The notes below the pieces were generated by a model, which made no database searches, was not told where the DNA came from, and saw nothing but the letters and a program-made list of their open reading frames with translations. From Bacteroidales bacterium (lineage in GTDB: Bacteria > Bacteroidota > Bacteroidia > Bacteroidales > UBA932): a stretch of DNA of 64,000 nt. Shown here piece by piece: positions 1 through 64,000 of the stretch; the stretch's first letter is position 1, and each line of letters starts with the position of its first letter. The stretch lies in NCBI GenBank assembly GCA_016290415.1, contig JAEETP010000003.1, forward strand, positions 20,059 through 84,058, in the 5' to 3' direction. A program made the position numbers and the translations under genes.

Positions 1-1
1 T

Positions 2-994
2 CAGGGAATCGTTATCCAGGAAGGGACGTCTAATGAGATAATCAATGAGATGGTTCAACCTATTCGTGAGGCCATTTATGAGATGCTTCCATCGAGTTTG
101 TTCCGATTCAGACCCTGTGGCGATTTACAAATAGAGGCTTTTGAAAGAGATGAGATATATGCTGTAACTGCTGACAAGTTCAATGACCCATATGATACCT
201 TGCCTTGGTTTAATCTGGATGGAATAATTCAGCTTATTAATGCTTTTATTCGACCGGAGTCGTTTGAGCAACTCAAATCTTTCTTGGCGGCGGGGAATGA
301 TTTCCCCGATGAGTTCAAGAAGATGTTCCCCGAATCGTACTGGAAAGATGTCCGTGCAGGTATCATTGCAATTCCTGATTATAAGGAACTAGAGGGAGAG
401 ATTGAGGATCTTAAAAAACAAGGGTTAACTCAGATTGCCACATTATGCCCAATTATTGCTCATTTCGCAAAGCGCTTTTCTTCCTATGCATGTTTCTGCG
501 AAGATGTTCAATCTATTCTGATGTGGGGGCATTATGCGGATTCTCAAAAGGGTTTTGCACTGGAGTATGATTTTAGACCGACATTACAGTCTCCGTTGCC
601 TAATGTGTTGATGTGCCCTGTCGTTTATTCGGAGAGTCGCCACGATGCAACGGATTATATGACATGGGCCTTCTTGAAGATGAAACAAATGCCAGTCATC
701 AGTACTGATTTATTGGCCCATATGAAGGTCGCTTTGCATAAATCGAAAGACTGGGAATATGAGCAGGAGTGGCGCTTGATTGATCCTCGCATACAAGATC
801 CGAATAATCCAAAACCGACAGTTACTCAGTATCGGCCTAAAGCCATCTATTACGGGACAGGAATTGATAAGGCCCATCTGGCTAGATTGCATGAGATTGC
901 GGCACGAAAAGGGATTCGAGAATTTGAGATGATTATCGACTACGGCTCGTCTAAGTATGAACTTCAGTATCGCCCCTTTCTGTCGAAAGAGTGA
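2..994 (+). CDS. DUF2971 family protein (5' end probably outside the window)
   Basis: Motif 'YACFCEDVQSILMWGHYADSQKGFALEYDF' is typical of DUF2971. The frame stays open to the left edge, so ATG at 50 may be internal. Confidence 0.75.
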   Translation, partial: QGIVIQEGTSNEIINEMVQPIREAIYEMLPSSLFRFRPCGDLQIEAFERDEIYAVTADKFNDPYDTLPWFNLDGIIQLINAFIRPESFEQLKSFLAAGNDFPDEFKKMFPESYWKDVRAGIIAIPDYKELEGEIEDLKKQGLTQIATLCPIIAHFAKRFSSYACFCEDVQSILMWGHYADSQKGFALEYDFRPTLQSPLPNVLMCPVVYSESRHDATDYMTWAFLKMKQMPVISTDLLAHMKVALHKSKDWEYEQEWRLIDPRIQDPNNPKPTVTQYRPKAIYYGTGIDKAHLARLHEIAARKGIREFEMIIDYGSSKYELQYRPFLSKE

Positions 995-1040
995 AAGGGC
1001 GCGTTCTTAAGGACTCGGCTGTCCCTGCGTTATTGGTTGG

Positions 1041-1420
1041 AAACAAATAGATGAATTAACCTCCCAGGCTAAGACCTCGTCGCGGCTTCGTATGAACTTA
1101 GATTTTCGGAATGGTCCGGACGATCAGTCGCAGCGGATGCTCAATGCACTGGAACCAAGGATTGTGATGCCGATACATATACACCAGGCTTCATCGAAAA
1201 TTGTTGTGATTCTTCGAGGAAAGATTTGTTGGATATTCTATGATGATAATGGTAACGAGACTGAGCGCGTTCATTGGATGCATATGGTTGGCCAAGGATG
1301 CTGATTATGGAGAAAGATAGGTGGCACTCGCTGGAATGCCTTTAAAGCGGGAGCATGCTGTTTGAGTCTAAGGATGGACCATATCATCCTATGGAAGAAG
1401 ACGAGATAATGGTGAAGTAA
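1041..1420 (+). pseudogene. Decayed WbuC-type cupin (frameshift near 1300 plus in-frame TAA)
   Basis: KQIDELTSQAKTSSRLRMNLDFRNGPDDQSQRMLNALEP...HQASSKIVVILRGKICWIFYDDNGNETERV reads in one frame to 1304. The next frame gives LIMEKDRWHSLECL*SGSMLFESKDGPYHPMEEDEIMVK*. No upstream ATG in frame. Confidence 0.75.
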
Positions 1421-1573
1421 CAATGAGAAGAATGAAGAGCGAAAAGATCATAGCTTTGGTGAAAGGTGCGTGGGCTTTTTGCGGTTATTTGTTCTGGCCG
1501 CAGAGGGGGGAGGATTAAATAGTGGGTGAGTAGCAACAGGACCGGGAATGGGTGGTAACGAAAACAGCTAAAT

Positions 1574-2671
1574 ATGAGATTGATGAATAAAGATGAGGAC
1601 AATAAGAAGATTGCAAAATATGCAGTTATCTCAGTTATCGTCGTTTTAGTGTTGTGGGCACTAACGTTTCTCTTGTTTTTCATTAATAAGATGGAGACAA
1701 GGGGTCAGTTTGGAGATATGTTCGGCGCCAGTAACGCACTCTTTTCTGGGTTGGCATTTGCAGGATTAATCATCACGTTGCTTCTCCAGAAGAACGAGTT
1801 GTCATTACAGCGTGAAGAGTTGCAGTTGACGCGCGATGAAATGAAGAATCAGCGCGTTGAGTTCGAAAAAGAGAATAAAACGCTTAAGTATCAGAGGTTT
1901 GAAAACCTGTTTTATAATATGCTAAATCTGCAGCAGGAGATAGTGGCTGGGCTGAGGTATGATTACCAAGAAAAGCAGACCATATTGATTCCTCAAACAG
2001 ATTCTTATACGCTGCAAGATGAGAGAAAGGTTGATAAAGTGGTGACGGGCAGGGAAGTGTTTAGATATACTTTTGATGAGGCTGAGATTATCCTTTCTGA
2101 GAAAGGGAAATTGGGGAATAATCTTAAAGTGTATGGCTATCGGAGATTCCTGTATACAAAAGGCTTTGGCGCTTATAACGATACATGGATACCCACGATT
2201 TTTGACCATTACTTCAGGCATCTCTATAAGATTATCCAGTTTGTCGACAATCAGGGCTTTTCTTTCGAAGAGGCATATAAATACGTCTCTCTCCTGAGAG
2301 GAACACTTTCGCATTATGAGCTGGTATGGATCTTCTATAATGCACTTAATCCTGCCTTCCACAAGTTTCAGGAGCTTATAGAAAAGTACAGCCTGCTAAA
2401 GAATATGAGGGAGGATTTGTTAACACGTTGCCTTGAATTAGAGCGTTATTACACGGGGTTAGGTCTTACCCCACAAGATTTAAAAGATGTAGGATTCACA
2501 GCAGGAGATTTTGAGTTTTATTTGACGGATGATAAGAAAGATGCTGAGCGCTATTATGTGACTGCATTTTGGAAGGAGGATGAGCTAGCGAAGGGGTTGG
2601 ATTGCTTGAAGAGATGGCGGGCATTTGTGAATGATGCCGCAGGAAAAGTGATAGAGAAAACATACAAATAG
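1574..2671 (+). CDS. putAbiC-like putative phage abortive infection protein (membrane-anchored, coiled coil)
   Basis: N-terminal TM, then 'GQFGDMFGASNALFSGLAFAGLIITLLLQKNELSLQREELQLTRDEMKNQ', characteristic of the putAbiC family. Confidence 0.75.
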   Translation: MRLMNKDEDNKKIAKYAVISVIVVLVLWALTFLLFFINKMETRGQFGDMFGASNALFSGLAFAGLIITLLLQKNELSLQREELQLTRDEMKNQRVEFEKENKTLKYQRFENLFYNMLNLQQEIVAGLRYDYQEKQTILIPQTDSYTLQDERKVDKVVTGREVFRYTFDEAEIILSEKGKLGNNLKVYGYRRFLYTKGFGAYNDTWIPTIFDHYFRHLYKIIQFVDNQGFSFEEAYKYVSLLRGTLSHYELVWIFYNALNPAFHKFQELIEKYSLLKNMREDLLTRCLELERYYTGLGLTPQDLKDVGFTAGDFEFYLTDDKKDAERYYVTAFWKEDELAKGLDCLKRWRAFVNDAAGKVIEKTYK

Positions 2672-2895
2672 TGGTTTTTTCTTTCCTGATGATTCCAAAG
2701 GATTGTAAAGCCAGTAAAATTTGTTTGAATGAGATGGGCGCAGTTTGGGCTACGGTTAATCGTGTTAGATACTATTTGCTCATAGATGTGGAATTCAAAT
2801 AATCAAGTTGTCGGTAATATGGGGGGATTTCGTTGAGTTGATAAGAACAACAATAGCTATATTTGTAAACAGTTTATTATTGAGCAAAGAATAAC

Positions 2896-5800
2896 GTGAG
2901 GTTGTCAATCTTTCATAATCTTTTCAAACAATTCCACAAAAAGCCTGCACTTTCCGTCCCGGAAGCCTATCCTTTGTCTCCTTGCATAGTAAAGCCATAT
3001 GTAGAGAATGCTGGGAAACGTGAGGAGAATAAGGGGTATGTTCCGGTCTCACTTTTAATGCGGGCAATTAAGGATAATAGGATGCTCAACATAGCAGTGG
3101 CTGGGAACTATGGCGTTGGTAAAAGTTCAGTTATCAATACGGCGGAGAAAAAGTTGGATAGGTGGTGGATGTTGTGTTGGCGTCATCGCTTTATTAGGAT
3201 ATCGTTGGCTTCTTTGCTTACGAAAGAGAACAAGGCAGCTAAGGAAAATCATACGCCAGTTTCTGCTGGCTGCGTGGATTCTGTTACGGATAAACAGATA
3301 GAGTATAGCATCTTGCAGCAGATACTGTATCATAATAATCCACAGACTACGCCTAAAAGCAGGATTCACCGGATTCATAAGACAAAATGTTACACGCCAT
3401 ATTTGATTACGCTTTTATGTCTTGTAACTATTGTGTCAGTGGTCTTTTTATTTAAGCCATCTTGGGCTTTAGGCTACATTACGTTTGATGATGTGGGTGA
3501 TAATGTCCAGAACCTATTGAAATGGGGGCCATTAGTGGCCCTTAGCGTTGTTTTTTTTATACTCGTTCGCTATTTCTTGCTGCATTATTCATTTGCCGTA
3601 GGCAAAGTTGGATACAAGGATGTTGTGCTGAAGATAACGAAGAATATGTCGGTATTCAATGCATATTTGGATGAGATTGTTTATTTCTTTGAGAGTACAA
3701 AGTACGATGTGGTGGTGTTTGAAGACTTAGATCGTTTCGCAAATAAGGAGATTATCTTCTATAAATTACGTGAACTGAATACGATTCTTAATAATTCCCA
3801 TAGTTTTAAGCGGAAGATTAATTTTGTTTACGCAGTGTCGGACGACTTGTTTGATGCAACGGAGAGGGTGAAGTTCTTCGATTATATTGTTACGGTAATC
3901 CCTATTATCAATTCGCTGAATTCATATGAAAAGTTGAAGGAGGCGATTCGTCCGTCGGAGACGTTTGACAAGTTGGGACGAACTGAGCTTTGGAATCTTT
4001 GTGACTATCTTCAGGATATGCGACTGCTGCTGAACATTGTTAATGAATTTAACCAGTTCATCCTTCTTCTGGATTCCAAGGTGATGAATGAGAAGGTTCT
4101 CTTTGGTCTGATCGTTTACAAAAATTATATTCCGGATGACTTTGCCAAGATGTATAACAAAGCAGGTATTGTGGCTGGCATTTTGGAGGATTCGGACGAG
4201 CAACGCAAAAGGATAATCGCTGGCTATGACGAAGAGATTGTTAAACAGAGGGTTAAGATTAAGGAGGAAAACGATAATCTGACTCAGAAGCAGATTGCTT
4301 TAAGGGAACGTTATCTTGACAAGGCTAAAGAACTGACAGGTTATTCATCTTATGATTTGAAGGTCAGAATCAACGGAAATGATTATCAATTTGATGCTGT
4401 AGCTGCACAGCCTTCTCTATTCCAGAAAGTTAGGGAGGGAAGCGCAGACTCTTTCCGGTTTAATAATTCCATTTCGGCTCGGATACCATCTTTTGACGCT
4501 GTAGACAAGAATCTTTTCGGCCTTGGCGGTTTTGACAACGCTATGGCTCTGTATGAAGAAGAGAATAAACGAAAAACAGGAGAATTGGAGCTATCTATCT
4601 TGTCGTTGTCTCAAAAGAAGATTGACTTACCGAATACAGTCGAAGGTATTTATCAAGTAAACACTGAGGACTTAGATGAGAAGTTAAAAGCGCTTGGGAA
4701 TCTAGAGAAAGAACAGTTGGTTAAGTTCCTTATTCTGAATGGATATCTTGACCGTTATTACCAATACTACTTGTCGTATTTTTATCCAAACTCGCTTACT
4801 AGGGAGGACCGTAACTTTACAATGCGTGCGGCGCGTCATGAAGGGCTCCAATTTGAGGCTCAATTGGAGCGTTTGGACGAGGTTATCAAACGGTTCTCGG
4901 TTGAGGATTTTTCTTCCAATGAATCACTATTGAACGATGACCTTGTCCGTGAGATATTTGGCAAGAGCGGTCTGTACCAGTTATACCGTGCGCCAATTTG
5001 CAATCAAATCACAAAAAACAAGCGTTTAGACTTCATCCTCTCTGCCTATAAGGCGCAACCATCTGTGCCAGGGACGTTCTTCTTTTCGCTCCTCAAAAAC
5101 TATGATTTCTGGAATGAGATAGAGCAGGAAGATCGCTTTATTGAGGATCAAGAAGCGCTTCGTGAGATTTATGTCAAGTTCTGCGACCTGCGTGAAGGAC
5201 ACATTAATCCTTTGTTCTGCTCTTGGCTACAGGATAACTATGCATTCTTTGATAAACGTTGGGAGGTAATTACGCCCAAACGGGCGCAGAATGTATTTGT
5301 TGCCTGTTGTCCAGTATTTACTGTGCTGATTTTAAGGGAAACCCCAGAGCTGATTCTTCAAGATATTATTGAAAACCAGAGATTTGCATTCACTCGTAAG
5401 AATTTGAATGCTATCATTAGAAAGTTGGGCTTCTTTGAAGAGTATAGGAGCGCTGCTTATTCCGCAATTCTTGACGCAAATAATCAAAATCTTATTCGGG
5501 CAGTCAAAGCACATTGGTCTGTCGCCCTCAAATCGGCCTTCCCTGACACAAGCATTCACGAACGGATAGAGATCCAATGTGCCCTCCTGAATGCACCTGA
5601 TAGCCCCAAGGCTGATGTCTATCGTTATCTATCCAAGCAAAGGAACAGGATTACAAATGCCGAGCTTCTTCAGGACGGAGTCCTAGAGCAGGTATTCGAG
5701 AATTCTTTGGTTGAGTCCACTTGGAAAAATGTAAACTACTATGCGGTAACAAAAGGGAAGGGACTGCCACTCCAATTCCTGTACAATAATACATTCAAGG

Positions 5801-6540
5801 ATAAAGTTGGAGACACTTTATCGCTTGAAGAAGAATCTGCCTTGGCCCGTCTCATTGTCTTTAGCGACAGCGTAAAAGTCTCCAAGTATGCAGAATTGGT
5901 TCCTCTCTTTTCGACTCCTTTTAACGGCATCCTATTCCAGATTCAGCCGCAAAGGATGAAAGTCCTGGTGGAAAAGAAACTGTTAGAGTTCAATGCGACC
6001 AATTATAAGTTCATTTTTAGCCATTATCCGGCCCTCTATACGCAATTCCTTGTGAATAACCTGGAAGTCTTCGTCCAGCATCCGAATGATTATCCCATTA
6101 ATAAGGCAGATGCGTCTGCTGCTATTTTGTCACTTTCTACCAAGAGGGCGAAGATTGATTTCATTCGCGCCATCAAGGTCCAAGATATTGTATTTGACCA
6201 CTCATTCGTTTCTTTAGCCCGCAAGTTTATTGAAGATGGGGATTTGAAAGTGACAGATGTCGGCCATAAGCTTCTTCTTTCTGTTATTACAGACGCTCCA
6301 ATAGGAATTCGGGAATCAATTGGGAGGAGAGCCATCCTCTCTTTGGACTATGATCCGAATGTCGTTACTGATGTACTAAATGCTATGGGAGGTGAATATC
6401 GGCGATTCTTAACGGATACAGCAACGTCAAGCATTTCGTATAGCCTTGATGCTATAAAGATTTGCAATGATCTAGTTGCAAAGGGTTATTTAGTAGGATG
6501 TGAAAAGAACAGTAATAAAATAATTATACATAAGAAATAA
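2896..6540 (+). CDS. YobI-like / KAP-type P-loop NTPase, 1214 aa
   Basis: GTG start. Walker A 'AGNYGVGKSSVINTA', two TM segments at roughly aa 165-235, Walker B-like 'VVVFEDLDRFANKEIIFYKLRELN', then 'FVYAVSDDLF'. Confidence 0.7.
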   Translation: MRLSIFHNLFKQFHKKPALSVPEAYPLSPCIVKPYVENAGKREENKGYVPVSLLMRAIKDNRMLNIAVAGNYGVGKSSVINTAEKKLDRWWMLCWRHRFIRISLASLLTKENKAAKENHTPVSAGCVDSVTDKQIEYSILQQILYHNNPQTTPKSRIHRIHKTKCYTPYLITLLCLVTIVSVVFLFKPSWALGYITFDDVGDNVQNLLKWGPLVALSVVFFILVRYFLLHYSFAVGKVGYKDVVLKITKNMSVFNAYLDEIVYFFESTKYDVVVFEDLDRFANKEIIFYKLRELNTILNNSHSFKRKINFVYAVSDDLFDATERVKFFDYIVTVIPIINSLNSYEKLKEAIRPSETFDKLGRTELWNLCDYLQDMRLLLNIVNEFNQFILLLDSKVMNEKVLFGLIVYKNYIPDDFAKMYNKAGIVAGILEDSDEQRKRIIAGYDEEIVKQRVKIKEENDNLTQKQIALRERYLDKAKELTGYSSYDLKVRINGNDYQFDAVAAQPSLFQKVREGSADSFRFNNSISARIPSFDAVDKNLFGLGGFDNAMALYEEENKRKTGELELSILSLSQKKIDLPNTVEGIYQVNTEDLDEKLKALGNLEKEQLVKFLILNGYLDRYYQYYLSYFYPNSLTREDRNFTMRAARHEGLQFEAQLERLDEVIKRFSVEDFSSNESLLNDDLVREIFGKSGLYQLYRAPICNQITKNKRLDFILSAYKAQPSVPGTFFFSLLKNYDFWNEIEQEDRFIEDQEALREIYVKFCDLREGHINPLFCSWLQDNYAFFDKRWEVITPKRAQNVFVACCPVFTVLILRETPELILQDIIENQRFAFTRKNLNAIIRKLGFFEEYRSAAYSAILDANNQNLIRAVKAHWSVALKSAFPDTSIHERIEIQCALLNAPDSPKADVYRYLSKQRNRITNAELLQDGVLEQVFENSLVESTWKNVNYYAVTKGKGLPLQFLYNNTFKDKVGDTLSLEEESALARLIVFSDSVKVSKYAELVPLFSTPFNGILFQIQPQRMKVLVEKKLLEFNATNYKFIFSHYPALYTQFLVNNLEVFVQHPNDYPINKADASAAILSLSTKRAKIDFIRAIKVQDIVFDHSFVSLARKFIEDGDLKVTDVGHKLLLSVITDAPIGIRESIGRRAILSLDYDPNVVTDVLNAMGGEYRRFLTDTATSSISYSLDAIKICNDLVAKGYLVGCEKNSNKIIIHKK

Positions 6541-6881
6541 GATAATAATGGCAGGCGCTAAAGGTTTTGAGAGTATGATGCTTTGACAGATATTAACAGA
6601 AGGCGCTGATAGCTGCGCTCAAAACTGCATACTGCCCCCTCATTCGGTCGTCTTGTGTCGTTGCTAAAGTTGAAGCAATTAGAGATATTATTGAGGTAAA
6701 CGCGTCCTCTTCCACCTTGACTGATTCCAAGACCAGATGTTCTGGGATATGCTGATAAGCTGGTTTGGGATGACCGTGATGTGCTGATATTAATGAAATT
6801 CTTGAAACTACGGATACTTTATCTACCAAAGATAAATAGCGTTTCGGAATAAAGCGCAGATAAAAAAGCTCTGATAATTCA

Positions 6882-8180
6882 TTGACTATGTCTAACCGTA
6901 TTTACCTCTGTCTAGCCCATATGTCGGGCAAGGAGCAGGAGTTTATCAAGGAGGCGTTTGATACTAACTGGGTCGTGCCTCTGGGCCCGAATGTGAATGG
7001 GTTTGAGGCGGACCTGGAGCGGTTCGTGGGGGCGAGATTGACAGCCGCCCCCGGCAACGGCAGCGCCCCTGACCCCATCGCTAAGCGTGTTGTGGCGCTC
7101 TCTTCCGGCACGGCGGCGGTGCATCTGGCGCTGATTGCGTGTGGGGTGCAGCCAGGCGACGAGGTGCTGGTTCAGAGCTTTACATTTTGCGCAAGCTCGC
7201 ATCCAATCACATACCTTGGCGCAACGCCAGTATTTATCGATTCGGAAAAGGACACTTGGAATATAGATCCGGACCTGTTGGAAGATGCCATCAAAGACCG
7301 CATCGTCAAGACGGGTAGGGTGCCTAAGGCCATCGTTCCGGTGGCGCTGTACGGAATGCCGTATAAGGCCGACCGCATTATGGAGATTGCCGACCGCTAC
7401 GGCATCCCCGTGATTGAGGATGCGGCGGAGGGTTTCGGCAGTCGCTTCAACGGTCAGGTGCTGGGTACTTTTGGCCGCTACGGCGTGCTAAGCTTCAACG
7501 GCAACAAGATGATTACCACCTCCGGCGGCGGCGCTCTGATTACCCCGGACGAGGACTCGTGGCGGGAGATTATGATGTACGCCACGCAGTACCGCGAGAG
7601 CTATCCGTACTATCAGCACGAAAAAATCGGCTATAACTACCGCATGAGCAATATATGCGCCGGCATCGGCCGCGGACAGATGACAGTGGCGGACGAGCAT
7701 ATCTCGCATCACAAGCACGTGCAGGCGCTCTATGAACAGCTGCTGGCGGATGTGCCGGGCATCACCGTCCACAGCCAGCCCGCCACCGGCGAGTATGACT
7801 CCAACTATTGGCTTTGCACGATAATGATTGACCCGCAACTGCAGATAAAAGGGCAGGAGAATGCCTACAAAGCGGTTGTCAAAGGGGCCGTAGGCGGTGC
7901 TGCGGGTGTTATCCATATGGCATCGTCGGCGGTGACCTACTGCCAGCCCAACGACAATGTAGAGGCGCTGCGTGTCTTTCTTGACGCCGCCGGTATCGAG
8001 GCTCGTCCCGTGTGGAAGCCGATGCACAAGCAGCCGGTGTACAAGAATGCCCCTGCCTACGTCAACGGTGTTTCGGAGGCCTTCTTCAAGGTCGGTATGT
8101 GCCTCCCCGCCGGCCCGTACGTGACTGACGAGGATGTGAGGTATATTGTGGAGACGATTAAGGGGGCGATGGAGGTATAA
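6882..8180 (+). CDS. DegT/DnrJ/EryC1/StrS family PLP-dependent aminotransferase
   Basis: Full-length sugar aminotransferase: 'ALSSGTAAVHLALIACGVQPGDEVLVQSFTFCASSHPITYLGATPVFIDSE', 'SFNGNKMITTSGGGALIT', 'YRMSNICAGIGRGQM', 'RPVWKPMHKQPV'. Confidence 0.9.
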   Translation: MTMSNRIYLCLAHMSGKEQEFIKEAFDTNWVVPLGPNVNGFEADLERFVGARLTAAPGNGSAPDPIAKRVVALSSGTAAVHLALIACGVQPGDEVLVQSFTFCASSHPITYLGATPVFIDSEKDTWNIDPDLLEDAIKDRIVKTGRVPKAIVPVALYGMPYKADRIMEIADRYGIPVIEDAAEGFGSRFNGQVLGTFGRYGVLSFNGNKMITTSGGGALITPDEDSWREIMMYATQYRESYPYYQHEKIGYNYRMSNICAGIGRGQMTVADEHISHHKHVQALYEQLLADVPGITVHSQPATGEYDSNYWLCTIMIDPQLQIKGQENAYKAVVKGAVGGAAGVIHMASSAVTYCQPNDNVEALRVFLDAAGIEARPVWKPMHKQPVYKNAPAYVNGVSEAFFKVGMCLPAGPYVTDEDVRYIVETIKGAMEV

Positions 8181-8205
8181 TCGCTCCATCAAAGAATAGA
8201 TACCC

Positions 8206-8508
8206 GTGACCGACAAGTTCAACTATAGCGTGTCAGAGAACAATATCCACCTGGAGTCTTCGTTCACGGTGCCCAAGGTGGACTTTGAGCGCGAGCTTTC
8301 GGCAATCCGCGATCAGCATCCCGACAGCAAGGTGTGGAACCGCACCATCAAGTCGCTCAAGAATGAATGGGCGGTGCACAACGCTTTCTATGCGCTGGGA
8401 GTTTTTAAAAGCCGCACTTCACACACCGACCTGAACTGGCCGCAAGGTTGGATTTTCCGCATCGGCTATGCCGTTCTAGGCAAGCTTTTCTGGCCGTTTA
8501 TCAAATAG
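8206..8508 (+). CDS. hypothetical protein
   Basis: 100-aa ORF with GTG start, 25 nt after the aminotransferase stop and followed by a hairpin terminator. Confidence 0.5.
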   Translation: MTDKFNYSVSENNIHLESSFTVPKVDFERELSAIRDQHPDSKVWNRTIKSLKNEWAVHNAFYALGVFKSRTSHTDLNWPQGWIFRIGYAVLGKLFWPFIK

Positions 8509-8536
8509 GTTATTTACCTGGTATCCGATTGACAAT

Positions 8537-8572
8537 CTGGGCCGGCCCTTCCAATAGGTTGCCGGCCCGGAT
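8537..8572. terminator. Intrinsic terminator-like hairpin
   Basis: GGGCCGGCccttccaataggttGCCGGCCC between two convergent genes. Confidence 0.6.
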
Positions 8573-8577
8573 TATTT

Positions 8578-9879
8578 TTAATGAATCGTTTTTAAGACTT
8601 CGTCAAAGCTATCTCCCTTAACGTAGTTGCACTGCTTCTTGTTTATGGGTATTGTCTTCAGGAGGCCTCTTTTTAGCAATGGCTTTATGTCTGACGATGC
8701 GGTGGGCTTGCTTATGCCGAATTTTGAGGCAATGTCGTTGGTAGATAGAGCCAACATCGGGTTGTCCCGTATCATTGACAGTATTGCCGCCTGACGGTGG
8801 TTTATGCCCCCAATGGACAAAATATCTATAGCCCTTTGCTTTTGAGATATCTTTGTCTCTATATATGATTTCAGGTCGTCAAAGGCGTTCTTGAGGACCT
8901 TAAGGTTATATTCAATAAAGTAACCGACATCGTTGTTATCTAACTCTGTGTGTATATATGCATTCTCGTAAGAGGACTTGCTCTTTATGATGACAAGCGA
9001 GATAGAAAGGTATTCGGTAAGCCAATATCCGCTCTTTAGCATATACCAATAGAATAATGCCCTGGCGGTTCGTCCGTTGCCGTCTACGAATGGGTGATAA
9101 TAACCTATTAGGAAATGTATTGTTATAGCCTTGATTATGGGGTGGAGGAAATACTTCCCATCTGAATTGGCAAATGCGCAAAGTTTCTCTATAAACGAAG
9201 GAAGAAGCTTAAAGTCCGGAGGGGTATGAACTATCTCACCGGTAATACCATCCTGTACTACAATGTTGTTACTGGTGCGCAATACTCCCGCATCTTCCGG
9301 ATTGTCCAGGGTGTTCTCCGTCATTATTTCGTGCAGCCGCAGAATAATATCTTCTGACAGAGGGGCGTTTCTGTTTTCTGTTATATACTGGATAGCTGCA
9401 TAGTTGTTGTGAATCATCTGCTCTGCACGTGTTCTGGGGGAGATGTTTCTCCGGAGCATTTCTTTTGCAACCTTGCGAGTAGTTGATGCACCCTCGATCT
9501 GGCTTGAGGCAATAGCTTCTTCCATCTGAGAGGAAGAGAGGAATTTCTCTTGACTGTCTCTGGGAATGATGGACTCGGTGCCCCAATAGCCGCCAAAGTT
9601 CATGTCAAAGTCGTGGCACATCTCCTGCATATGGCTTGTGACAGGAACCCTGATCCCAAATTCTGGCCAGTAGAATGCATAAAGACTTATTCTGGACAGT
9701 TGAGTGGCGGCCCATAATTCCTGAGGAGTAAGATCCCCAGCCTTTTTGTATTTTACATCCGACCAGTAGAGATACTTGTTGTTGATGTCAGCAATTGTGG
9801 ATAAGACTTCTTGGTTGCTAAGTTTTCCAACAGCATCTCTGATGGTTTTCTGGGTCAGAACAGGCGGTTTCTCTAGCAT
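8578..9879 (-). CDS. Fic family protein (AMPylase-type fold with C-terminal winged helix)
   Basis: Fic core 'HPFVDGNGRTARALFYWYML'; inhibitory-helix-like 'SSQIEGASTT'; C-terminal HTH-like segment. Confidence 0.88.
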   Translation of the reverse strand: MLEKPPVLTQKTIRDAVGKLSNQEVLSTIADINNKYLYWSDVKYKKAGDLTPQELWAATQLSRISLYAFYWPEFGIRVPVTSHMQEMCHDFDMNFGGYWGTESIIPRDSQEKFLSSSQMEEAIASSQIEGASTTRKVAKEMLRRNISPRTRAEQMIHNNYAAIQYITENRNAPLSEDIILRLHEIMTENTLDNPEDAGVLRTSNNIVVQDGITGEIVHTPPDFKLLPSFIEKLCAFANSDGKYFLHPIIKAITIHFLIGYYHPFVDGNGRTARALFYWYMLKSGYWLTEYLSISLVIIKSKSSYENAYIHTELDNNDVGYFIEYNLKVLKNAFDDLKSYIETKISQKQRAIDILSIGGINHRQAAILSMIRDNPMLALSTNDIASKFGISKPTASSDIKPLLKRGLLKTIPINKKQCNYVKGDSFDEVLKTIH

Positions 9880-9964
9880 TACTTGTCAAATTTTTGACAA
9901 AAATAGTAAAATATTTGCAAACATTTAACAAAATTTTACCATTTCTTATTATCGCTAGACATTT

Positions 9965-10660
9965 TTACCTCGACCCACCTTCCGGTTCTGTCGCGTCGGT
10001 TTCGGCTGTTTCCTCGATGTCGTTGAGGAAGGGAAATGCGTGGCCTTTGACCAGCCAGGCGAAGCCGAAGAGCATCAGTAGGATGACTTCCAGAATCATT
10101 GCCAGCCAGCCCGGGCAGGGGGTCACGCGCGTAACGAAAAAGACGCCTTCTACCACCAGCATACCGTATCCGCAAAATCGGTAAATCTTGTTGCGCAGCT
10201 TCTTGCGCTCGCTCATCGTGTGACGGTATTTCGTGAACTGGAAGATGCTGTTGAGCGCGATGGCCAGGAAGAAAAGGGCGGCGCAACCGGCGTGGATGTA
10301 GTGCGATATCTCCACCGGGATCTGGAAGAAGCCCACGGGCGTGCCGTCGGCTACCCAGCTGACTTTGCACGGGAAGAGCACGATTCCAAGGCCAGAAATC
10401 CCTGCAATAGAAGTAATTAAATTGTCCGTCAGGTCGTATCCGATGTACGAAATCAGCACAATGCACGCGGGCACCAGCACGCCTACCAGCGCCGGGCTCT
10501 GGTAGTACGTCGCGGAGAGGCTCCACCACCAGTCCTCGCCCGGATGCGCCGCTATGCTGGCAGAAAACAGCGCCAGCGCCGGCAAAATAATTCCTAAAAG
10601 TCCGCACAAGTTGCGGATACGCAGGTACATCCGCACTTCTTTCGTAGGATTCTTGGCCAT
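9965..10660 (-). CDS. Multi-pass membrane protein (DUF998-like)
   Basis: Several hydrophobic segments. Start set at MAKNPTKE because TAccTTTG (rc 10683-10690) lies just upstream and overlaps the longer ORF. Confidence 0.55.
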   Translation of the reverse strand: MAKNPTKEVRMYLRIRNLCGLLGIILPALALFSASIAAHPGEDWWWSLSATYYQSPALVGVLVPACIVLISYIGYDLTDNLITSIAGISGLGIVLFPCKVSWVADGTPVGFFQIPVEISHYIHAGCAALFFLAIALNSIFQFTKYRHTMSERKKLRNKIYRFCGYGMLVVEGVFFVTRVTPCPGWLAMILEVILLMLFGFAWLVKGHAFPFLNDIEETAETDATEPEGGSR

Positions 10661-10718
10661 AATAGTCGTTTTATACCTCACCAAAGGTACAAAGAATTGT
10701 CGCAAACTGAGATAATAA

Positions 10719-10757
10719 AACAGCAGCCACCGGAAATCCGCGGTGGCTGCTGCTTTA
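10719..10757 (-). terminator. Intrinsic terminator of lipoprotein cassette 1
   Basis: CAGCAGCCACCGgaaatccgCGGTGGCTGCTG, followed by a T tract on the minus strand. Confidence 0.7.
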
Positions 10758-10788
10758 TCAGGGTGGGGATCAGATCCCCGGAAGTGCG

Positions 10789-13029
10789 TTATTGGGCTGA
10801 GTATACGATCTTGTTGAACCTGAAGAATCCGGCTTGAGTGCCGCGCTTCAGGTCAATCTGAATCCTGTAATACATATTTGCCTGAGGATTGGTAACGGTG
10901 GCAGTAACATCACCCTGACCGGTTCCGTCGAATTCGTAAGTAGTGGTTGAACTGAAGGTATTGGTGGGTGATACAACCAGTCTGATGGCGTTGACCAGGG
11001 AAGGATCAGACTGGGTTATCGACAATGTCACTGTCTTAATTGCCTCCTCAATCGGTGAATTGGTTGTAATGGCAGCCACTGAAGTGTTATCGCTACGCCC
11101 GGCGCGCATCTCTGTCCAATTGGCGTCACCGCCATTATTGATGTATGCTACAGTCAGGTTCAAACCATCACATATATTGATGAAAGATGTGGTATATGTG
11201 GTGACGTTTGTGGTAAAGGTGGTGCCTTTTGCGAATGTAACAGTGTAAGGACGGCTGGGGTCGGTGACCGCAACGTTGCACGTTGCGGATGCGGCGTGGT
11301 ATGACGCATTACCGGCAAATACAGCAGTGATAGTTGCAAAGCCTCTTGCAACACCTGTCAGTTCGCCAGTAGAAGGATCAACGGTAACAACATTGGGGTT
11401 GGAAGATGAATACGTTACCGGAAGTCCGGAAGGTTCTATGGATACAATATTGCTTACTCTTTCGTCCACATTAACAGATATGTTAGAAGTAAAGCCCATA
11501 GAAGGCGTTGGGAGAATAGGCTCATCTGCTTTCACGCGTACATAGAAGGCGAAAGTTTGGTCCTTAATATTTTCAGGGATATCACTAAACAAATCACTAA
11601 TAATTGGTATGTAAGAATAACGACGCCAATCAGAAGAATTATAAATTCCTACCAAACAATTCCTGTTGGTATTAAAAAGATAACCGTGATAAATAGAGAA
11701 GGTGTTGTCACTATTAGTACCAACGCGTACACCATCATTACTTCCTGTGCAGTAAAGCCAAGTGGACGTATTACCGTTAGGATAGAAATGGTAGACCGTT
11801 CCCCACCACCGATGAGAATCCGAGCTCAGCGACCACCGGATCCTCTCTGCAGGCTCTTTTTTAAGTCTGCTGCCGTCGGCCGTCAAAGTCACAGGAACAG
11901 CCTGAGGCGCAGCAGAGGTACCCTTATCGTTCGACATAGCAAAAGTATTACCATTATCGCCCACGATGACGAATACGTCATCAGATGTAATGGAAGAAAT
12001 ATCTCGTTTAACCCAGTAATACTCCTCCTTCTGTTCTGTCTCTGCAGAAGCCATATTGATGCCCATAGTGTTGCGTGCATTCCCCTTGAGGGTCTTGCTG
12101 ATTCCCGTCCAACTCTTATGATATGTCGCCTTGTCGGTCTCTACCACAACATCGAGGGATGTAAGGGTCACCGGCATTACGCTGAGCCAGATATTGATAT
12201 TCGTTTTGTTCTGCGCATCTTTTACAAACGAGAGGTGCGAACCGTCGAGCGTAACGACATTCGACGTTCCGTTGCCGGTGAATGAGCCATCTGCCACGGA
12301 AACAACCTGTTTGCCGGTAAGGTTTGCACCTTCCTGAGCTGTGAGAACCACCTTGAGGATGTGCTCGTCATCTTCAACTCCCTGGAAGTCCTTGAGGGTA
12401 AAGTTACCGTGAGCCACAACGCGGGTCCAATACAAGTTGATGTGTTGGGAAGGGAGTCCGGTGGACCTTACGGTCTTGGACTTGCCAACCAGAATGTCTG
12501 TCTCAGGGTCAAAGGAGTCTGCTGCGGGAATCTGGTATTCCTTCAGGGCAACAGGCACATTAGGAGCACCATTCTGGTCCGTATTAAATTGAGAGCTGGG
12601 GTATACCGCGTAGAATACAAAGTCTCCGGTTTCTGTAGGGCCGGTAAAAGCATTGGTAACAGGTACGGAAAAAGTACCGATGTTTTGCTTCTCTGAATCT
12701 ATGGTAACACCGTTGGACTTATAGAATTTGATGCTATTGTTTGGAGATGCATTTCCGCTTGCATATGCGGCACTCTTGGCCCACCAATTACCGTTGAATG
12801 TAAAGCCAATAAGAATCTTGTCGTCCGTCGACCAAACAATTGATTTTGTGCCTGCGTCCCATGCAGTCTTGGTGGAGGGATCCAGCTGCGGTCTTTCTCC
12901 GGTAAAAGTCAGCTCTGTAACTTCACCGATAGTGTTACCGTTATCCAGACGTTCTTGATCAAGGCCTTTCGAGCACGAAACAGCCGCGAGAAGAGTAACA
13001 AAAATTGCGAGTAAATATCTTTTCATCAT
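10789..13029 (-). CDS. Fimbrillin-like / bacterial Ig-like (BIG2-type) surface lipoprotein, copy 1
   Basis: Signal and lipobox 'LLAIFVTLLAAVSCSKG'; 'STKTAWDAGTKSIVWSTDDKI' fimbrillin-like region; BIG2-like 'YSSSNPNVVTVDPSTGELTGVARGFATITAVFAG'. Confidence 0.75.
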   Translation of the reverse strand: MMKRYLLAIFVTLLAAVSCSKGLDQERLDNGNTIGEVTELTFTGERPQLDPSTKTAWDAGTKSIVWSTDDKILIGFTFNGNWWAKSAAYASGNASPNNSIKFYKSNGVTIDSEKQNIGTFSVPVTNAFTGPTETGDFVFYAVYPSSQFNTDQNGAPNVPVALKEYQIPAADSFDPETDILVGKSKTVRSTGLPSQHINLYWTRVVAHGNFTLKDFQGVEDDEHILKVVLTAQEGANLTGKQVVSVADGSFTGNGTSNVVTLDGSHLSFVKDAQNKTNINIWLSVMPVTLTSLDVVVETDKATYHKSWTGISKTLKGNARNTMGINMASAETEQKEEYYWVKRDISSITSDDVFVIVGDNGNTFAMSNDKGTSAAPQAVPVTLTADGSRLKKEPAERIRWSLSSDSHRWWGTVYHFYPNGNTSTWLYCTGSNDGVRVGTNSDNTFSIYHGYLFNTNRNCLVGIYNSSDWRRYSYIPIISDLFSDIPENIKDQTFAFYVRVKADEPILPTPSMGFTSNISVNVDERVSNIVSIEPSGLPVTYSSSNPNVVTVDPSTGELTGVARGFATITAVFAGNASYHAASATCNVAVTDPSRPYTVTFAKGTTFTTNVTTYTTSFINICDGLNLTVAYINNGGDANWTEMRAGRSDNTSVAAITTNSPIEEAIKTVTLSITQSDPSLVNAIRLVVSPTNTFSSTTTYEFDGTGQGDVTATVTNPQANMYYRIQIDLKRGTQAGFFRFNKIVYSAQ

Positions 13030-13047
13030 ACAATGTTTTAATCAAGA

Positions 13048-13206
13048 TTAATCACCATCATCACCAAGCTCACCAAGGTCTTGGTCGCCATAGCCAGCAT
13101 TGGAATCGTTGCCACTGCCGGACTGGAGAATGTTCTCCTCGAAAACCAGCTCGAGGATTTCGGTTACAGGCTGAGAATAAATCTCTTTTTCCTTTTTTAC
13201 GTTCAT
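13048..13206 (-). CDS. Small 52-aa protein, candidate precursor peptide, copy 1 (absent from ORF track)
   Basis: MNVKKEKEIYSQPVTEILELVFEENILQSGSGNDSNAGYGDQDLGELGDDGD. Repeated upstream of the paralogous lipoprotein; 4 of 5 codon differences are synonymous. Confidence 0.75.
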   Translation of the reverse strand: MNVKKEKEIYSQPVTEILELVFEENILQSGSGNDSNAGYGDQDLGELGDDGD

Positions 13207-13285
13207 TTTTGTATAGAAATGTTATTATTATCGACGATAAATTTTTCGGGCGCGAATATAGTAACTTTTTGGCAATTTTGATACC

Positions 13286-13320
13286 ATAAAAATAGCAGCC
13301 ACCCGGGAAGGTGGCTGCTG
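13286..13320 (-). terminator. Intrinsic terminator of lipoprotein cassette 2
   Basis: CAGCCACCcgggaaGGTGGCTG with a T tract on the minus strand; homologous to the cassette 1 terminator. Confidence 0.7.
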
Positions 13321-13356
13321 TCTTATCAAGGTAGGGATTAGACCTCCAGAATTGCG

Positions 13357-15639
13357 TTATTCTGCGTAAATAATCTTGTTGAACCTAAAGTGACCGTTCG
13401 AACCATTATTATAATAACTACCATCACCTTTCAAATCAATTTCAATCCGATAATACATATTAGTCGCAGGAGCAGTTATGGTAGCTGTAACATCACCTGT
13501 GCCAGTAACATTAAAGGGGTATGAGTCTGCTGAATTAAAGTTATTTGTGGTGGATACAAACAACATGACAGAGTTTACAAGGTTAGTGTTAACTTGTGTA
13601 ATTGATAATGTTACTGAGTTAATAGCTTCTGGAATGGCTGAATTGGTTGTTATTGTAGCCACCGAAGCGCGTTGTCTATTACGCCCAGCGCGCATTTCTG
13701 TCCAATCCTCGTTGCCACCATTATTGATGTATCTCAGAGTAAGGGCTAATTCATCGCAAGTGTTAACAAATCCTGTTGAATTAGTATATGAGGTCACATT
13801 TGTTGTAAATGTAGTGCCTTTCTTGAAAGTAATAGTATAAAGATCTCCAGGATTGACAACATTAACCTCACAGGTTGCAGAAGCAGGATTATAGGATGCA
13901 TTACCTGCAAAGTTGGCGTGGATGGTGGTTGTACCACGAGAAATGCCTGTTACTTCGCCTGTGTCGGGATCTACGGAAGCAATGGAATCATCATCTGAAT
14001 AGTATGTCAAAGCCAGTCCGGAAGGATCAGTGGATGCCATATTGCTAACGCTCTCGCCCATATTAACTGTTATAGGAGAAGACGTAAAGCTTATAGAAGG
14101 TGTAAGTAGGTCATCATCTTCAGCGACTCTCACATAGAATGCAAAAGTCTGGCCGTTAATATTGGGTATTTGACCATTATTACTCCGCGCATAACAACGC
14201 CAATCCGTTGAGTCGTAAATGCCAATATAGCGTCTTGAATTCCCAACGGTATTCACTAGATAGCCAGAACGCCCCATCTCGAATAATTTGTTGTCACCTG
14301 TGCCAACCCTAACGACATCACCAGTAGAGCTGGTGCAATAAAGCCAAGTAGTTGTAGAACCATTGGGATAGAATGTGTAATATGTCGTTTCGCCAGACGA
14401 TTGTTTGCTGAGATTCCACTGGAGCGTAGCTGAGGGATCACCAATAAGTTTGTCGCCAGTAGCAGTAACCGAAACGGGAACGGCGCTAGGTGCGGATGTG
14501 TCACTATTATTAGACATTGCATATGTATCTCCATCATCGCCGACAATTACAAATACATCAGTCGTAGTAATAGCGGATATGTCTCTTTTAACCCAATAAT
14601 AATTCTTTTTCTCCCTGGTTGCAGAGGCCATATTTATGCCCATAGTGTTGCGGCGATTGCCCATGAGGGTCTTGCTGATTCCCGTCCAACTCTTATGGTA
14701 TGTCGCTTTGTCGGTTTCAACAACAACATCCAGCGCGGTCAGGGTCAACGGCATAACACTGAGCCACACCTTCAAATTTGTTTGTTCTTCGGAAGTGGTG
14801 GGATCTACTTCATTTACAAATGAAAGGTTTGTACCATCAAGTGTGACAGTATTTGATGTGACATCGCCGAGATAATCACCAGTGGCTAAGGATATTTTTT
14901 GTTTGCCCGTCAAGTTGGCACCTTCCTGCGCTGTAAAAACAACCTGGGTGATGGTCTCGTCATCTTCAAATCCTACAATTCTCTGGAAATTCTTCAGTGT
15001 GAAATAGCCGTGAGCCACAACTCGTTTCCAATACAAATCAATAGTTTCAGTAGGGAAGCCGGGTTCGCTGGTTGTGATAGTATGAGAGTTGCCTACCAAT
15101 ATGTCTGTTTTGGGATCAAAGGAGTCATCTACGGGATACTGATATGAATTTAGAGTTGCGTAGATATCAGGGACAGCATTCTGTGTATTGGTGTTAGCCA
15201 GAGTGCTGGGATAGAACGAATAAAAGACAAATTCTCCCGATTCTGTGGGGCCGGTAAAGGCATTATTACCGACAGGAACGGTAAAAGTACCAATGTTCTG
15301 CTTCTCTGAATCAATAGTAACACCGTTCGACGTATAGAATTTAACGTTACCGGAACCACTGATGGCGGCATTTTGTCCCCACCATTCTTCATTAAATGTA
15401 AAGCCTATACGAATCTTGTCGTTCTCCGACCAGACGATTTTTGAACCATCCCAGGCAGTCTTGGTGGAGGGTTCCAATTGAGGCCTTTCGCTGGAAAATG
15501 TAAGATACGTGGTTACTTGATCAATGGCGTTATTGTCGTTGGTATTATTGCCATCAATGCGCTCTTCCTCGAGGCCTTTGGTGCAAGAGGCGAGGGCGAG
15601 GATCGAAACGAAAAATGCGAGTAAATATCTTTTCATCAT
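13357..15639 (-). CDS. Fimbrillin-like / bacterial Ig-like (BIG2-type) surface lipoprotein, copy 2
   Basis: Paralogue of 10789..13029 along its length; lipobox 'LALASCTKG'; BIG2-like 'YSDDDSIASVDPDTGEVTGISRGTTTIHANFAG'. Confidence 0.75.
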   Translation of the reverse strand: MMKRYLLAFFVSILALASCTKGLEEERIDGNNTNDNNAIDQVTTYLTFSSERPQLEPSTKTAWDGSKIVWSENDKIRIGFTFNEEWWGQNAAISGSGNVKFYTSNGVTIDSEKQNIGTFTVPVGNNAFTGPTESGEFVFYSFYPSTLANTNTQNAVPDIYATLNSYQYPVDDSFDPKTDILVGNSHTITTSEPGFPTETIDLYWKRVVAHGYFTLKNFQRIVGFEDDETITQVVFTAQEGANLTGKQKISLATGDYLGDVTSNTVTLDGTNLSFVNEVDPTTSEEQTNLKVWLSVMPLTLTALDVVVETDKATYHKSWTGISKTLMGNRRNTMGINMASATREKKNYYWVKRDISAITTTDVFVIVGDDGDTYAMSNNSDTSAPSAVPVSVTATGDKLIGDPSATLQWNLSKQSSGETTYYTFYPNGSTTTWLYCTSSTGDVVRVGTGDNKLFEMGRSGYLVNTVGNSRRYIGIYDSTDWRCYARSNNGQIPNINGQTFAFYVRVAEDDDLLTPSISFTSSPITVNMGESVSNMASTDPSGLALTYYSDDDSIASVDPDTGEVTGISRGTTTIHANFAGNASYNPASATCEVNVVNPGDLYTITFKKGTTFTTNVTSYTNSTGFVNTCDELALTLRYINNGGNEDWTEMRAGRNRQRASVATITTNSAIPEAINSVTLSITQVNTNLVNSVMLFVSTTNNFNSADSYPFNVTGTGDVTATITAPATNMYYRIEIDLKGDGSYYNNGSNGHFRFNKIIYAE

Positions 15640-15657
15640 ACAATGTTTTAATCAAGA

Positions 15658-15816
15658 TTAATCACCATCATCACCAAGTTCACCAAGGTCTTGGTCGCCA
15701 TAGCCAGCATTGGAATCGTTGCCGCTGCCGGACTGGAGAATGTTCTCCTCGAAAACCAGCTCGAGGATTTCGGTAAGAGGTTGAGAATAAATCTCTTTTT
15801 CCTTTTTAACGTTCAT
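15658..15816 (-). CDS. Small 52-aa protein, candidate precursor peptide, copy 2 (absent from ORF track)
   Basis: MNVKKEKEIYSQPLTEILELVFEENILQSGSGNDSNAGYGDQDLGELGDDGD; 51/52 identical to copy 1. Confidence 0.75.
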   Translation of the reverse strand: MNVKKEKEIYSQPLTEILELVFEENILQSGSGNDSNAGYGDQDLGELGDDGD

Positions 15817-15911
15817 TTTTGTATAGTAATTTTATTATTCTTCTGGGTACAAATTTTACAAACCGCAAAGTTAAAAATTTTCCTGAAAATACGTAGTATT
15901 TTATAATTCAC

Positions 15912-15919
15912 TACTTTTG
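15912..15919 (+). promoter_or_regulatory. Bacteroidetes-type -7 box (TACTTTTG)
   Basis: Matches TAnnTTTG, 8 nt before ATG 15927; implies a leaderless or near-leaderless transcript. No clear -33 TTTG seen. Confidence 0.4.
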
Positions 15920-15926
15920 CAGTGAA

Positions 15927-17048
15927 ATGGCAAAGGAAAACCGACATACCTCCGCGTTTTTTGCGCTGATGAGGGCGGGGCTCTGGGAGACCGGGGCTCG
16001 GCTGGGGGTGTATGCGCCGGTGGACTGGGAGGCGATATACAATCTGGCGCTGGAGCAGTCTGTGGCGGGGATTGTTGCGGCTGGATTGGACCAGGTGGAA
16101 GATTTGAAGGTGGCCAGGCAGGATGCGCTGCGCTTTGTGCAGCAGGTTATCCCGCTGGAGAAGCGCAACTCCGATATGAATGCCTTTATCTCAGAGCTGG
16201 TGGGTAAGCTGCAGCTTGATGGCATCCGTGCCGTGCTTATAAAGGGGCAGGGGGTGGCGCAATGCTATTCAAAGCCTCTGTGGCGTATGTCGGGCGACGT
16301 GGATCTGCTGCTTGACCAGGAAAACTATAATAAGGCGAAAGAACTGCTGCTTCCGATGGCCTCGGCGGTTGAAAGGGAGCACCCAAGAAATCTTCACCAG
16401 GGGTTGGAATTCGGCAAATGGGTGGTGGAACTTCACGGCAGTTATCACGCAAATATCTCGAAGCGGTCGGCGGCGGTTTTGGACCGGCTGCAGGGCGAAA
16501 CTTGCACAGGCGATGCGACCCGCACCTGGCGCAATGGCGAGGTGGACATTCTGCTGCCGAGCCCCGACAACGACACCCTGTTCATCTTCTCGCACATCCT
16601 GCAGCACTTTTTCTTTGGCGGAATAGGGCTGCGCCAGGTATGTGACTGGTGCCGGCTGCTGTGGACTTATAGGGAGAATATTGACCGGCAGCTGCTGGAA
16701 TCGCGGATAAAGGAAATGGGCCTTATGACCGAATGGAAGGCGTTCGCGGCTCTGGCGGTGAAATGGCTGGGAATGTCGGAAGAGGCGATGCCGCTCTATG
16801 ACGCATCGGCACGCTGGGAGCGCAAAGCCAGCCGAATTGTCAAATTCATCCTGAAGGTCGGCAACTTTGGCCACAACCGCGACATCAGTTACCACCAGAA
16901 ATATCCGTTCGTGATATACAAAGCAATTTCGCTGGCGCGCCATACGGGCGATTTTTTCAGATATCTTACAATCTTCCCCCTGGACTCGTTTGGAGTCTAT
17001 TTCAGGATGCTGGCATCGGGCTTCGAGACCGCCGCGAAAGGGGAGTAG
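15927..17048 (+). CDS. Nucleotidyltransferase family protein (PF14907-type)
   Basis: 'IRAVLIKGQGVAQCYSKPLWRMSGDVDLLLDQENYNKAKELL' is typical of this family, which occurs in RiPP and lasso-type clusters. Confidence 0.75.
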   Translation: MAKENRHTSAFFALMRAGLWETGARLGVYAPVDWEAIYNLALEQSVAGIVAAGLDQVEDLKVARQDALRFVQQVIPLEKRNSDMNAFISELVGKLQLDGIRAVLIKGQGVAQCYSKPLWRMSGDVDLLLDQENYNKAKELLLPMASAVEREHPRNLHQGLEFGKWVVELHGSYHANISKRSAAVLDRLQGETCTGDATRTWRNGEVDILLPSPDNDTLFIFSHILQHFFFGGIGLRQVCDWCRLLWTYRENIDRQLLESRIKEMGLMTEWKAFAALAVKWLGMSEEAMPLYDASARWERKASRIVKFILKVGNFGHNRDISYHQKYPFVIYKAISLARHTGDFFRYLTIFPLDSFGVYFRMLASGFETAAKGE

Positions 17049-17053
17049 TGCTT

Positions 17054-18679
17054 TTATTCGGGTATATCGACTACGGCATCTGCAAAGCGGATGGCGGCGT
17101 CGCGGTGTGAGATAAGGATGATGGTCTTGCCGGCGTGATGGCGGCGATGGATGTTCTCCAGCATCCGGCTTTCGGTGTCGGCGTCCAGGGCAGAGGTGGA
17201 TTCGTCAAGAATAAGTATGCCACCGGGACGCAGCAGGGCACGGGCTATGGCGATGCGCTGCGCCTGACCTTCTGACAGGCCGCTGCCTGACTCTCCGCAG
17301 GGGGTGTCTAGTCCCTCCGGCAGATCATATACGAAAGCGGCTTCGGCGGTGTAGAGCGCCTCCTTGATTTCACTTAGGGAGGCATCTTCTTTGGCCAGCA
17401 GCAGGTTGCTGCGGATGGTGCCGCTGAGCAGGGAGTTGCCCTGTGGCACGTACATAAAGTTGACTCTGAGAGCGCCTCCTGCAGGGTGGCCATCCACTGT
17501 GATCTGGCCCTCGGTGGGTTGCAGCAGGCCCAGGATAAGGTTGATGAGGGTGCTCTTGCCCACTCCGGTAGGGCCGGTGATGACATTGAATGAGCCGGAT
17601 TTGAACTGACAGGAAAAGTTCTTGAGCACAGGCCTGCTTAAATCTGGATATGCGAAGGTCACGTTGGAAACCGTGACTTCCGGTGCATCGGGTAGCAGAA
17701 TGGATTCCGCCTTGGGCTCTTCTTCAAGCTCCTGAAGGTCCATCAGGCGTTCTATGGAGGTGATTGCCCTGATGAATGTGGGAACCTGGCGGCCAAGTTC
17801 TGCGATGGGGCGCTGTACCTGTCCAACCAACTGTAAGAAGGCGGTCATCATACCGTAAGTTACGGTTCCGGCGGCTAGGCCAAAGATGCCCCACAGGAAG
17901 GCGGCTACGTGTCCGGCCTGGAAGCCGAGCAGCATCAGACCTCGGGCAAATGCATTATAGTTGAGGCGCTTGCGCGTCTTGCATTCGATATCTGACTGGA
18001 GCCAGCCAAAATGGGTCATTATCCGCTCTACACCCGTAAGCGTCAGCATCAGCACGCGATGCTGAAAGCTTTCTTGCATAGTCTGCTGGACTTCGCTCTC
18101 ACGGGCGCGTATCTCCGCCATAATCTTACGGAACCTTTTGAAGAACAGTCTGGACCCGACCACTGCGGCAAACATCAGAATAATAAGTACCCAAAGCAGG
18201 TTGGGGGCCAGCGTCAATAGATATACAGATGCTGCCAGCAACTGTGCAAGTGTGATGATAATGCCCGGGAAAGAGTCCACAAGCAGATCTGAAGTGATGC
18301 GGATGTCGTCTTCCAGACGGTTCACGATGTCGCCCGAGAGGAACTTCTCCCGGCCATTCCAGCGGCTGCGGAGCACGTGGCCGAAAAGCTGATTGCGGAT
18401 GTGGTTTTGCGCCTTGACGCTGTTGTATGAATTCCACCAGTTGGCAAAGATGATTACGGCAATCTGAACCGCCAGGATCCCTATGAACAGTGCGATGCCC
18501 CGGCCCAGGGAGTCACTGCTCACCTTGGTGGCGATATCCACCAGGTGTTTGCTGGCCCAGACAAAACCCAGCGATGCAGCTATTCGCACAAGGCCCGCGG
18601 CGATGCTTACCAGCATCCGCCACCGAAGGGTGGAGGACATAGCCCACAGGGTTTTTATGCATTCAGAAAGTTTACGCAT
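17054..18679 (-). CDS. ABC transporter, fused permease/ATP-binding (type I exporter)
   Basis: N-terminal TM region; Walker A 'GPTGVGKST', signature 'LSEGQAQRIAIARALL', Walker B 'ILILDEST'. Confidence 0.88.
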   Translation of the reverse strand: MRKLSECIKTLWAMSSTLRWRMLVSIAAGLVRIAASLGFVWASKHLVDIATKVSSDSLGRGIALFIGILAVQIAVIIFANWWNSYNSVKAQNHIRNQLFGHVLRSRWNGREKFLSGDIVNRLEDDIRITSDLLVDSFPGIIITLAQLLAASVYLLTLAPNLLWVLIILMFAAVVGSRLFFKRFRKIMAEIRARESEVQQTMQESFQHRVLMLTLTGVERIMTHFGWLQSDIECKTRKRLNYNAFARGLMLLGFQAGHVAAFLWGIFGLAAGTVTYGMMTAFLQLVGQVQRPIAELGRQVPTFIRAITSIERLMDLQELEEEPKAESILLPDAPEVTVSNVTFAYPDLSRPVLKNFSCQFKSGSFNVITGPTGVGKSTLINLILGLLQPTEGQITVDGHPAGGALRVNFMYVPQGNSLLSGTIRSNLLLAKEDASLSEIKEALYTAEAAFVYDLPEGLDTPCGESGSGLSEGQAQRIAIARALLRPGGILILDESTSALDADTESRMLENIHRRHHAGKTIILISHRDAAIRFADAVVDIPE

Positions 18680-18682
18680 AGG

Positions 18683-18949
18683 TTATTCGAGTATGCCGTT
18701 TTCCCGCCAGATGTTCACCATTGTGGTGGCATCTTCGCGAGCGCGGTCTGTGGATACTTCATATCTCTCGGTGAGCAGTGTCACCAGATCTTCTATTTCA
18801 AAGTCTTTGTCCTTGACCTGTTCCCAAAGGTAAGCCGCGGAGTCGTTCAGGGAGAGCATTTTGTTGAAATCTACCAGTGCGAGACCTTCTGCAATTACTA
18901 TATGCTCCCCGCATAGGGAGCGAAGGGTAAAGCCGTCTTTTATCTTCAT
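18683..18949 (-). CDS. PqqD-like peptide-binding protein (RRE)
   Basis: 'MKIKDGFTLRSLCGEHIVIAEG...FNKMLSLNDSAAYLWEQVKDKDFEIEDLVTLLTERYEVSTDRAREDATTMVNIWRENGILE'. ATG at 18949 overlaps the upstream gene by 4 nt. Confidence 0.8.
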   Translation of the reverse strand: MKIKDGFTLRSLCGEHIVIAEGLALVDFNKMLSLNDSAAYLWEQVKDKDFEIEDLVTLLTERYEVSTDRAREDATTMVNIWRENGILE

Positions 18950-19356
18950 ACTATTCGTCGGTATATTGCCAGTAAATATCTTCTGATAGGTTTGAGCAGG
19001 CGCCAAAGGGTGCCGCGGGTGGGTTTGTGGCCGTTTATGAGCACCACGGTGCCCAGTATGTCTTGCGGCCGGCAATGCTCGGTGCCGGAGATGTTTCCGT
19101 CGCCCATAAGTTCTATCTTGCCGTCGCAGGTTTTTATGACACGGTGCAGCACATAACGGGTACCCGCCAGGCGCGCCAGTACTATGTCGCCGACTTCTAC
19201 TCCAGGGAGTTTTTTAAGCGTCACGCTGTCCCTGCCGCCCTTGATAAAGGGAAGCATACTGGTTCCCTTTGGGGTGATGCATACCTCGCGGCCCTCTGCT
19301 AGCAGAGCGCCCGCATCTTCCAGCAGGACTTCGTTGGTGAGGGTCTTTCTATCCAT
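18946..19356 (-). CDS. S24/S26 family (signal peptidase-like) peptidase
   Basis: 'PKGTSMLPFIKGGRDSV' (Ser box), 'GDIVLARLAGTRYVLHRVI', 'LMGDGN'. Confidence 0.75.
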   Translation of the reverse strand: MDRKTLTNEVLLEDAGALLAEGREVCITPKGTSMLPFIKGGRDSVTLKKLPGVEVGDIVLARLAGTRYVLHRVIKTCDGKIELMGDGNISGTEHCRPQDILGTVVLINGHKPTRGTLWRLLKPIRRYLLAIYRRIV

Positions 19357-20218
19357 TTACGGTATTGTAACAGAGTAGGGCGGCATCGCGGTCCGGGCGG
19401 CATTCCAGGCGGTAGAACGGGACTGCAGCGCAGATTCCCTCCAGAGTCCGGTGCCAGCCGTCGGCGCATTCTTTAACAGGCCGGAAAGAGGATGAGGATT
19501 CCATCAGTGTGGCGTAGGCCTGGATTACCGTCAACTTTTTGATATGGTTTTGTGGTGCCTGGCACAGGCTTACGATGGCACCCACGGGGGCGTCCTGGGC
19601 CTTGTAACAGGGCGTCTTGCCGCTCCAGGGGGTGCCATAGACACGGACGGTGCCATCGGGCATCAGCCTGAGGACCGGGTTGTCGTCGTTTAGCAGTTCG
19701 GTGCCGGGGATGTTTTCTATCCACAGGCGGCTGTGGGTGCTCTTACCGGTGCCGCTCCGGCCCAAAAACAAGTAGCCCTTGCCGCAGTTTGTCACTACGG
19801 ATGAGTGTATTACAAGGGCTCCTTTCTGTGCTGTGGAGAAGGTGAACATCAGCATCATGGCCGAGTCAATGGCGTAGCGGTCGTCTGTGCCTGTAAGGTG
19901 TAGTTCGGCACTCTTGAAGTCTTGAGTGACGGCCATCCGACCAGCCGCAGGCTTGTCCGGAACCGGCTGCATTTCAAAGATATAGCCGTTTTCGCTGGTA
20001 TATATGGTGATGACGGGGAAGCCGGGCGTTTCCGGGGTTTTATATAGCAATGAACTGTTTGCCACCGGCATATCAGGCGTCACTCTGAGGGCAAACAGGA
20101 CCTCTATCTCGGGTGTCTGTACCCTGAAAGGTAGTAAGTTAGCAGGCTCGAACGGCAGGTCCTCCGCCGTAAAGCAGAACCCCGCAACGCTATATGCCTG
20201 AAAGCTTTTCATTATCAA
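19349..20218 (-). CDS. HPr kinase-like P-loop protein (HprK C-terminal domain-like)
   Basis: Walker A 'GYLFLGRSGTGKSTHSRLW', 'LLNDDNPVLR', 'GTPWSGK' are typical of HprK-like proteins in PqqD-containing clusters. Confidence 0.75.
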   Translation of the reverse strand: MIMKSFQAYSVAGFCFTAEDLPFEPANLLPFRVQTPEIEVLFALRVTPDMPVANSSLLYKTPETPGFPVITIYTSENGYIFEMQPVPDKPAAGRMAVTQDFKSAELHLTGTDDRYAIDSAMMLMFTFSTAQKGALVIHSSVVTNCGKGYLFLGRSGTGKSTHSRLWIENIPGTELLNDDNPVLRLMPDGTVRVYGTPWSGKTPCYKAQDAPVGAIVSLCQAPQNHIKKLTVIQAYATLMESSSSFRPVKECADGWHRTLEGICAAVPFYRLECRPDRDAALLCYNTVNG

Positions 20219-20303
20219 ACAAAGATAAAAATTATTTCAACACTTATGAAAATTGTTAAATTTGCAGTTCCTATCAGAAAAAGTATTATTAATTATTATA
20301 ATT

Positions 20304-21485
20304 ATGAAGAAATTATTCTCAATCATTGCACTTGCGCTGCTGGTGACTTTCGCAGCTGGTGCGCAAGATGAAAAAACTTTCTATCCCGGTTTCTATCTGG
20401 GTATTCAGGGTGGTGCCAACTACACTACTTCCAACGAGTGGGCCATCAGTCACTGGGATCATATCAATTTACCCAATGTTGCTCTGAATTTTGGTTATGA
20501 CTTTACTCCTGTATTTGGTCTGCGCGCCAATCTGAGCGGTCCGTTTGCCAATTTCCCCGGTGCTGACCACGCTACCATCAACAAGTTCAATTATGCTCAG
20601 GCCGCCGTGGACGCAACCTTTGACATCTGCAATATTTTCAAGGTTAACGCTCATCGCCTGCTGAATCCCTACTTGTTCCTGGGTGCCGGCGCCAACTACC
20701 GTTTTGCAGCTAACGACCAGCCTGCATATCTTGGCCCCGTAGTTCGCCTGGGTGGTGGAATGGACATCCGTCTGAGCAATCTGGTGGATCTCTCTTTCGA
20801 ACTTTTGGACAATGGCTTGAACAACAAGTTCAACACTCTGGACGACAATGAGTTCTTTGGTGGCGAAATCCTAATGTGGAAGAGGCCCTTCAGGTGGGAT
20901 GACAATTTTGCTGCTCTGGTCGGCCTGAAGTTCAACATCGGCGCCAACAAGGCCCGCAAGGCTGCTGCCGTTGCAGCTGCCGAGGCCGCCGCTGCCGCAG
21001 AGGCTGCACGTCTGGCCGCAGAAGAGGCTGCCCGCCGCGAGGCTGAGCGTCTGGCTGCCGAGCAGGCTGAGGCAGAGCGTCTTGCCGCTGAGAAGGCAGA
21101 GCAGGAGCGTCTGGCTGCTGAAAAGGCCGAGGCAGAGCGCCTGGCTGCCGAGCGTGCCGCTGCCCGTTCCATCACCGAGAATGTTTACTTCCTCCTCGAC
21201 CGCACAAATATCCGCAAGAGCGAGCAGGAAAAGATTGACCACATCATCGCCGTTATGAACGAGTATCCCGAGGCAGTGGTTGTTATCGGTGGTCACGCAG
21301 ACAAGGAGACCGGTAATGCCAAGCATAATATGAAGCTCTCCGAGGGTCGTGCAGACAACGTTGCCAAGGCTCTCAAGGATGCAGGTATCGCTGAGGACCG
21401 CATCACTGTAGAGTACTACGGTGACACTCAGCGCGTAAGTGACGTTCGCGAAGAGAACCGTGTATCTGTTTGTGTTACTAAATAA
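20304..21485 (+). CDS. Outer membrane beta-barrel / OmpA-family protein with Ala/Glu-rich repeat linker
   Basis: Signal peptide 'MKKLFSIIALALLVTFAAGAQ'; C-terminal OmpA-like domain with 'VVVIGGHADKETGNAKHNMKLSEGRADNVAKAL'. ORF-track start 20253 lies before a TAaaTTTG box, so ATG 20304 is preferred. Confidence 0.82.
   Translation: MKKLFSIIALALLVTFAAGAQDEKTFYPGFYLGIQGGANYTTSNEWAISHWDHINLPNVALNFGYDFTPVFGLRANLSGPFANFPGADHATINKFNYAQAAVDATFDICNIFKVNAHRLLNPYLFLGAGANYRFAANDQPAYLGPVVRLGGGMDIRLSNLVDLSFELLDNGLNNKFNTLDDNEFFGGEILMWKRPFRWDDNFAALVGLKFNIGANKARKAAAVAAAEAAAAAEAARLAAEEAARREAERLAAEQAEAERLAAEKAEQERLAAEKAEAERLAAERAAARSITENVYFLLDRTNIRKSEQEKIDHIIAVMNEYPEAVVVIGGHADKETGNAKHNMKLSEGRADNVAKALKDAGIAEDRITVEYYGDTQRVSDVREENRVSVCVTK
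20953..21165 (+). repeat. In-frame Ala/Glu/Arg-rich repeats ('AERLAAEKAEQERLAAEKAEAERLAAERA')
   Basis: Imperfect ~27-30 nt repeats visible in DNA and protein. Confidence 0.75.
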
Positions 21486-21493
21486 GGGAATCC

Positions 21494-21925
21494 TTATTCG
21501 CAGATAAGCTTATATACGTTTGTATCGTATTTTGAGAAGCCAATCGACTGGTAAAGTCGGTTGGCTTTTTCTCTGGATGGACGGCTGGTGAGATGGAGGG
21601 TGACGGGGGCGTAGTTTTCTTTAGCGAATGCTATGATGTGCTCGATCAATTGCCGGCCGATGTGCTGTCCGCGGAAAGTAGCATCAACAACGACATCCTC
21701 TATACCGCCTTTGACTCCTGTTGGCGATTTGGTGATGCATAGACTGGCGCAGCCGGCAATGCGCCCTTCTTCATCCACAGCTGCGAACAGGTGGGTGGAA
21801 GGGTTTTCTGCCGCCGCGCAAAGCATTTCGGCAGAAACTTCGATGCTTGAGGTGAGCTGTGGCATCAGCTTCAGCAAATCTGACGTTTGGCTCTCGGATA
21901 GCGATGTGAGTTCTGTGATGCGCAT
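21494..21925 (-). CDS. GNAT family N-acetyltransferase
   Basis: 'IEDVVVDATFRGQHIGRQLIEHIIAFAKENY' GNAT core; 'SRPSREKANRLYQSIGF'. Confidence 0.85.
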   Translation of the reverse strand: MRITELTSLSESQTSDLLKLMPQLTSSIEVSAEMLCAAAENPSTHLFAAVDEEGRIAGCASLCITKSPTGVKGGIEDVVVDATFRGQHIGRQLIEHIIAFAKENYAPVTLHLTSRPSREKANRLYQSIGFSKYDTNVYKLICE

Positions 21926-21931
21926 TGCAGA

Positions 21932-23161
21932 TCAGTCGCGGCCAAAGATGTCGCGAGTATAGAGTTTGTCGGCCACGTCCTGCAGGGCCGGGTCGTAGCG
22001 GTTTGCTATTATGCAGTCGCTCTGGGCCTTGAATTTTTCCAAATCATTAACCACCGGACTTCCGAAGAATGTGCTCCCTTCTTCAAGGGTGGGCTCATAT
22101 ACTATCACCTTGGCTCCTTTGGCTTTTATGCGCTTCATAATGCCTTGTATGGCGCTCTGGCGGAAATTGTCGCTGCCTGTTTTCATTGTGAGTCGGAACA
22201 CGCCAATAGTGACAGGTTTTTCGCGGTCGCTGCTGTAGGTGTTGTCCGGGCCGTAGTAGCTGTAGCCGCCTGCCATTGCCAGCACGCGGTCTGCTATATA
22301 ATCTTTACGGGTGCGGTTGCTTTCAACAATCGCCTGAATAAGATTCTCAGGTACATCATTGTAGTTGGCCAGCAGTTGTTTGGTGTCCTTGGGGAGGCAG
22401 TATCCGCCATATCCGAAGCTGGGATTGTTGTAATGAGAGCCAATGCGCGGGTCCAGGCACACGCCGTCTATGATAGATTTGGTGTCGAGCCCTTTCATCT
22501 CTGCATAAGTATCCAACTCGTTGAAATAACTCACACGCAGGGCCAAATAGGTATTGGCGAACAGTTTTACGGCTTCAGCCTCTGTGGTGCCCATAAAAAG
22601 GGTAGGGATATCTTCTTTGATGGCGCCTTCTTTGAGCAGGGCTGCGAATGTTTCGGCAGCATCTTTTTCACTGTCGTGACCGACTATTATGCGGCTGGGA
22701 TAGAGGTTGTCATATAGGGCCTTGCTTTCACGCAGGAACTCAGGGCTGAACAGGAGGCGGGCTCCGTGAAACCGTTCGCTGGCGGCGCGTGTAAAACCTA
22801 CCGGGACGGTGCTTTTAATGACCATGACAGCACTGGGATTAACCTCCATCACGGTGCGGATGACCTCATCTACGTGGCTGGTATCGAAGAAGTTCTTCTG
22901 CGGATCATAGTTGGTAGGGGTGGCGATGACTACGAAATCAGCGTCGGTGTAGGCACTATGTGCATCAAGAGTGGCAGTCAGTTGCAGCTCTTTCTGCTGC
23001 AGATACTGCTCTATATATTCGTCTTGAATAGGGCTATGGCGCTTGTTGATGGCATTTACCTTGTCAGGAATGACATCAACAGCCAATACAGGGTGGTGTT
23101 GCGCCAGTAGGGTGGCGATGCTGAGGCCTACGTAGCCTGTGCCTGCAACTGCAATCTTCAT
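21932..23161 (-). CDS. UDP-glucose/GDP-mannose (nucleotide sugar) dehydrogenase
   Basis: '[30 protein letters not shown]', '[23 protein letters not shown]', '[18 protein letters not shown]'. Confidence 0.9.
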
Positions 23162-23218
23162 TGTGGATAAACTTATATTTCTCCACAAATCTAATCATTT
23201 TGCGGCAAATAAACTCCG

Positions 23219-25648
23219 CTAAACATTTGCAATTGAAATAATGTCTGCAAAGACGCCCGCCGCGGTGACGTCGGCGCCGGCGCCGTAGCCCTGTATCAGC
23301 ATAGGGTGGTTGTGGTAGCGTTCTGTGGTGAGCAGCACAATGTTGTTGCTGCCGTCCAGCACATAGAGCGAATTGTCGCTGGAAACGGCCTTCAGGGCCA
23401 CGCTGCAGCGGCCGGCCTCCATTGTGGCCACAAACCTCCAGCGCTTGCCGTCTGCCTCAAGTCCCTGGCGGCGCGCCTCAAAGTCGGCGTCCAGGGTGGG
23501 GAGCTTTTTCCAGAATTCGTCCAGACTGCAGTGGAAGAACTCGCGCGGGATGAAGAGGTTGGCCTCCACATCTTCCTGATTCACCTCGTAGCCCGCCTCG
23601 CGGGAAAGGATCACCAGCTTGCGGATCACGTCGGTGCCGCTGAGGTCTATGCGCGGGTCAGGCTCGCTGTAGCCCTGCTCTTTGGCCATCTGCACGGCCG
23701 TGCTGAAAGGGATGTCGGCCGAGATGGTGTTGAATATGAAATTGAGAGTGCCGCTGAGCACTGCCTCTATCTTCTGGATGCGGTCGCCGCTCTTGCGCAG
23801 GCTGCCGATGGTGTTGATGATGGGCAGGCCGGCGCCCACATTGGCCTCGAACAGATATTTCACGCCGCGGGCGCGGGCGGTCTCTTTAAGGCGGTGGTAG
23901 TTCTCATAGTCGCTGGACGCGGCTATTTTGTTGGCTGCCACCACATTGACGCCGTGGTTGAAGAAGTCTTCGTATAGCGCGGCTATATCGGCGCTGGCGG
24001 TGCAGTCCACAAACACGCTGTTGAATATGTTCATCCCTATGACTTCCTCTTTCAGGCGGGCGGGGTTGATGTCCTCGCCGTTCTGCAAGGCCTCGCGCCA
24101 GGAAGCCAGGTCAATGCCGTTTCGGTCAAATACCGCCTTGGAGCTGCGGGCGATGCCTACGATATTTATCTTGAGATTGTTCTCGTTTTTAAGCTTTTCC
24201 TGCTGGCTGGCAATTTGCTCTATCAGCTGGCCGCCCACGGTGCCGATGCCGCACACGAACAGGTTAAGCTCCTGGAACTCTGATAGGAAGAAGCCGTCGT
24301 GGATAACGTTCAGCGATTTGCGCAGGAACTTGCGCTCTACCACAAAGCTGATGTTGCTCTCCGAGGCGCCCTGCGCCAGGGCTATGATGCTGATGCCGTT
24401 GCGGCCCAGGGTGCTGAACAGTTTGCCGGCGATACCGCAGTGGTGCTTCATATTTTCGCCCACGATGGCCACGGCGGCCAGCTCGTCTTCGCGCTTCACT
24501 GGGTTCACGGCGCCGCTGGAGATGGCTCCGGCAAATGTTTCGGCCAGAACCTCGCACGCCAGGGCGGCGTCGGCGCTGCTCACACCTATTGATATGCCTG
24601 TCTCGGAGGCGGACTGGCTCACCAGGAACACGCTTATGTTCTTGTCTGCCAGGGCGGTGAATATGTGGCGGTCAACACCCACGATGCCCACCATAGAGGT
24701 GGCGGAGAGGGTGATTAGGCTTATGTTGTCTATGCTGGAGATACCCTTGATAATTTGGTTGGAGGGGCGCAGCTTGTCTGGCGTGTGAATCAGCGTGCCG
24801 GGTGCATCCGGGTTGAAAGTGTTCTTCACGCGGATGGGTATCTGCTTGATGCACACCGGATAAACGGTGGGCGGGTAGATGACCTTTGCGCCAAAGTTGC
24901 ACAGCTCGGTGGCCTCTTCGTAGGTCAGTTCGTCTATCACGTAGCTGGTGCGGATGATGCGCGGGTCGGCCGTCATAAAGCCGTCTACGTCAGTCCAGAT
25001 CTCCAGCACGGAGGCGTCCAGGGCGGCTGCCAGGATGCTGGCGGTGTAGTCGCTGCCGCCGCGGCCCAGGGTGGAGATATCGCCGTTAAGGTTGCGGGCA
25101 ATGAAGCCCGGCACTATGGCCACGGGGCTCTTTTCGTTATAATCTTTGAAGCGCTCGCGGATCAGGCGGTTGGTCTCGTTGAATTCTACCAGGCCGTCTT
25201 TGGTGCGGATAAAGTCCAGGGCGTTGTACTGCTCGGCGCGGTCCATTGCCGCAGCCACTATTATGGATGAAAGCCGCTCGCCAAAGCTTACAATTTGGTC
25301 GCGGGTGGTTTCGGGAATCACCTTGAGCAGGAACACTCCGCGGCAGATGCCTTCCAGCTCGTCCAGCAGGGCGTTGACCTCCGCTTTCAATTTGTCATTC
25401 CGGTGGCCTTTCTCTACCAACTCGTCGCAGGCTGCCCAGTGGCGGGTGCGAAGGGCGGTGAGGTGGTCTTTGTAGCTCTCGTCGGCCGCAGAGGCCAGCT
25501 GCGAGGTCTTTATGAGCTCGTCTGTGACTCCGCCCAGAGCAGAGACGACAATTACAGATGTGTCGTCCAGCTTATCTACGATAGATTTGACTCTGAGTAT
25601 GTTTTCTGCAGTTGCGACGCTGCTGCCGCCGAATTTTAGAACTTTCAT
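23219..25648 (-). CDS. thrA: Bifunctional aspartate kinase / homoserine dehydrogenase I
   Basis: 'MKVLKFGGSSVATAENILRV', ACT region, homoserine dehydrogenase 'GTLNFIFNTISADIPFSTAVQMAKEQGYSEPDPRIDLSGTDVIRKLVILSREAG'. Confidence 0.93.
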   Translation of the reverse strand: MKVLKFGGSSVATAENILRVKSIVDKLDDTSVIVVSALGGVTDELIKTSQLASAADESYKDHLTALRTRHWAACDELVEKGHRNDKLKAEVNALLDELEGICRGVFLLKVIPETTRDQIVSFGERLSSIIVAAAMDRAEQYNALDFIRTKDGLVEFNETNRLIRERFKDYNEKSPVAIVPGFIARNLNGDISTLGRGGSDYTASILAAALDASVLEIWTDVDGFMTADPRIIRTSYVIDELTYEEATELCNFGAKVIYPPTVYPVCIKQIPIRVKNTFNPDAPGTLIHTPDKLRPSNQIIKGISSIDNISLITLSATSMVGIVGVDRHIFTALADKNISVFLVSQSASETGISIGVSSADAALACEVLAETFAGAISSGAVNPVKREDELAAVAIVGENMKHHCGIAGKLFSTLGRNGISIIALAQGASESNISFVVERKFLRKSLNVIHDGFFLSEFQELNLFVCGIGTVGGQLIEQIASQQEKLKNENNLKINIVGIARSSKAVFDRNGIDLASWREALQNGEDINPARLKEEVIGMNIFNSVFVDCTASADIAALYEDFFNHGVNVVAANKIAASSDYENYHRLKETARARGVKYLFEANVGAGLPIINTIGSLRKSGDRIQKIEAVLSGTLNFIFNTISADIPFSTAVQMAKEQGYSEPDPRIDLSGTDVIRKLVILSREAGYEVNQEDVEANLFIPREFFHCSLDEFWKKLPTLDADFEARRQGLEADGKRWRFVATMEAGRCSVALKAVSSDNSLYVLDGSNNIVLLTTERYHNHPMLIQGYGAGADVTAAGVFADIISIANV

Positions 25649-25784
25649 CCCTTACAATTTATAAGCAAGCGCCAAAGATAAGCACCTTTGCGGTAAGTAT
25701 CAAATTTATGCAATACCCATTTTTGGGGGTTGCGGTTTTGAAAATCGTTACATATTTTTGCGGAGAACTGATAATTAACCTGTT

Positions 25785-26891
25785 ATGTTTAAGAAACCGT
25801 GGAAGATGAAGGAGGGGTTCCTCCTTGGGGCCGGGCTGCTGGTTCTGGGCATTGTGCTGCAGATTGTCTGCGGACCGGTGCGCTGGGCCGCCCTGGCATT
25901 TCCGGTAAATATAATTTTGCTGGCTGTGGCGCTGGCGGCAATAGGCGTGATGTATGCGCTGCGGCGCCGCGTCTATCTTTTTGAATGGATGATGCACTAC
26001 GGGGCGGCGGTGCCGGCGCTGGTGTATGCCCTGGGGCTGACCATTGTGATGGGCCTAGTGGCGCAGGGGGAGGCTGCTCCCTCGTCAATGGCCGATTTCC
26101 CGCCCGAGATGATGAGGAATATGCCCGAGGCTATGCGGCAGGCGCTGGAGGCCTCTCAGGCTGCTGGTGCTATGGGCGGTTCCGGTATGGGCGGCGGCTC
26201 GCATGCTATGCCCTGGCTGGGGCAGATGCTCAATTTCTGGCCGTTTGTTTTGGCTTGGGGCTGGATGCTGCTGGTGGTGGGGATGGCCTCGCTTAACCAT
26301 CTGCTGCGCTGGAAGCTGCGCGAGATCCCGTTCCTGCTGAATCACCTGGGCGTGTTTGTGGCCGTTGCTGCGGCCACGCTGGGTGCGCCCGACAAGCAGG
26401 ATGTGCTTATCCAGGCTTTCCGCGATATCCCCGAGAACCGGGCGGTGCGCGAAGACGGGTCTATGCTGCAGATGGATTTGTCCATCGAACTGCATAAATT
26501 CATTATGGAGACTTATCCGGACGGGTCGCCCAAGCGGTTTGCGTCGGATATCACAGTGTCGCGCCGCGACGGATCGTCCGTTTCCGGCACCGTGGACGTC
26601 AACAAACCGATGAAGGTGGACGGCTGGAAGATTTATCAATACGACTATGACTCCCAGGCGGGTGCCGAGAGCCTGTACAGCACTTTCGAGCTGGTGCGCG
26701 ACCCTTGGCTGCCGGCGGTCTATGCGGGTATCTTTATGATGATTGCCGGCGCGCTGTGCCTGATGCTGTTTATGGCGCCCAAGCCGGCTGTCGCCGCGGC
26801 GGGCGGTGCATCCGCCGGCGCTGGCTCCAGTTCTTCCGCAGCTGCCCGGTCTTCAAAGTCGGCTAGAAACAATAGGAGGGAGACGCTATGA
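25785..26891 (+). CDS. Cytochrome c biogenesis ResB-like membrane protein
   Basis: Multi-TM; 'MKVDGWKIYQYDYDSQAGAESLYSTFELVRDPWLPAVYAGIFMMIAG' ResB-like; overlaps the ccsA-type gene by 4 nt. Confidence 0.65.
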   Translation: MFKKPWKMKEGFLLGAGLLVLGIVLQIVCGPVRWAALAFPVNIILLAVALAAIGVMYALRRRVYLFEWMMHYGAAVPALVYALGLTIVMGLVAQGEAAPSSMADFPPEMMRNMPEAMRQALEASQAAGAMGGSGMGGGSHAMPWLGQMLNFWPFVLAWGWMLLVVGMASLNHLLRWKLREIPFLLNHLGVFVAVAAATLGAPDKQDVLIQAFRDIPENRAVREDGSMLQMDLSIELHKFIMETYPDGSPKRFASDITVSRRDGSSVSGTVDVNKPMKVDGWKIYQYDYDSQAGAESLYSTFELVRDPWLPAVYAGIFMMIAGALCLMLFMAPKPAVAAAGGASAGAGSSSSAAARSSKSARNNRRETL

Positions 26892-27766
26892 CCTGGAACT
26901 TGTTCATATGGTTCGCCGCGGTGGCGGTGATTCTGTGGGTGCTTGGGGCGGTTTTTGCCTGGAAAGAGCGCAGGGGGCTGACGCTGGCCTTCACGCTGGC
27001 GGGCATCCTGGTGTTCTTTGCATTTATCCTCGGGATGTGGATTTCGCTGGAGCGGCCGCCGCTGAAAACAATGGGGGAGACCCGGCTGTGGTACTCGTTT
27101 TTCGTGCCTGTGGCCGGCCTGATTGTGTACAGCCGCTGGCGCTACAAGTGGATACTGTCGTTTTCCACCGTGCTGTCGGTCGTATTCATCTGCGTCAATC
27201 TGTTCAAACCAGAGATCCACTCCAAGACCCTGATGCCGGCGCTCCAGAGCCCCTGGTTCGCCCCGCACGTGATAGTCTATATGTTCGCCTACGCCCTGCT
27301 TGGCGCCGCCACCCTGATGGCCATCTACCTGCTGTTCTTCAAGAAGATAGGGAAGGCGGGGAGTGCCAACGGGGGTGCCGCTGAGGCTGATGTTTCAAAG
27401 GGTGCCGAGAGCGCTTCTGAAAATGGGGCGGTCGAGGCAGATTCCTTCGAGGCGGTGCGGCACGAGATGAACATCGCCGACAATCTGGTGTATGTCGGTG
27501 TTGCGTTCCTCACCTTCGGGATGCTGTTCGGGGCGCTCTGGGCCAAAGTGGCGTGGGGCGACTACTGGGGCTGGGACCCCAAGGAGACCTGGGCCGCCAT
27601 CACCTGGCTGGCCTACCTGGTATACATCCACCTGCGCAAAGCCCGTCCACGCGACTGGCAGATGGCCTGCACCGTGCTGCTCATCGCCTTCGTCTGCCTT
27701 CAGATGTGCTGGTGGGGCATCAACTACCTGCCCTCTGCCCGCAGCAACTCCGTGCACACGTACTAG
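26888..27766 (+). CDS. Cytochrome c biogenesis protein CcsA/CcsB-like
   Basis: 'WGDYWGWDPKETWAAITWLAYLVYIHLR' WWD-type haem-handling motif, multi-TM. Confidence 0.88.
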   Translation: MTWNLFIWFAAVAVILWVLGAVFAWKERRGLTLAFTLAGILVFFAFILGMWISLERPPLKTMGETRLWYSFFVPVAGLIVYSRWRYKWILSFSTVLSVVFICVNLFKPEIHSKTLMPALQSPWFAPHVIVYMFAYALLGAATLMAIYLLFFKKIGKAGSANGGAAEADVSKGAESASENGAVEADSFEAVRHEMNIADNLVYVGVAFLTFGMLFGALWAKVAWGDYWGWDPKETWAAITWLAYLVYIHLRKARPRDWQMACTVLLIAFVCLQMCWWGINYLPSARSNSVHTY

Positions 27767-27825
27767 GCTGGCAAAAACGTCAATCCCTGTAATATCTTTG
27801 AATAAAAACCTTATCTGCGGGGCCC

Positions 27826-28407
27826 CTACTTGCGGGGGATTTCGAGGGCGGGCCAGCCGTAGTCCTTGTAGAAGTGGACTTGGAGGCCGGTGGCTTTGAC
27901 GAATTCGCCGAGGGCCGACTCGCGCTTCTTTTCGCGTTCGATGTCGTTGGAGTGGGCGGCGGCAAACGCGTCGAACTTATCGCCGAAGATGCGCTGTGCG
28001 CTGGGCATAAAGCTGCTGCCGTCGGTGGTCTGTTCAAACTCCTTCACGGCCCAGTGGCCGTCGGCGTCCTTGCAAACCAGCATCCTGCCGGAATGATTGC
28101 CGCCCGACACCGACTTCAGAGTGTCGGCTTCCTGCACATAATTCATCACCCAGAAATCGCCCAGCACCGCAATGCTGTCGGGATAGCTCTCTTCTGCGCA
28201 GACCCAATTGCAGAACGGGACGCAATAGGCGCCCTGCAGATATTGGGAAGCGATACTGTCCTTCAGAAACATCTCTATAGCAGTCAAATACGACTCCTGA
28301 GCCTGCTCCGGCTCCTGTGCCTGGGCACTTTGGGCCTTCTTGCCGCCCTTGCAGCCGGCAGTCAACAAAATGGCAACCGCCATAAACATCAATGCAATCT
28401 TTTTCAT
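27826..28407 (-). CDS. Putative lipoprotein, hypothetical
   Basis: Signal peptide and lipobox 'MFMAVAILLTAGCKGG'. Confidence 0.6.
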   Translation of the reverse strand: MKKIALMFMAVAILLTAGCKGGKKAQSAQAQEPEQAQESYLTAIEMFLKDSIASQYLQGAYCVPFCNWVCAEESYPDSIAVLGDFWVMNYVQEADTLKSVSGGNHSGRMLVCKDADGHWAVKEFEQTTDGSSFMPSAQRIFGDKFDAFAAAHSNDIEREKKRESALGEFVKATGLQVHFYKDYGWPALEIPRK

Positions 28408-28488
28408 AATCGTAAAATTTTTTACAAATATACTGCAAAATAATACTAGATATGCTAGTGGTGGATCAACTATCTGCCGTGCTCCAGA

Positions 28489-28685
28489 TGTCCCAATATT
28501 AGGACAACAGTGTCAAAAGCGGGGTAAACTGCTCCCGTCGTCCCAAAATTAGGGACATCGGCGACATAAACGCATAGAAGTGACTCATGTTTTTGCCGGT
28601 ATAGGTCCACCGCTTGGACCGTCACCCGAATAATACCCCGTTTTTGACGGTATCGGTCCATAGTTTGGACCGTCACCCGAATTAC
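28489..28685. repeat. Four short hairpin repeats of ~50-bp period: two inverted plus two direct units
   Basis: TGTCCcaatattaGGACA (28489), GTCCCaaaattaGGGAC (28540), GGTCCaccgcttGGACC (28604), GGTCCatagtttGGACC (28655). Flanks 'ACCCCGyTTTTGAC' match in opposite orientation. Confidence 0.75.
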
Positions 28686-28712
28686 TTCCGTAGCTGGTAC
28701 GTGATGATGCAG

Positions 28713-29025
28713 TGGTTTACCGGCGCCAACTGGCTTGAAGCGGTGAAGGGCTTCCGGGGAAGGTGCTTTTCTTAACGCTGCGCGTTTAACCGCTTCAAAG
28801 CTCCTTTTCGCCGCGACGCCTCCTTTTCCAGGCGCCTAACCGGCACCTGGAACGTCGTTGACGGGCTCAATTAGGGTCGTTCGCAATGCTTTGAAATGCC
28901 ACTGGCATTTCACGCCTTGCCCTGCGCCCCTAACCGGAGCTTGTGAAGCTGACGCGCAGCTAAAAAGCACAATATCCCCGGAAGCCCTTTACCGCTTCTG
29001 CCTGAAGTTGGCGGTGCGCAAACCC
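28713..29025. repeat. ~310-nt imperfect palindrome (candidate structured RNA or MITE-like element)
   Basis: Arms GAAGCGGTGAAGGGCTTCCGGGGA (28737-28760) and tccccggaagccctttaccgcttc (28975-28998) are complementary with one mismatch (G-U in RNA), extended by gtgctttt/aaaagcac and ccaact/agttgg. Confidence 0.8.
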
Positions 29026-29033
29026 GGGGGAAA

Positions 29034-29067
29034 CAAAAAAGTCGCCGAGAGATTGGCGACTTTTTTT
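29034..29067 (-). terminator. Intrinsic terminator downstream of tRNA-Ala
   Basis: aaaaaaGTCGCCgagagattGGCGACttttttt. Confidence 0.75.
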
Positions 29068-29068
29068 G

Positions 29069-29141
29069 TGGAGCATAGGGGAGTCGGACCCCTGACCTTT
29101 TGAATGCCATTCAAACGCTCTGCCAACTGAGCTAATGCCCC
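29069..29141 (-). tRNA. tRNA-Ala (anticodon GGC)
   Basis: Reverse strand GGGGCATTAGCTCAGTTGGCAGAGCGTTTGAATGGCATTCAAAAGGTCAGGGGTCCGACTCCCCTATGCTCCA. Loop ATGGCAT gives GGC; acceptor has G3-U70. Confidence 0.95.
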
Positions 29142-29402
29142 ATTCCGGTGCAAATGTATGTATTTTCCCCTAAATAACAAGGGACTTCTGCATGAAAGTG
29201 CTCCCACCGGACCGGCAGTGTCAGTACGGGCAATCTCAGAGTGTATTCAAATCGTTGCGACGAATGCGTTTTTCAAATTACTGAATATTAGCTTGTTGTG
29301 GGAGGAGTTCGTCTCAGTCTCGATTTTAAAGTGCCATTGAGATGATAGTCTTTCCCATGGTCTTGGTTATCAGTGGGTTATTTTTGCCTCTCGTCGCAAC
29401 GC

Positions 29403-29548
29403 TTTCAAGAAGCCCCTCGAGTAGCTGGACCCGTTCACCATCCCGACTTCAAGAAGCCCCTCGGGTAGCTGGACCCGTTCACCATCCTGCCTTCAAGAAG
29501 CCCCTCGAGTAGCTGGACCCGTTCACCATCTCGACTTCAAGAATCCTC
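29403..29548. repeat. Tandem repeat, 44-bp unit, ~3.3 copies
   Basis: yTTCAAGAAGCCCCTCGrGTAGCTGGACCCGTTCACCATCyyGm starts at 29403, 29447 and 29491, with a partial copy at 29535. Confidence 0.9.
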
Positions 29549-29743
29549 ACAAGAAACCGTGCCCGCCCGTTGGCAGCTGATCCGGCTTGATGAAATCAAA
29601 TAGCCCGTGCTAAATGCCAGGGTTTAGTGATTTGTCGCCCAAAAATTGGGGGTGCCAGCCAAAAATCGAGCAAATTTTGTCAAATACCCCCTGAGTCTAA
29701 GGGGTTGTGGCGAAAAATGTAGTATATTTTCTGGGAAATAATC

Positions 29744-29751
29744 TATATTTG
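29744..29751 (+). promoter_or_regulatory. Bacteroidetes -7 box (TATATTTG) for glnN
   Basis: Matches TAnnTTTG 24 nt before ATG 29775. Confidence 0.45.
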
Positions 29752-29774
29752 TGGCGGTTAACTTTAAAAATTCT

Positions 29775-31958
29775 ATGAATTCTGTTAGGCAAAGGGCGCT
29801 GGCTGCGATGGATTCTCGCGAGCCGGTACAGTTCAAGGGGCACGAAGGGAAGATTTCCGATTACTTCGCGTGCAATGTGTTTACCCTGGACAAGATGGAG
29901 AAGTATCTCTCCAAGGATGTGTTCCGCAAGGTCAAGGCGGCCATTGAGGGTGGTACACGCATAGACCGCAGCATTGCAGACCAGGTGGCCGAAGCTATGA
30001 AGATCTGGGCCATAGAGCGCGGCGCAACGCACTACACCCACTGGTTCCAGCCACTGAACGAGCTCACGGCAGAGAAGCACGACGCTTTTCTGGAGCCCGA
30101 TATGAACGGCGGGTCATTTGAGAGTTTCAGCGGCAGCCTGCTGGTTCAGCAGGAGCCCGACGCCAGCAGCTTCCCCAGTGGCGGCCTGCGCAACACTTTT
30201 GAGGCGCGCGGCTACAGCGCCTGGGACCCGAGTTCGCCGGCATTCATAATGGACAAGACGCTGTGTATCCCCAGCATTTTCATATCGTATAACGGCGAGG
30301 CGCTGGATTTCAAGACTCCGTTGCTAAGGTCTATGGCCGCGGTGGACAAAGCCGCTGTGGAGGTCTGCAGCCTCTTTACCAAAGATGTGACCCGCGTGGT
30401 GCCCAACCTGGGCTGGGAGCAGGAATATTTCCTTGTGGATGAAGCTCTCTATGCTTCCCGTCCCGACCTGATGCAGACGGGTCGCACGCTTATGGGCCAC
30501 ACCGCCGCCAAAGATCAGCAGCTGGACGACCATTACTGGGGCGCTATCCCCGAGCGGGTGATGCGCTTTATGGAGGAGTTTGAAGAGGAGGCCTACAAGC
30601 TGGGCGTCCCCATCAAGACCCGTCACAACGAGGCTGCGCCCAACCAGTTTGAGTGCGCCCCCAAATATGAGGAAGTCAACATCGCGGTGGATCACAACCT
30701 GCTGCTTATGAGCGTGATGCGCAAGATTGCGCCCAAGCATCATCTGAAGGTCCTGTTCCACGAGAAGCCCTTTGCCGGCGTGAACGGAAGCGGCAAGCAC
30801 TGCAACTGGAGCCTGGCCACCGACACCGGCGTGAACCTTATGGCGCCGGGCAAGAATCCCAAGAGCAACATCCGCTTCCTGGCCTTTTTTGTGTGCGTGC
30901 TTAAGGCGGCGGCCGACTACGGCTCGCTGATAATGGCCTCCGTGGCCTCGCAGGGCAACAGCCACCGTCTGGGCGGCAACGAGGCGCCGCCGGCCGTGCT
31001 AAGTGTGTTCACCGGCGCCACTATGGACGCGATGCTGGGCTCCATCGAGAAGAGTATGTCCGACAAAATGACGCCCGAGAGCAAAAGCGCCATCAAGCTG
31101 CATATCGGCAAGATTCCCGAGATAATGTTTGACAACACCGACCGCAACCGTACCAGCCCGTTTGCCTTTACCGGCAACCGGTTCGAGTTCCGCGCCCCCG
31201 GCTCCAGCAGCAACTGCGCTATGCCTATGATTGTGCTGAACACGGCTGTGGCTCAGGCGCTTGAGCAATTCAAGGCGGCGGTGGACAAGCTGGAGGCAAA
31301 AGGGGAGAAGAAGGACGTAGCGGTGCTCAAGGTCATCCGCAAGTTTATTATAGAGTCCAAGAAGGCCCGCTTCGAGGGCAACGGCTACAGCCCCGAGTGG
31401 CTGAAGGAGGCTGCCAAGCGCGGTCTGAAGGCCCACACCGTGGCCGCCGAGGCGTTTAAGGAATATCTGACTGACGAGAGTGTGAAGCTATTCACGACCC
31501 ACAAGGTGCTTAACCGGGCCGAGCTGGAGGCTCGCTACGAGATCAAGACCGAGACGCTGCTCAAGAAGATTCAGATAGAGAGCCGCGTGATTGTGGATAT
31601 GGCCAGCAACCACATAATCCCCACCGCCATCAAATATCAGAACTTGCTGATAGATAACGTGCGCGGTATCAAGGAGATATTCCCCGACAAGGTGGACGAG
31701 TACGCCGCCAAAGAGCTGGAGACGCTGGCTAAAATCGCCGCCCTCACCAATAAGATAAATGAGAGCGCGGTGGCTATGACCGACATCCGCCGGCGCCTGA
31801 ACAAGATAGAGTCCATCCCTGAGCGGGCGCTGAAATATGAGCAGGAGGTGAGCCCCAATATGATTTCGCTGCGCAAGAGCATAGACGACCTGGAGATGAT
31901 TGTGGACGACGACTTCTGGCCGCTGGTCAAATACCGCGAGATACTCGCCGCCCTCTAA
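29775..31958 (+). CDS. glnN: Glutamine synthetase type III
   Basis: 'ATHYTHWFQPLNELTAEKHDAFLEP', 'GSLLVQQEPDASSFPSGGLRNTFEARGYSAWDPSSPAFI', 'HNEAAPNQFECAP', 'EKPFAGVNGSGKH'. Confidence 0.93.
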   Translation: MNSVRQRALAAMDSREPVQFKGHEGKISDYFACNVFTLDKMEKYLSKDVFRKVKAAIEGGTRIDRSIADQVAEAMKIWAIERGATHYTHWFQPLNELTAEKHDAFLEPDMNGGSFESFSGSLLVQQEPDASSFPSGGLRNTFEARGYSAWDPSSPAFIMDKTLCIPSIFISYNGEALDFKTPLLRSMAAVDKAAVEVCSLFTKDVTRVVPNLGWEQEYFLVDEALYASRPDLMQTGRTLMGHTAAKDQQLDDHYWGAIPERVMRFMEEFEEEAYKLGVPIKTRHNEAAPNQFECAPKYEEVNIAVDHNLLLMSVMRKIAPKHHLKVLFHEKPFAGVNGSGKHCNWSLATDTGVNLMAPGKNPKSNIRFLAFFVCVLKAAADYGSLIMASVASQGNSHRLGGNEAPPAVLSVFTGATMDAMLGSIEKSMSDKMTPESKSAIKLHIGKIPEIMFDNTDRNRTSPFAFTGNRFEFRAPGSSSNCAMPMIVLNTAVAQALEQFKAAVDKLEAKGEKKDVAVLKVIRKFIIESKKARFEGNGYSPEWLKEAAKRGLKAHTVAAEAFKEYLTDESVKLFTTHKVLNRAELEARYEIKTETLLKKIQIESRVIVDMASNHIIPTAIKYQNLLIDNVRGIKEIFPDKVDEYAAKELETLAKIAALTNKINESAVAMTDIRRRLNKIESIPERALKYEQEVSPNMISLRKSIDDLEMIVDDDFWPLVKYREILAAL

Positions 31959-32051
31959 TTTTTGGGGCGCAGAGTTGGGAGTGTATCCAAAGTTTGTTAA
32001 ATTTGAAAGAATTATCCGTTTTAAAACGTTTATAAACATTTACAGACGCAT

Positions 32052-33710
32052 ATGTACACTTCTGACGAACTGATGTATGTTGCCCACAGTGACAACGGTC
32101 CTATCTATATTAATCCCAAGATGCTGAACCGTCACGGTCTGGTGGCGGGCGCCACCGGTACCGGTAAAACGGTGACCCTGCAGGTGCTGGCAGAGACCTT
32201 CTGCCAGGCGGGCGTGCCGTGCTTTATGGCCGATATGAAGGGCGACCTTAGCGGCATCAGCCAGCCGGGCGCCATCTCCAAGTTCATAGAGAAGCGTATG
32301 CCGGAGTTCGGCATAGAGAACCCGCAGTTCCAGGGGTGCCCGACCCGCTTTTTCGACGTGTTCGGCAAGCAGGGCCACACTATGCGCACCACCGTGTCAG
32401 CAATGGGACCTATGCTGCTGGCCCGTATGCTGGAGCTCAACGATGTGCAGAGCGGCGTGCTGAACATAGTGTTCCGCATAGCCGACGATTATAATCTGCT
32501 TCTGATTGATATCAAGGACCTTAGGATGATGCTGGACTTTGTGAGCAAGAACGCATCTGAGTACACCACCACCTACGGCAATATATCCACGGCCTCCATT
32601 GGTGCCATCCAGCGCGCCATCCTGACTCTGGAAGACCAGGGCGCCGACAAATTCTTTGGCGAGCCCGCTTTCAGCGTGGCCGACCTGATGGACACAGAGG
32701 ACGGCAAGGGCATTATGAATGTGCTTGCGGCCGACGAACTGATGATGCGCCCCAAGCTCTATTCTACCTTCCTGTTCTGGCTGCTGACCGAGCTGTACAC
32801 CACGCTCCCCGAGGTCGGCGACCTGGAAAAACCCAAGCTGGTGTTCTTTTTTGACGAGGCGCATATGCTCTTTACCGACACGCCCAAGGCGCTGACAGAC
32901 AAGATAGAGCAGGTGGTCCGCCTGATAAGGTCCAAGGGTGTGGGCGTCTACTTTGTGACTCAGTCTCCCACCGATATTCCCGACAGCGTGCTGGGTCAGC
33001 TGGGTAACCGCGTGCAGCACGCCCTGCGCGCCTACACTCCGCGCGACCAGAAGGCCGTGAAGGTTGCCGCCGAGACATTCCGCGCCAATCCGGCGTTTGA
33101 CACCGCCGAGGCCATCACCAATCTGGAGACTGGCGAGGCGCTGGTCAGCTTTCTGGACGAGAAGGGCGCCCCGAGCGTTGTGGAGCGCGCCAAGATTCTG
33201 TTCCCGCTGAGCAGCATCGGTGCCATAAGCGAGGGACAGCGTCTGGACATCAACAAGAATGCCCCGCAGAAGATTCTGAACTACGACGGCTTCTTCGACC
33301 GCGAGAGTGCATACGAGGTGCTCACCGCTCAGTACGAGGCGGCCGAAAAGGCTGCCGAGAAGGCCGCCAGGGAAGAGGAGAAGGCTCTGGAAAAGGCGCA
33401 GAAAGAGAAAGAAAAGGCTGCCGCCAAGAAGAAATCGTCTGGCAGCGGCATCAAGCGCACCATTTTTGGCACAATGATAGCCGCCGCTGCCACATCGTTT
33501 GCCCGCAGCCTGGCCACCAACGCCGCCAAGAGCATCACCGGTACCAAAAAGTCGACTTCTTCCAGTAAAAAGACCACCGCTTCCAAGAAGACCACGGCAA
33601 AGAAGTCAACATCAAGCGTGGGCACTGCAGTGAAGAAAGCAGCTAAGACCGCCGCCAACACCGCCACTCGCCGGATCACCAACGACATCCTGAAGAGCCT
33701 CCTGAAATAG
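32052..33710 (+). CDS. HerA/FtsK-like ATPase, DUF853 family, with Lys/Ser/Thr-rich C-terminal tail
   Basis: 'HGLVAGATGTGKTVTLQVLAE', 'LVFFFDEAHMLFTDTP', 'GVYFVTQSPTDIPDSVLGQLGNRVQHALRAYTPRDQKAV'. Confidence 0.88.
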   Translation: MYTSDELMYVAHSDNGPIYINPKMLNRHGLVAGATGTGKTVTLQVLAETFCQAGVPCFMADMKGDLSGISQPGAISKFIEKRMPEFGIENPQFQGCPTRFFDVFGKQGHTMRTTVSAMGPMLLARMLELNDVQSGVLNIVFRIADDYNLLLIDIKDLRMMLDFVSKNASEYTTTYGNISTASIGAIQRAILTLEDQGADKFFGEPAFSVADLMDTEDGKGIMNVLAADELMMRPKLYSTFLFWLLTELYTTLPEVGDLEKPKLVFFFDEAHMLFTDTPKALTDKIEQVVRLIRSKGVGVYFVTQSPTDIPDSVLGQLGNRVQHALRAYTPRDQKAVKVAAETFRANPAFDTAEAITNLETGEALVSFLDEKGAPSVVERAKILFPLSSIGAISEGQRLDINKNAPQKILNYDGFFDRESAYEVLTAQYEAAEKAAEKAAREEEKALEKAQKEKEKAAAKKKSSGSGIKRTIFGTMIAAAATSFARSLATNAAKSITGTKKSTSSSKKTTASKKTTAKKSTSSVGTAVKKAAKTAANTATRRITNDILKSLLK

Positions 33711-33728
33711 GATGGATCAAAACAACTT

Positions 33729-33760
33729 AAAAACGCCAACCTTCTTAAGGCTGGCGTTTT
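33729..33760. terminator. Intrinsic terminator (bidirectional)
   Basis: AAAACGCCAaCCttcttaaGGcTGGCGTTTT between convergent genes. Confidence 0.7.
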
Positions 33761-33794
33761 AAGTTATATCTTGTTAGCTAAAGAGTACCAGGGA

Positions 33795-34052
33795 TTATTT
33801 CTTCTGGTCTTTCTTGCCGTAGCGGCTGTAGAATTTATCAACGCGGCCGGCGGTGTCCACGAGTTTCATCTTACCAGTGTAGAACGGGTGAGAGGTGTTG
33901 GAAATCTCGACTTTGACAACCGGGTACTCAACGCCGTCGACTGTGATAGTCTCTTTGGTGTTGGCACAAGAACGTGTAATGAACACGTGGTCGTTTGACA
34001 TATCCTTGAAAGCAACAAGACGGTAACTTTCGGGATGGATTCCTTTTTTCAT
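33795..34052 (-). CDS. rpmE2: 50S ribosomal protein L31 type B
   Basis: 'MKKGIHPESYRLVAFKDMSNDHVFITRSCANT...VEISNTSHPFYTGKMKLVDTAGRVDKFYSRYGK'; lacks the CxxC pair. Confidence 0.95.
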   Translation of the reverse strand: MKKGIHPESYRLVAFKDMSNDHVFITRSCANTKETITVDGVEYPVVKVEISNTSHPFYTGKMKLVDTAGRVDKFYSRYGKKDQKK

Positions 34053-34158
34053 TTTCGTAAGGTTTTGTTTTGGGAGCGCAAATGTAACAATTTATTTGAT
34101 TATTACAATCATTAGACGAAAATTAAATATATTTGTCCAGACACTAAAACTAACTGGT

Positions 34159-35520
34159 ATGACACTTATCAAATCAATATCCGGAATCAGGGGCACCATA
34201 GGCGGCGCAGTGGGCGACGCTCTGACTCCCGTAGACATCGTGAAGTTTACCGCCGCTTTTGCTCGCGGCCGCAAGAGGGTTGTTGTGGGCCGCGACGCCC
34301 GCATCTCTGGCCCTATGGTAGACGGCATTGTATGTAACACGCTGGTTGCCTGCGGTGTAGAGGTCATCAACATAGGTATGGCCACCACCCCCACCACAGA
34401 ACTTGCGGTCACCGGCGAGAAGGCGGACGGCGGCATTATCATCACCGCCAGCCACAATCCCACCCAGTGGAATGCCCTCAAGCTTCTGGGCAGCAACGGC
34501 GAGTTTCTCACCGACGCGCAGGGCAAGGAGGTTTTGGCAGCCGCAGCCAAAGAGGATTTTGATTTCAAGGAGGTGCTGGAGCTTGGCTCCATCTCCTATA
34601 AAGATTATACCCAGATCCACATCGACGCCGTGAAGGCCGATTCTCTGGTGGACTTGGCTGCCATAAAGTCGGCGCACTTCAAAGTGGTGCTGGACCCCGT
34701 GAATTCGGTGGGCGGCGTGGTTATGCCGCGCCTGCTGGAGCAACTGGGCGTGGAGTGCATCACCATAAACGGTGAGCCTACGGGCCATTTTGCCCACAAT
34801 CCCGAGCCGCTGCCGGCCAATCTGGTGGGCCTGAGCCAGACAGTTGTGGCCAACAATGCCGACCTGGGCATCAGCGTAGACCCCGATGTGGACCGTCTGG
34901 CGCTGATTTGCGAGAACGGCGAGCCTTTTGGCGAGGAATATACCCTGGTGGCCGTTGCCGACTATGTCCTGGAGAACAAGAAGGGCACCACGGTGAGCAA
35001 CATCTCTTCCAGCCGCGCCCTGCGCGACGTCACGGAGGCCCACGGCTGCACCTATTATTTCTCTGCGGTGGGCGAGGTGAATGTCACCACCAAGATGCAC
35101 GAAGTGGATGCAGTGATTGGCGGCGAGGGCAACGGAGGCGTGATTTATCCCGCCCTGCACCACGGCCGCGACGCGCTTATTGGCGTGGCTCTGTTCCTCA
35201 GTCATCTGGCACACAAGAAGATGACCGCCAGCGCCCTGCGCGCCACATTGCCCGAATATTATATCTCCAAAAACCGCATAGATCTGCCCAACGCTGCGGC
35301 TGCCGACAAGGTTTTTGCCGCCGTGAAGAAGAAATATGCCCACGAGAAGCTCACCACGATAGACGGTGTGCGCGTGGATTTTGAGGCGGACAAGAGCTGG
35401 GTCATCTTGCGCAAGAGCAACACCGAGCCCATTATCCGTGTGTATGCCGAGGCGCCGGTAGAGGTTGTGAGCCAGGCCATTGCAGAAGAGATTCTGGACA
35501 TAGCCAACGAAATCCTGTAG
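34159..35520 (+). CDS. glmM: Phosphoglucosamine mutase
   Basis: 'MTLIKSISGIRGTIGG', 'VVGRDARISGPMV', 'GGIIITASHNPTQWNALKLL', 'SVDPDVDRLALICENGE', 'GEGNGGVIYPALHHGRDALIG'. Start set after TATATTTG at 34128. Confidence 0.9.
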   Translation: MTLIKSISGIRGTIGGAVGDALTPVDIVKFTAAFARGRKRVVVGRDARISGPMVDGIVCNTLVACGVEVINIGMATTPTTELAVTGEKADGGIIITASHNPTQWNALKLLGSNGEFLTDAQGKEVLAAAAKEDFDFKEVLELGSISYKDYTQIHIDAVKADSLVDLAAIKSAHFKVVLDPVNSVGGVVMPRLLEQLGVECITINGEPTGHFAHNPEPLPANLVGLSQTVVANNADLGISVDPDVDRLALICENGEPFGEEYTLVAVADYVLENKKGTTVSNISSSRALRDVTEAHGCTYYFSAVGEVNVTTKMHEVDAVIGGEGNGGVIYPALHHGRDALIGVALFLSHLAHKKMTASALRATLPEYYISKNRIDLPNAAAADKVFAAVKKKYAHEKLTTIDGVRVDFEADKSWVILRKSNTEPIIRVYAEAPVEVVSQAIAEEILDIANEIL

Positions 35521-35523
35521 CGT

Positions 35524-36573
35524 ATGTTTTCGTTCAGGACCACTCCGCTGCTGGAGCAGGAAGACCTGACGCTGCGCCGTGGCCGGCTGGCCGTGCTGGA
35601 CGATGACACCGCCTGGCATCCCGGCACCGGCGAATACCTGTTTTACACTCTGGCGCGCTATCGCAACGCCGTGCGGCTATCCTCACTGGAGGATACGGCC
35701 GTTCTGGCGCAGTGCCAGGGCGTGGTTATAGAGCATCAGCCCACCGGCAACCGGTTTGACCCTTTCCTGAAGGCCCTGCGCGCCTTTTTCCTGGAGCAGA
35801 ATCGCAGCGACACTCCGCTTTCGGTGTATATCATAGACCGCCTGAATCCCAGCGGCCGCTGCGTTGAGGGCGGCCACTACGACGGCCTGCCGCACAAGCA
35901 CGGTCTCACTATGGGTGAGATTGCCAATATGTACTACAGCGAGATGAACGCCACCTTCCCGCTGCATATCATCTCCGCCGCCGCCAACGATGCAGCCCGC
36001 GAGTTGATGCCTTGGAGCATTCCCCAGCCGTGCGGCTTCTGCGGGCTATTTTCAGAGGTGTTTATGAGCGGTGCCTGGCTGTGGAACGGCACCAATGTCA
36101 GTTGCGGAGAGGGGACCGTGCGTCCCTACGAGATGTTCGGCGCGCCGTTTATGAAGCGTCTGGAGAGGGGGCGCGACCTTGCATGGGGCGATGCCCTGAC
36201 CTGGAACGACGTGGATTCTCCGGTATACGACAAGGCGGTGTATATGCGCTGGTGCAGTTTCACTCCCGCCTCCGGGCTGTATGCCGGGCAGGAATGCTAC
36301 GGCTTCCAGATGATTCCCAACCCCGGCGAGACGGGCTACAACTCGCTGCTGCACACCCTGCGGCTGATGCGGTTCGTGGCCGGCAACTGCCCCGAATTCG
36401 CCTTTAACGACCGGCTGGATTCGCTGGTTGGGAACGAGGTGATGATGGCCTATCTGCGCGGCGAGGTCGATTACGATGCCTTGCGCGAGGCTGTCAAAAC
36501 CGAAGAACAGAAGTGGCTCCGCAAGGCGAAGAAGTATCTGCTATACGACGAGCCGCTTTTCCGTGTGAAATAG
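35524..36573 (+). CDS. DUF1343/NamZ-like (putative exo-beta-N-acetylmuramidase)
   Basis: 'SVYIIDRLNPSGRCVEGGHYDGLPHKHGLTMGEIANMYY', 'NGTNVSCGEGTVRPYEMFGAPFM'. Confidence 0.75.
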   Translation: MFSFRTTPLLEQEDLTLRRGRLAVLDDDTAWHPGTGEYLFYTLARYRNAVRLSSLEDTAVLAQCQGVVIEHQPTGNRFDPFLKALRAFFLEQNRSDTPLSVYIIDRLNPSGRCVEGGHYDGLPHKHGLTMGEIANMYYSEMNATFPLHIISAAANDAARELMPWSIPQPCGFCGLFSEVFMSGAWLWNGTNVSCGEGTVRPYEMFGAPFMKRLERGRDLAWGDALTWNDVDSPVYDKAVYMRWCSFTPASGLYAGQECYGFQMIPNPGETGYNSLLHTLRLMRFVAGNCPEFAFNDRLDSLVGNEVMMAYLRGEVDYDALREAVKTEEQKWLRKAKKYLLYDEPLFRVK

Positions 36574-36683
36574 CGCTGGAGCATAAAGTTCTGTCTATCA
36601 GAGCTTTGTTAACAATCACTCGTGTGTTTCTGTACGAGCGATTTTGTGTATTTTGCTGAATGATAGTGGGTTAGCCTCCAGGT

Positions 36684-37826
36684 CTAACCAGCGATGTCCT
36701 TGATGATGTGCTCTGCGTAGCGCCCGGCGGCGCCGGGGGCGCCCAACTTTGCGCGGACACTGGCGTAGTCCTGCTGCATCGCGGTGCGGTAGGCGTCGTT
36801 GCAGACGAGCTGCTCCAGCTCGGCGGCGATGGCCTCCGGGGTGCATTTTTCCTGAAGCAACTCTTTGAATATCAGTTTGTCCAGAATCAGGTTGGCCAGG
36901 CTGATGTATTTCACCTTGAGGATGGCCATAGCTATGTGGAAGGAGAGGGGATTCATCCCGTAGCAGACCACCTGCGGGGTACCTATGATGGCCGTTTCAA
37001 GGCTGGCGGTGCCGGAGGCGACCACCGCCGCATCGGCATATTTGAGCAGCGGGCAGGTAGCGTCGTACACCACATTTATGCCGCTGGCGCCAAAGTAGCT
37101 TTGGTAGATTTCCCTGGAGATTCCCGGAGCGGCGGCAATCACCAGCTGCCGGTCGTGCAGGGGGGAGCCGGGCAGGGAGAGCAGATGCGCCAGGCGGTTG
37201 AACCGGGGCGCCAGGAACTTGATTTCCTGCAGGCGGCTGCCCGCCAGAAGGGCTATTACCGGCTTGTCTTCCAGGCCGTTGTCTTTCAGGAACTGCTCCC
37301 TGGCAGGGGCTTCTTCCAATTTGGCCCGGATGCTGTCCACCAGCGGGTTGCCTTCGTATACTGGTTCTATGCCGCGGTTGCGGAACCACTCCACTTCGAA
37401 GGGGAAAATCACCATAAGGCTGTCCACATAGCGCTTGAGTTTTTCTACCCGTTTTTCGCGGGATGCCCACACTTTGGGGGCGATGTAGTAGAACACCTTG
37501 AGGCTGTTTTCGTGGGCGAACCGGGCTATTTTCAGGTTGAAGCCGGGGTAGTCTATCAGTATTACGGCGTCGGGCCGGAATTGCAGGATGTCGGCCTTGC
37601 AGAATTGCAGGTTGCGGCGGATGCGGCCCGCCTTGGCAAGGACTTCTACTATTCCCATCACGGCTGTGTCGCGGTAGTCGCGCACCTTGCCGGGGGCCAC
37701 CGCCTCCATTTTCTCACCGCCCCAGTAGCGGAATTCCGCTGCCGGGTCCTTGGCTTTAAGTGCACCCATAAGCAGCGAGGCGTGCAAGTCGCCCGACGCT
37801 TCGCCAGCTATAAGGTAGTATCTCAT
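36684..37826 (-). CDS. lpxB: Lipid-A-disaccharide synthase
   Basis: 'MRYYLIAGEASGDLHASLLMGALK', 'DAVILIDYPGFNLKIARFA', 'YYIAPKVWASREKRVEKLKRYVD', 'ASGTASLETAIIGTPQVVCY'. Confidence 0.95.
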   Translation of the reverse strand: MRYYLIAGEASGDLHASLLMGALKAKDPAAEFRYWGGEKMEAVAPGKVRDYRDTAVMGIVEVLAKAGRIRRNLQFCKADILQFRPDAVILIDYPGFNLKIARFAHENSLKVFYYIAPKVWASREKRVEKLKRYVDSLMVIFPFEVEWFRNRGIEPVYEGNPLVDSIRAKLEEAPAREQFLKDNGLEDKPVIALLAGSRLQEIKFLAPRFNRLAHLLSLPGSPLHDRQLVIAAAPGISREIYQSYFGASGINVVYDATCPLLKYADAAVVASGTASLETAIIGTPQVVCYGMNPLSFHIAMAILKVKYISLANLILDKLIFKELLQEKCTPEAIAAELEQLVCNDAYRTAMQQDYASVRAKLGAPGAAGRYAEHIIKDIAG

Positions 37827-37832
37827 AGGGAG

Positions 37833-38633
37833 TTATTCAAAATCCCAAAGGCCGGAGAGCCGATCCAGCTCGGAGTAGCTGGTGGTGTCTACGGTGTGGG
37901 GCGCAATGGTTATGTAGCCCTCGCGCAGCAAGATGTGGTCGTCGGCAATGTCGTCGTCGCCGGAGGCGAGGTTCAGGAATTCGCCCACCATCCAGTAGAT
38001 CTCGCGGCCGCGCGGGTCGGTCTCCTTCACGAACTCTTTGTGCCAGCGGCCGCGGCCCTGGCGGGCCATACGTATGCCGCGGACTTTGTCGGGCGGCAGG
38101 TCGGGGAAGTTGACGTTGATGTAGGTGCCCGGCTTGGGGGGATTCTCAAAGAAGCGCTCCATAATCTCGCCAAAATATGCGTCCACCACAGAGAAGTCGG
38201 GGTGGGGGTCGTGGGTGTCAATGGAGAGGCCAATGGCGGGGATGCCGTACAGGGCGGCTTCCATCACCGCACCCAGGGTTCCGGAATACAGCGCCGCCGC
38301 AGAGGCGTTGCTGCCGTGGTTGATGCCGGAGATCACAAGGTCGGGCATCCGGCCCTCTTCTATGAACATATTGATGCCCATCTTGGCGCAGTCGCAGGGG
38401 GTGCCGTCCAGGCTATAGCAGCGCACGCCGCCCAGTTCGCCGTCGGGGGCAAGGTCCTGCAAGTGGTTGAGGTGCAGCGGGGTTTCCATTGTCAGTGACG
38501 ACGATTTTGCGCTCTGGGGCGTCCGGGGCGCCAATACCGTGATGTCTCCGTATCTGCGAAAAAGGGTTACTAGATGCATCAGGCCGGAGGCCAGAATAGA
38601 GTCGTCGTTGATAGCCAGAATCTCCCGCGTCAT
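37833..38633 (-). CDS. surE: 5'/3'-nucleotidase SurE
   Basis: 'ILAINDDSILASGLMHLV', 'VLAPRTPQSAKSSSLTMETPL', 'DLVISGINHGSNASAAALYSGTLGAVMEAALYGIPAIGLS'. Confidence 0.95.
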   Translation of the reverse strand: MTREILAINDDSILASGLMHLVTLFRRYGDITVLAPRTPQSAKSSSLTMETPLHLNHLQDLAPDGELGGVRCYSLDGTPCDCAKMGINMFIEEGRMPDLVISGINHGSNASAAALYSGTLGAVMEAALYGIPAIGLSIDTHDPHPDFSVVDAYFGEIMERFFENPPKPGTYINVNFPDLPPDKVRGIRMARQGRGRWHKEFVKETDPRGREIYWMVGEFLNLASGDDDIADDHILLREGYITIAPHTVDTTSYSELDRLSGLWDFE

Positions 38634-38757
38634 AATATACTAAAATTCTTTGAGATTACGCTTACAAATATACGATATTTCTGACATTTTTATTACATTT
38701 GCAGCCCACCTTAGAAGGTTAATATTTTTTAGTTAAAACAATCATAGAATTATTAAA

Positions 38758-39825
38758 ATGACAAACGTAGCAATTAACGGCTTTGGCCGTATCGGTCGTC
38801 TCGCATTCCGCCAAATGTTCGAGGCAGAAGGTTATGATGTGGTCGCTATCAACGACCTTACAAGTCCCAAGATGCTTGCTCATCTGCTGAAGTATGACAC
38901 AGCTCAGGGCGGTTTCGCAGGCAAGTTCGGCGAAGGCAAACACACCGTTACCTATAAGGACGCCGTGATGGCAGAAGACGGTAAGACTGTTGTAACTCCC
39001 GGTTCCATCACCGTAGACGGCCAGGAGATCACCATCTATGCAAAACCTAACGCAGCTGAGCTCCCTTGGGGCGAGCTTGGTGTTGACGTAGTGCTCGAGT
39101 GCACCGGTTTCTATACTTCCAAGGCTAAGGCTGCAGCTCACATCCAGGCTGGTGCCAAGAAGGTTGTCATCTCTGCTCCCGCAGGCAACGACCTCCCTAC
39201 CATCGTGTACAACACCAACCACAAGACCCTCAAGCCCGAGGATACCATTATCTCTGCAGCATCCTGCACCACCAACTGCCTGGCTCCTATGGCAGCTGCC
39301 CTGAACAAATACGCTCCCGTAGTCAGCGGTATTATGAGCACCATCCACGCTTACACTGGTGACCAGATGATTCTTGACGGTCCTCAGCGCAAGGGTGACC
39401 TCCGCCGCAGCCGTGCAGGCGCTATGAACATTGTTCCCAACAGCACAGGTGCTGCCAAGGCTATCGGTCTGGTAATCCCCGAGCTGAACGGTAAGCTCAT
39501 CGGTAGCGCACAGCGCGTGCCCACTATGACTGGTTCCACCACTATCCTTATCGCAGTTGTTAAGGGTAAAGATGTTACCAAAGAGGGTATCAACGCCGCT
39601 ATGAAGGCTGCTGCAAACGAGAGCTTCGGTTACAACGAAGACGAGATCGTTTCTTCCGATGTTATCGGTATGAAGTTCGGTTCTCTGTTCGATGCTACCC
39701 AGACTATGGTCAGCAAGATCGACGACGACACCTATCAGGTACAGGTTGTTTCTTGGTACGACAACGAGAACTCTTACACTTCTCAGATGGTCCGCACCAT
39801 CAAGTACCTCGCCGAGCTCAAATAA
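38758..39825 (+). CDS. gap: Glyceraldehyde-3-phosphate dehydrogenase, type I
   Basis: '[19 protein letters not shown]', '[18 protein letters not shown]', '[34 protein letters not shown]'. Confidence 0.97.
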
Positions 39826-39843
39826 TCAAGTCTCAGCATACAC

Positions 39844-39876
39844 AAAAAACGGTCTCCACTCGGGGACCGTTTTTTT
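39844..39876. terminator. Intrinsic terminator between gap and the convergent OMP gene
   Basis: aaaaaACGGTCTCCactcGGGGACCGTttttttt. Confidence 0.8.
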
Positions 39877-39893
39877 GTCCCCTTCAGTTGCCG

Positions 39894-41201
39894 CTACAGG
39901 TTGAAGCGGAGGCCGAGGTTGAGGGTGAAGTAGAGGGGGTTCTCTTTGTAGAGGGTCTGGGGGGCCTTGTCGTTCTTGAAGTACCAGGAGAGGGTGGGCT
40001 CGGCGTAGATGCCAATCAGGTTGTTGAAGCGGTACTCTGCGCCCGGAGCGATGCCTGCGCTGAACATTACGGGAATCTCTCCCAGTTTGGTGTAGTTGCT
40101 GGGGAAGTTGGTGCTTTCGCGGCCCATAATGCACTTTGAGGCCATTCCGTAGGCTGACCCGTACAGATCGAAGTGGGTGGTGTTCAGGAACTTGTACCCA
40201 AGGCCCACGGGAATGCCCGCATAGAGCAGATTCTGGTGGGCACCGGTGGGAGAGACCCAGGTACGAAGATAGGTAAACCGCAGCCCCGTCTCGGCGTAGA
40301 ATTGGTTGGTAAGGTGGTATCTTAGAGATATGCCGCCGGAGACGGGGGCGGTGTAGTGATAGTTCAGTTCGGGGGAGCCCATAGAGTAGTACTTGTTGCC
40401 GTACTTGTCTACCTCATAGGCCAGCTGGTTGGGAGCGGCCTTGCTGTTGCTGCCGGAATTGGCAGCCAGGATGCCGGAGGCGCCCAGCGAGAAGCGCTTG
40501 AGCTGCCTGCTCACCGGCTCGGTCTTGGATTCGGAGGGCTCGTCTTTAATATTATAGATATCGCGCACGTCTGACTTGTCGGCAGGCTGTGCTGATACAG
40601 TGTTGCTGCTTTGGCTGGAAACGGTAGGCTCGTTCTGAGCCGCAGCGGTGTTTTCAGTGTTGGAATCGGATATATTGTCGGTCTGGTTTCCGGCATCGGC
40701 CAGAGCATCTTCAGGTTTGCTTTCGATGACCGTTATAGGCTCTGAAACAGTTTGTTTAACGGGCTTGTTACTACGAGCAGAATTACCCTTTGAAGGGGCT
40801 GCGGGAGAGGCGTTTGCGGGGGTATTGTCATTTGCGGCCACAGCCTCGGCCAGGTTAATATCATTCGCGGCGACGGCTTCTTGAGAAGCGACGCTCTTAT
40901 CTTCCGGAGCACTTTCTACCACGGCCACTGCGTCATTCTTAGCTGTGTCCGTACCGGTTTTGCCGCCATTGCGGAGCAGCAGCGAGCCGCCGACCACCAC
41001 TGCAGCCAGCGAAGCGGCGGCAGCTATCCAGCGGAGCCCTTTGCGCTTCATCGGCACGGACCCGCCACCAGCGGCCCCCGCGCCGGCTGCTGCGCCTGCG
41101 GCCAGCATCTTTTTCTTAAGCTCTTCGAAACTGCCTTCGGGAACCTGGGGAGCGTAGTTCTCCAGCTTCTCGCGCAGCAGATCGGTCCAGTCTTTTTTCA
41201 T
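39894..41201 (-). CDS. Anti-sigma-like single-TM protein with C-terminal outer-membrane beta-barrel domain
   Basis: N-terminal cytoplasmic segment, one TM, low-complexity linker, C-terminal beta-barrel-like region; follows an ECF sigma gene (ATG 41201 is 1 nt past the sigma stop). Confidence 0.6.
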   Translation of the reverse strand: MKKDWTDLLREKLENYAPQVPEGSFEELKKKMLAAGAAAGAGAAGGGSVPMKRKGLRWIAAAASLAAVVVGGSLLLRNGGKTGTDTAKNDAVAVVESAPEDKSVASQEAVAANDINLAEAVAANDNTPANASPAAPSKGNSARSNKPVKQTVSEPITVIESKPEDALADAGNQTDNISDSNTENTAAAQNEPTVSSQSSNTVSAQPADKSDVRDIYNIKDEPSESKTEPVSRQLKRFSLGASGILAANSGSNSKAAPNQLAYEVDKYGNKYYSMGSPELNYHYTAPVSGGISLRYHLTNQFYAETGLRFTYLRTWVSPTGAHQNLLYAGIPVGLGYKFLNTTHFDLYGSAYGMASKCIMGRESTNFPSNYTKLGEIPVMFSAGIAPGAEYRFNNLIGIYAEPTLSWYFKNDKAPQTLYKENPLYFTLNLGLRFNL

Positions 41202-41202
41202 A

Positions 41203-41718
41203 TTATCGTTTTTCATATTTCTCAATCATCTCGGCCAAGTGTGCCTTGGCGCGGTAAAACCTCATTGCAGAGGCACTCTCTTTTATGCCCAGCAGGTGGG
41301 CGATGTCCTTGTGCGAAAACCCCTCAAATACAAACATATTCAGCACCGTTCGCTCCAAATCCGGCAGGTCCAGGATCATATTGTACAGGTCCTCGTCTTT
41401 GATGCCGGCAATGCTGCCCGCCAGACTGTCGTCCGAAACGGCCTTGAGCGGCACTGTGTCTATCTCGTCCGCCTCGCGCACCGGATCCCTCTTGCGGAGG
41501 TACATCAAGCAGGTGTTTGCCATAATGCGGGCCAGCCACGCCTTGAGGCTGCCCGGACCGCGGTCTGTGAACTTGCTCCAGTTGGTATAGGCACTCACAA
41601 AGCCATCCTGGAACATATCCCGGGCCGTGTCCGCGTCACGCACGTAGCGCCTGCAGACCGAAAGCAGATATGCCCCGTCTTTTTTGTAGGCCTTTTCCAG
41701 TGCTTCTATACCATCCAT
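41203..41718 (-). CDS. ECF-type RNA polymerase sigma factor
   Basis: 'DADTARDMFQDGFVSAYTNWSKF', 'ARIMANTCLMYLRKR', 'LPDLERTVLNMFVFEGFSHKDIAHLLGIKESASAMRFYRAKAHLAEMI'. Confidence 0.9.
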   Translation of the reverse strand: MDGIEALEKAYKKDGAYLLSVCRRYVRDADTARDMFQDGFVSAYTNWSKFTDRGPGSLKAWLARIMANTCLMYLRKRDPVREADEIDTVPLKAVSDDSLAGSIAGIKDEDLYNMILDLPDLERTVLNMFVFEGFSHKDIAHLLGIKESASAMRFYRAKAHLAEMIEKYEKR

Positions 41719-41785
41719 TGCAATTCCAACTAGTTAAATGCAAATGTCGGCAAAATCTTACATATTTTTGTGTAAATTTGCGTTT

Positions 41786-42625
41786 ATGAAAAGAAAATCA
41801 AACGATAAGAGCCGTGTAAAGAGCATAAAACGCAAGGTCAGTGCAGGTTTTGCGGTGATTGCCTTTATCCTGTTCTTCTCCAGCATAGTGTCGCTGTATG
41901 AGTTCACCCGTATGAACAGGGTCCTCACAGAGCAGATAGACGACAATGTGAACAGCGTGAATATTGGCCGCGACCTGATTATGCTCACCGAAGACTATAA
42001 TCTGGAGGTGCTGAACGCCATTTCTGACTACGAGGGGGGCGAGGGGGCGCTGGCCAGCGGCCAGATCCATCCGGCCCAGAACCAGAAGTTTGTGGAAGAG
42101 TTCTCGCAGACTATGGAAGAGATGCGCCAGTCTTTCACCGGCCGCACCACTTTCAGCGAAAAGAACTATGCCGACAGCGTGCTGCTGGCATACACCGCCT
42201 ATATGCAGGTGCTGGGAGAGGGGCGCGACATTGTGCAGGAAGACAACGACACCCGCCAGGAGTGGTATTTCGAGCGGCTGCAGCCGTTCTATCTCAAGCT
42301 CAGGAATTATATCCAGAGTCTGACCAATGCCAGCCAGGAGGCCCTTATAGAGAATTCAAAGAAGGTGGACGCCACCTTTTACCGCAGCATCACTCCGGCC
42401 ATCGCCTCTGTGGTGGTGGGGCTGCTGCTGGTGCTGCTGTTCAACTATTTCATCAATTTCTACCTGATAAATCCGCTGATAAAAATCAGCCGTGGCATCC
42501 AGGGCTACCGCAGCTACAAAAAGAACTACAATGTTGAGGTAGACAACAACGGCGACGAGTTGGACCAGCTGAACAATAATGTCCGCGACCTTATAGAAGA
42601 CCACAAGTCGGTGCAAAAGTCATAA
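41786..42625 (+). CDS. Four-helix-bundle / HAMP-like membrane sensor protein without output domain
   Basis: Two TM segments flanking a helical periplasmic domain; ends just after a HAMP-like region. Confidence 0.6.
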   Translation: MKRKSNDKSRVKSIKRKVSAGFAVIAFILFFSSIVSLYEFTRMNRVLTEQIDDNVNSVNIGRDLIMLTEDYNLEVLNAISDYEGGEGALASGQIHPAQNQKFVEEFSQTMEEMRQSFTGRTTFSEKNYADSVLLAYTAYMQVLGEGRDIVQEDNDTRQEWYFERLQPFYLKLRNYIQSLTNASQEALIENSKKVDATFYRSITPAIASVVVGLLLVLLFNYFINFYLINPLIKISRGIQGYRSYKKNYNVEVDNNGDELDQLNNNVRDLIEDHKSVQKS

Positions 42626-42631
42626 GGGCAG

Positions 42632-44077
42632 ATGAATCTTCGAGTCATATCCAAAAACATAGGCCTGGCACTGCTGGTAGATGCCGGCTTTATGTTTCTG
42701 TCGGCTGCCGTGGCGGCCTACTATCATTTTGACTCGTCGTTTGCGCCGCTGCTGCTAAGCGCGCTGCTGACCCTCACGGTGGGCATCCTCCCCATAATAT
42801 TCGTGGGCAAGGGGCAGAACCGCATCACCAATGTAGAGGGGTTGCTGATATTGTTCCTGGCCTGGTTCCTTTCCTGTGTGTTCGGCCTGATGCCGTATGC
42901 TCTCTGGGGCGGAGAGTTCTCACTTGAAAACGCCTGGTTCGAGAGTGTCTCCGGCCTTACCGCCACCGGCGCCACCATCCTCCAGGATATAGAGTCGCTT
43001 CCGCGCGGCCTGCTTTTCTGGCGTCAGGCAACCCACTTCATAGGCGGATTGGGCGTGGTGGTGTTTATGATGATAATACTCCCTTCGGCGGGCACTGTCA
43101 AGCTCAGAATGCGCCAGCTGGAGGTTTCCGACACTTCGGCAGGAGAATTTAACTTCCGGTCCAACAAGATTGTGGGCGTGGTGCTCACGATTTATGTGTC
43201 GGCAATGGTGCTTTGCTCGCTGCTGTTTTTGCTGGCCGGAATGAATCTCTTCGAGTCGGTGACCAATGCCTTCAGCGTGGTGGCCACCGGCGGTTTCAGC
43301 ACGCGCAACGCCTCCATTGGCGCCTTTGGCTCCAGGTGGATAGAACTCATAGCTATGTTCTTTATGCTGGTGAGCTCTATGCACTACGGATTGCTATACA
43401 GCTCTATAGTGGGGCGCAACCTGAATCTTTTCCGCAACCCGGTGGTCAAGTTTTTCTTTGCGTCGATAGGCATCGGCATTGTGCTGGTGTTCACAGCGCT
43501 GATGATTTCCGGCACCTACACCAATCCGCTGGAGGCGCTGCACCAGGCTGCATTCAACGTGATTTCGCTGGGATCCTCTACCGGTATGGCCACGGTGGAC
43601 ACTTCTGTGTGGCCGCCTTTCTGTATGATGATCCTGCTCTATTTCTCTATGCAGTGCGGATGCTCCGGCTCCACCACCGGCGGTGTCAAGGTAGACCGCA
43701 TCTGGCTGCTGTTCAGGGCAATGCGGGCTCAGATAGTGCGCACCATCCACCCCAATGCAGTGGTGCGTGTCAACTGGAACGGCAGCGCCGCCGAGGTCGG
43801 TATGATCAATTCTGTGACGGCCTATGTGGTGATGTACTTCATCATTCTGCTGTTCTGCGCCACCTTCTATTCTGCCTGCGGAATGGATATGGTGGATTCG
43901 TTTACCGGCAGCTGCGCCTGCGTGAGCAATGTGGGCCCCGCCTTTGGCACTATCGGCTCCCTTGAAAATTATGCCCAGGTGCCCACGGTGGCCAAGCTGA
44001 TGATGGGCTTGGAGATGATTGTGGGCCGTCTTGGATTCTACGCGGCGTTCAGCATTTTTGCAATCAGAAGACATTAG
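42632..44077 (+). CDS. TrkH/KtrB family potassium uptake protein
   Basis: 'ESVSGLTATGATILQDIESLPRGLLFWRQATHFIGGLGVVVFMMI', 'FSVVATGGFSTRNASIG', 'CGCSGSTTGGVKVDR'. Confidence 0.93.
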   Translation: MNLRVISKNIGLALLVDAGFMFLSAAVAAYYHFDSSFAPLLLSALLTLTVGILPIIFVGKGQNRITNVEGLLILFLAWFLSCVFGLMPYALWGGEFSLENAWFESVSGLTATGATILQDIESLPRGLLFWRQATHFIGGLGVVVFMMIILPSAGTVKLRMRQLEVSDTSAGEFNFRSNKIVGVVLTIYVSAMVLCSLLFLLAGMNLFESVTNAFSVVATGGFSTRNASIGAFGSRWIELIAMFFMLVSSMHYGLLYSSIVGRNLNLFRNPVVKFFFASIGIGIVLVFTALMISGTYTNPLEALHQAAFNVISLGSSTGMATVDTSVWPPFCMMILLYFSMQCGCSGSTTGGVKVDRIWLLFRAMRAQIVRTIHPNAVVRVNWNGSAAEVGMINSVTAYVVMYFIILLFCATFYSACGMDMVDSFTGSCACVSNVGPAFGTIGSLENYAQVPTVAKLMMGLEMIVGRLGFYAAFSIFAIRRH

Positions 44078-44080
44078 GAT

Positions 44081-45496
44081 ATGGCAGCGGGGAGTTTTGT
44101 GAAGGAGATGACGGACAATCTGGGTTTCACGCCTACTGAAGACCAGAGCCGGCTGTTTGCCGCCCTGGAAGAGTTTGGCGGCGACCCGGCTTCTGACATT
44201 ATGGTGGTGGCGGGCTATGCCGGCACCGGCAAGACCAGCGCCATCGCCGCCTTTGTAAAGACGCTGCATCAGCATAAATATAAATATGTGCTGCTGGCCC
44301 CGACGGGCCGTGCTGCCAAGGTTCTGAGCGGCTTCACCGGCCATCAGGCCTACACAATCCACAAGCATATCTACCGCCAGAAGTCGCTCAGCGCCGGGTT
44401 CGGTAAGTTTTCGCTGGACATCAACCGCTCGCGCGACACATTCTTCATTATAGACGAGTCGTCGCTGATAACCATAGACGATGGCGGCGGCAACGTGTTT
44501 GGCAGCGGCGACCTGCTGCAGGATCTGGTGGGGTATGTGCGCAGCGGCATAGGCAACAAGATGATTTTTGTGGGGGACCGCGGCCAGCTGCCGCCCGTGG
44601 GGATGGATGCCAGCCCGGCGCTGGACATAGATTTTATGCAGTCTGCCTTCGGGCCGGTGCATACCGCCGACCTGACCACGGTGATGCGCCAGGCGCAGCA
44701 GAGCGGCATTCTTCACAACGCCACCATACTGCGCGAGATGGAGCGGCAGGGGCATCTGGAGCGGCCCAGGCTGGTGCTGGAGGGCTTTGACGATGTGTGC
44801 AGGGTCTCCGGCAGCGAGCTGATAGAGAGTATGAGCGACGCCATTTCGCGCTACGGCCTGGACGACGTGGTGGTGCTGACCCGCAGCAACAAGCGGGCAA
44901 ACCGCTACAACGCCGGCATCCGCGCCAGCGTCCTTTACCGCGAAGAGCAGCTGACGCGCGGCGACAAGCTTATGGTGGTGAAGAACTGCTACCAGTTTCT
45001 GGAGAAGCTGGACGACGAAGATTTTTTCGTGGCCAACGGAGATATGGCCCGGCTGCAGAAGATTTCGCGCTACGAAGAGCGCTACGGGCTTCATTTTGCC
45101 CAGGCGACGCTCTCTTTTCCCGACTATGACAATCTTGAAATCACCGCCAAGATTATTCTGGACACACTTTCCAGCGAGGCGGCGGCCCTCACCGCAGAGC
45201 AGCAGGAGGCCCTTTTCGAGGGCGTCTGGGCCGATTACGATGATATCACCGTAAAGAAAAAACGCTACGAGGCGGTGCGAGAAGACAAATATTTCAACGC
45301 GCTGCAGGTGAAATATGCCACCGCCATCACCTGCCACAAATCGCAGGGCGGGGGATGGCCCTGCGTATATATCGACAACCCTTTCTGGGGGCCGGAAGTC
45401 ACGATTGACGATATAAAATGGTTATATACTGCAATTACCCGTGCCACCGAAAAGGTTTTTTTCGTAAATTTCCCTGATAATTGTTTTAAACAGTAA
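44081..45496 (+). CDS. RecD-like AAA DNA helicase/exonuclease (UvrD-type C-terminus)
   Basis: 'VVAGYAGTGKTSAIAAFVKTL', 'LLAPTGRAAKVLSGFTGHQAYTIHK', 'FIIDESSLI', 'FVGDRGQLPPV', 'TCHKSQGGGWPCVYID', 'LYTAITRATEKVFFV'. Confidence 0.9.
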   Translation: MAAGSFVKEMTDNLGFTPTEDQSRLFAALEEFGGDPASDIMVVAGYAGTGKTSAIAAFVKTLHQHKYKYVLLAPTGRAAKVLSGFTGHQAYTIHKHIYRQKSLSAGFGKFSLDINRSRDTFFIIDESSLITIDDGGGNVFGSGDLLQDLVGYVRSGIGNKMIFVGDRGQLPPVGMDASPALDIDFMQSAFGPVHTADLTTVMRQAQQSGILHNATILREMERQGHLERPRLVLEGFDDVCRVSGSELIESMSDAISRYGLDDVVVLTRSNKRANRYNAGIRASVLYREEQLTRGDKLMVVKNCYQFLEKLDDEDFFVANGDMARLQKISRYEERYGLHFAQATLSFPDYDNLEITAKIILDTLSSEAAALTAEQQEALFEGVWADYDDITVKKKRYEAVREDKYFNALQVKYATAITCHKSQGGGWPCVYIDNPFWGPEVTIDDIKWLYTAITRATEKVFFVNFPDNCFKQ

Positions 45497-45501
45497 AAGA
45501 T

Positions 45502-46185
45502 ATGTCTCTCTATTGGGTCCTTTTTATTGGAGTATCGCTGCTGAGCTTTATTGTTCAGTCTGTGCTGCAGTCCAGGTTCAACAAGTATTCGCAGATTCCC
45601 ATTGACGGCGGTCTCACCGGCCGCGACGTGGCAGAGCGGATGCTGCGCGAGCACGGCATCTATGATGTGCAGGTGACCTGCATCCCCGGTGCTCTTACAG
45701 ATCATTATGATCCCACCAAGAAAACGGTGAACCTGAGCGAGGCGGTGTACGGCTCCAACAGTGTGATGGCGGCTGCCGTTGCGGCGCACGAATGCGGCCA
45801 CGCAGTGCAGCACGCGGTGGGTTATCTTCCCCTTAAGATGCGCAGCGCGCTGGTGCCGGTGGTGAGCTTTTCAAGCAAGATTATGATTTGGGTGCTGCTG
45901 GCCGGAATGCTGCTGCTCAAGGTCTTCCCGGGCCTGATGCTGGCCGGCATTGCGCTGTTTGCCCTTACCACCCTGTTTTCTGTGGTGACGCTTCCGGTAG
46001 AGATAAACGCTTCCAGCCGTGCCCTGGCCTGGCTTAACCAGACCGGCATCACCAACTATTCCAATCATCCTTACGCCCAGAAAGCGCTGCGCAGCGCCGC
46101 CTACACCTATGTGGTGGCCGCCCTCTCTTCTCTGGCAACCCTCTTTTATTATATAATGCTTTTCACCGGCGGAAGCCGCAGATAA
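45502..46185 (+). CDS. Zinc metallopeptidase, YugP-like
   Basis: 'AAAVAAHECGHAVQHAVGYLPLKMRSALVPVV' (HExxH). Confidence 0.88.
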   Translation: MSLYWVLFIGVSLLSFIVQSVLQSRFNKYSQIPIDGGLTGRDVAERMLREHGIYDVQVTCIPGALTDHYDPTKKTVNLSEAVYGSNSVMAAAVAAHECGHAVQHAVGYLPLKMRSALVPVVSFSSKIMIWVLLAGMLLLKVFPGLMLAGIALFALTTLFSVVTLPVEINASSRALAWLNQTGITNYSNHPYAQKALRSAAYTYVVAALSSLATLFYYIMLFTGGSRR

Positions 46186-46186
46186 T

Positions 46187-48196
46187 ATGAAGAAACTCTT
46201 CCTGACACTTGCCCTGACGCTGCTTTGCTGCAGCGCCGCCTTTGCCCAGAAAAAGGCCCTTACGGACCAGCAGCTGGCCTCCGGCGTCCTCCCGGAAGGG
46301 ATCATGAACACCCGCCCCGCGCCTTCGTCAGACAAGATGATGCGCCCGCAGCCGATTCCAGAAATGGTCAAGGGGTGGGAAAACCCCACTTATTCTCCCG
46401 ACAAGAAATATATCGCCTACACTTTAAATGGCGATTTGTATTCGGTTGAGGTGGCCACCAAAAAGACCGTGCGCCACACCACCGACGGCAATTCGGTGAT
46501 AAACAACGGATGGGCTTCGTGGGTCTATTACGAAGAGATTTTCGGGCGGCCGAGCCGCTACCGCGCCTTCTGGTGGAGTCCCGACAGCAAGGTGATTGCC
46601 TTCTATCGTTTCGACAACACCAAGGTGCCGATGTTCCCCATTTACGATGCCAAGGGGCAGCACGGCTCGCTGCGCGAGACCCGATATCCCAAGGCGGGCG
46701 ATCCCAACCCCGAAGTCAAGATAGGCTTCGTTAGCGTGGATGGCAACGCCGTGGTCTGGGCCGACTTCGACCCCAGGAAAGACCAGTATTTCGGTACCCC
46801 GTTCTGGGATTACAAGGGCCGCCGCCTTATGGTGCCCTGGATGGACCGTTCCCAGGACAATATGATAATCTACAGCGTGGACCCGCTCTACGGACAGAAA
46901 ACCGTGGTATATAGCGAGCATCAGAACACCTGGGTCGACTGGCCCGAGAATATGCTCTCCAATGCCAAGGGCATCTATATGGTGCGCGACTACGAGATGT
47001 GGCAGCGCATCTACTACCTGTCTTATGACGGCAAGAATTTCCGCTATGCCAGCGACCGCAAGAATTACTGGGGCATAAAGCTTCTGAAGCTTACCGACAA
47101 GTATCTGTTCTTCACCGCCCGCGGCGGCGAGAGCAGCCTCAGGACCGACATCTACCGCGTGACCCTCTCCAACAGCAAGGTGCAGCGCATCTCCTATGGC
47201 GACTACGACTTTACTATGGTGCGGGTTTCTGACGACTGCCACACCGTGACCGCATTCGCCTCCAACTGCCACACTCCTTACAGGGAGGTGGAGATCAAGG
47301 TGCCCGCCAGCGGCGATGTCAAGGAAAAGAACGTGAAGGTGCTCTGGGACTCCAAGGGCCCCGAATATGACAACTACCGCATTGCAGAGCGCGAGATTGT
47401 GTGGATCACGCTGCGCGACGGCAGCAAGGTGCCGGCCAGTGTGATATGGCCGTTTGATATGGACCGCAGCGGCAAGACCAAATATCCCGTGAAGGTCGAC
47501 ATCTACGGCGGCCCCGACAGCCAGCAGGTCTATGACCGCTATGCCGGTGCCTATTTTGACACTCAGTGGTGGGCCAACCACGGCGTGGTGCAGGTGACTC
47601 TTGAGACCCGCTCGGCCGGCCATCTGGGCAAGGCTGGCCTGAATACAGTATATCGTAAGCTTAGTGTCAACGAGTTGCAGGACTTCATAGACGGCATCAA
47701 GTATTTTGACTCCCTGCCGTATATCAATTCCAAGAAGGTGGGCATCGAGGGCTATTCCTACGGCGGTACAATGGCGCTGCTGGCGGCCACAGAAGGGAAC
47801 GAGTATTTCCAGTATGCAGTGGCCAGCAGCGGTGTTATGGACTGGCAGCTGTATGACAGCCACTACACAGAGCGCTATATGGACCGCCCGCAGGACAATG
47901 CCGAGGGCTACCGCCAGGCCTGCGTGTTTGACCGGCTGGAGAAGTACCGCGGCGACAAGACCAATATGCTGCGCCTGACCCACGGCACCGGCGACGACAA
48001 TGTGCACCTGCAGAATTCGCTGCAGCTGATAGACAAGCTGCAGAGCCTGAATAAAGATTTTGAGCTGATGTTCTATCCCGGCGGAATGCACGGCTACCGC
48101 GGCTACCAGGAGCGTCAGTTCGAGATGCAGAATATGCGGTTCTGGTACCGCTACCTGCTGGAGCAGGATATCCCGGAAATACTAAAAAACAGATAA
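46187..48196 (+). CDS. S9 family (DPP-IV type) peptidase
   Basis: DPP-IV beta-propeller region; 'VGIEGYSYGGTMALLAAT' nucleophile elbow; 'GTGDDNVHLQNSLQLIDKL'; catalytic 'GGMHGY'. Confidence 0.92.
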   Translation: MKKLFLTLALTLLCCSAAFAQKKALTDQQLASGVLPEGIMNTRPAPSSDKMMRPQPIPEMVKGWENPTYSPDKKYIAYTLNGDLYSVEVATKKTVRHTTDGNSVINNGWASWVYYEEIFGRPSRYRAFWWSPDSKVIAFYRFDNTKVPMFPIYDAKGQHGSLRETRYPKAGDPNPEVKIGFVSVDGNAVVWADFDPRKDQYFGTPFWDYKGRRLMVPWMDRSQDNMIIYSVDPLYGQKTVVYSEHQNTWVDWPENMLSNAKGIYMVRDYEMWQRIYYLSYDGKNFRYASDRKNYWGIKLLKLTDKYLFFTARGGESSLRTDIYRVTLSNSKVQRISYGDYDFTMVRVSDDCHTVTAFASNCHTPYREVEIKVPASGDVKEKNVKVLWDSKGPEYDNYRIAEREIVWITLRDGSKVPASVIWPFDMDRSGKTKYPVKVDIYGGPDSQQVYDRYAGAYFDTQWWANHGVVQVTLETRSAGHLGKAGLNTVYRKLSVNELQDFIDGIKYFDSLPYINSKKVGIEGYSYGGTMALLAATEGNEYFQYAVASSGVMDWQLYDSHYTERYMDRPQDNAEGYRQACVFDRLEKYRGDKTNMLRLTHGTGDDNVHLQNSLQLIDKLQSLNKDFELMFYPGGMHGYRGYQERQFEMQNMRFWYRYLLEQDIPEILKNR

Positions 48197-48197
48197 T

Positions 48198-49859
48198 ATG
48201 GAAAAGAATTACCTGGACATTGCCAAGAGTTGGCTTGGCGCAAGTTTTGACCCCGAGACCCGCGCAGAGGTCGCAGAACTCATCAAGGGCGATCCCAAGG
48301 AGTTGGAAGATCGTTTCTACCGCACTCTGGAATTCGGTACCGGCGGCCTTCGCGGCATTATGGGCGTGGGCACCAACCGTATGAACAAGTATACCGTGGG
48401 TATGGCTACCCAGGGCCTTGCAAACTACCTTAAGCAGCTTTATGGCGACAAACCCACCTCTGTGGTAATCTCTTATGACTGCCGCAACAATTCCCGCTAT
48501 TTTGCAGACATCACCGCGGGCGTGCTGCTCAAGAGCGGCATCAAGGTATATCTCTTCGAAGACATCCGCCCGACCCCCGAGCTCAGCTTCTCTATCCGCC
48601 ATCTGGGCTGCAACGCCGGAATTATGATTACAGCTTCTCACAATCCCAAGCAGTACAACGGCTACAAGGTATTCTGGGAGGACGGCGCGCAGATTGTGGA
48701 GCCGCACGACGTGAATATCATTGCCGAGGTGGCCAAGATTACCGATCCCAGCCAGGTGGCATTCAACGACGACCCCAACCTCAAGCCCGTTATGATTGGC
48801 GCCGAGGTGGACAAGGCTTTCCTGGATTCCATCTACACTCTGATGCTGAGTCTGGACTCTGTGAAGCGCCACAGCGATATGAAGATAGTCTACACTCCGC
48901 TGCACGGTACCGGCAGCCGCACCGTGTATCCTTTCCTGGATATGATGGGCTTCAAAAACGTGATCCATGTGCCGGAACAGGATGTCAACAGCGGTGATTT
49001 CCCCACCGTGGTTTCTCCCAACCCCGAGGAACCTACCGCTATGAAGATGGCTATGGAGAAGGCCGACGAAGTGGGTGCCGACCTGGTGCTGGCTTCCGAC
49101 CCCGATGCCGACCGCATAGGTGTAGCCGTGCGCGACGACAAGGGCAAGATCATCTTGCTGAACGGCAACCAGATACTCAGCATCCTGTTCGCCTATATGC
49201 TGGAGCGCTGGAATGCCCTGGGCAAGCTTAAAACGGGCAATCCTTATATGGTCAAGACCATAGTTTCCACCCGTCTGGCAGACGCCATCTGCGCCAAATA
49301 CGGCGTGCAGCTCTACAGTGTGCTCACCGGCTTCAAGAACATCGCCACAGTGGTGCGTGAGAACGAAGGCAAGCGTGTGTACATCGGCGGCGGCGAAGAG
49401 AGCAACGGCTTCAACCCCGGCGACTTCGTTCGCGACAAGGATTCAGCTGCAAGCTGCGGCCTGCTGGCAGAGTGCGCCGCCTGGCTGGCCGACCGCGGAC
49501 AGACCGTATACGGCTATCTGCAGGAGATTTACAAGGAATTTGGCTATTACAAAGAGGGCCTGACCAATATCTACCGTGCCGGTAAAGAGGGCGCTGCCGA
49601 GATCCAGCAGATTATGAAGGACTACCGCAGCAATCCTCCCAAAGAGCTGCTGGGCAGCAAAGTGGTCAAGGTCATCGACTATCTCGAGACCGAAAAGACC
49701 GGCCTGCCCAAGAGCAATGTGCTGCAGTTCCTCTCCGAAGAGGGCACCATCGTGTCTGTGCGCCCGTCCGGCACCGAGCCCAAGATCAAATTCTACTTTG
49801 GCGTGTCCGGCGCCGACGCCGACGAAAAGATTGCAAAACTGAAAGAACAATTCGCATAA
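48198..49859 (+). CDS. Phospho-sugar mutase (phosphoglucomutase/phosphomannomutase family)
   Basis: 'GTGGLRGIMGVGTNRMNKYTVG', 'GIMITASHNPKQYNGYKVFWEDGAQI', 'DPDADRIGVAVRD', 'GGGEESNGF', 'RPSGTEPKIKFYF'. Confidence 0.92.
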   Translation: MEKNYLDIAKSWLGASFDPETRAEVAELIKGDPKELEDRFYRTLEFGTGGLRGIMGVGTNRMNKYTVGMATQGLANYLKQLYGDKPTSVVISYDCRNNSRYFADITAGVLLKSGIKVYLFEDIRPTPELSFSIRHLGCNAGIMITASHNPKQYNGYKVFWEDGAQIVEPHDVNIIAEVAKITDPSQVAFNDDPNLKPVMIGAEVDKAFLDSIYTLMLSLDSVKRHSDMKIVYTPLHGTGSRTVYPFLDMMGFKNVIHVPEQDVNSGDFPTVVSPNPEEPTAMKMAMEKADEVGADLVLASDPDADRIGVAVRDDKGKIILLNGNQILSILFAYMLERWNALGKLKTGNPYMVKTIVSTRLADAICAKYGVQLYSVLTGFKNIATVVRENEGKRVYIGGGEESNGFNPGDFVRDKDSAASCGLLAECAAWLADRGQTVYGYLQEIYKEFGYYKEGLTNIYRAGKEGAAEIQQIMKDYRSNPPKELLGSKVVKVIDYLETEKTGLPKSNVLQFLSEEGTIVSVRPSGTEPKIKFYFGVSGADADEKIAKLKEQFA

Positions 49860-50716
49860 TGTACAACAAACTCACCAAGGCGGCCCTCGTCTATGACTTT
49901 GACGGCACTCTGTCGCCGGGCAATATGCAGGAATACGGCTTTATCCAGGCTCTGGGCAAGTCGCCCGAAGAGTTCTGGGGCACCAGCAACTCCATAAGCG
50001 AAGAGCTGGAGATGAACGGCGTGCTTGCATATATGAAGATTATGATAGACGAGGCCCGCAAGGCGGGTATTTCCCTGAAGCGGGACAATCTGGTCAATTA
50101 CGGCCGCGGCATAGAGCTCTATCCCGGCGTAAAGGACTGGTTCTCACTGGTGAACCGATACGGCAAGGAGAGGGGAGTGGTGGTGGAGCACTACATCATC
50201 TCCTCCGGTATGACAGAGCTGATAGAGGGCAGTCCCATCGCCGCCGAATTCAAGAAAATTTTTGCCAGCAGCTATCTCTACGACGAGTCCGGCGAGCCCG
50301 TGTGGCCGGCGGTGGCCATCGACTTCACCAACAAGACGCAGTTCCTGTTCAAGATCACCAAGGGCATTATGGACATAGCCGACAACCGCAAGGTCAACCG
50401 GCAGGTGCCGGACGAAGAGAAGCCGGTGCCCTTCAGCAATATGATTTATGTGGGCGACGGCGACACCGACGTTCCCTGTATGAAGATTGTGAAGATGTTT
50501 GGCGGCAACGCCATCGCGGTATATAACAACGAAGCCAAAAAGGCCACCGCGCAGCAGCTTCTGGACCAGGACCGCGTGAATTTTATGGCCCCGACCGACT
50601 ATACCGAAAGCGGCGATATGTTCGCCCTGGTAAAGGGAATCATCGACAAAATCAAGGCCGAGAGCGAATACAACAAGCTAAAGTATCGCCAGCAGGATGT
50701 AGGCCGTGAACAGTAG
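49859..50716 (+). CDS. HAD family hydrolase
   Basis: 'ALVYDFDGTLSPGNMQ', 'ISSGMTELIEGSP', 'FSNMIYVGDGDTDVPCMKIVKMFGGNAIAVY'. Confidence 0.88.
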   Translation: MYNKLTKAALVYDFDGTLSPGNMQEYGFIQALGKSPEEFWGTSNSISEELEMNGVLAYMKIMIDEARKAGISLKRDNLVNYGRGIELYPGVKDWFSLVNRYGKERGVVVEHYIISSGMTELIEGSPIAAEFKKIFASSYLYDESGEPVWPAVAIDFTNKTQFLFKITKGIMDIADNRKVNRQVPDEEKPVPFSNMIYVGDGDTDVPCMKIVKMFGGNAIAVYNNEAKKATAQQLLDQDRVNFMAPTDYTESGDMFALVKGIIDKIKAESEYNKLKYRQQDVGREQ

Positions 50717-51394
50717 CACCAGGAAAAGGGCGAGATAGCCAATAAGAAGGATGCCCCGCGGGGCTACGAAGGCTATCAGAGCCACGAAAATGAGGGCTCC
50801 GGCAGCAAGGATGAAATGCTTTGCGCCGGGCTTTTCTTTTATGGAAAACATCCTGATGCGGCTCACCAGCAGGATGCAGAGGATGGCGGCCACCACCGGT
50901 ATGAACCAGGGACTGCGCAAAAGATTTAGCACGAGGCTCTCGGCGCCAGCTATGGCGCAGCAGTGGCCGTATGCCACCAGGCTGGCGGCAATCATAGCGG
51001 ATGCGGGGGTTGGAAGCCCCCTGAAGGTCTTTTCTCCGCTGTCAAAGATGTTGAAGCGGGCCAGCCGTACGGCAGAGAAGGGGACTATGAGCAGCGGCAC
51101 GAATGCCAGGAAATGGGGTGTGTCGCCGCAGTTGATCTTATAATACCAACTGAACATCATAAGCGCCGGCGCCACGCCAAAACTCACGAGGTCGCTGAGC
51201 GAATCCAGCTCCCTGCCCATACCCGAGGATACTCCAAGGGCACGGGCCAGGGCGCCGTCGCACATATCAAATACCGCCCCGGCCAGGATAAAGCAGAAGG
51301 CCTGCCAGAAAAAGCCCCACGCGGCCAGCACGCTTGCGCACACGCCGCACATCAGGTTCAGCAGGGTCAGAAGGTCGGGGAGATATTTTTTCAT
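50678..51394 (-). CDS. pssA: CDP-diacylglycerol--serine O-phosphatidyltransferase
   Basis: CDP-alcohol motif 'DMCDGALARALGVSSGMGRELDSLSD'; multi-TM. Overlaps the convergent HAD gene by 39 nt. Confidence 0.9.
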   Translation of the reverse strand: MKKYLPDLLTLLNLMCGVCASVLAAWGFFWQAFCFILAGAVFDMCDGALARALGVSSGMGRELDSLSDLVSFGVAPALMMFSWYYKINCGDTPHFLAFVPLLIVPFSAVRLARFNIFDSGEKTFRGLPTPASAMIAASLVAYGHCCAIAGAESLVLNLLRSPWFIPVVAAILCILLVSRIRMFSIKEKPGAKHFILAAGALIFVALIAFVAPRGILLIGYLALFLVLLFTAYILLAIL

Positions 51395-51403
51395 AGTCAC
51401 AGG

Positions 51404-52600
51404 TTATTTAATACCCATTTTCTTACGGATTTCCTTGGGGATGGCGTTCTTGTGCACCATAATGTTCAGGGTTTTGAGGCGCACAAAAGAGTCGGAAGCA
51501 TACCAGATGCCCTTGTATTTGCCGGTCTCGCCCCAGGAGTTCTTAACCATAAAGTATTTGTTGCCGTTCTGGTCCTTGGCAATGCCGTAGATGTGCATTC
51601 CGTGGTCGTCGGTAGTGGTCTTGTTGTCATAGCCTTCCTGACGCATTTCCTGGGTCACGGTCATCTCGGGAGCTTCGTCGCGCATCTTGCTAAGCTGTTT
51701 CATCATCTCTGCGGGATCAACGCCCACCCAGCGCTGCTGGTCGCTGCCTGCCTCTTCCACGGCCTTGAGGTCGGGATTGATGGCCAGGCCGTTGCGGGTG
51801 AAGCCCGCCTCGCTGACATCGGTGCCCCAGGCCACGGTGTAGCCCTTGTCAATGGCGTTGTATATAATCTCCATCATCTCGTCTATGGGGATGTTGTAGC
51901 TGAGGTCCCAGCGCCAGTTGTCCTCTACCTCAATTGCAAACTGGGTGTAGAAGGGGTGATGGGTAAAGGATGTGATGGAGATATAGTCTTCGGGTTTGAT
52001 GCCCAGGCTGGCTGCGAAGCTCTTGGGGGTGTATTTCTTGCCCTTGAAGGTGAACTCCTCGGGGCAGGGACCAAGATATGCGTCCAGAATGCCCTGCAGG
52101 GCGCGTCTCCAGGCGGTGGAAAGCTTTTTGTTGGGGTTCTTAACCACTGCGTCCAGATAGCCTTTCATACCATCGCAAAGCTCGCTGTGGCGGTTGACTT
52201 TCTCGCCGTAGTTCAGGCCTTCCATAACCTCCTGCGGCACGATGCCATAGTCTTCCCAAACGTGGAACACATCTTCGCTGGAAGAACCCTGTGCAAAGTT
52301 GAGCTTGCCGTCCAGGCGGATATATTTCTCAGCCTTGTCGGCATAGGCCTTGCTCACCACGAACATCTCTGCCAGATCCAGCGAGTCGCCCCCCATACGG
52401 AGTATTTCGGACTCGAGGAAGGAGAGGGTGGAATAGCACCAGCAGGTACCGCTGCTGGCCTGGTTCTTTACCGATGTGATGGGGAGTTCTTTAACTACAG
52501 TGAAAGTGAGGTCTTTCTCTATGGGCTCGGGGCGCTGTGCGTTCAGGGCCACGGTAGATGCCATTGTGAGGCATCCGAGAAGCACAAAAAGTTTTTTCAT
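51404..52600 (-). CDS. C1 family cysteine peptidase (PepC/bleomycin hydrolase-like)
   Basis: 'ASSGTCWCYSTLSFLESEIL', 'DDHGMHIYGIAKDQNGNKYFMVKNSWGETG'. Confidence 0.93.
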   Translation of the reverse strand: MKKLFVLLGCLTMASTVALNAQRPEPIEKDLTFTVVKELPITSVKNQASSGTCWCYSTLSFLESEILRMGGDSLDLAEMFVVSKAYADKAEKYIRLDGKLNFAQGSSSEDVFHVWEDYGIVPQEVMEGLNYGEKVNRHSELCDGMKGYLDAVVKNPNKKLSTAWRRALQGILDAYLGPCPEEFTFKGKKYTPKSFAASLGIKPEDYISITSFTHHPFYTQFAIEVEDNWRWDLSYNIPIDEMMEIIYNAIDKGYTVAWGTDVSEAGFTRNGLAINPDLKAVEEAGSDQQRWVGVDPAEMMKQLSKMRDEAPEMTVTQEMRQEGYDNKTTTDDHGMHIYGIAKDQNGNKYFMVKNSWGETGKYKGIWYASDSFVRLKTLNIMVHKNAIPKEIRKKMGIK

Positions 52601-52609
52601 ACTCTATTA

Positions 52610-53920
52610 TTATAATAATTTCTGTTGCATAAGCAGTCTTAGCAGATTCAGGGCGTTGGATGCGAAGCGCTGCATATTGACCTCGCGGCTGGCGGAGGCG
52701 CTCTTTATGCATTTTGATGCGACTTCTATCTCGCCGGAGAAGGGATTGCGGTGTGCCGCAGCCACCCAGCAGGTGCCCACGGGCTTTTCTTCGCTGCCGC
52801 CGCCGGGGCCGGCAATGCCGGTGGTGGCCACGCTCCAGTCGGTGTCCAGCAAGATGGCCACGCCGCGGGCCATGGCCTCTGCGCACTCACGGCTCACTGC
52901 GCCGTGCTGCTCCAGAACCTCTTCCGGAACGTTCAAAAGGTTCATCTTGACCTCGTTGGCATAGCTGGTCACGCTGCCCTTATAGTAAACGCTGCTGCCG
53001 GGCACGCTGGTGAGAAGGTTAGATACCAGGCCGCCGGTGCAGGACTCGGCCACGGAGATGGTCTCCTGGTATGCGGCATCGGGCGGGCACTGCAGCAGGC
53101 GGGGAATCACCGTCTGCAGGGTGTCGGAGCCTTCGCCGTAGATGTAGCTGCCCAGCAGGTCATAGAGCTCTGCCACAGCGCTGTCCAGGGCTTTTTTGCG
53201 CTCTGCGTCGTGGGCGCCGTAGCAGCTAAGGCGCAGCCGCACTCCGTAGATGGAGTTGGGCAGATATGCCAGGTGCAGATAGTCGGGCAGGGCATCTTCC
53301 CAAGCCTCTATCTTTTTGGCCAGCACCGATTCAGCTAAACCAAAGGTTCCGATGGTGCGGTGTAGTATCTCATCCAGAGGGAATTGCGCCTTGATGGCCG
53401 CCATAACATCGTCCAGGGCGCCGATGGTCTCGTAGGGGACGCCGGGCATAGAGTATAGCGCCGCCTTGTGGCCATATTTGCCCCCTTCGGGGAAGATGAA
53501 CTCCATAATGGGGGCGGTGCCCAGCCGGTTCACAATCACATTGGCGGTGTCGGGCACATCGGCCTGCGCGCGGTTTATGTCCAGCATAGCTATTCCGCGG
53601 CGGGTCAGGATGCTCTCTATCACGGCCATCTGCTCTTCGCTGCGGCGGGTGCCTTTAGCGCCGGAGAGGGTGGCCAGGGCCTCTTTTGTGATGTCGTCTT
53701 TTGTTGGACCAAGGCCTCCGGTGACCATTACTATATCATTCTCTTTTAAGAGATTATCCAAATGGGAAAGTATGCGGCCGCGGTCGTCTCCAATAGAAGA
53801 GATGCCCCCCACGCGCACACCTATAGAATTGAGCGCACGGGCAATGTGGCTGGAGTTGGTGTCCACAATCTGACCTATGAGTATCTCGTCGCCAATTGCG
53901 CAAATGGCTGCAGTTTTCAT
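52610..53920 (-). CDS. cinA: CinA family protein (competence/damage-inducible; nicotinamide-nucleotide amidase-type C-terminus)
   Basis: 'AAICAIGDEILIGQIVDTNSSHIARALNSIGV', 'VTGGLGPTKDDITKEALA', 'SVAESCTGGLVSNLLTSVPGSSVYYKGSVTSYANEVK'. Confidence 0.95.
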   Translation of the reverse strand: MKTAAICAIGDEILIGQIVDTNSSHIARALNSIGVRVGGISSIGDDRGRILSHLDNLLKENDIVMVTGGLGPTKDDITKEALATLSGAKGTRRSEEQMAVIESILTRRGIAMLDINRAQADVPDTANVIVNRLGTAPIMEFIFPEGGKYGHKAALYSMPGVPYETIGALDDVMAAIKAQFPLDEILHRTIGTFGLAESVLAKKIEAWEDALPDYLHLAYLPNSIYGVRLRLSCYGAHDAERKKALDSAVAELYDLLGSYIYGEGSDTLQTVIPRLLQCPPDAAYQETISVAESCTGGLVSNLLTSVPGSSVYYKGSVTSYANEVKMNLLNVPEEVLEQHGAVSRECAEAMARGVAILLDTDWSVATTGIAGPGGGSEEKPVGTCWVAAAHRNPFSGEIEVASKCIKSASASREVNMQRFASNALNLLRLLMQQKLL

Positions 53921-54957
53921 TTTTTCTTCTTCCTTTTGAGATATTTCACAATCCGTTTGGCAAACAGGGGGCCGTTGTATATGAAGCCGGTGTACACTTC
54001 TATCAGCTCGGCGCCGGCATCCAGCATCTCCTGGGCCTGCTGCGGCGTCATAATGCCGCCGGCGGCAATTATGGGCAGCAGCCCGCCGCTCTTTTCGTGG
54101 ATATATTTCACGGTGGCCAGCGACTTCTCGAACAGCGGAGCGCCGCTGAGGCCGCCCTGGCCTATGGCTCTGACGCTCTTCAAAGGGGTCTTGAGGCCGT
54201 CGCGGCTGTGGGTGGTGTTGGTGGCCACCACGCCGTCTATACCGTTTATCAGGCAGATGTGTATGATGCGGTCCAGCTGCGCCTGCTCCAGGTCGGGAGA
54301 GACCTTGAGCAGTACCGGACGGCTGTATTCGTTATAGCGGCGCACCTCGTTCACGCCGTCAATCACCTGCTGCAGCATATTGTCACCCTGAAGCTGGTCC
54401 AGATCCTTGACATTCGGGCAGGAGACATTCAGCACAAAAAAGTCCACAAAGTCGTAGAGCAGAGCCAGCGAACGGCTGAAATCTTTGTACGCCTGGTCGT
54501 TTTCGGTGTCGGAATTCTTGGAAATATTGGCACCTATAATAATATGAGGGTGATTTTTCTTGAGATTCTGCAGGGCATAGCGGACGCCGTTGTTGTTTAT
54601 GCCCATCCGGTTTATCAGGGCGCGGTCTTTGGGCAGGCGCCAGAGGCGGGGAGAAGGGTTGCCCTCCTGCGGCAGAGGCGTCAGGGAGCCGATTTCCATA
54701 AAACCGAAGCCCAGATTTGCAAGGTCGTTGTAATATTCGCCGTTCTTGTCAAGGCCGCCGGCAATGCCCACCGGGTTGGGGAAGTTGATGCCGAAGAGCT
54801 CTTTTTTAAGGGATTTGCTGCGCCGCTTGCACACCAGACGTATGAAAAACCGCGCTCCGGGGATGTAGCGCGCTACTTTTAGCGCCCCCAGGGCAATCTT
54901 GTGGGCCTTTTCCGGTGGAAACAGAAACAGCAGAGGTCTTATCAGCAATCTGTACAT
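53917..54957 (-). CDS. pyrD: Quinone-dependent dihydroorotate dehydrogenase
   Basis: 'FPNPVGIAGGLDKNGEYYNDLANLGFGFMEIGSLTPLPQEGNPSPRLWRLPKDRALINRMG', 'NVSCPNV', 'AAGGIMTPQQAQEMLDAGAELIEVYTGFIYNGP'. Confidence 0.95.
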   Translation of the reverse strand: MYRLLIRPLLFLFPPEKAHKIALGALKVARYIPGARFFIRLVCKRRSKSLKKELFGINFPNPVGIAGGLDKNGEYYNDLANLGFGFMEIGSLTPLPQEGNPSPRLWRLPKDRALINRMGINNNGVRYALQNLKKNHPHIIIGANISKNSDTENDQAYKDFSRSLALLYDFVDFFVLNVSCPNVKDLDQLQGDNMLQQVIDGVNEVRRYNEYSRPVLLKVSPDLEQAQLDRIIHICLINGIDGVVATNTTHSRDGLKTPLKSVRAIGQGGLSGAPLFEKSLATVKYIHEKSGGLLPIIAAGGIMTPQQAQEMLDAGAELIEVYTGFIYNGPLFAKRIVKYLKRKKKK

Positions 54958-54978
54958 ATAGGTACAAATATATGAAAT

Positions 54979-55479
54979 TTATCTGACCTCGTAAGTTCCG
55001 TCTGTATAGAATATTGTGATTTGGGCTATGCGCTTTTCGCCTTGCGGGGCGGGTTTTGCACTTATGACGGCCTTCTCAGGGGCCGGTTTTGGCGGCAGCG
55101 GGGCAGGAACCTCTTGCTTTTTGGGCGGCTCAGGATTGGAGAAAAGGCTTGGCAGATCGTCGTTTACGGAATCTTCTTGAAGCTGTGCTTCAGGTCTAGG
55201 GAAGTATTCTGCCTGGGGCTGGGGAGCAGGATCGGCTGCGGCAGTGGCCTGGCTGTCGCCGCCCGGCATATCGCGATAGGCCTTGCCGGTGCCCATAATC
55301 AGCCAGTCGGGGTTGATCTTGGGGTAGGCGGCCAGCATCTTTGATATGAACTCGAAGCTGGGCTTGTTTCTGCCGGAGAGAAGGTGAGACACTCCGGAAC
55401 GCTGAACTCCCAGCTTGTCGGCAAACTGACTGGGGGAGAGGCCCTCCATTGCAAGGAAAAGTTTGAGTCTTTCTTCCAT
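54979..55479 (-). CDS. XRE-family helix-turn-helix regulator
   Basis: N-terminal HTH 'GLSPSQFADKLGVQRSGVSHLLSGRNKPSFEFISKML', Pro-rich linker, C-terminal 'RIAQITIFYTDGTYEVR'. Confidence 0.88.
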   Translation of the reverse strand: MEERLKLFLAMEGLSPSQFADKLGVQRSGVSHLLSGRNKPSFEFISKMLAAYPKINPDWLIMGTGKAYRDMPGGDSQATAAADPAPQPQAEYFPRPEAQLQEDSVNDDLPSLFSNPEPPKKQEVPAPLPPKPAPEKAVISAKPAPQGEKRIAQITIFYTDGTYEVR

Positions 55480-55502
55480 AAAAATTCTGTAAACACGCTT
55501 TT

Positions 55503-55568
55503 ACAAATGTAGTGAACATAATTGACAAGAACAAGTGAAATTTGTAAATTACATTTGTGAATTACAAA
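55503..55568 (-). promoter_or_regulatory. Promoter and candidate operator of the XRE gene
   Basis: Minus strand: TTG-N20-TACATTTG (-33/-7), with palindrome TTTGTAAATTACATTTGTGAATTACAAA at 55541-55568 just upstream. Confidence 0.5.
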
Positions 55569-55973
55569 AGTATCAATGCGGGTATGGAACGATGGCAAAT
55601 AAGAATGATGCTGGCGAGTTGTTGTTTTAAATGCGATGATTTTTCTAATTAACTGAGTTTCGGATGTATAATAAAATAGATTGGCGGCGATATCTGCGAT
55701 AAGCCCCCAATATGGCCGTCCGGTTACATTTTTCACGTCCATTTACCTATATGGATAATTTAGCTCTATAACACAAAACACTGGGAATATGTTAGTTAGA
55801 TTACAGTAATCCTATTTATAACAAAAAGTTATAAAACAAAATTCAATAAGTTGTAAATTGCGGCCCATAACAATTGTAACAACGCCGATTTTTGTCAAAT
55901 GTTTACTCTTTCACAACCGGTATTTACAGATGTGTGCAAATTACGTATTTAAAGTGATGCTTTAGGTAGTGAT

Positions 55974-56005
55974 TTTGTATCATTTTCGTATCATTTGTAT
56001 CTTTG
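55974..56005 (+). promoter_or_regulatory. Bacteroidetes sigma-type promoter of queA (TTTG-N20-TATCTTTG)
   Basis: -33 TTTG at 55974-55977, exactly 20 nt, -7 TATCTTTG at 55998-56005. Confidence 0.75.
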
Positions 56006-56021
56006 CATAAAATCGTATCAG

Positions 56022-57263
56022 ATGAGACCCGATATTGACATCAACGATTATGACTATCCCCTGCCTGAAGAGCGGATTGCAAAATTTCCTCTGGAGCGGC
56101 GGGACGATTCCAAACTGCTTGTAAATGTGGACGGTACGCCTCGTGCCGAATGTTTCAGGAATCTGCCCGGGCTGCTCCCAGAAGGGGCTATGATGGTATT
56201 CAATGAGACCAAGGTGATTCCTGCCAGACTCTTCTTCAGGCGGGATACTGGCGCCCTTATAGAGATTTTCTGCCTTGAACCATATGAACCAGTTGATTAT
56301 CAGCTTTGTTTTGCCACTGATTCAACGTGTCGCTTCAAGTGTATGGTGGGCAATCTAAAGCGCTTCAAAGGGACCGTATCCTTGGTAACTGACCACTGCA
56401 ACAGTACAGACCAGGCTATTTTGGCAGCTCTGGACCTCAAGGCTACCCTTGTAGAGCGCATAGATAACACTTGTATTGTGGAGTTTAACTGGAAAACCGG
56501 CGAATCTTTCTCACGTGTTATGGAGCTGTGCGGCAATATGCCCATCCCTCCCTACCTGAATAGGGATACTGATGAGAGCGATTATACCCGTTATCAGACC
56601 ACATATGCCCGCAGGGAAGGCTCTGTAGCTGCACCTACTGCCGGCCTGCACTTCACCGAGCAGGTGATGCGGGAGATCCGCAACCGCGATATAGATATCG
56701 AATATGTGACCCTGCACGTCGGGGCCGGCACTTTTTTGCCCGTAAAGAGCCGCAATGTCGCCGAGCATAATATGCACAGCGAGCCGTTTGTGGTCTCCAA
56801 GGCCTTTCTGGAGAAGCTTTCCATCAGGCTTGCTACCCAGAGGGTGATTGCCGTGGGCACTACGTCCACCCGTACGCTGGAGTCGCTATATTATCTGGGC
56901 GTCCACTGTCTGGAAGGTGGTGAACCCGATTTGGTAGAGCAGTGGGAGCCGTACCGCGACCAGGGCTATTCCTATACTGCGAAAGAATCCATAGATGCCA
57001 TCATCAAATATTTGGACAATAATAATTTGGATAAGCTGACCGCAAGGACCAGATTAATTATTGTGCCGGGCTTTGAATACCGCATTGTGGAGTATCTGGT
57101 CACCAATTTCCATCAGCCCAAGAGCACTTTGCTGCTGCTGATCGCCGCGCTGATAGGCGAAGGGTGGCGGGATATGTACCGTTTTGCCCTGGACAACGGT
57201 TTCCGCTTCTTAAGTTATGGAGATTCTTCTCTGCTCAGAAGGCGACAGGCACTTTCTTTGTAA
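56022..57263 (+). CDS. queA: S-adenosylmethionine:tRNA ribosyltransferase-isomerase
   Basis: 'DYDYPLPEERIAKFPLERRDDSKLLV', 'MMVFNETKVIPARLFFRR', 'GSVAAPTAGLHFTEQVM', 'VTLHVGAGTFLPVKSRNVAEHNMHSEPF', 'NFHQPKSTLLLLIAALIG'. Start placed after the promoter. Confidence 0.92.
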   Translation: MRPDIDINDYDYPLPEERIAKFPLERRDDSKLLVNVDGTPRAECFRNLPGLLPEGAMMVFNETKVIPARLFFRRDTGALIEIFCLEPYEPVDYQLCFATDSTCRFKCMVGNLKRFKGTVSLVTDHCNSTDQAILAALDLKATLVERIDNTCIVEFNWKTGESFSRVMELCGNMPIPPYLNRDTDESDYTRYQTTYARREGSVAAPTAGLHFTEQVMREIRNRDIDIEYVTLHVGAGTFLPVKSRNVAEHNMHSEPFVVSKAFLEKLSIRLATQRVIAVGTTSTRTLESLYYLGVHCLEGGEPDLVEQWEPYRDQGYSYTAKESIDAIIKYLDNNNLDKLTARTRLIIVPGFEYRIVEYLVTNFHQPKSTLLLLIAALIGEGWRDMYRFALDNGFRFLSYGDSSLLRRRQALSL

Positions 57264-57314
57264 GAGTTCTTTTTAATATAAAATAGGTAATAGTTTTATA
57301 TAAAAATATAAAAT

Positions 57315-57998
57315 ATGTTTAAATTCCTGGACAAACTGGCACTCAACAAGGGTTTGATGCTGCTTTTGTGTTCAATTACGCTGGCACTTTTGTGCGTGGA
57401 GTTGTGTGTGGCCGTGAAAAGGGGGCGCCTGTATGCCCGCAAGGTCGTGACCACGGCCGCCCAGGCAATAGTGATTGTGGCTGTTATGGCCGGTATCGGC
57501 TTTTTGCTGTCCCTGCTGCCGCTGCAAGGTGTAGGGGCTCAGGTGGTATTTTATGCCGCCCTGGCTCTGGTGCTTGCCGCGGTGGTGGTTTTCTACATAG
57601 TGGGAGAGCGCAAGGCGGTGCGGGTTGCCACTGCCAATGCGCTGCGCAAGAGCGCCGGCAATACCGCATCTGTCCGTCACGCAAAGGGCTGGCTCTACGG
57701 CGCCGGCATCGCCCATATCATTGTGGCAGCCGTGGCGCTGGCAATGGGCCGTGCCGATTATTATCTGGCTATGTTCCCGGTGGCAGTTGTGGCCGTGGCC
57801 GTGCTGCTGAACCGCATCTTGCCCATAAGAATATGGTATGCCCTGGCGGCAGTCGCACTCATTGCCTTTTTTGTATTCACGTTTTTTGCTGAAATTATTT
57901 CGGCAAAATTGTTATCTTTGGTGATTGTAGCGCCCGCACTGGCCTGCACGGCAATGCTTGTCCTGGCCTGTGTCACGCTTATCCTTAAAAGGGAATAG
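57315..57998 (+). CDS. Multi-pass membrane protein, hypothetical
   Basis: About six hydrophobic segments, located between queA and the acyltransferase. Confidence 0.6.
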   Translation: MFKFLDKLALNKGLMLLLCSITLALLCVELCVAVKRGRLYARKVVTTAAQAIVIVAVMAGIGFLLSLLPLQGVGAQVVFYAALALVLAAVVVFYIVGERKAVRVATANALRKSAGNTASVRHAKGWLYGAGIAHIIVAAVALAMGRADYYLAMFPVAVVAVAVLLNRILPIRIWYALAAVALIAFFVFTFFAEIISAKLLSLVIVAPALACTAMLVLACVTLILKRE

Positions 57999-58004
57999 AT
58001 ACAA

Positions 58005-59141
58005 ATGGAAGATATTTACGCAGATATCAGGCCGTATACCGATGCCGAGGCAGAGCGCGAGCTGCCGCTTCTGGCAGGGAGCGATATGGTGGTCAAGGCC
58101 GGCAGGTTTTTCTTTGCCGACAAGCCGGACGATTATCTGCCTTCTCTAATACGCAGCTGCCACACGGTAGAGGAGTTTCAGGGAAAGGTCATTGCGCCTA
58201 TCCTGGAGCGTGATCTGGAGCTGACGCACACCAAGTTCAGCTACAGCGGCCTGGAGAATCTGCGGAGCGCCGACGGCACTCCCGGCCAGTTTGTATTTCT
58301 CTCTACCCACAGGGACATTGTGCTGGACCCCTCTTTTATGGAGCTGGCGCTGCACTACAACAATTTGCCGGAGAGCGAAATCGCCGCCGGCGACAATCTG
58401 CTGGCAAACCACGAGATAGAGGTGGCTATGCGTTCCAACCGTATGGTCACAGTGGTGCGCAGCGACAATCCCAGGGTGGTGTACGAGTCGTCAAAGCTGC
58501 TGTCGTCTTATATCCGCGACAGGGTTGCCGGCGGCAAGCGTTCGGTCTGGATCTCGCACCGCGGCGGCCGCACCAAAGACGGCTTTGACCGCACCGAGCA
58601 GGGTCTTCTGAAGATGCTGGATATGAGCGGTAAGGGGAGTTTCGTAGAGAATTTCCTGGAGCTTAACATAGTGCCGGTCACCATCTCTTATGAATATGAG
58701 ACCTGCGGGGCGCTGAAGGCGCTGGAGACGCTCACCAAAGAGCGTCAGGGTTTCTACAAGAAGCAGCCCGGAGAGGATGTGAACAGTATGCTCCAGGGCT
58801 TTATCCAGCCCAAGGGTCACATCCACGTAGATTTTGGCAAACCGCTTGCAAAAGAGGAGCTTTTGGAGACCGACAGTGCACAGCGTAATGAAAAATTCCG
58901 TATATTAGCAGAGATTCTGGATAAAAAACTGAAGGATTCGTTCAGGCTGTGGCCCACCAACTATGCCGCGGCTGATATGGTTCTGGGGCAGGAAGATTAT
59001 CTGCGGCACGGTTTTTACACTGTAGAAGACCGCGAGAGGCTGGTGGCAAGGCTCCGCAAAGAGAGCGAGGGGATGCCGGAAGAGATTTATGCCAGAATGC
59101 TTAAGCTTTATGCAGCTCACTTATTAGAAGACAATAAATAG
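58005..59141 (+). CDS. PlsC/PlsB-like glycerol-3-phosphate acyltransferase family protein
   Basis: 'FVFLSTHRDIVLDPSFME' (H-x4-D-like region), 'SVWISHRGGRTKDGFDRTEQGLLKML', 'IVPVTISYEYE'. Confidence 0.8.
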   Translation: MEDIYADIRPYTDAEAERELPLLAGSDMVVKAGRFFFADKPDDYLPSLIRSCHTVEEFQGKVIAPILERDLELTHTKFSYSGLENLRSADGTPGQFVFLSTHRDIVLDPSFMELALHYNNLPESEIAAGDNLLANHEIEVAMRSNRMVTVVRSDNPRVVYESSKLLSSYIRDRVAGGKRSVWISHRGGRTKDGFDRTEQGLLKMLDMSGKGSFVENFLELNIVPVTISYEYETCGALKALETLTKERQGFYKKQPGEDVNSMLQGFIQPKGHIHVDFGKPLAKEELLETDSAQRNEKFRILAEILDKKLKDSFRLWPTNYAAADMVLGQEDYLRHGFYTVEDRERLVARLRKESEGMPEEIYARMLKLYAAHLLEDNK

Positions 59142-59170
59142 GACATTATTAACAATTAATTTTAGAAACA

Positions 59171-59860
59171 ATGAAAAAACTCGTATTGCTTTTTGCTTGC
59201 GCAACTATGGTTCTCACAAGCTGCGGCCCCTGGTCAAACCTGGCTAAGGGTTCTGCTATAGGCGGTGGTTCCGGTGCAGCAGTAGGTGCCGGTGTAGGCG
59301 CACTCATTGGCAAGGATGCCAAATCTGCAGCTATCGGTTCTGCAATCGGCGCTATCGTAGGTACCGGCGTTGGTGCCATCATCGGCGACCGTATGGACAA
59401 GAAGGCTGCTGAACTCGCAGCTATCGAGGGTGCACAGGTAGAGACCGTTACCGACGTCAACAACCTGACTTCTGTAAAGGTTACCTTTGACAACGGTATC
59501 CTCTTCGACTTCAACAAGTCAGAGCTCAGCGACGCTGCAAAGCAGTCTCTGAAGGACTTTGCTCAGAAGATGGCCGATATGCCCGAGACTGACATCACTA
59601 TCTGGGGCCACACCGACAACATCGGTACCGAGGCTGCAAACCAGAGCGTATCCCAGAAACGTGCAAATGCCGTTAAGGATTTCCTCGCAAGCCAGGGTAT
59701 CGCTGCAGACCGTCTGCTGGCAGAGGGCAAGTCTTTCAATATGCCCGTTGCTACCAACGACACTGCTGACGGCCGCGCTCAGAACCGCCGCGTAGAGGTT
59801 TACATCTCTGCAAACGAGGCAATGATTGCCGAGGCACAGGCAGAGGCTGATGCAAAATAA
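59171..59860 (+). CDS. OmpA family lipoprotein with glycine-zipper domain
   Basis: Lipobox 'MVLTSCGP', Gly-zipper 'GGGSGAAVGAGVGALIGKDAKSAAIGSAIGAIVGTGVGAIIGDRMD', OmpA core 'TDITIWGHTDNIGTEAANQSVSQKRANAVKDFLASQGI'. Confidence 0.93.
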   Translation: MKKLVLLFACATMVLTSCGPWSNLAKGSAIGGGSGAAVGAGVGALIGKDAKSAAIGSAIGAIVGTGVGAIIGDRMDKKAAELAAIEGAQVETVTDVNNLTSVKVTFDNGILFDFNKSELSDAAKQSLKDFAQKMADMPETDITIWGHTDNIGTEAANQSVSQKRANAVKDFLASQGIAADRLLAEGKSFNMPVATNDTADGRAQNRRVEVYISANEAMIAEAQAEADAK

Positions 59861-59875
59861 GTCTCAACTGTGATT

Positions 59876-59909
59876 AAAAAAGGCAGCCCCGAACGGGCTG
59901 CCTTTTTTG
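59876..59909. terminator. Intrinsic terminator
   Basis: aaaaAAGGCAGCCCcgaacGGGCTGCCTTttttt between convergent genes. Confidence 0.85.
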
Positions 59910-62900
59910 TTATCTCAAAAACTGAAGGGCCTCTTTCATCAGGGAGTTGATCTCTTCCTGTGTAGTGAGGCATTCTATGGGGAAACCTATTGCTAGACTG
60001 CGGTAGTCGTTCCCCTTGTAGGCAACGGCGGCACCAAAGCCGCTGTCGTCGTATTTAAGCACCGTAAAGGCCCCTTTTTGCGGCCAGAAGCCGTCGGGAC
60101 TCTCTACCCAGTACCTCCAGGGGTTGGGGCCTGTAAACAGGTTGTATTTGCGTGTAGAAGAGAATTTGTAGGGACTCTGTGCTCCGCGCACCACGCCGTT
60201 GCCGCCGCCCTTGTTGCAGGTCCAGTCAAGTTTCAGGATTTCTTCTGTGAACTTGCGCTCGGGGGCAATATCGTTCTTTGCCGTAGCGGCGTCTATTTCA
60301 AAGTCGTAGATGCGGTCGCGGCAGTCACTGGCAATGTAGGCGCCGGAGACCAGCAGGCCGCCCTTGTTCTTGGTGAATTCTGTGATGGCATCGCGCAGCG
60401 CGGCGGGGAATACGCTGTAGGATATCCGGCCGTTGCCCTTTGGCGTGCGCACCTGCTTGCCGCAAATCACGTCGCACAGACGGTAGCGCTTTAGCGATAC
60501 CTTGCCGTCCAGCACAGCCTGGCGGGACACGGAGGTGAAGCTGAGGCCGGCGTTCATAATGGCGGCACCGTGAATCAGCGGATAGTCAAAGGTGTTGCCG
60601 GCCAGGGCCTTGTCTTCCCAGCTGCCGTAGCTGGCGCCGAAAGAAGAGGGTTCGGTGGTCAGCCAGCCGGCGCTGCGGCGAAACTCGAACTGCTCTCCGG
60701 TAAAGGCGATGTCGCGCTGATAGGCCACGCCGGCGTCTATATGGTTCATAAAGCCGGCGAAGGTGGTGTCGCTGCTGGCAAAGGAGGCCGGGGCTGCGAG
60801 GCGGTCAAAATTGTTTACCACAATCACGTCGGGCACAGTGGCGCCAGCCACCAGTCCAGCCGAGAGAATCTCGGAGCAGAGGCTTTCGCCGCCTTCGTTC
60901 ACGGCCGCAACCTTGAAACTATATATCTTGCCGGGCTCCAGCCGCATCTTGAAGGAGTTGCTCTCTGTGCGGGTGCCGTTGTCAAAACCGTCCAGGCCAG
61001 CTTCGGGCTCGCCGCGGTAGCTGCCGGCAGAGGAGGGGTCGGTGATGCGGGTGTACACCATATAGCTCTTGGCCTCGGCGGTGGGCTCCAGCGGGTCATC
61101 GGTGGGCTCCCAGGTCACTGTGGCGTTGCATTTTTCTATTTCAATGGCCATAGAGTGCACCGGAAGCGGCTGCACTGCATATTCGGTGCCGTTGATCCAG
61201 GCCAGGAACTTGAGCATTCCCTTGTATACGGCGCGCGACACTATGAATTTGAATTCGGGGTCGTGGCCGTAGCGCATATCGGCAAAATTCTGGTGGGAGA
61301 GCAGCTCCAGCAGCATTGCCGGCACGTAGGGGACGCGGCTCTCGTAGTAAGATTTGTCCCAGATGCCGCGGCGGCTCCACTGAGGATTCACGGTAGCCTG
61401 TATGTCGCTCACAATCTGGCTCTGGATGATGTCGGCATATTCACGGCCGATGTTGCGGTCGCCGCCGGCAGGGTATTTTTCCTTGCCGTCGCTGGTCTTG
61501 GTGTAGATGGCCAGCGTGCCCACAATGGAGTCGGAGCGGGTGATGCCGGCATCGGAATGGAAGGCCAGCGAGAGGTCCAGCGGGATTTTGTAGCCCGGTT
61601 CCTTGGGAGCGCGGGAAGAGCCGCCCAGCAGGGCGTTGACCCACAGCGCACGGCTGCGGTAGTCATCCATATAGTCGTCCACAAACTTGGTGGTGGAGTA
61701 GATGGTGTCGTTCATTCCGGCCCACTGCAGCCAGGTGCGGGAGCCTTCGCACCAGCGGGGATAGCCGCTGATTTCGCTGCGCACCTCATAGTCGCGCTTG
61801 CGGGGGCGGCCGTTTTCGTCGTTGGGCCAGGGGCTGCGGGACACATTGCCCATTCCGCCGCCAAACTTCACGGCATCGGCGCTGACCACCTCGCCGTAGG
61901 TGCCGGTGCAGTTTGTCAGGGTCACGCCCTGGCCCTTGGCGCCGCTGCTGAAGCCAAAGGTGCCCAGGTAGACCCAGGTGCCGCCGCCCATAGTCTGGTT
62001 CACGCGGAACACGGTTTTGCCGCCGTTGTGGGTCACGGTATATTCGGCGCCGGCGGTGCTTTCGGGCAGGGTCAGATAGGAGATATATACCGCATATTCG
62101 CCGTCCTGCTCTATTTCGGGCTCCCAGTGTGCCGTGGAGGCATCTTCGCTGTGGAGTTCGGTCTGTACGTAGCGGGCGCCGCCCTCCAGGAAGGGATTCT
62201 CGCCTTCGTGGTAGACGTCGCGGTTGTGGGCAAAGCCCTTGGGCTTGGCGTCGCGCCACTCTTTGTCGCCGTTGGTCTCGGTATAGGTTCCGTCGCGGGG
62301 GCTGGTGTCGCGGTCCACAATCAGTTCAGAGCGCTGGATGTCGCGCTCGCGGGGCATCATCACCACCGCGCCGGCATTTTCCAGCATAGGCACCAGAAAC
62401 GGCAGCACGAAACTCTGGGTGAAGAGGTCCTCGCAGGTCTGGAACAGGCGTGGCCGCTGCCATTTCCAGCAGGCCTTCTCCTGGTCGTAATAGTAGCCGT
62501 GGCTCTGCCAGAGGGCGATGTGGCGCCCCTGAAGCCCGTCGGGGGCCTCCAGGTTGCGGGAGAGATTCTTCACCAGCGGGTAGTCGGTACGGGCAAAGCG
62601 GTTGCTCTTGACCATAGCGTCGGGGCCAATCCCGCTCTGGTAGCGGCCCACCAGGTTCTTTAGCGGAGTGCCGTTTGAGTAGGCCTCGAAGCTGTTTTTA
62701 TAGTCGCTGTATTTGGCCGGCATCTTGCTGCGGATAATGCTGTTGACCTTTTCCAGATCTTCTTCTCGCAGCACGCGGTCGCTGATGTATCGGGTAAAGT
62801 ATATCTGCAGTTTGTTGCCCTTTACGGCCACGCTCTCCACATCCAGACGGCCTTTCATAGTGCTGTTGCCCTCTATGCTCTCTACAATCTTGTCGCACAT

Positions 62901-62996
62901 AGGGGAGAACCACGCCTTGAGTTCTTTCTTGGTCTGGGCCCAGACGCCGCCGCAACAGAGCAGCAGCGCCAGCAGTAATGCAGATATTCTTTTCAT
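59910..62996 (-). CDS. Secreted amidase-like protein with golvesin-C-like and fibronectin III-like domains
   Basis: Signal peptide; 'YAVYISYLTLPESTAGAEYTVTHNGGKTVFRVNQTMGGGTWVYLGTFGFSSG' golvesin-C-like; amidase-like 'LDLSLAFHSDAG'; Fn3-like 'NATVTWEPTDDPLEPTAEAKSYMVYTRI'. Confidence 0.75.
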   Translation of the reverse strand: MKRISALLLALLLCCGGVWAQTKKELKAWFSPMCDKIVESIEGNSTMKGRLDVESVAVKGNKLQIYFTRYISDRVLREEDLEKVNSIIRSKMPAKYSDYKNSFEAYSNGTPLKNLVGRYQSGIGPDAMVKSNRFARTDYPLVKNLSRNLEAPDGLQGRHIALWQSHGYYYDQEKACWKWQRPRLFQTCEDLFTQSFVLPFLVPMLENAGAVVMMPRERDIQRSELIVDRDTSPRDGTYTETNGDKEWRDAKPKGFAHNRDVYHEGENPFLEGGARYVQTELHSEDASTAHWEPEIEQDGEYAVYISYLTLPESTAGAEYTVTHNGGKTVFRVNQTMGGGTWVYLGTFGFSSGAKGQGVTLTNCTGTYGEVVSADAVKFGGGMGNVSRSPWPNDENGRPRKRDYEVRSEISGYPRWCEGSRTWLQWAGMNDTIYSTTKFVDDYMDDYRSRALWVNALLGGSSRAPKEPGYKIPLDLSLAFHSDAGITRSDSIVGTLAIYTKTSDGKEKYPAGGDRNIGREYADIIQSQIVSDIQATVNPQWSRRGIWDKSYYESRVPYVPAMLLELLSHQNFADMRYGHDPEFKFIVSRAVYKGMLKFLAWINGTEYAVQPLPVHSMAIEIEKCNATVTWEPTDDPLEPTAEAKSYMVYTRITDPSSAGSYRGEPEAGLDGFDNGTRTESNSFKMRLEPGKIYSFKVAAVNEGGESLCSEILSAGLVAGATVPDVIVVNNFDRLAAPASFASSDTTFAGFMNHIDAGVAYQRDIAFTGEQFEFRRSAGWLTTEPSSFGASYGSWEDKALAGNTFDYPLIHGAAIMNAGLSFTSVSRQAVLDGKVSLKRYRLCDVICGKQVRTPKGNGRISYSVFPAALRDAITEFTKNKGGLLVSGAYIASDCRDRIYDFEIDAATAKNDIAPERKFTEEILKLDWTCNKGGGNGVVRGAQSPYKFSSTRKYNLFTGPNPWRYWVESPDGFWPQKGAFTVLKYDDSGFGAAVAYKGNDYRSLAIGFPIECLTTQEEINSLMKEALQFLR

Positions 62997-64000
62997 CTAT
63001 ATGTTGTTTCGGATAAGTTCCACGAGTTTTTCCACACCCTGTTCCTGGGGTATGCCGCGCATCACCGGCTCGGAGCCCTTGTAGAGGGTCACCTTGCCGC
63101 CGCCTTCGCCCACATAGCCAAAGTCGGCGTCGGCCATTTCGCCCGGACCGTTGACTATGCAGCCCATCACGGCGATTTTTACGCCGGCGAATTCTTTGGT
63201 GGCCTCCATAACCTCGCCCAGCAGCTTCTGGATGTTGTACAGGGTGCGGCCGCAGCCGGGGCAGGCGATGTATTCGGGTTTGGTGAACCGGCGCCGGCAG
63301 GCCTGCAGGAGGTCGTCCTTGAACGAATCAATCTCGGCCTGAGTCATTTCCCGGCCGCCCACGGTGGCCTTGAGGCAGAAGTCGTCTATCTTGCCGTCCA
63401 GCAGCGCCGGACCTATCATATAGGATGCTTTTACCAGAAAATCTTCACGGTCGGCAGCCTCCACTGTAAAGCTGGTGCCGCCTTGGACCTGTTTGCCGCC
63501 CGCCAGGGCGCGGAGTTTCTGCGCCACCGGAACTTCGTTCACCGGATTTTCTGTGAGGGAGACGCGGATGGTGTCGCCGATGCCCTCCGAGAGCAGGGTG
63601 CCTATGCCTACCGCCGATTTTATGCGGCCGGTGTCGCCGGCGCCAGCCTCGGTGACGCCCAAGTGCAGGGGGAATACCATCCCCAGCTCATCTTCCATAG
63701 TGCGGCGAAGCAGCCGGTAGGCATCTGCCATAACCTTGGTGTTGCTGGCCTTGAGCGATACGGTCACATTGTAGAATTCCCTGTCCACGCACACCTGCAG
63801 CCATTCCATCACGGCGCGGACCATCCCCAGCGGGGTGTCGCCGTATTGCGAGGTTATCCGCTCGCCCAGCGAGCCGTGGTTGAGCCCTATGCGGATGGCG
63901 GTGCCCCTTTGGCGGCAAATCTCCAGCAATTCGGCAAACTTGGCCATAGCCACTGCGTGGTCCTTGGAGAAGTTGCCGGGATTAATGCGGACCTTCTCTG
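62997..64000 (-). CDS. ispG: 4-hydroxy-3-methylbut-2-enyl diphosphate synthase (5' end outside window)
   Basis: 'VRINPGNFSKDHAVAMAKFAELLEICRQRGTAIRIGLNHGSLGERI', 'LHLGVTEAGAGDTGRIKSAVGIGTLLSEGIGDTIRVSLTE', 'IACPGCGRTLYNIQ', 'GCIVNGPGEMADADFGYVGE'. Frame open to the right edge. Confidence 0.93.
   Translation of the reverse strand, partial: EKVRINPGNFSKDHAVAMAKFAELLEICRQRGTAIRIGLNHGSLGERITSQYGDTPLGMVRAVMEWLQVCVDREFYNVTVSLKASNTKVMADAYRLLRRTMEDELGMVFPLHLGVTEAGAGDTGRIKSAVGIGTLLSEGIGDTIRVSLTENPVNEVPVAQKLRALAGGKQVQGGTSFTVEAADREDFLVKASYMIGPALLDGKIDDFCLKATVGGREMTQAEIDSFKDDLLQACRRRFTKPEYIACPGCGRTLYNIQKLLGEVMEATKEFAGVKIAVMGCIVNGPGEMADADFGYVGEGGGKVTLYKGSEPVMRGIPQEQGVEKLVELIRNNI

Follow-up and report, generated by a model that had tools for sequence, protein, structure and literature searches.

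The window (the whole 64,000-nucleotide stretch of Bacteroidales DNA that was analyzed) contains two small ORFs, each paired with a surface lipoprotein gene, and a neighboring cassette of enzyme and exporter genes. The features are as follows, with coordinates given in window positions.

10789..13029, minus strand: partner surface lipoprotein 2 (746 aa), Big_2 domain, 65% identical to lipoprotein 1
13048..13206, minus strand: candidate precursor peptide, copy 2 (52 aa), differs from copy 1 by one residue
13357..15639, minus strand: partner surface lipoprotein 1 (760 aa), Big_2 domain, lipobox-like LASC at residues 16-19
15658..15816, minus strand: candidate precursor peptide, copy 1 (52 aa), YSQP leader motif at residues 10-13, candidate phospho-Ser29, predicted cut after Ile26
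15927..17048, plus strand: NTP_transf_5 nucleotidyltransferase (NT; 373 aa; Pfam match)
17054..18679, minus strand: MsbA-like ABC exporter (541 aa), without a C39 peptidase domain
18683..18949, minus strand: PqqD-type discrete RRE (88 aa), modeled fold nearest to that of lasso B1 RREs, YxxP-binding Asn/Asp of LppB conserved
18946..19356, minus strand: S24/S26 signal-peptidase-like protein, the predicted leader peptidase (136 aa); Ser33, His71 (Ser/His type), and Asp86 invariant, Glu93 nearly invariant
19349..20218, minus strand: HprK-like kinase (289 aa), P-loop GRSGTGKST, no variation at His138 or Asp179 among 18 relatives

An earlier note on this DNA had described two near-identical 52-residue ORFs upstream of lipoprotein genes, beside an NT, an exporter, a PqqD-type protein, an S24/S26 peptidase, and an HprK-like protein. 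We found both ORFs, on the minus strand and 98% identical, each ending 18 nt before its lipoprotein ORF, and all of the neighbors. Pfam matches were obtained to PqqD (2e-15), NTP_transf_5 (5e-33), and Peptidase_S24 (2e-5); the kinase gave weak HprK/PEPCK matches only. Because the kinase gene overlaps the peptidase gene, the peptidase gene overlaps the RRE gene, and 3 nt separate the RRE gene from the exporter gene, these four genes look like one operon and could share a single transcript. The NT gene is convergent with the exporter gene and divergent from the first peptide gene.

The same gene set defines the LPP (Linear Polyphosphorylated Peptides) system of Bacillota, described by experiment in 2026 for the lpp cluster of Paenibacillus alginolyticus, in which phosphorylation and SpI cleavage were both demonstrated (PMC13381572); the suggestion that the locus represents an undescribed kind of system thus does not stand. 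In LPP, a SipW-like peptidase takes the place of the lasso B2 protein and HprK phosphorylates a core Ser, and in one Paenibacillus cluster the kinase adds as many as four phosphates to core Ser3 (PMC13381572). LPP is said to be restricted to Bacillota, and its biological role was left open (PMC13381572).

A Family of Small YxxP Peptides

Because four of the five codon differences between the 52-mers are synonymous (the fifth is a conservative Val/Leu exchange) and the partner lipoproteins are merely 65% identical (467/719 aligned residues), the 52-mers bear the marks of translated, constrained peptides. They have been kept more constant than the adjoining lipoproteins, and gene conversion could contribute to this. 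On a different contig of this genome, a relative of the peptide with 43% identity over 30 residues likewise lies ahead of a lipoprotein gene.

A peptide HMM applied to the first set of neighborhoods retrieved 17 peptides at E<0.02, of which 11 were its own seeds, and when reversed ORFs were searched as a control, none scored below E=1.8. Iteration of the HMM yielded 59 YxxP ORFs, 34-87 aa in length. Their tails vary, many being acidic or rich in Gly, and a Trp frequently lies close to the end. The seeds of the HMM were YxxP peptides, which makes the conservation of the Tyr and Pro circular. Three further features were not directly imposed on the HMM, yet are present in its seeds: a Ser at Y+19 (43/60 peptides; 17 lack a Ser at exactly this position, and in 52/60 there is one within one residue of it), an aliphatic residue or Phe at Y+16 (59/60), and Ala, Leu, Cys, or Met at Y+17 (also 59/60). 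Many of the cores read AxS, which may be compared with AQS in LppA. Neither Pfam nor NCBIfam holds a model for these peptides, and the sole weak hint was a match of one relative's leader to lasso_cyano (E=0.07). Of 393 genomes in the order, 30 contain the family at E≤0.01.

Enzymes of the Cassette

The P-loop of the kinase is intact, and a His and an Asp are conserved, but the protein is distant from housekeeping HprK. The peptidase has a LexA/signal-peptidase fold and its profile matches SEC11A/C. Ser33, His71, and Asp86 are invariant in 27 sequences, and the invariant His occupies the site of the Lys in bacterial signal peptidases, as it does in SipW-type enzymes. The fold and active-site residues agree with the earlier proposal that this protein stands in for a lasso B2 protease, which is its predicted role. 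In the Paenibacillus cluster, LppS removes the leader only with LppB, and the unphosphorylated precursor is cut poorly (PMC13381572).

An AlphaFold2 model of the RRE (pLDDT 86.8) has the wHTH RRE fold with a leader-binding cleft, and its best matches in the PDB were the leader-bound lasso B1 proteins TbiB1 and TfuB1. An Asn and an Asp that are at least 90% conserved in 37 RREs (Asn39/Asp77 in one numbering, Asn35/Asp73 counted from the ATG) align with N33 and D70 of LppB, the residues that hold YxxP (PMC13381572). The suggestion that YSQP serves as the RRE-binding motif is plausible. In profile comparisons, the RRE matched TfuB1 at E=4e-8, PbaB1 at 7e-4, and LppB at 0.027.

The placement of the NT gene varies: some relatives, L071 among them, have it between the RRE and exporter genes, and it is not adjacent in every relative. 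Deletion of lppN caused no change in the LPP system (PMC13381572). Of the two Ser modifications originally envisaged, phosphorylation is better grounded than nucleotidyl transfer.

Precursor Genes Are Linked to the Cassette at the Genome Level

A scan of named genomes revealed nine loci, mostly from rumen Bacteroidales and including three of Clostridia type, and other loci came from further relatives. Most of the loci keep the kinase, peptidase, RRE, and exporter together, with the NT gene sometimes inserted and sometimes elsewhere. At six loci (L026, L032, L036, L039, L093, and L094), a YxxP ORF lies inside or directly adjoins the cassette. Across the 393 genomes, the kinase was found in 25 of the 30 peptide genomes versus 60/393 overall (Fisher p=2e-18, a value inflated by genome kinship; kinase cutoff E<1e-19, picked after a gap was noticed between 2.5e-20 and 4e-15; peptide cutoff E≤0.01). 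Among the five peptide genomes that lack the kinase, two are 60-65% complete and another is marginal; the peptidase is missing from all five. Fairly complete genomes with peptide matches and neither kinase nor peptidase are G059 (marginal), G200, and G326 (89% complete, six matches). Within the window's genus, the mean number of peptides per genome was 4.8 in 18 S24-positive genomes versus 0.6 in eight S24-negative genomes (Mann-Whitney p=6e-4, or 2e-3 leaving out the genomes that supplied the profile; kinship inflates both values).

The peptide genes are dispersed, with up to 15 matches in one genome (G111), and on a 2.19-Mb contig (G247:C8) there are six, all separated from the kinase gene by over 400 kb. 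With most precursors dispersed in this way, a single cassette would be expected to act in trans. The local clustering seen in the window thus holds in part: most precursors lie far from the cassette, and the strong signal is at the genome level. The 52-mers are very likely substrates of the cassette, as predicted. Thirty-five kinase-positive genomes have no peptide at E≤0.01.

Most Peptide Genes Adjoin Genes for Surface Proteins

Thirty-five of the 59 peptide genes are followed within 100 nt by a gene on the same strand; a simple lipobox rule marks 28 of these 35 as lipoprotein genes, and 18 of 31 contain a fimbrillin-like T[KR]...W..GD stretch. In the window and in many relatives, no more than about 30 nt separate the peptide ORF from the lipoprotein start; at G111-, G326-, and G390-type loci, the peptide gene instead follows its partner gene, which in G111- and G326-type genomes encodes a secreted protein. 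Many of the secreted upstream partners (G111, G326, and some others) share a C-terminal tail like YNLxGxRVxxxxKGLYIVNGKKVxxK, which gives the impression of a type IX sorting domain; general sorting-tail models had no match to the tails of the secreted partners at E≤0.01, and a T9SS nuclease family was matched in 2/18 only. The Pfam domains of the partners are mixed (BspA LRR, Big_2, fimbrillin-like, peptidase C10, cohesin/dockerin, and CBM77). As no single Pfam domain is common to all partners, chemistry tied to one kind of partner looks unlikely. The tie between a peptide and the neighboring surface protein, on which the earlier note had touched briefly, is the most informative feature of the system.

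Discussion

We consider the best explanation of these results, and a probable one, to be an LPP-type RiPP pathway of Bacteroidales that acts in trans. The cassette, the peptide family and its genome linkage, the RRE fold and binding residues, the peptidase active-site residues, the absence of B2, and the surface-protein pairing were all computed here; to this, homology adds predicted leader binding, Ser phosphorylation, cleavage, and export. Small precursors with YxxP leaders would be encoded at several genome sites, each adjoining a surface-protein gene, and the PqqD-type RRE would bind the YxxP leader. The HprK-like kinase would (poly)phosphorylate the Ser at Y+19 (Ser29 in the window peptide), and the S24/S26 protein would trim the leader just before this Ser (by analogy with LPP, after Ile26, leaving LQSGSG...). 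The NTP_transf_5 enzyme may attach a further group to the phosphate, and the ABC exporter would release a linear peptide. The exported peptide might then work together with the surface protein encoded alongside; its action on or with that partner is speculative. A broader version of this idea, to which we give somewhat less than an even chance, is that of genome-wide peptide marking, in which one cassette matures many scattered phosphopeptides and each of these is made together with its own neighboring surface protein and acts on it, whether by signaling, by capping or anchoring it, or by aiding its assembly.

The short distance between peptide ORF and lipoprotein start, in the window and many relatives, is also what would be expected if the ORFs were translated regulatory leaders (attenuators) of the lipoprotein genes and their proximity to the cassette were incidental. 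We disfavor this reading, and regard it as very improbable, because the same family also follows the partner gene at G111-, G326-, and G390-type loci; in addition, the amino acid sequence is constrained, and peptide copy number tracks the cassette. The dependence of copy number on the cassette also argues against the proposal that the cassette uses clustered precursors only, the scattered YxxP ORFs being an unrelated family of small proteins. The six loci with a YxxP ORF in or next to the cassette, an arrangement like that of Bacillota LPP clusters, are consistent with this proposal, but the scattered and cassette-linked peptides form one HMM family with the same YxxP-Ser spacing, and we find it improbable.

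The profile and fold of the RRE, which is closest to lasso B1 proteins, and the presence of HprK and NT genes in paeninodin-type lasso clusters could point to a lasso-peptide pathway with its cyclase and B2 encoded elsewhere in the genome. In a genome-wide search, Transglut_core3 (lasso B2) was absent from 17/19 cassette genomes, the window's included, and on this ground we rejected a lasso pathway, in agreement with the earlier expectation of a product other than a classical lasso peptide. The signal-peptidase-like enzyme occupies the place of B2, and the earlier note had noticed no cyclase within the window; this reading is largely refuted and its residual probability is slight. A system that resembles LPP by convergence, having evolved independently from the same parts (a lasso-type RRE, HprK, and a signal peptidase), would be compatible with the Bacteroidales LPP-like pathway that we favor. 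Such an origin is suggested by an RRE profile that fits actinobacterial TfuB1 better than LppB, by leader differences beyond YxxP, by Glu93 where LppS seems to have a catalytic Asp93, and by the reported independent origin of the LPP and paeninodin RREs (PMC13381572). The identical five-gene set, the same logic of a Ser near the cleavage site, and a Clostridia locus (L026) with a similar set argue against it, and on balance we judge convergence unlikely, if a serious contender.

An LPP-like system in Bacteroidales with scattered precursors paired with surface proteins looks new. Our literature searches, with supplementary files and subscription papers outside their scope, found no account of such an arrangement in Bacteroidales. 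A matching system occurs in rumen and gut Bacteroidales, whereas LPP has been called Bacillota-restricted, and the tie of precursor genes to surface lipoproteins and secreted proteins provides a testable idea of LPP-type function. RiPP precursors may lie far from their own enzymes, where cluster-based mining misses them, and enzymes can now be suggested for a small-protein family that has no Pfam or NCBIfam model. If genome-wide marking is correct, the cassette would be a RiPP machine for surface display instead of one for a single secreted natural product.

Comparison with Known Systems

The partners belong to known classes of Bacteroidales surface protein (fimbrillin-like, Big_2, and BspA-type); none of the descriptions of such proteins that we found includes a linked processed-peptide gene, which is a feature of the present system. 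Paeninodin-type lasso clusters share with it the kinase, NT, RRE, and exporter, and differ in having a Transglut_core3 B2 instead of the signal-peptidase-like enzyme, WxxP rather than YxxP, and a cyclase, for which no gene was seen in the window. SipW and SEC11, the archaeal- and ER-type signal peptidases, share their Ser/His active site and their fold class with the present peptidase, which differs from them in being short and cassette-linked and, by analogy with LppS, probably acts on RRE-presented leaders and not on Sec signal peptides.

The closest likeness is to LPP, which also combines a co-encoded discrete RRE, an HprK-like kinase, a SipW/SpI-like peptidase, an NTP transferase, and an MsbA-like exporter with a YxxP leader and a Ser a few residues past the predicted cleavage point, and which lacks B2 and a cyclase. 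The systems differ in several details. The LPP leader consensus is YxxPxVLxHQxIxFET followed by xxS, and the HQxIxFET part is missing from the Bacteroidales peptides, in which one more residue separates the Tyr from the predicted cleavage point. The LppS active site comprises S29, H68, and D93, and the present peptidase seems to have Glu93 at the D93 position (residues matched by eye). Because the RRE profile matches TfuB1 far better than LppB, kinship with Bacillota LPP by descent is not established; the system likely works like LPP. What sets it apart is its occurrence in Bacteroidales and its precursors, which are scattered over the genome and paired with surface proteins.

Cassette Variants and Related Loci

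A further modification branch is suggested by cassette variants of relatives in which a radical-SAM-like gene adjoins the RRE:

L026:8312-12832 (Clostridia), with YxxP ORF
L094:3681-5680, with YxxP ORF
L025:1059-4336

Two YxxP ORFs that adjoin a divergent kinase gene have a core, SLIMM[ST]..PPG, that differs from that of the main family, and they were not found by the main HMM search:

L036:11274-11459
L039:1595-1789

ORFs of this type may be one cause of kinase-positive genomes without peptide matches.

Three genomes of the same genus encode a second PqqD, a paralogue with about 50% identity, without kinase or peptidase; in L079 and L081 it lies immediately 5' of what look like polysaccharide export/chain-length genes. 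PqqD is also paired with NTP_transf_5, with no kinase or peptidase close by, at two loci, one of which (L095) adjoins polysaccharide-export-like genes:

L079:6271-10149, second PqqD
L081:9857-13713, second PqqD
L082:9923-10192, second PqqD
L095:8951-13742, pair
L098:9916-11251, pair

Capsule loci co-occur with the Linear Polyphosphorylated Peptides (LPP) of Bacillota as well.

Just outside the peptide/cassette region, window:8578-9879 encodes a Fic-like protein (motif HPFVDGNGRTAR, identified by eye); we saw no link between it and the cassette.

Peptidase Active Site

window:18946-19356, - strand, S24/S26 peptidase

Glu93 of this peptidase is nearly invariant and may belong to a Ser/His/Glu signal-peptidase-like active site. 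In LppS, the LPP signal peptidase, the catalytic Asp93 appears to occupy the position of Glu93.

Follow-up and report, generated by a model that had tools for sequence, protein, structure and literature searches.

What do two nearly identical 52-residue genes, each lying just upstream of a lipoprotein gene, do in a Bacteroidales genome? Both are found in the window, by which we mean the whole 64,000-nucleotide stretch of DNA that was analysed, and the first-pass annotation had put them forward as small genes that were overlooked. We consider it likely that they encode RiPP precursors like those from which the linear polyphosphorylated peptides (LPPs) are made. In this reading, the precursor genes are mostly scattered over the genome, each is paired with a lipoprotein, and a single cassette serves them in trans. 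The two genes are:

15658..15816, minus strand: precursor-like peptide copy 1, 52 aa, with a YSQP motif, an ILQSG junction and an acidic Gly/Asp tail
13048..13206, minus strand: precursor-like peptide copy 2, 52 aa

Two overlooked small genes are protein-coding

Both ORFs were present as claimed, each running from ATG to stop. The copies differ by 6 nt in 5 codons: GTT/GTA, CAA/CAG, AGC/AGT, and GAA/GAG are synonymous, and CTT/GTA produces L14V. Counted as 5 synonymous and 1 non-synonymous change, and distributed 1/0/5 over the codon positions, these differences correspond to a dS of 0.17, a dN of 0.008, and a dN/dS of 0.05, a ratio that rests on the small number of six changes. Near-identity of the copies also takes in approximately 35 nt upstream and the beginning of the lipoprotein gene, which means that recent duplication or conversion is involved. 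Because six changes since a recent duplication are thin evidence, homologues were gathered.

Across 26 homologous pairs of at least 65% identity, pN/pS was 0.27. The 15 pairs that aligned without gaps carried 46, 43, and 130 changes at codon positions 1, 2, and 3, and when pN/pS was computed for them in all six frames, the annotated one scored lowest (0.23; the other five ranged from 0.38 to 1.48), so the antisense ORFs listed for 13081 and 15691 are not supported as the true genes. Most database matches were open frames free of internal stops, a check which the first-pass annotation had named for frameshifts and stops. The wider comparison removes the doubt that came from the few changes in the window pair, and the proposed purifying selection is borne out. 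The 52-aa genes are real and protein-coding.

A large peptide family with a YxxP motif

The peptides belong to a large Bacteroidales family, from which we gathered 127 distinct members of 34 to 62 aa. Searched against Pfam and NCBIfam profiles, the peptide gave chance matches only and no fitting model, and searches of the open-access literature turned up no earlier description of the peptides, or of fimbrillins paired with them. A profile built from 20 members had matches in 56 of 150 genomes sampled from the window's own taxonomic family, with up to 16 per genome. The genome of the window itself holds a third, divergent member (L003), and there too a lipoprotein lies downstream. Short peptides at the Prevotella-type loci L140, L150, L152, and L153 (e.g. 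MKKEYMKPTMDVVEIKG...) match the family profile at 8 to 21 bits, and the distribution suggests that the family reaches into Prevotella.

The YxxP motif, judged by its Y and P, is present in 126 of the 127 members. In the alignment of 110 non-redundant members, these two columns are invariant by construction because the alignment was anchored on YxxP, and the further conserved columns, counted from the Tyr, are E at +6, V/I at +7, E/D at +9, E at +13, I/F at +16, C/L/A at +17, S at +19, and G at +20, giving the consensus YxxPx[ITV]EVxE[VIL]xxExx[IF][CLA]xSG. A Ser occurs at +18 to +22 in 107 of the 110, and a signal-peptidase-like pattern at +17/+19 in 104. The tail that follows this junction is acidic, rich in Gly, Asp, and Glu, and frequently ends with a Trp. 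On direct reading, the members have no obvious Sec signal, so a dedicated exporter would be needed.

Most peptide genes precede a surface lipoprotein gene

The genes that follow the two copies in the window are:

13357..15639, minus strand: partner lipoprotein of copy 1, with lipobox C19, a fimbrillin-like N-terminal region and a Big_2 domain; its ATG follows the peptide stop by 18 nt
10789..13029, minus strand: lipoprotein partnered with copy 2, sharing 62% identity with the copy-1 partner; its ATG likewise follows the peptide stop by 18 nt

This arrangement is general. A same-strand lipoprotein gene that passed a strict lipobox test directly followed 100 of the 124 members with enough sequence downstream (∼81%), at a median gap of 17 nt and within 60 nt in 89 of the 100; several of the genes downstream of the 24 other members look lipoprotein-like by eye. 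For control ORFs of the same loci, the corresponding figure was 71 of 482, a rate that is inflated because the loci were picked around peptide–lipoprotein pairs. The suggestion that peptide and lipoprotein form a bicistronic transcript is therefore well founded as to orientation, the 18-nt spacing in the window, and the generality of the pairing, and we would call the two genes probably co-transcribed. As a whole, the earlier reading was correct in its gene call and incomplete in its interpretation: the bicistron is half of the story, and the YxxP leader motif and the LPP-type cassette had been missed.

The Bacteroidales −7 box has the consensus TAnnTTTG, and one candidate was predicted upstream of peptide copy 1:

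15866..15873, minus strand: candidate −7 box TAACTTTG, matching TAnnTTTG

Such boxes also stand directly before the NTP_transf_5 gene (15912-15919, plus strand) and the HprK-like gene (20220-20227, minus strand) described below, and the window contains more copies of the motif than expected (51 vs. 29). Just past the second peptide–lipoprotein pair, at 8578-9879 on the minus strand, the window encodes a protein that combines a Fic domain and a MarR-like winged helix.

Among 72 aligned partners, the lipobox Cys is invariant, and they have in common a T-K...W-x-x-G-D stretch that is typical of fimbrillin-like proteins; its strict W..GD pattern is found in 56. PF13149 itself was matched by only 2 of the 72 scanned partners. 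The C-terminal modules vary widely, including LRR, Fib_succ_major, DUF285, Big_2, laminin G, and one GH20. The aligned partners (e.g. L193:2772-4304) thus include quite unlike proteins, one of them the GH20 glycosidase.

Lipoproteins often confer immunity, and variable pairs that occur many times per genome, together with an exporter and a modification cassette, would also be expected of a bacteriocin-like toxin precursor whose lipoprotein is the immunity or receptor protein. The peptide cores are short and strongly acidic, however, with a mean net charge of about −4, and the partners are large and adhesin-like, unlike small immunity proteins. We judge a toxin function to be improbable.

A probable five-gene modification cassette in the window

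All five genes of the LPP core set lie in the window, at 15927-20218 (Lpp names are those of the published lpp cluster discussed in the last section):

15927..17048, plus strand: NTP_transf_5 (PF14907), 115 bits vs. a cut-off of 31.2; oriented divergently to the peptide; corresponds to LppN/PsmN
17054..18679, minus strand: ABC exporter with membrane and ATPase domains and no reported match to a C39 peptidase domain; corresponds to LppD
18683..18949, minus strand: PqqD-like discrete RRE, 88 aa from its ATG, with N35 and D73 invariant
18946..19356, minus strand: small S24/S26-type peptidase with Ser33/His71/Asp86 invariant; corresponds to LppS, the peptidase that removes the leader
19349..20218, minus strand: HprK-like kinase with His138/Lys159/Asp178/Asp179 invariant; counterpart of LppK

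Copy 1 and the NTP_transf_5 gene are divergently oriented and 111 bp apart. At 80 loci selected by HprK, we found S24 in 75, PqqD in 73, ABC in 56, and NTP5 in 17 (single-sequence search); among the 59 kinase genomes of the 150, PqqD was present in 58 and NTP5 in 53.

The PqqD-like protein has a predicted RRE fold, with the lasso B1–leader complexes TbiB1 (5v1u) and TfuB1 (6jx3) as its best Foldseek matches, and the PqqD-like profile picks up TfuB1 at 1.5e-7. N35 and D73 are invariant across 16 RREs and align with the N and D of TfuB1. In the peptidase, S33, H71, and D86 are invariant across 17 sequences; Foldseek matched LexA/UmuD and signal peptidase folds alike and so did not separate S24 from S26, which the invariant His does. 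The His-Lys-Asp-Asp motif used for the kinase was taken from lasso kinases.

The leader motif, the RRE, the HprK-like kinase, NTP_transf_5, and the ABC exporter are all common to phosphorylated lasso clusters, and the peptides could on these grounds be taken as lasso precursors of a paeninodin-like cluster, with its YxxP leader, RRE, and kinase. The B2 protease (PF13471) was nevertheless above cut-off in only 1 of the 150 genomes and gave no match in the genome of the window, the window genes that were compared with Pfam included no lasso cyclase, and the cassette has an S26-type peptidase instead. We consider this identity largely refuted by the missing B2, exceedingly improbable, and have rejected it. 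In only one of the 150 genomes do PqqD, a B2 protease that truly matches PF13471, and NTP_transf_5 lie within ∼4 kb of each other; this locus, G090:C1:11326-15608, is probably a genuine lasso cluster.

Peptides and cassette co-occur across genomes

By Fisher tests, which ignore shared ancestry, peptides and cassette were strongly associated: in the 150 same-family genomes, HprK was present in 48 of the 56 peptide genomes (P = 3e-20) and PqqD likewise in 48 (P = 2e-14), and when 247 genomes were sampled across the order, 15 of the 18 peptide genomes were among the 18 with a strong HprK match (P = 2e-18), a co-occurrence that spans 10 taxonomic families (P = 2e-10 when collapsed to families). 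Eight of the 56 peptide genomes had neither HprK nor PqqD, including G022, which is 99% complete and has a strong peptide match, and in 11 of the 59 HprK genomes no peptide was detected. Segatella baroniae B14 carries the cassette (locus L128) and gave no more than a weak match to the peptide.

Of 145 peptides, 19 lay within 10 kb of an HprK gene, where 1.3 were expected, and only 16 of 80 kinase-selected cassettes had a recognisable peptide within ∼10 kb. A strictly local cluster is thereby ruled out. Because most peptides lie far from the cassette and so few loci include one, we propose one cassette with dispersed substrates, and it follows from the same count that service in trans is a claim resting on co-occurrence.

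These numbers bear on another explanation, in which each peptide would be a small protein working for its own lipoprotein alone, as a translational coupler, chaperone, or regulator, with no biochemical link to the cassette and with co-occurrence reflecting clade history. The tighter pairing with lipoproteins (100/124) than with the cassette (19/145) and the peptide genomes that have no cassette are consistent with it. Against it, the peptide tracks HprK rather than the fimbrillins within Mfa_like_1-positive genomes (8/10 vs. 2/23, P = 1e-4), conservation covers both the YxxP motif and the residues with which RREs bind motifs of this kind, and the co-occurrence recurs in separate families. On balance, we regard a dedicated-partner role as unlikely, though it deserves the most weight among the alternatives that we considered.

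Proposed pathway and its possible meaning

Returning to the reading of the peptides as LPP-like precursors, the pathway that we infer, from modification through cleavage and export to an interaction between peptide and lipoprotein, would run as follows. The peptide would be co-transcribed with its fimbrillin-like surface lipoprotein, and the PqqD-like RRE would bind its N-terminal YxxP stretch, which spans Y10 to P13 in the window peptide. The HprK-like kinase would then phosphorylate the conserved junction Ser, which in the window peptide is S29, 19 residues past the Tyr. The small S26-type Ser-His-Asp peptidase is predicted to cut next, at the leader/core junction, I-L-Q-S-G in the window and I-[CLA]-x-S-G in general form. 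NTP_transf_5 may optionally attach a further group to the phosphate; in pseudomycoidin, an NTP_transf homologue adds hexoses to phosphate. Lastly, the ABC exporter would carry the core, which is short and acidic, into the periplasm. One cassette per genome may serve the mostly scattered precursor genes in this manner. We propose this order of steps based on the invariant RRE, peptidase, and kinase residues, the Ser at +18 to +22 in nearly all members, and the pseudomycoidin precedent. The cut site is ambiguous; we somewhat favour the Ser at +19 as the phosphate acceptor, and its being the last leader residue is a credible second assignment.

Since each precursor appears to be co-transcribed with a lipoprotein, the mature peptide most likely acts with that lipoprotein at the cell surface, and the tight pairing points to a cell-surface role. 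We tentatively extend this to a system of surface decoration or signalling throughout the Bacteroidota, in which the cassette would modify and export many phosphopeptides, each matched to a lipoprotein, so that RiPP chemistry might build, cap, or tune adhesins instead of making a secreted antibiotic; we hold this to be possible, with the balance somewhat against it. More than ten pairs are present in several genomes, which makes the substrate repertoire readable from sequence. The proposal offers a testable function for abundant Bacteroidales small genes that have no model.

Comparison with known systems

The partner lipoproteins resemble the fimbrillin-like (Mfa_like_1) and adhesin-like lipoproteins of Bacteroidales in their SPII signal and divergent fimbrillin-like N-terminal domain; they differ from them in rarely matching PF13149 and in the diversity of their C-terminal modules. 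With phosphorylated lasso peptides such as paeninodin and pseudomycoidin, the system shares an RRE-bound leader, an HprK-like kinase, a nucleotidyltransferase homologue, and an exporter, whereas the junction peptidase here is of the S26 type and the genome of the window has no B2 protease.

The closest parallel is with the LPPs, described from the lpp cluster of Paenibacillus alginolyticus and called restricted to Bacillota by the authors (Popov et al. 2026; PMC13381572). There, the RRE LppB captures YxxP via N33 and D70, and Ser3 of the core is the residue that LppK phosphorylates. The SpI-like LppS (Ser-His-Asp; S29/H68/D93) removes the leader with the assistance of the RRE, LppD pumps the product out, and for the NTP transferase LppN no action has been proved (PMC13381572). 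The two systems have the same gene set, consisting of an SpI-like Ser-His-Asp peptidase, a discrete RRE, an HprK-like kinase, an NTP transferase, and an MsbA-like exporter, and similar precursors, with an N-terminal YxxP, a Ser close to where leader and core meet, and a C-terminus that varies. As with the LPPs, lasso B2 is missing from the window's genome, and the window genes tested include no lasso cyclase. The peptidase triad is S33/H71/D86 here and S29/H68/D93 in LppS, and N35/D73 of the RRE match N33/D70 of LppB by motif position. The present system differs in its Bacteroidales host, in its mostly dispersed precursors that would be served in trans, in the surface lipoprotein that accompanies each, and in the motif after YxxP. 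The LPP leader consensus YxxPxVLxHQxIxFETxxS is not kept, with only YxxP and the junction-near Ser in common, and for this reason we write "LPP-like" and not LPP. Set beside the published description, the window system is LPP-like by its gene set, its YxxP motif, and its catalytic and binding residues, and it extends an LPP-type RiPP class, first reported in 2026 and said to be confined to Bacillota, to a dominant order of the gut and rumen.
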